From positions 1 to 14,714 of the forward strand of contig JAIVHD010000231.1 in the NCBI GenBank assembly GCA_020201235.1: 14,714 nt of DNA. The letters are read 5' to 3'. Below, piece after piece: positions 1-14,714 of the stretch. The position numbers and the translations under genes were made by a program. This stretch comes from Lysobacteraceae bacterium. GTDB lineage: Bacteria > Pseudomonadota > Gammaproteobacteria > Xanthomonadales > Wenzhouxiangellaceae. Every line of letters starts with the position of its first letter. Within the stretch, counting starts at the first letter, position 1. Below the pieces are notes generated by a model. The model did no database searches, had not been told where the DNA came from, and worked only from the letters and a program-made list of their open reading frames with translations.

Positions 1-98
1 AAAACGCTCAATTCGGCGAAATTGGCGGCCGTAGACGCGATTCGCGCACCAACTTGGTGCATATCCTCTTCGCGGCACCGCTGATCGCGGTGTACTAA
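1..98 (+). CDS. 3' end of an unidentified gene (partial)
   Basis: One frame is open from the left edge to a TAA at 96-98 and encodes about 31 residues, ending in a hydrophobic stretch (HILFAAPLIAVY). It lies 33 bases upstream of the RND permease on the same strand, so it may be the preceding gene of the same operon. RND permeases are commonly preceded by a periplasmic adaptor or a second permease, but the visible residues are too few to assign a family. The hydrophobic tail would fit a membrane protein. The fragment could also be a chance open frame. Confidence 0.4.
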   Translation, partial: NAQFGEIGGRRRDSRTNLVHILFAAPLIAVY

Positions 99-131
99 GG
101 TTAAGTCCGACAGGCTGCTAGGGTCACGACG

Positions 132-3100
132 ATGTCCTCGCCCGCCGAATTTTCCATCCGCCGTCCGGTCACGATCATCATGGCCTTCGTATCACTGGTT
201 GCGATCGGACTGATCTCGGCCCGCCTGCTGCCGCTGGAGTTCTTTCCCGAGCTGGATGTGCCATTGATTGTGGTGCAGGTGCCGTATCCCGGCTCGACCC
301 CGGATGAAGTCGAGCGCGAAATCACCCGGCCGGTCGAGGATGTGCTGGCCACCATCAGCGACATCAAGCAAATGCAGAGCAGTTCGGCGGCCGACCTTGC
401 AAGCTTTCAGATCGAGTTCGACTGGGGTCAGGATGTCGCCGTAAAAGCGGTTGAAGCCCGCGAGCGGGTCGAGGCGATCCGCGACCAGTTGCCCGACGAC
501 GTTCGTCGTATCCAGGTGTTTAAGTTCAACACCGCCGACCAACCGGTGCTGACGCTGCGAATCTCTTCGGAGCGCGATTTATCCAACGCCTACGACATGA
601 TCATGCGCACGCTGATCCGTCCTCTGGAACGCATCGAAGGCGTGGCCCGGGTTGAGCTCCAGGGGCTGGAACCCAAAGAAATCCGGATCGAGCTCATTGC
701 CGACCGTGTCAATGCCCATCAAGTCGACCTGCAGGCCCTGCAGGCGCGCCTGCGTGCGGTCAACTTTTCAACCTCGGCCGGCATGCTGACCGATTCCGGA
801 ACACGCTACCGGGTGATGCCACGCGGCGAGTTCGACGAGGTCGATCAGTACCGCGAACTGGTCATCGGCGACGGCCTGCGGTTGGGCGATATCGCCGAAA
901 TCACCTACGACTCGGCGCAACGCAACTACGCTCGCCATCTCGACCGCAAGTACGCCATCGGCGTCAATATCCTGAAGGAAAATGGCGCCAACCTGGTCGA
1001 CGTCGGACGGCGCACGCTGGCCGAGGTCGAACGCATCGGTGCCCAGCCCGAGATGAACGGTATCAACGTATTTTTTCTCGAGAACCAGGCCGACGGCGTG
1101 GTCAGCTCGCTGACCGACCTGCGCAATGCCGGCCTGCTGGGTGCCGTGCTTTCGTTGCTGGTACTGTATTTCTTCCTGCGCAACGTGCCGATGACGCTGA
1201 TGGTGGCGCTGGCCGTACCGGTCTCGCTGACGATCACGCTGGGTGCGATGTATTTCGCGGGCATCTCGCTGAACATTCTGTCGATGATGGGCCTGATGCT
1301 GGCCATCGGCATGCTGGTCGACAACGCCGTAGTCGTCAGCGAGAGCATTGCCACCGAGCGCGATAAAACCCCGGGCCCGGAGCACACAGTCGCTGCCACC
1401 GAACGCGGCGTGCGCAGCGTGTCGCTGGCAGTGGCCGCCGGCACGCTGACCAGCGCTGCGGTCTTTTTACCCAACATCTTCGGAGAGCAGAACCAGGTAT
1501 CGATCTTTTTGTCGCACGTCGCAATCGCCATCGTGGTCTCACTGGCAGTATCGCTGGTACTGGCCCAGACGATGATCCCGATGATTGCCAGCCGATTGCG
1601 CCCGCCCGCCCGCCAGGCCCGCTCGGTGCTACTCGATGAGATGCGCCGGCGCTACCAGGGGGCGCTCCTGTGGACCCTTCAACACCGCTGGAAAAGCGCG
1701 CTGCTGATCGTGCTGACCTTTGCCTCAATCGCCATTCCGGCAAGCATCGTCGAGACCGACATGTTTCCGGCCGAACAGGACCGCAGCCTGTTTCTGCGCT
1801 ACAACCTCGACAGCCACTACCCGCTGGCCAAGGTCAAGCGCGCGGTCGACCGGATCGAGGATTATCTGTATGAAAACCAGCAGCATTTGCAAATTCGCGC
1901 GGTCTACTCGTACTACAACGAATCCGGCGAGGCGCAGTCGTCGATCCTGCTGAGCGAGGATTCGCCCGACCAGCGCCCAAGCAAGCAGATCGCCGACCAG
2001 ATTCTCGCCGACATGCCGGAAATTGCGATCGGCAAGCCTGCCTTTGAGCAGCAGCGCAGCGGCGGCGAAGGCGTCAGTGTCACCGTCGTCGGCGCATCCA
2101 GCCAGCGGCTGGTCGGGATCGCCGAAGAAATCATTCGGCTGCTAGAGCCAATCGAAGGGCTGGAAGGCGTGCGCCTTCCCGAAATGCCCAACGAACGCGA
2201 ATTGCAAATTCGTGTCGACCGTGAGCGCGCCCGCCTGTTGGGCTTTGACTCAACCCGAATCGCGGAAACCGTTGCCACCGCACTGCGCGGCGTCAACCTG
2301 CGCGACTTTCACGGCCGCGAGGCCGAAGTGCCGGTCCGGCTGCGGTTTCGCGAAACCGATAGCCGATCGCCCGAAGCGCTGGCCGCGCTGGTGCTGACCA
2401 ACGATGCGGGCCAACAAGTGCCGCTCGCCGCGCTGGTCGATCTGATCGAAAACCCGGGTCCAACGCAGATTCGGCGGGTCGACCGCGAAACCGCGCTGAC
2501 CATCCGCGCCAACCTCGACGACATCACGATGTCTGCGGCACGTGAGCGCATCGAACGCACGCTCGCGCCGATGCAAATGCCGCCCGGTTATGAATGGCGG
2601 CTCGGGCAGGGCTTTACCCGAGAAGACGACACCGGACAGCGCATGGTTCTCAACATTCTGCTGGCGCTGATCCTCATCTACATGGTGCTGGCGGCACTGT
2701 TTGAATCGCTGTTACAGCCGATCACCATGATCGTGTCAATTCTGTTCTCGGTAGTCGGCGTGTACTGGTTCTTCCTGGTCACCGGCACGATCTTCTCGCT
2801 GATGGCGATGATCGGCATCCTGATTCTGATCGGCGTGGTCGTCAACAACGGCATCGTGCTGATCGACCGCATCAACCAGCTCAGAGGCCAGGGCCTGGAA
2901 CGCAATGCCGCGATCGTACAGGCCGGCGGCGACCGCCTGCGGCCCATCCTGATGACCGTCGGCACCACCGTGCTCGGCCTGATTCCGCTGTGCATCGGCA
3001 CCACCCAGATCGGCGGCGACGGTCCGCCCTACTTCCCGATGGCACGCGCCATCGTCGGTGGTCTGTTGTTTTCGACCGTCGTCAGCCTGCTCTTTCTGCC

Positions 3101-3224
3101 GACCATCTATTTGTGGCTGGACAGCATGCGTCACTGGCCGAGACGCTTCGGGCGCTTCATCGCCGGGTTCACAGCCCGACTGATCGGCAAACGCAAGCGC
3201 CGACAGCCGTCGCAGGCAGTCTAA
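132..3224 (+). CDS. RND-family multidrug/efflux permease (AcrB/MdtB type)
   Basis: A proton-driven inner-membrane pump that normally works with a periplasmic adaptor and an outer-membrane channel to expel hydrophobic compounds. Its 1030 residues match the usual family length. The N-terminus (IRRPVTIIMAFV then FFPELDVP and YPGSTPDEVEREI) is the classic RND opening: TM1 at about 11-31, followed by the first periplasmic porter domain. TM2-TM6 lie at about 333-485, TM7 at about 520-540, and the second membrane half at about 838-995, which gives the expected two-fold repeat. The TM4 relay reads LVDNAVV, with Asp397 kept and Asn398 where AcrB has Asp408. TM10 reads VVVNNGIV (Asn905/Asn906) where AcrB has Lys940. 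Thr942 in RLRPILMT is kept. The C-terminal tail is basic. The ATG start fits the family N-terminus, although its Shine-Dalgarno is weak. Substrate unknown. The gene could belong to a two-permease system with its partner to the left. Confidence 0.95.
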   Translation: MSSPAEFSIRRPVTIIMAFVSLVAIGLISARLLPLEFFPELDVPLIVVQVPYPGSTPDEVEREITRPVEDVLATISDIKQMQSSSAADLASFQIEFDWGQDVAVKAVEARERVEAIRDQLPDDVRRIQVFKFNTADQPVLTLRISSERDLSNAYDMIMRTLIRPLERIEGVARVELQGLEPKEIRIELIADRVNAHQVDLQALQARLRAVNFSTSAGMLTDSGTRYRVMPRGEFDEVDQYRELVIGDGLRLGDIAEITYDSAQRNYARHLDRKYAIGVNILKENGANLVDVGRRTLAEVERIGAQPEMNGINVFFLENQADGVVSSLTDLRNAGLLGAVLSLLVLYFFLRNVPMTLMVALAVPVSLTITLGAMYFAGISLNILSMMGLMLAIGMLVDNAVVVSESIATERDKTPGPEHTVAATERGVRSVSLAVAAGTLTSAAVFLPNIFGEQNQVSIFLSHVAIAIVVSLAVSLVLAQTMIPMIASRLRPPARQARSVLLDEMRRRYQGALLWTLQHRWKSALLIVLTFASIAIPASIVETDMFPAEQDRSLFLRYNLDSHYPLAKVKRAVDRIEDYLYENQQHLQIRAVYSYYNESGEAQSSILLSEDSPDQRPSKQIADQILADMPEIAIGKPAFEQQRSGGEGVSVTVVGASSQRLVGIAEEIIRLLEPIEGLEGVRLPEMPNERELQIRVDRERARLLGFDSTRIAETVATALRGVNLRDFHGREAEVPVRLRFRETDSRSPEALAALVLTNDAGQQVPLAALVDLIENPGPTQIRRVDRETALTIRANLDDITMSAARERIERTLAPMQMPPGYEWRLGQGFTREDDTGQRMVLNILLALILIYMVLAALFESLLQPITMIVSILFSVVGVYWFFLVTGTIFSLMAMIGILILIGVVVNNGIVLIDRINQLRGQGLERNAAIVQAGGDRLRPILMTVGTTVLGLIPLCIGTTQIGGDGPPYFPMARAIVGGLLFSTVVSLLFLPTIYLWLDSMRHWPRRFGRFIAGFTARLIGKRKRRQPSQAV

Positions 3225-3428
3225 AACCTGCCCCGGAACTGCACAACGACATCCTTCTGCAGGTAGGAGTAACATCTACCCACAAATTTTGCGGAGAAGC
3301 CGTCTTTTGTCGTTGTAGCCCCGGTTTATTCAGCACCCCTCCGTGATACAAAACAAGGTGCCGTGGCTGGGGCGTTACGCTACGCACGGATGGTGAATCA
3401 CCCGGGCTTACGCAATGACTACCACCCG

Positions 3429-3444
3429 CCGTCGTACCCGACGG
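3429..3444. other. Perfect 6-bp stem-loop between convergent genes
   Basis: CCGTCG, a four-base loop (TACC) and CGACGG form a perfect hairpin a few bases past the stop codon of the photolyase-like gene, which is read from the other strand. No T-run follows on either strand, so it is at best a weak or factor-assisted terminator. The rest of 3225-3456 holds no gene. It includes a looser GGTAG/CTACC stem at 3262-3280 followed by a short T-run, which could end the efflux transcript. Confidence 0.3.
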
Positions 3445-3456
3445 TCGCTTGAGTCG

Positions 3457-4716
3457 TCACGTCAGGAGCCTGTCGAGCAGCGCCGGGATTTTCTTTTTGA
3501 ACGGAAAAAATCCCCGGGTCGCGTGGGGCCATGCATTTTCATCCCAGGCCCGGCGAACGCGCTTGAGTTCGACGCCGGAGCCCGACAGCGTGTCGAGTAG
3601 TTGTCGCAGGCCATCATCAATGGGCCCGACCGGGGCATCGGCGGTCACGATCACCCGGGCACCTGCGGCCTGGGCGCGGCCCAGCAACTTTTCAGCATCC
3701 AGTGCATCGATCAATTCGGCACCGACCCCCAGTTCCAATTCAGCCTGCCGGGCCGCATCCCTGGTCGCGCCGGTCACAAATGCGCGTGCCTTGTCACCAA
3801 ACGGCCACGCGCGATCGGGATGGCCACTACGCGCCGCGACAACACCGGAAAGTTCAACACCGGGGGGCAGCGCCTCGAAGCCGCGCAGATCGTCGCCGTG
3901 CAGCAACACCAGCACACGCGCGCCATCGGACAGCTTGTCGGCCGGCCCGATGGGTCGACACTCCGGATTAGACAAACCGCGCACGGCCGGTGCCTCGGTG
4001 GCCAATCCGATCGGCCGATACATCCCGTGAGTATACTTTTCAATATTGCTCGGCCGCGCCAAATAAGTCTTGCCCGGCGTCTGGATGCCAGCCACCCAGC
4101 GCCAGCCCAAGGTGTTCGAGGCCGGGTCGGCGTCCAGCAGATGACGCAGGAAGAAATCGGCACCCAGCGTCCACGGCAGCTTCAGGGTGAAGATCCAGAT
4201 CGAGGCAAACCACATGCGCACGTGGTTGTGCAGATAACCGGTCGTCTTGAGTTCGATCACCCAGTCATCGAAGCATTCGATACCGGTCTGTCCGTGCTCG
4301 GCATCGAACCACGCCTTCGACCTTCCGGCATTGTCCTGGTATCGCCGGCGTTGCTCATCGCGCTCGGCTATGAACCCGTGCCAGACCTGCGGCCGCATCT
4401 GCAGCCAGCCCTTCCAGTAGCTGCGCCAGAACACCTCCTGGATGAACTTTTCGGCCGTCGACGGCGCAAAGCGTTGCAGCACGGCACCCAAGACCTCGCG
4501 TTCGGTGACCACGCGATGACGGATATACGGCGACAGCATCGAAACGTTGGCCTTGTGCCCCGGCCCGGGATCGGCGTTGCGCTCGGCGGCATATGCCCTT
4601 CCGGCGCGCGCTACAAAATCGCGCAAGCGAGCCATTGCGTCGGCACGCGTCGGCGGAAACAAGTCTTGCGAGGTCGGCAAACCGGTCTCGGCAGTATCCA
4701 TGGCGTCGAATGTCAT
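3457..4716 (-). CDS. Photolyase/cryptochrome-like FAD protein with apparently permuted domain order
   Basis: A 419-residue flavoprotein of the DNA photolyase/cryptochrome family. Residues about 30-235 form the helical FAD-binding domain: SMLSPYIRHRVVTE at 59-72, EVFWRSYWKGW at 94-104, TGYLHNHVRMWFAS at 159-172, then LLDADPASNTLGWRW. In that last block Asp195, Asp197, Asn201 and Trp205 match E. coli photolyase residues that hold or tune FAD and begin the electron-transfer tryptophan chain. The usual N-terminal alpha/beta antenna domain is missing from the front. Residues about 265-405 instead look like such an alpha/beta fold (strand VLVLLHGDD), and the protein ends in RGFFPFKKKIPALL. That resembles the FTPFKKKW-type motif that closes the antenna domain in ordinary photolyases. 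The open frame runs upstream to 4908, over the end of hipA. The ATG at 4716 avoids the overlap and precedes the conserved region; ATG 4701 is an alternative. No good Shine-Dalgarno was seen. Whether it repairs DNA or senses light cannot be told. Confidence 0.85.
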   Translation of the reverse strand: MTFDAMDTAETGLPTSQDLFPPTRADAMARLRDFVARAGRAYAAERNADPGPGHKANVSMLSPYIRHRVVTEREVLGAVLQRFAPSTAEKFIQEVFWRSYWKGWLQMRPQVWHGFIAERDEQRRRYQDNAGRSKAWFDAEHGQTGIECFDDWVIELKTTGYLHNHVRMWFASIWIFTLKLPWTLGADFFLRHLLDADPASNTLGWRWVAGIQTPGKTYLARPSNIEKYTHGMYRPIGLATEAPAVRGLSNPECRPIGPADKLSDGARVLVLLHGDDLRGFEALPPGVELSGVVAARSGHPDRAWPFGDKARAFVTGATRDAARQAELELGVGAELIDALDAEKLLGRAQAAGARVIVTADAPVGPIDDGLRQLLDTLSGSGVELKRVRRAWDENAWPHATRGFFPFKKKIPALLDRLLT

Positions 4717-4820
4717 ATTCGAAGGATATTGCCAGCAGCGCGAAGCGGCCCTGACCGCAATGCGCCGATTCATCCTCAAAGCAGTTCCTGCACAGGCGAT
4801 ACAGCACAGTGCCTCGGGTT

Positions 4821-6128
4821 TTACCAGAATGATTCCAGCCGGAGCGTGTCCTGGATCCTGTCGCGCTGCTCGGCGTGCACTTTCACCGCATCGGCATAGT
4901 CTCGCCATCGAGACACGACGTCCTGCACGTCACGGACGATGCGTTTTGCTTCCCCCTGCTTCAACAGCGCCACTTCTGCGCAGGCTTCGAAATCAGTCGA
5001 GTTGAATCCGTCGCGTTTCCCGTTCAGGGTCATCTGGTGCACCGAGGTCCAGTCGCCGGTCGGGTTATAACTCCAGGTCACGTCGTAGGCCGGAGACAGC
5101 GACCATCGCCCCTCTCGGTCCATGAGGAAGGCGATGTTCTTGACGTGATCGTCCTGGTTGCGAGCAACGATGTTGAACACCATACGACGATACTGCTGCT
5201 CGATTGCCTCCGGCCCCAGCCCGAGTTCTCGCATCACCATGATTGCCTGTTCATAGCCATAGGCACCGGCCAGATTGAAGTCGTAATGGGCCAGGGCCGC
5301 CAACGACTGCATGTGCAGCTTGCCGCCTTCTTCCGTGCGGTCAAATCGCTTGATCATGAAATGGCGTCGCCGGCCTTCCTCGAACAAGCGGCAGGGCATC
5401 ATGTTGACCCCCGCGTCTCGCGCCATTCTGGAGTAAGCGTACTCGATCGCACCAAACCCCATCGGATCAGCCAGCTCCCTGTCCCGGTTGTTGCTCACCC
5501 CGTCAAACTTCATCAGCCAGTATTCAAAACCAACGCCGGCGGGTGCCTGGCCCGACCGAATCTGGTGGGTCTTCGGGTTCCAGGCAATCAGCGCCTTGGC
5601 CCGTGCGCCACCGGCGGAGGTGCCCACGCGAAGAATGTCCCGCACTGCCCGATCGTCCTTCCGATCCGCAAATACGGTGTCCAGCGATGTGCGGTGGGTC
5701 AGAATTTCCGAGGCGAGTTCAACCAGCTGGCCGACGTGAATTTCAGTCTTTGCGGGGCGCCCCTGAGACATGGCCGGCTTGTACTCCAGTGCGCCCATCC
5801 CCCGCGTGCCGATATAGCACAGACGCTCTACAGCATTGAATGATTCGGGTTTGCGACCCATGGTCGCCAGCCAGGTATCGATAATGGCGTTGCCGAATTT
5901 GTCGGGCAATGAATCTGCCAACAGGCCGGGCAGCCCCTGAAACGATTGCGAGGACAATTCCGGGAACCGGTAGACCTGAGACGACAACGGCATTCGAACC
6001 GGCGCGAGTTCGATGCCGCTATTCAAGAAATCGCGGTCATACTCAAACGCAGCCACCTGCTCGTTGTCGGCCAGACTGACGTAACCGATTTCGGTCCCCC
6101 ACAATCTGACGGTGGCCCGCGTGCTCAC
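4821..6128 (-). CDS. hipA: HipA-family serine/threonine kinase toxin
   Basis: Toxin of a type II HipBA module. Characterised HipA proteins phosphorylate translation targets such as glutamyl-tRNA synthetase and cause dormancy or persistence. With the GTG start at 6128 the protein has 435 residues, the normal length. The Gly-rich VGTSAGGARAKA lies at 168-179; its Ser171 corresponds to the autophosphorylation-loop region of E. coli HipA. ATP-binding Lys207 sits in YWLMKFD, the catalytic loop NQDDHVKN at 324-331 (Asp326, Asn331), and the metal-binding Asp349 in SPAYDV. All key residues are present, so an active kinase is expected. The frame extends to 6149, but GTG 6128 overlaps the hipB stop by four bases (GTGA) and has a G-rich Shine-Dalgarno just upstream, which indicates translational coupling. 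The actual target is unknown. Confidence 0.93.
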   Translation of the reverse strand: MSTRATVRLWGTEIGYVSLADNEQVAAFEYDRDFLNSGIELAPVRMPLSSQVYRFPELSSQSFQGLPGLLADSLPDKFGNAIIDTWLATMGRKPESFNAVERLCYIGTRGMGALEYKPAMSQGRPAKTEIHVGQLVELASEILTHRTSLDTVFADRKDDRAVRDILRVGTSAGGARAKALIAWNPKTHQIRSGQAPAGVGFEYWLMKFDGVSNNRDRELADPMGFGAIEYAYSRMARDAGVNMMPCRLFEEGRRRHFMIKRFDRTEEGGKLHMQSLAALAHYDFNLAGAYGYEQAIMVMRELGLGPEAIEQQYRRMVFNIVARNQDDHVKNIAFLMDREGRWSLSPAYDVTWSYNPTGDWTSVHQMTLNGKRDGFNSTDFEACAEVALLKQGEAKRIVRDVQDVVSRWRDYADAVKVHAEQRDRIQDTLRLESFW

Positions 6129-6490
6129 CGCTCGTCCCCCCACTTCCATTGCTTGTCGCCGGCCTCTTTCGCGCGTTCCCGGTTCGCGCGCTTGCTGGTC
6201 GCTCGCTTCGGAAGCGCATCCGCTTTACGGGTCGCCTGCGACGGGCGCAGTGTCGGTTCCGGCAGCAGCACCTCGAGCCTTTTCAGCAGATCCAACTCGC
6301 GCAAGACGCGAAACAGCGTCCGGGTCTGGGTGGTTTCCCCGGCCTCCAGCCGTTCCAGGGTGCGCTTACCCACACCCGCCTTTCGAGCCAACTCCGCCTG
6401 CGTCAATTGCTGGTCAATGCGAACTTGAGCCAGCCGATGTCCCAGCTCTGCCAGCGCTGCTGGGTCATGATGTAGATCTTGAAACTTCAC
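6125..6490 (-). CDS. hipB: HipB-like XRE-family antitoxin/repressor
   Basis: DNA-binding antitoxin that would neutralise HipA and repress the operon. Of its 121 residues, about 15-70 form an XRE helix-turn-helix (LGHRLAQVRIDQQLTQAELA, then KAGVGKRTLERLEAGE), the lambda-repressor-like fold of HipB. The C-terminal 45 or so residues are a Lys/Arg-rich tail ending in QWKWGDER, longer than in the short E. coli HipB and of unclear role. It could make extra DNA or toxin contacts. The frame also allows a TTG start at 6493. GTG 6490 is preferred because GAGGG lies seven bases upstream. It overlaps hipA by four bases. Regulation is probably by the two palindromes at 6527-6584. Confidence 0.88.
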   Translation of the reverse strand: MKFQDLHHDPAALAELGHRLAQVRIDQQLTQAELARKAGVGKRTLERLEAGETTQTRTLFRVLRELDLLKRLEVLLPEPTLRPSQATRKADALPKRATSKRANRERAKEAGDKQWKWGDER

Positions 6491-6526
6491 CAAACAACCC
6501 TCGAAAATCGCTGTAGATCTTACTCG

Positions 6527-6544
6527 CTCGCATTATACGGCGAG
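6527..6544. promoter_or_regulatory. Proximal putative HipB operator (CTCGC-N8-GCGAG)
   Basis: A perfect five-base inverted repeat separated by eight bases, with the hipBA -10 box inside the spacer. E. coli HipB binds TATCC-N8-GGATA sites, so the geometry (short half-sites, eight-base spacer) is the same while the half-site sequence differs. Binding here would block RNA polymerase directly. That HipB is the ligand is inferred from position and geometry. Confidence 0.6.
6532..6537 (-). promoter_or_regulatory. Probable -10 box of the hipBA promoter
   Basis: On the minus strand this reads TATAAT, a perfect sigma-70 -10 hexamer. It would start transcription near 6525, about 35 bases before the hipB GTG. 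No good -35 hexamer is visible at 16-18 bases spacing, so the promoter may be weak or dependent on other contacts. The box sits inside the spacer of the proximal TCGC-N8-GCGA palindrome. Confidence 0.6.
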
Positions 6545-6568
6545 TTGATGAGGATTATTCGCGCTTAT

Positions 6569-6584
6569 TCGCTATATATTGCGA
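6569..6584. promoter_or_regulatory. Distal putative HipB operator (TCGC-N8-GCGA)
   Basis: A second copy of the TCGC-N8-GCGA palindrome with an unrelated AT-rich spacer. It lies exactly 41 bases from the first, about four helical turns, so two dimers would sit on the same face. It falls upstream of the -10 box, around the -40 to -57 region. A third, imperfect site (TCGC-N8-GCTA) starts at 6559. Confidence 0.55.
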
Positions 6585-6648
6585 GTGCGCCCCGATTTAC
6601 GGCACGGTGTTTAAGCCGGTGATGCAGTCGGTCGGTTAGAATCTCGCG

Positions 6649-7203
6649 ATGTCGCAACTTTCCGATCAGGACGCCGTTATCGAGGCCACCCGCCGGTGGT
6701 TGGAAAAGGCCGTGATCGGGCTGAACCTGTGCCCGTTTGCCGGGCAACCGTGGCACCAGGGCCGGGTGCGGTTGCGGGTCAGCGAGGCGACCAGGCCGCA
6801 GCAGCTCGTGCAGGATCTTGCCGACCAACTACTGGCACTGCACAAGGCCGATCCGGCCGATTGCGAAACCACGTTATTGATCCACCCGAAGCTGCTGGGC
6901 GACTTTCTCGAGTACAACGACTTTCTCGATGTCGCCGACGGCGTACTCGAAGAACTGGCACTCGACGGCACGATCCAGATTGCCAGCTTTCATCCCGATT
7001 ACCAGTTTGCTGGCAGCGCAGCCGATGACCCGGCCAACTGCACCAACCGCTCGCCCTACCCCATGCTGCACCTTTTGCGCGAAGCCAGCATCGAGGCGGC
7101 GACCGCCAAGCTGCCCTCATCCGAGGCGATTTACGAGCGCAATATCAAGACGATGCAGGCGCTCGGCCTGAAGGCCTGGGAGCGCTTGATCAGGCCCGAC
7201 TAA
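6649..7203 (+). CDS. DUF1415 domain-containing protein
   Basis: A 184-residue soluble protein of the DUF1415 family, which is common in proteobacteria and has no established function. Family hallmarks are GLNLCPFA at 24-31, TTLLIHPKLL, FHPDYQFAG at 118-126, and the TNRSPYPMLHLLRE segment near 136-149. The conserved Cys, His, Asp and Arg residues suggest a ligand- or metal-binding site, but this is not demonstrated. The ATG at 6649 has no Shine-Dalgarno. A TAGAAT hexamer at 6637-6642 would start transcription almost at the ATG, so a leaderless message is possible, although no matching -35 is seen. It is divergent from hipB and faces the diguanylate cyclase; no operon partner is visible. Confidence 0.88.
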   Translation: MSQLSDQDAVIEATRRWLEKAVIGLNLCPFAGQPWHQGRVRLRVSEATRPQQLVQDLADQLLALHKADPADCETTLLIHPKLLGDFLEYNDFLDVADGVLEELALDGTIQIASFHPDYQFAGSAADDPANCTNRSPYPMLHLLREASIEAATAKLPSSEAIYERNIKTMQALGLKAWERLIRPD

Positions 7204-7209
7204 CGCCCG

Positions 7210-7251
7210 GCGTTGCATCCGTTTCGAGCCGATCTAAAATGAATGCAACGC
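7210..7251. repeat. Perfect 9-bp inverted repeat between convergent genes
   Basis: GCGTTGCAT at 7210-7218 and its exact complement ATGCAACGC at 7243-7251 enclose a 24-base loop, just after the DUF1415 stop. The repeat could form a hairpin that ends the transcript, but the loop is long and no T-run follows. The remaining bases to 7373 show no gene. Confidence 0.35.
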
Positions 7252-7373
7252 TGCGGTGAGGCGAATCGCAGGCCTGGATACGCCACTCCTCCGGAAAACC
7301 CCGTGTGCCAAAAAATCCGACGCGAGCATCGCGCGAGTTTATGGAATGTTCGGGCTTGTGGGCCACGCGGGCA

Positions 7374-9173
7374 TCACGGATGATCACGATCATCCCGCGC
7401 CTCCGGGCTGATGACATAACGATTGCGTCCCTCGCGCTTGGCCTGGTAGAGCGCTTCATCGGCGCGCTTGCGCAGCATTTCCAGATTCTCGCCCTGGCGA
7501 TACCGGCTGATCCCAAAGCTCAGCGTGACGGCGGGATCGTCGGCCCGGCTCGAACCCGCTGGCTGCTGCTGGAAAGTCTCGATGCCATCAATGGCCGGAG
7601 CGATGTGGTCGGCGATGATCAGCACCGCAAACTCCTCGCCGCCGACCCGGCCGATCAGCGCCGGGGCACCGAACGCTTCACGCAGACGCCGTGCCACCTG
7701 CCCGAGCACCTGATCGCCGGAAAGGTGCCCGAATTCATCATTGATGCGCTTGAAGTGATCGACGTCGGCCATGACCAGATAGGCCGAAGCACCCTGGCGC
7801 GTGGCCTCTTCGAGCAATGACGCGGCGCGTTCGAGAAACCAGCCCTGGTTGGCCAGCCCGCTGAGCGTGTCATGGCGCGAGAGCTGGCGAAAGTAGCGGC
7901 GCCCGCGGAACGCATTGATCAGCAAGATGGCCAGCAGCAGGGCCACGAAGATCGATAGCAACAGGATGATCGATCGGAGCCGCCGTTGCTGATTTGCCGT
8001 CGTGGCCTCGACATGGGCTACGCGCGCACTCTCTTCGAGCAGGTCGATCTGGCGGTCCTTAAGACGGGTGTCGAACTCGATTTCCAGATACGCCAGGCGC
8101 ATCGCGCGGTCCCGGTCGAGAAATTGTTCGCGGGCATCGAGATGCCGGCGATAGTGGTCGAGCGCCCGCCGCAGTTCACCGCGATCTTCGGCAATGCGCG
8201 CCAGCAACCTGTCCATACGGGCGGTCTGATCCCATAAGCCCATGGTTCTGAAGTAATCGGCTACTGCCGTGAAACCGGCCCGCACCTCCGGGGTAATGGC
8301 ACCGAGGTCGTACAGCGTTTCGGCCAGCACCAGGCGGGCCTCGTGTTCGCCCAGCGGATAAACAGAATCTTGCAGCACCCCAATCGAAGCAATAGCCAGC
8401 TTTCTCGCCTCCTCGAGCCGGCCCTGAGCGCGCAGCAAATCGGCCAAACCGTGCTGCAACACGCCGACGAACAGCTGGTTGCCGATTTTGCTGCACGCGG
8501 CGATACCCCGGCGATACTGGGTTTCGGATTGCTCGGGCTGATCGGCCCACTTGTAGACGGGTGCGACCCGTTGCCGAGCGACACACTCTTCATTGGTCTC
8601 GCCGGCAGTCAGCGCGCGGCTGATCGCCTCCTGCCCATACTGCATGGCCCGCTCGTGCTCCCCGACCTTGCCGAACATGTAGGCGGCCATATTGTAGGTT
8701 GAGATACCGGCCACGGGATCGTCGACCCGAGGCTCGATTTGAAGTGCGTTCAGCAGGCTGTCAAAGGCCGTTTCATAGTCGCGCAGCAACACCCCTGTAT
8801 TTGCCATGAACTGCAGCACCCGCAAGCGCTGGTCATCCTTCAGGGGGCGCTCGAGCAGCATGGTCGCGCGTTCCAGCGCCTCCAGCGAGCGATCAGCCAA
8901 AACCAGATGACGGGCCTCGAGCAGGTGAAAATCGACGAACTCGGGCAACTCGAACGCATCGAGTTGTGGGCCCAGTTCATCCAGGATGGCCTGGGCATCC
9001 TGCCAGTGTTCGGTATAGCTGACAACGCGGGCCTGGTCTAGCTGTTGGCGAACAGAGCCGGATGTGGTCTGATCCTGACCCCATGACGGCACGGCAAGCA
9101 TTGCCAAAAGCCAGGCGCACAGCAATACCACCGGCCAGGACCCGGGTACCGTGTTTGACTGTCGTAGCTGCAT
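7374..9173 (-). CDS. Membrane diguanylate cyclase with periplasmic TPR-like sensor
   Basis: Makes the second messenger c-di-GMP from two GTP. Counting from the TTG at 9179: a signal peptide or signal anchor at about 15-35, a long helical region at about 45-395 with TPR-like pairs (DLLRAQGRLEEARKLAI at 247-263), and a TM helix at about 403-424. The GGDEF domain spans 431-592, so the sensor is expected in the periplasm and the catalytic domain in the cytoplasm. The active site is GGEEF at 513-517, and ADVDHFKRINDEFGH at 471-485 supplies the metal-binding Asp. The usual RxxD inhibitory site, which should end six residues before GGEEF, is GAPA here, so product feedback is probably absent. The substrate loop reads LSGLANQ where most have LTGLxNR. 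ATG 9173, two codons after the TTG, is chosen; its Shine-Dalgarno is weak. The sensed signal is unknown. Confidence 0.9.
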   Translation of the reverse strand: MQLRQSNTVPGSWPVVLLCAWLLAMLAVPSWGQDQTTSGSVRQQLDQARVVSYTEHWQDAQAILDELGPQLDAFELPEFVDFHLLEARHLVLADRSLEALERATMLLERPLKDDQRLRVLQFMANTGVLLRDYETAFDSLLNALQIEPRVDDPVAGISTYNMAAYMFGKVGEHERAMQYGQEAISRALTAGETNEECVARQRVAPVYKWADQPEQSETQYRRGIAACSKIGNQLFVGVLQHGLADLLRAQGRLEEARKLAIASIGVLQDSVYPLGEHEARLVLAETLYDLGAITPEVRAGFTAVADYFRTMGLWDQTARMDRLLARIAEDRGELRRALDHYRRHLDAREQFLDRDRAMRLAYLEIEFDTRLKDRQIDLLEESARVAHVEATTANQQRRLRSIILLLSIFVALLLAILLINAFRGRRYFRQLSRHDTLSGLANQGWFLERAASLLEEATRQGASAYLVMADVDHFKRINDEFGHLSGDQVLGQVARRLREAFGAPALIGRVGGEEFAVLIIADHIAPAIDGIETFQQQPAGSSRADDPAVTLSFGISRYRQGENLEMLRKRADEALYQAKREGRNRYVISPEARDDRDHP

Positions 9174-9402
9174 TGACAAAATTTATGCTTCCCGCTCGGA
9201 TCCGCGCCTGGGGCGTGCAACACGCTGGGTTGCATCAGGCTCATTCATCATAGTACCGCTAACGCTGGATCAATTTTCACGCCACACCCCGGAACCACGT
9301 CTCTGCCCGGAAATTATTCTGGGCTGATGGAACTCGATCCAGAACCAAACACGATCACTCTGGACGACAATAGCGCGAACTAGCAGGAGCTCGTGTGAAC
9401 CG

Positions 9403-9660
9403 CTACGCAATGCGACGCTTGTGCGGACCTTGCGATTGCCGTCCGACGGCCGCTTTCACCGGGCTGCTGCCGACGCCGAGTGCACGGCACATCTGTTCAT
9501 TCGGTTGCAGCGCGAAATTGCGCGCGTTTTTCAGATTGAAGTCTGCGACTGCGGCCTGCTGCAGCAGATACAGGCAACCAGTCGGCACCAGCTGGCGAAA
9601 TGCGTGCGCAAGTATGCCGGGTAGTTGGCCGGATGATCGACTGGTTTTCTTAACCCACAT
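9403..9660 (-). CDS. Small hypothetical protein with strong ribosome-binding site
   Basis: An 85-residue frame (MWVKKTSRSSGQLPG at the start, HKRRIA at the end) that I do not recognise. It is supported by an unusually good Shine-Dalgarno: AGGTGGTGA at 9672-9664 in minus-strand order, matching the anti-SD complement at eight of nine bases, with the AGGTGG core six bases from the ATG. It lies 14 bases after the stop of the 9675-9911 frame, which would fit a two-gene unit. The protein is basic at both ends with a hydrophobic patch near residues 24-38. It could equally be a remnant or an artefact of a degenerate region. Confidence 0.35.
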   Translation of the reverse strand: MWVKKTSRSSGQLPGILAHAFRQLVPTGCLYLLQQAAVADFNLKNARNFALQPNEQMCRALGVGSSPVKAAVGRQSQGPHKRRIA

Positions 9661-9674
9661 TATTCACCACCTGG

Positions 9675-9911
9675 TCATAACGGCAAGCCGGCGCGCTCCA
9701 GCAGCACCGGTATCTGTTTCTTAACCGAAAGAAGCTGCCCGTAGCTTGTGGCCGGGCCTGAACGTTCCAGTTTCAATTTTCGTTTTGGAACCGCCACACT
9801 GCCAAGCGCAGCCGTGTTTCCATAGTCTGCACTCGCACCGCCAATTCGCACGCAGGGCGGAGGTCTGGTGCAATTAGTAACACTTGGTTCAGCCGTCGGC
9901 CTTACGACTCT
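9675..9911 (-). pseudogene. Probable 3' fragment of a degraded gene
   Basis: A minus-strand frame is open for 78 codons before TGA at 9675-9677. No ATG is present; the only plausible start is GTG 9851 (58 residues), with no Shine-Dalgarno. The last part reads VPKRKLKLERSGPATSYGQL then LSVKKQIPVLLERAGLPL, which looks like a genuine protein C-terminus rather than random sequence. The KKQIPVLLER segment resembles KKKIPALLDR at the end of the photolyase-like protein encoded at 3457-4716. The family is not identified. It could be a short real gene. Confidence 0.35.
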
Positions 9912-9949
9912 TCAAACTTCTAACTCCGAAAACTGATGCAACGTTAGGG

Positions 9950-9955
9950 TATACT
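9950..9955 (+). promoter_or_regulatory. Possible -10 box upstream of the GMC oxidoreductase
   Basis: TATACT differs from the consensus by one base. It would start transcription near 9962, about 60 bases before the 19-codon frame and 140 before the oxidoreductase. No convincing -35 lies 16-18 bases upstream. Confidence 0.35.
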
Positions 9956-10023
9956 ACGGACGGCTGAGGATACCACGCTACGCGGGTTTTATTCTAAATC
10001 TCTAGAGGAAGGGGTTTATTCAA

Positions 10024-10083
10024 ATGTTCGATGACGCGAACACAATCTCCCAACGGTTGCTGATTCCGAGCGAACGTCTGTGA
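10024..10083 (+). CDS. 19-residue leader or N-terminal remnant ORF
   Basis: ATG to TGA encodes MFDDANTISQRLLIPSERL. A purine-rich Shine-Dalgarno (AGAGGAAGGGG, 10004-10014) lies nine bases upstream and is the best ribosome-binding site near the oxidoreductase, whose own ATG follows 19 bases after this stop and has a poor one. Three readings are possible: a translated leader that couples to the downstream gene; a relic of an older N-terminus, since many GMC-like proteins open with a similar short segment before the FAD fold; or a real small peptide. No attenuator or codon run was seen. Confidence 0.35.
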   Translation: MFDDANTISQRLLIPSERL

Positions 10084-10102
10084 AAACAAGCCCGGATACG
10101 AT

Positions 10103-11557
10103 ATGTTGCGAGAAACCGCCGAAATGCCGGCGGCCGACGTACTTACGGCTGATACTCTGATTGTGGGCGGTGGTCTGGCCGGCTTGACGCTTGCGCGCGA
10201 ACTGGCGCAAGCCGGCCAACAAGTCGCCATCTTCGAGAGTGGGGGCACCACCATCGAGCCGGCGCTAGAAGCCTTAAATGACGGCGTCACCCGCTTGCAT
10301 GGTCCTGATGGGCAACAGCGCAATCTCGGCGCTTACCTGCGCGAATCCCGCTGTCGTTGTCTCGGCGGCTCAGGCAATCTTTGGGGTGGGAAATGCGCTG
10401 AATTGGACCCGATCGACTTTGAGCACCGTCGCTGGATTAATCATAGCGGATGGCCATTTTCGTACGAGGATTTCAAGCCCTACCTGGACCGAGCATGCTT
10501 CGTAATGGAAATTCCGGTATTCAATCGCCAAGCCGCGATTGATCCGGATGACCCCCGGGCTCCACTATCTATTAATACCGAGCGCGTGATCACGACCGGT
10601 CTGCGGCGCTATTCGGCAATCGCTGGCAAAGCGCCGCAAAATCATTTCGCTCGTTTTGTCCGCGATATCGCTCATTTGCCCGGCGTCACCATTTGTCTTC
10701 ACGCCACCGTCGTCGAGTTGCTGAGCGACCCCGACAAGGCCGGGACTATAACCAGTTTGCGCATTAAAGCGTCGGATGGACAATTCATCACTGCTCGAGG
10801 ACAACGGGTGGTACTTGCCGCCGGCGGCCTGGAGAATGCGCGCATTTTGCTTACCGGCGGCAGAAACGGGCGACCGCTGGGCTCCAATCCAGACCTCATT
10901 GGCCGCTACTTTATGGGTCACGTGATGTATCGCCAGACGACGGAATCTCCACCAACCAACACACTCGAACTTGATATTTCCGCCGAGCATCTACGGCTAT
11001 ATCTCGATAAAGATCCAACTCAACCACAAGGAACTTTGCAATTAGCGCGCCGGGCGCAAAAACGCTATCGCCTGCCGAATACCAGCATCACCCTTGAGCC
11101 TCGTGACGCGACCAGTCCATCAGTACCGGTATTCTTCATGTCCGAACAACAGCCAAATCCGGAAAGTTGCGTCACGCTGGACGAGAATTGTGATGCCAAT
11201 GGTATACGACGATTGTGTCTCGATTGGCGATTCACGGCAGCCGACTTTGCAGGCATGGCTCAGGCGGTAGAGCTCATGGGCGCTGAGCTGGAGGACGCCG
11301 GTATTGGCCGATTGAATTGCACCATCGACCAACAGCGACTGGTGACATGGGCGGACAGCGCCCGTCACCACATGGGCACCACCCGAATGCACGAGCAACC
11401 GAGCCAGGGTGTGGTGGACGTAAACTGCCGTGTACATGGACAAGAAGGGCTTTATGTCGTCGGTACTTCGGTGTTTCCTACTGGCGGAATCAGCAACCCC
11501 ACTCTTTCTATCATAGCGCTGACCTTACGCCTGGCTGACCACATCTTAGTACGCTGA
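10103..11557 (+). CDS. GMC-type FAD-dependent oxidoreductase
   Basis: A flavin oxidoreductase of the glucose-methanol-choline superfamily, whose members oxidise alcohols or sugars. The FAD-binding GGGLAG lies at 22-27 after strand DTLIVG, with ESG at 45-47 ending the second strand of the Rossmann fold. GGSGNLWGGKCAELDPIDFE at 88-107 is the second flavin-contact block, and AAGGLENARILL at 239-250 the third. The C-terminal catalytic region has His422/His423 (HHMGTTRM) and ends in GTSVFPTGGISNPTLSIIAL, with Asn465 as the second catalytic residue. At 484 residues it is near the normal length. There is no signal peptide or twin-arginine motif, so it is cytoplasmic. ATG 10103 has a weak ribosome site; ATG 10124 also retains the fold. 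It converges on the exporter and synthetase genes, so a tailoring role is possible but inferred. Sequence around it is more AT-rich than the left half of the window. Confidence 0.88.
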   Translation: MLRETAEMPAADVLTADTLIVGGGLAGLTLARELAQAGQQVAIFESGGTTIEPALEALNDGVTRLHGPDGQQRNLGAYLRESRCRCLGGSGNLWGGKCAELDPIDFEHRRWINHSGWPFSYEDFKPYLDRACFVMEIPVFNRQAAIDPDDPRAPLSINTERVITTGLRRYSAIAGKAPQNHFARFVRDIAHLPGVTICLHATVVELLSDPDKAGTITSLRIKASDGQFITARGQRVVLAAGGLENARILLTGGRNGRPLGSNPDLIGRYFMGHVMYRQTTESPPTNTLELDISAEHLRLYLDKDPTQPQGTLQLARRAQKRYRLPNTSITLEPRDATSPSVPVFFMSEQQPNPESCVTLDENCDANGIRRLCLDWRFTAADFAGMAQAVELMGAELEDAGIGRLNCTIDQQRLVTWADSARHHMGTTRMHEQPSQGVVDVNCRVHGQEGLYVVGTSVFPTGGISNPTLSIIALTLRLADHILVR

Positions 11558-11668
11558 AACGATTGCTCGCGCCAACTAACGGTTTTGTAGGCATTCAATA
11601 TGATACTAATTCCTTCATACGTAAAGCCTCACGCGTTATACCTGTTCACAATATGGTCAGCGTCTTAG

Positions 11669-13366
11669 TCATTGATTTTCAGACTTTTCATTTACTTCAC
11701 GTCGTTGCGTCGGCAACTTCTCTATCAGAAGGCCCTGGTCCATGCACAACACCCGATCAGCGGTATGGAAATAGTGATCATCATGAGTGATGGCTATAAT
11801 GGTTTTTCCGCTGGATTTTAATGCAGGAATAATTTCATGATAAAAGCGCCGCCGGAAATCGGGGTCCTGCTCAGCGGCCCATTCATCGAACAACAAAATG
11901 GGTCGATCTTCCGCCAAGGCCACGACCAGTGCCAAGCGTTTACGTTGCCCCTGAGACAAGTCAGTATTGGACAGTACGCCCTGGGTCACATCCACCTTGT
12001 GGCCTAAGTCCAAGCGTTCAATCTCATCCCGAACTGCTGCGTCATCAGCCAGAACACCCATACCGTTCAGGACTTGTTTGAATAAATAATAATCACCAAA
12101 GATCGCACTGAAATGAGACCGATACCAATCCATGCGGTCAGCTGTTATTTCCTCGCCAGCCAACTTAATCGTCCCCTCACTGGGACGATATAAACCGACC
12201 AACAACTTGGCAAGAGTGGACTTTCCGCTACCGTTTCCGCCTGTAAGGTAAATCACTTCGCCCTGACGAATCTTCAATGACAAAGGACCCATGGCGAATT
12301 GATACGCATCATCGCCAGAGCTGTTGCCATATCGATAGCGTACCAGATCCAGCTCCAATGATCGCAACGAGCGCTCAGCTTCAATGATTGGCATGTCGCG
12401 CCCGACGTGGCATTCCTCCTTAGCCAAATCCAACTCGATCAGATTGCTCAATGAGATCCTTGCAGCAGCGAAATTCGGCACGTTGTTGATAATCGAGATT
12501 ACCGGTCCGCGAAGGTACATCAACATCAGAGCGAAGGTAAGTAATTGCTGCTGGGTCATTGGCAGCCAATACTGCGATACCCACAATACTCCTCCCAGTA
12601 AAAACAAAGACAATGATGCACTCCAACCAGTATAAGCGGTTGAAAAATAATCCCGCCTAACCGAGTGGTGGTAAATTTCCTGAAGATGATGTTCGAATTG
12701 CTCGTCGCGGAAAAACCGTTCACGCAGCCGATTCAACTTCAATTCTTTGCTTCCGTAGACCAACGCCTGGATTTGTTCATAGAGACCATTCATGGACTGC
12801 CGAAAACGCGCTGCATACAGCTTCACTTTGGGCATCAATACCCATTCAGAAAAGACCATACCCAACAACAAGAAGCCTAAAATCACCCCCAGGTGAATCC
12901 ACGACACCCAACCCAGATAGACCATGCCTACGATGGCAACCACACTATTCATCAGCACCATCGGCAAGGTCGCAAACGCGACCGCCAGTTTTGGCAGATC
13001 CTCGGCAAAAGCGGCATAAATCCGATGCGCGCCAACCGTTTCCAACTGCGGATATGGTGTCATCGAGACAGCATTGGCCAGACGCCGACGCAATCGAACC
13101 ATAGTCAAAGCACCGCGCCGGGCAATCCAGACGCCCGACAGCACATGCGTTCCCAAAATCACAGCCAACAAGGCAAGCAAGGTCAACCCACTACTTAGCG
13201 GTGTCGTCAAACGCTCTGCCATCAATTGGTTGATAAATGCAATTAGCGCCAGGGTCGTCAAGGCATTGATTACACTGGCCACTACTCCGGCTACCAATAA
13301 GCGTCGGTGTCCCTGCAATACCAAACGCGACAAACTTAGCTTAGGATTAAACACAGTCTGATTCAC
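11669..13366 (-). CDS. Cyclic-peptide-type ABC exporter (SyrD/PvdE family)
   Basis: An inner-membrane transporter that exports nonribosomal or similar peptides to the periplasm. It is a 565-residue half-transporter expected to act as a homodimer. Six membrane helices occupy about 22-300. The nucleotide-binding domain has Walker A GGNGSGKST (376-384), the signature LSQGQRKRLAL (470-480), Walker B LLFDEW with catalytic Glu495, and the switch His528 in ITHDDHYF. The DEWAAEQDPDFRRRFYHE stretch is a hallmark of the SyrD/PvdE cyclic-peptide exporters and separates them from lipid or heme exporters. The GTG start directly abuts the TGA of the upstream condensation-domain gene, so the two are translationally coupled. 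No separate Shine-Dalgarno is visible. The 110 bases before the convergent GMC gene show no clear terminator. Confidence 0.93.
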   Translation of the reverse strand: MNQTVFNPKLSLSRLVLQGHRRLLVAGVVASVINALTTLALIAFINQLMAERLTTPLSSGLTLLALLAVILGTHVLSGVWIARRGALTMVRLRRRLANAVSMTPYPQLETVGAHRIYAAFAEDLPKLAVAFATLPMVLMNSVVAIVGMVYLGWVSWIHLGVILGFLLLGMVFSEWVLMPKVKLYAARFRQSMNGLYEQIQALVYGSKELKLNRLRERFFRDEQFEHHLQEIYHHSVRRDYFSTAYTGWSASLSLFLLGGVLWVSQYWLPMTQQQLLTFALMLMYLRGPVISIINNVPNFAAARISLSNLIELDLAKEECHVGRDMPIIEAERSLRSLELDLVRYRYGNSSGDDAYQFAMGPLSLKIRQGEVIYLTGGNGSGKSTLAKLLVGLYRPSEGTIKLAGEEITADRMDWYRSHFSAIFGDYYLFKQVLNGMGVLADDAAVRDEIERLDLGHKVDVTQGVLSNTDLSQGQRKRLALVVALAEDRPILLFDEWAAEQDPDFRRRFYHEIIPALKSSGKTIIAITHDDHYFHTADRVLCMDQGLLIEKLPTQRREVNEKSENQ

Positions 13367-14714
13367 TCATGAAATTGCAAGGGGCATCGACAGAGGCCAT
13401 TCTTCAATCAGGGCACTCAATTCTTGTCTGACGCGTTCCAGCAACTCGTCTGCCGTCACGCCCACAGGAAGCGCTTCCGGAACAATAGCGAGCTTAAGCC
13501 ATAGCGATGGTCTTGGCTGATGACTCATACTGGCAAACAACTGATAGGCAAAGCCGAAATCATCAGACTGATGAACACTTTTCAAATCATTGCTCCCCGA
13601 TGTCTGAGCCCGTGAGTCGATCTCAGCATAATCCACATAGTTCAATGTAGCATTAAACAATACCCCGCCGGCAAACGATTGCAGACCGGATAATGGGCAA
13701 CTTCCCAGATGCTCGGCAGCATTCAGATACCCTTGCAATTGACGGCTGATCAGGACGTGATCCTGCCGGGAGCGAATCGTTGCCAAGGGCACCAAGACGG
13801 GGGACAGATACCAGAACATTCCCGCGGCATTCAATGGATCACTCATTTCCGAGTGCCGGCCATTCGTGACCACGCCAATGGGCACTGCTCGTTCAGCACG
13901 TACCATGGGCCAATGAGCGATGGCTCGCGACCAAGCCCACAACAGGATAGCTCGTGGCGTCGAACCACTTGCCGAAGCCCGCTGAATTAACGCCGAGGTC
14001 AACGCAGAATCCACGCTCAAACCTGCTTGCTCTTGCCGAACGGCGCGGGTGCGCGCAAGAATCATGGACGACTCTGGCCAACGGTCTAAACCCAAATCGG
14101 TCAAGTGTTGCTCCAGCGCGCGCCTCCACTCGTTACTACGCACTTCACGGCTTCGTGCAGCCTCGAACAGGGCGTATTCCGCCATGCCAATGTCAGATGG
14201 GCCTGAGGGTGGATTATCAATCGAGATATCTCCGCCATAGGCGTCTATCAAACGGCGCAGAAAACGCTGAATTGTCCAGCCATCCTGAATAGCATGATGC
14301 ATGGAGAACAAAAAGAATACTTCATCTTCGGGCAGACGAATCACCTGTAGACGCCACAACGGCTGGTCTGGCGCATCCAGCAGGAAGGGCCGCCGTCTGT
14401 CCGAGTCAATACGTTGCTGTAAGTCCGTCGTCAAATCGCCCTTCACGTTCCGCCAATCATCCGCCGTCAGCGGCAGAGGTGCGCCATCAACCCAATACAG
14501 ACTGAAACCACCGTCGTCACACAAGCGGAAGCGGCAGCGAAAACTGGGCGTGTCGGCGGCCCAGGTCAAAGCCCGGCGTAAGCGTTCGACGGAAAAATCG
14601 CCGAGGTTCCAGCGATAGGCTAGTTGGACATGAAAGATCCCCCGACGCTCCCGATCGTCACGATACCGGTTCAACATCTCGGTTTGCATCAAGGTGGCCG
14701 GAACCGCTTCAGCC
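13367..14714 (-). CDS. Nonribosomal peptide synthetase, C-terminal condensation domain (partial)
   Basis: The 3' end of a gene that runs off the right edge. The last 448 codons encode one condensation domain, which forms peptide bonds between carrier-bound acyl groups. Motif C1 is PATLMQTEML, whose first codons lie upstream of the first ATG (14689), so translation must begin outside the window. Catalytic MHHAIQDG (HHxxxDG) is encoded at 14279-14302, and a C5-like VVTNGRHSEM then GMFWYLSPV region follows. The classical FVNT is replaced, and the C6/C7 region is hard to recognise. The domain runs to the stop: no carrier, adenylation or thioesterase domain follows. Product release may therefore depend on this domain (condensation or cyclisation) or on a separate enzyme. 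The downstream exporter starts at once. Adenylation domains and substrate cannot be inferred from this piece. Confidence 0.88.
   Translation of the reverse strand, partial: AEAVPATLMQTEMLNRYRDDRERRGIFHVQLAYRWNLGDFSVERLRRALTWAADTPSFRCRFRLCDDGGFSLYWVDGAPLPLTADDWRNVKGDLTTDLQQRIDSDRRRPFLLDAPDQPLWRLQVIRLPEDEVFFLFSMHHAIQDGWTIQRFLRRLIDAYGGDISIDNPPSGPSDIGMAEYALFEAARSREVRSNEWRRALEQHLTDLGLDRWPESSMILARTRAVRQEQAGLSVDSALTSALIQRASASGSTPRAILLWAWSRAIAHWPMVRAERAVPIGVVTNGRHSEMSDPLNAAGMFWYLSPVLVPLATIRSRQDHVLISRQLQGYLNAAEHLGSCPLSGLQSFAGGVLFNATLNYVDYAEIDSRAQTSGSNDLKSVHQSDDFGFAYQLFASMSHQPRPSLWLKLAIVPEALPVGVTADELLERVRQELSALIEEWPLSMPLAIS

Follow-up and report, generated by a model that had tools for sequence, protein, structure and literature searches.

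An FAD-first photolyase-like protein from a Lysobacteraceae bacterium carries an antenna-type domain at its C-terminal end

The NewPHL or short photolyase-like (SPL) class of photolyases was described in 2020–2021 and comprises NewPHL (Emmerich 2020), SPL (Xu 2021), Phr7 of Prochlorococcus and SePhrC of S. elongatus; the literature available to us in part describes members from D. shibae, M. mesophilicum, E. litoralis and R. centenum. In the available part of its description Phr7 has an FAD domain followed by a ‘Z-domain’, an ‘atypical, short photolyase domain’ (PMC9426592). The same source gives an inverted domain order for Phr4/Phr5 and Phr6 of marine cyanobacteria. DsNewPHL has a Trp dyad according to the accessible section of PMC8948257. 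In the excerpts of PMC9649867 Xu's SPL is described as having no alpha/beta domain, and this seeming absence is why the class has been regarded as possibly ancestral to all photolyases and cryptochromes (Xu 2021 as cited in the available parts of PMC9649867 and PMC9498864).

Here we analysed a stretch of 14,714 nucleotides from a Lysobacteraceae bacterium (contig JAIVHD010000231.1), in the following called the window. Its minus strand encodes a photolyase-like protein whose two domains are swapped relative to the usual arrangement (Table 1). An alternative longer in-frame start is found at 4908, and close homologues start near residue 1 or 6 of the window protein. The Pfam profile FAD_binding_7 (PF03441) matches residues 91–218 (1.6e-21) with its positions 1–126 of 203 only, and the canonical C-terminal part of the profile is absent from the FAD domain. 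With phmmer residues 20–219 align with residues 200–396 of E. coli PhrB (1dnp; 2.4e-17), which places the start of the FAD domain near residue 20. The antenna domain PF00875 gave no Pfam match at E values up to 10, and PF04244 gave no match either. The AlphaFold2 model, built on a 130-row alignment (mean pLDDT 96.5, pTM 0.93), consists of helices up to residue 228, a domain of five strands alternating with helices at residues 267–398 and then two helices. Pfam, phmmer and the model therefore agree with an earlier note, made from the letters alone, which had seen an early FAD domain and an alpha/beta-looking stretch at the end of the protein.

Table 1. Features of the photolyase gene in the window.
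Feature	Position	Strand	Basis or remark
Whole gene, FAD-first photolyase-like protein (P0001), 419 aa	3457..4716	minus	ORF including stop, 4716 down to 3457; Pfam, phmmer, homologues
FAD (catalytic) domain, about residues 16–246	3979..4671	minus	FAD_binding_7 profile positions 127–203 unmatched
E94, W97, R98 = PhrB E274, W277, R278	4423..4437	minus	identical in 130/130
W182 = PhrB W359	4171..4173	minus	identical in 130/130
D195, D197, N201 = PhrB D372, D374, N378	4114..4134	minus	identical in 130/130
W205 = PhrB W382	4102..4104	minus	identical in 130/130
Inter-domain linker, residues 247–266	3919..3978	minus	modelled without helix or strand; conservation poor
C-terminal alpha/beta domain, residues 267–418, homologue of the antenna domain found at the N-terminal end of ordinary photolyases	3463..3918	minus	model, Foldseek, profile comparison
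GFFPFKKKIP, residues 402–411, counterpart of the antenna-closing FTPF motif	3484..3513	minus	extended profile alignment, motif count

The active-site residues were mapped onto PhrB via the phmmer alignment and their conservation was counted over 130 aligned proteins (112 of 212 length-filtered proteins and 18 loci; alignment A2). In PhrB we take E274, W277 and R278 to have roles in lesion and FAD binding, D372, D374 and N378 to form the FAD site, W382 to be the Trp nearest the flavin and W359 to be the middle Trp of the electron-transfer chain. The counterparts of all these residues are invariant, among them the four (D195, D197, N201 and W205) which had been singled out beforehand as kept. 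Y42, N164, M168 and W207 are also identical in 130 of 130 rows and R167 in 129. At the position of PhrB W306 most rows have L, V, A or a gap, an aromatic residue is found in 5%, and the window protein has Y126. PhrB R342 corresponds to H165 (130/130) and PhrB W338 to Y161 (128/130). With W205 and W182 kept and the W306 position unconserved, the site is, judging from its residues, of the CPD type with a Trp dyad. The only cysteines of the protein are C148 and C253.

The best explanation of these data, and in our opinion a very probable one, is that the window protein is a NewPHL/SPL enzyme that has an antenna-type alpha/beta domain behind its leading FAD domain and splits cyclobutane pyrimidine dimers (CPDs) by light. 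The FAD, presumably bound in the N-terminal domain, would become reduced, partly by photoreduction via W205 and W182, and the light-excited FADH− would hand an electron to the dimer, which would then split. Going by the characterised members, its substrate may be a CPD located in single-stranded DNA. The C-terminal domain would most likely pack against the FAD domain and close it rather than harvest light; Emmerich (2020) reportedly ascribed to this domain the sealing of the FAD site. Alternatively, the protein could be a blue-light sensor or a redox signalling flavoprotein, that is a cryptochrome and not a repair enzyme, as the kept FAD site and the Trp dyad would also permit light sensing and as a separate ordinary photolyase (G000:C393) is present in the host genome anyway. 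Nevertheless, this is unlikely: the residues of the CPD site are identical in 130 of 130 proteins, which would be unexpected had repair been lost, characterised relatives repair CPDs according to the accessible parts of their descriptions, and one homologue sits in a photorepair cluster.

We infer that the window protein is a further member of the NewPHL/SPL class, with its kinship to the characterised members running via proteins of the same genus or family. In fact proteins of Methylobacterium sp. Leaf108 and of Roseobacteraceae, which are not the characterised sequences themselves, group with the window protein. The earlier note had supposed that the protein may belong to an existing but poorly characterised group; such a group does exist, but the note missed that it is already named and partly characterised.

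What is the C-terminal domain? When residues 256–419 alone were compared with Pfam, NCBIfam and the PDB sequences nothing useful was found, and a Foldseek search with the whole model matched the FAD domain only, as expected for a reversed domain order. Thus, the C-terminal domain was folded alone. In this search the N-terminal antenna domains of photolyases rank first, the ten best rows being class II photolyases. For the profile comparison, C-terminal segments were obtained from 62 of the 92 loci L001–L092, and the antenna set consisted of 28 distinct segments from 41 loci; 18 of the 30 loci L093–L122 passed the motif filter for ordinary photolyases. The C-terminal domain scores 31.1 against the class I antenna domains, whereas the best of 60 shuffles reaches 19.0 and the best of 25 decoy families 18.6. 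In addition, the end of the protein (residues 401–414, RGFFPFKKKIPALL) contains a G[FY]Fx[FLV][KR] motif, which is present in 129 of 130 rows, and in an extended profile alignment (-mact 0.05) the terminal FFPFKKKIP falls in register with the VFTPFW motif of the antenna domains, as anticipated in the earlier note, which had set this end beside an FTPFKKKW-like antenna motif.

The earlier note had left two ways to explain the domain order, a permutation or the gain of a new alpha/beta domain once the antenna had been lost. The fold, the profile score above all controls and the register of the motif speak for the former, and the evidence thus supports that an antenna-type domain was moved behind the FAD domain. 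The latter reading, an unrelated alpha/beta domain resembling universal stress proteins (USPs), is improbable, as Foldseek ranks photolyases first and follows them to residue 179–180 of the 180-residue domain model, while single-domain USPs end near 148–160; the profile score, the terminal motif and the Deinococcus protein described below argue in the same direction. A circular permutation within the alpha/beta domain was also considered and rejected, since in the profile and structural alignments the order of strands and helices matches that of the antenna domains; thus only the order of the whole domains differs. In the open-licence papers that we searched, a scope which says little on novelty, we found no statement that the C-terminal domain of NewPHL is homologous in sequence to the antenna.

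The reversed order is conserved among the relatives. The window protein is conserved over its whole length, with at least 8000 homologues (all 8000 scored candidates lie under E 0.001), and among 120 matches listed their lengths range from 291 to 479 aa. PF03441 is the sole precomputed Pfam domain in each of the 353 distinct proteins among the matches listed. When the C-terminal domain was used as the query, 10 of the 249 genomes searched in the phylum had a match, within open frames of 379–514 aa, and so did 41 of 120 genomes in a single family, where the five longest frames (576–716 aa) carry PF03441 only. Among these 353 proteins and five long frames none combines the C-terminal region with a normal N-terminal antenna domain. 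Of the 61 genomes nearest to that of the window, 13 contain a match of nearly full length, and in two others a C-terminal piece is matched. A scan of viral contigs gave 10 pattern matches, none of which was confirmed.

Plasmid p380k of Deinococcus sp. AJ005 encodes a FAD-first photolyase (L144:2312-3682) which combines, in a single chain, cysteines like those of Phr4 with a PF00875-like domain at the C-terminal end. This protein (P0355, 456 aa) has its FAD domain at residues 102–218 and a sub-threshold PF00875 match at 300–395 (20.0 bits, cut-off 26.6). With its C-terminal part it matches both the C domain of the window family (6.4e-6) and the antenna set (7.9e-10), and the full-length profile can be aligned with it over 333 columns (3.1e-37). 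By these matches the Deinococcus protein bridges the C-terminal domain of the window protein and the antenna domains. Its cysteines C155, C240, C243 and C250 have a spacing similar to that in cyanobacterial Phr4, for which C169, C254, C257 and C263 are given in the available part of PMC9426592. On plasmid pPP1 of Persicobacter psychrovividus (L145:2423-5054) another FAD-first photolyase adjoins and, as open reading frames, overlaps a plant-cryptochrome-like photolyase, in a region where the annotation has no genes; its C-terminal part matches neither the C domain of the window protein (E 0.067) nor the antenna set (E 0.16).

In a tree of 227 FAD-domain columns 25 NewPHL-like rows including the window form one group (95/97), which is joined by the proteins of Deinococcus and Persicobacter with a support of 100/99 (27 rows). 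The rows of ordinary class I, of DASH and of the plant-cryptochrome-like type fall outside; the motif cutter missed two of the seven class I loci as well as one of the five extra proteins, which are therefore absent from the tree. As long branches meet at the join, the topology suggests a single inversion but does not show it. That the window protein itself is an inverted Fe-S photolyase of the cyanobacterial kind (Phr4/5, Phr6), a (6-4) photolyase in the view of its authors as far as their text is available, is very improbable despite the identical domain order and the neighbouring branch in this tree, since four cysteines are needed according to the accessible part of PMC9426592 and the CxxCx5C motif occurs in 0 of 130 rows, in contrast to the four cysteines of P0355.

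Directly upstream of the photolyase gene lies a hipBA-type pair (HTH protein and HipA, 4821–6493, minus strand), and the photolyase gene follows hipA after 104 bases on the same strand. A shared operon was rejected, as loci L002–L092 contain no hipA relative at their flank lengths. Further along the window (10103–14713) there are a GMC-type oxidoreductase, an ABC transporter and also a condensation-domain protein that is truncated where the window ends, possibly the edge of a peptide-synthetase cluster. In another genome (L142, G051:C6, 1500–8862) a NewPHL homologue is located together with a Fpg/Nei-type glycosylase, a MerR-type regulator, an ordinary photolyase and a PF04244-type (6-4) photolyase.

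A further photolyase/cryptochrome type, which stays under the DASH cut-off, co-occurs with the FAD-first photolyases; in locus L139 the NCBIfam model that fits it best is TIGR02766 (plant cryptochrome), with a score far under the cut-off of that model. In one family NewPHL is present in 30 of 38 genomes with the further type and in 11 of 82 without it (Fisher p 3e-12, kinship ignored), and among the window's relatives in 9 of 15 and 6 of 46, respectively (p 7e-4, kinship ignored). These counts were read by eye among the matches listed, with score bands picked post hoc, and the two bands may be different types. The genes of NewPHL and of the further type are close or adjacent in several genomes (L139, L140, L141, L145; G385:C11, G405:C24). 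The idea that NewPHL replaces DASH is said to go back to Emmerich (2020); DASH over its cut-off is found in 2 of the 61 window relatives, neither with NewPHL, and in 0 of 120 genomes of the NewPHL-rich family.

As a tentative reading, possible though somewhat short of probable, we suggest that all FAD-first photolyases (NewPHL/SPL, Fe-S Phr4–6, Deinococcus, Persicobacter) stem from one event that moved the antenna, and that the ‘short’ class is derived and has reused the antenna as a lid instead of being an antenna-less ancestor. The plant-cryptochrome-like photolyase would be its steady companion, often close by, and both may form a functional pair. The readings that assume an antenna-less ancestor are weakened as the C-terminal domain looks antenna-derived: if it is a relocated antenna, shortness is no argument for ancestry. 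Rooted trees and structures could then tell whether the inversion preceded or followed the separation of the other classes. For annotation, entries named only ‘FAD-binding domain-containing protein’ can be called inverted photolyases. The class itself being known, the most valuable part is the evidence from sequence comparison which identifies the rear domain as the antenna domain.

Compared with other photolyases, the window protein shares with class I CPD photolyase (E. coli PhrB) the FAD and CPD residues, and both domains are homologous, whereas the order is reversed, the distal Trp is lost and His and Tyr replace R342 and W338. Without an N-terminal PF00875 it is not assigned to this class. 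DASH cryptochromes are single-strand CPD photolyases as well, and the window protein matches their FAD domain partially, but with 67.1 bits for TIGR02765 it stays far under the cut-off of 317.05 bits and the domain order differs. A prokaryotic (6-4) photolyase (FeS-BCP) was rejected, as PF04244 is absent and two cysteines stand against four Fe-S cysteines. With Phr4/5 and Phr6, as far as their description is available, it has the reverse domain order in common, but these possess both four Fe-S cysteines and, at the C-terminal end, a photolyase domain that is recognisable as such, and the window protein has neither. By the published descriptions accessible to us it agrees with NewPHL/SPL in the leading FAD domain, the extra C-terminal domain, the missing N-terminal antenna, the Trp dyad and the lack of Fe-S cysteines; in the features tested, compared with the characterised members by description, there is no difference. 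In contrast to the description of Xu's SPL, however, the window protein does have an alpha/beta domain, located at the other end.
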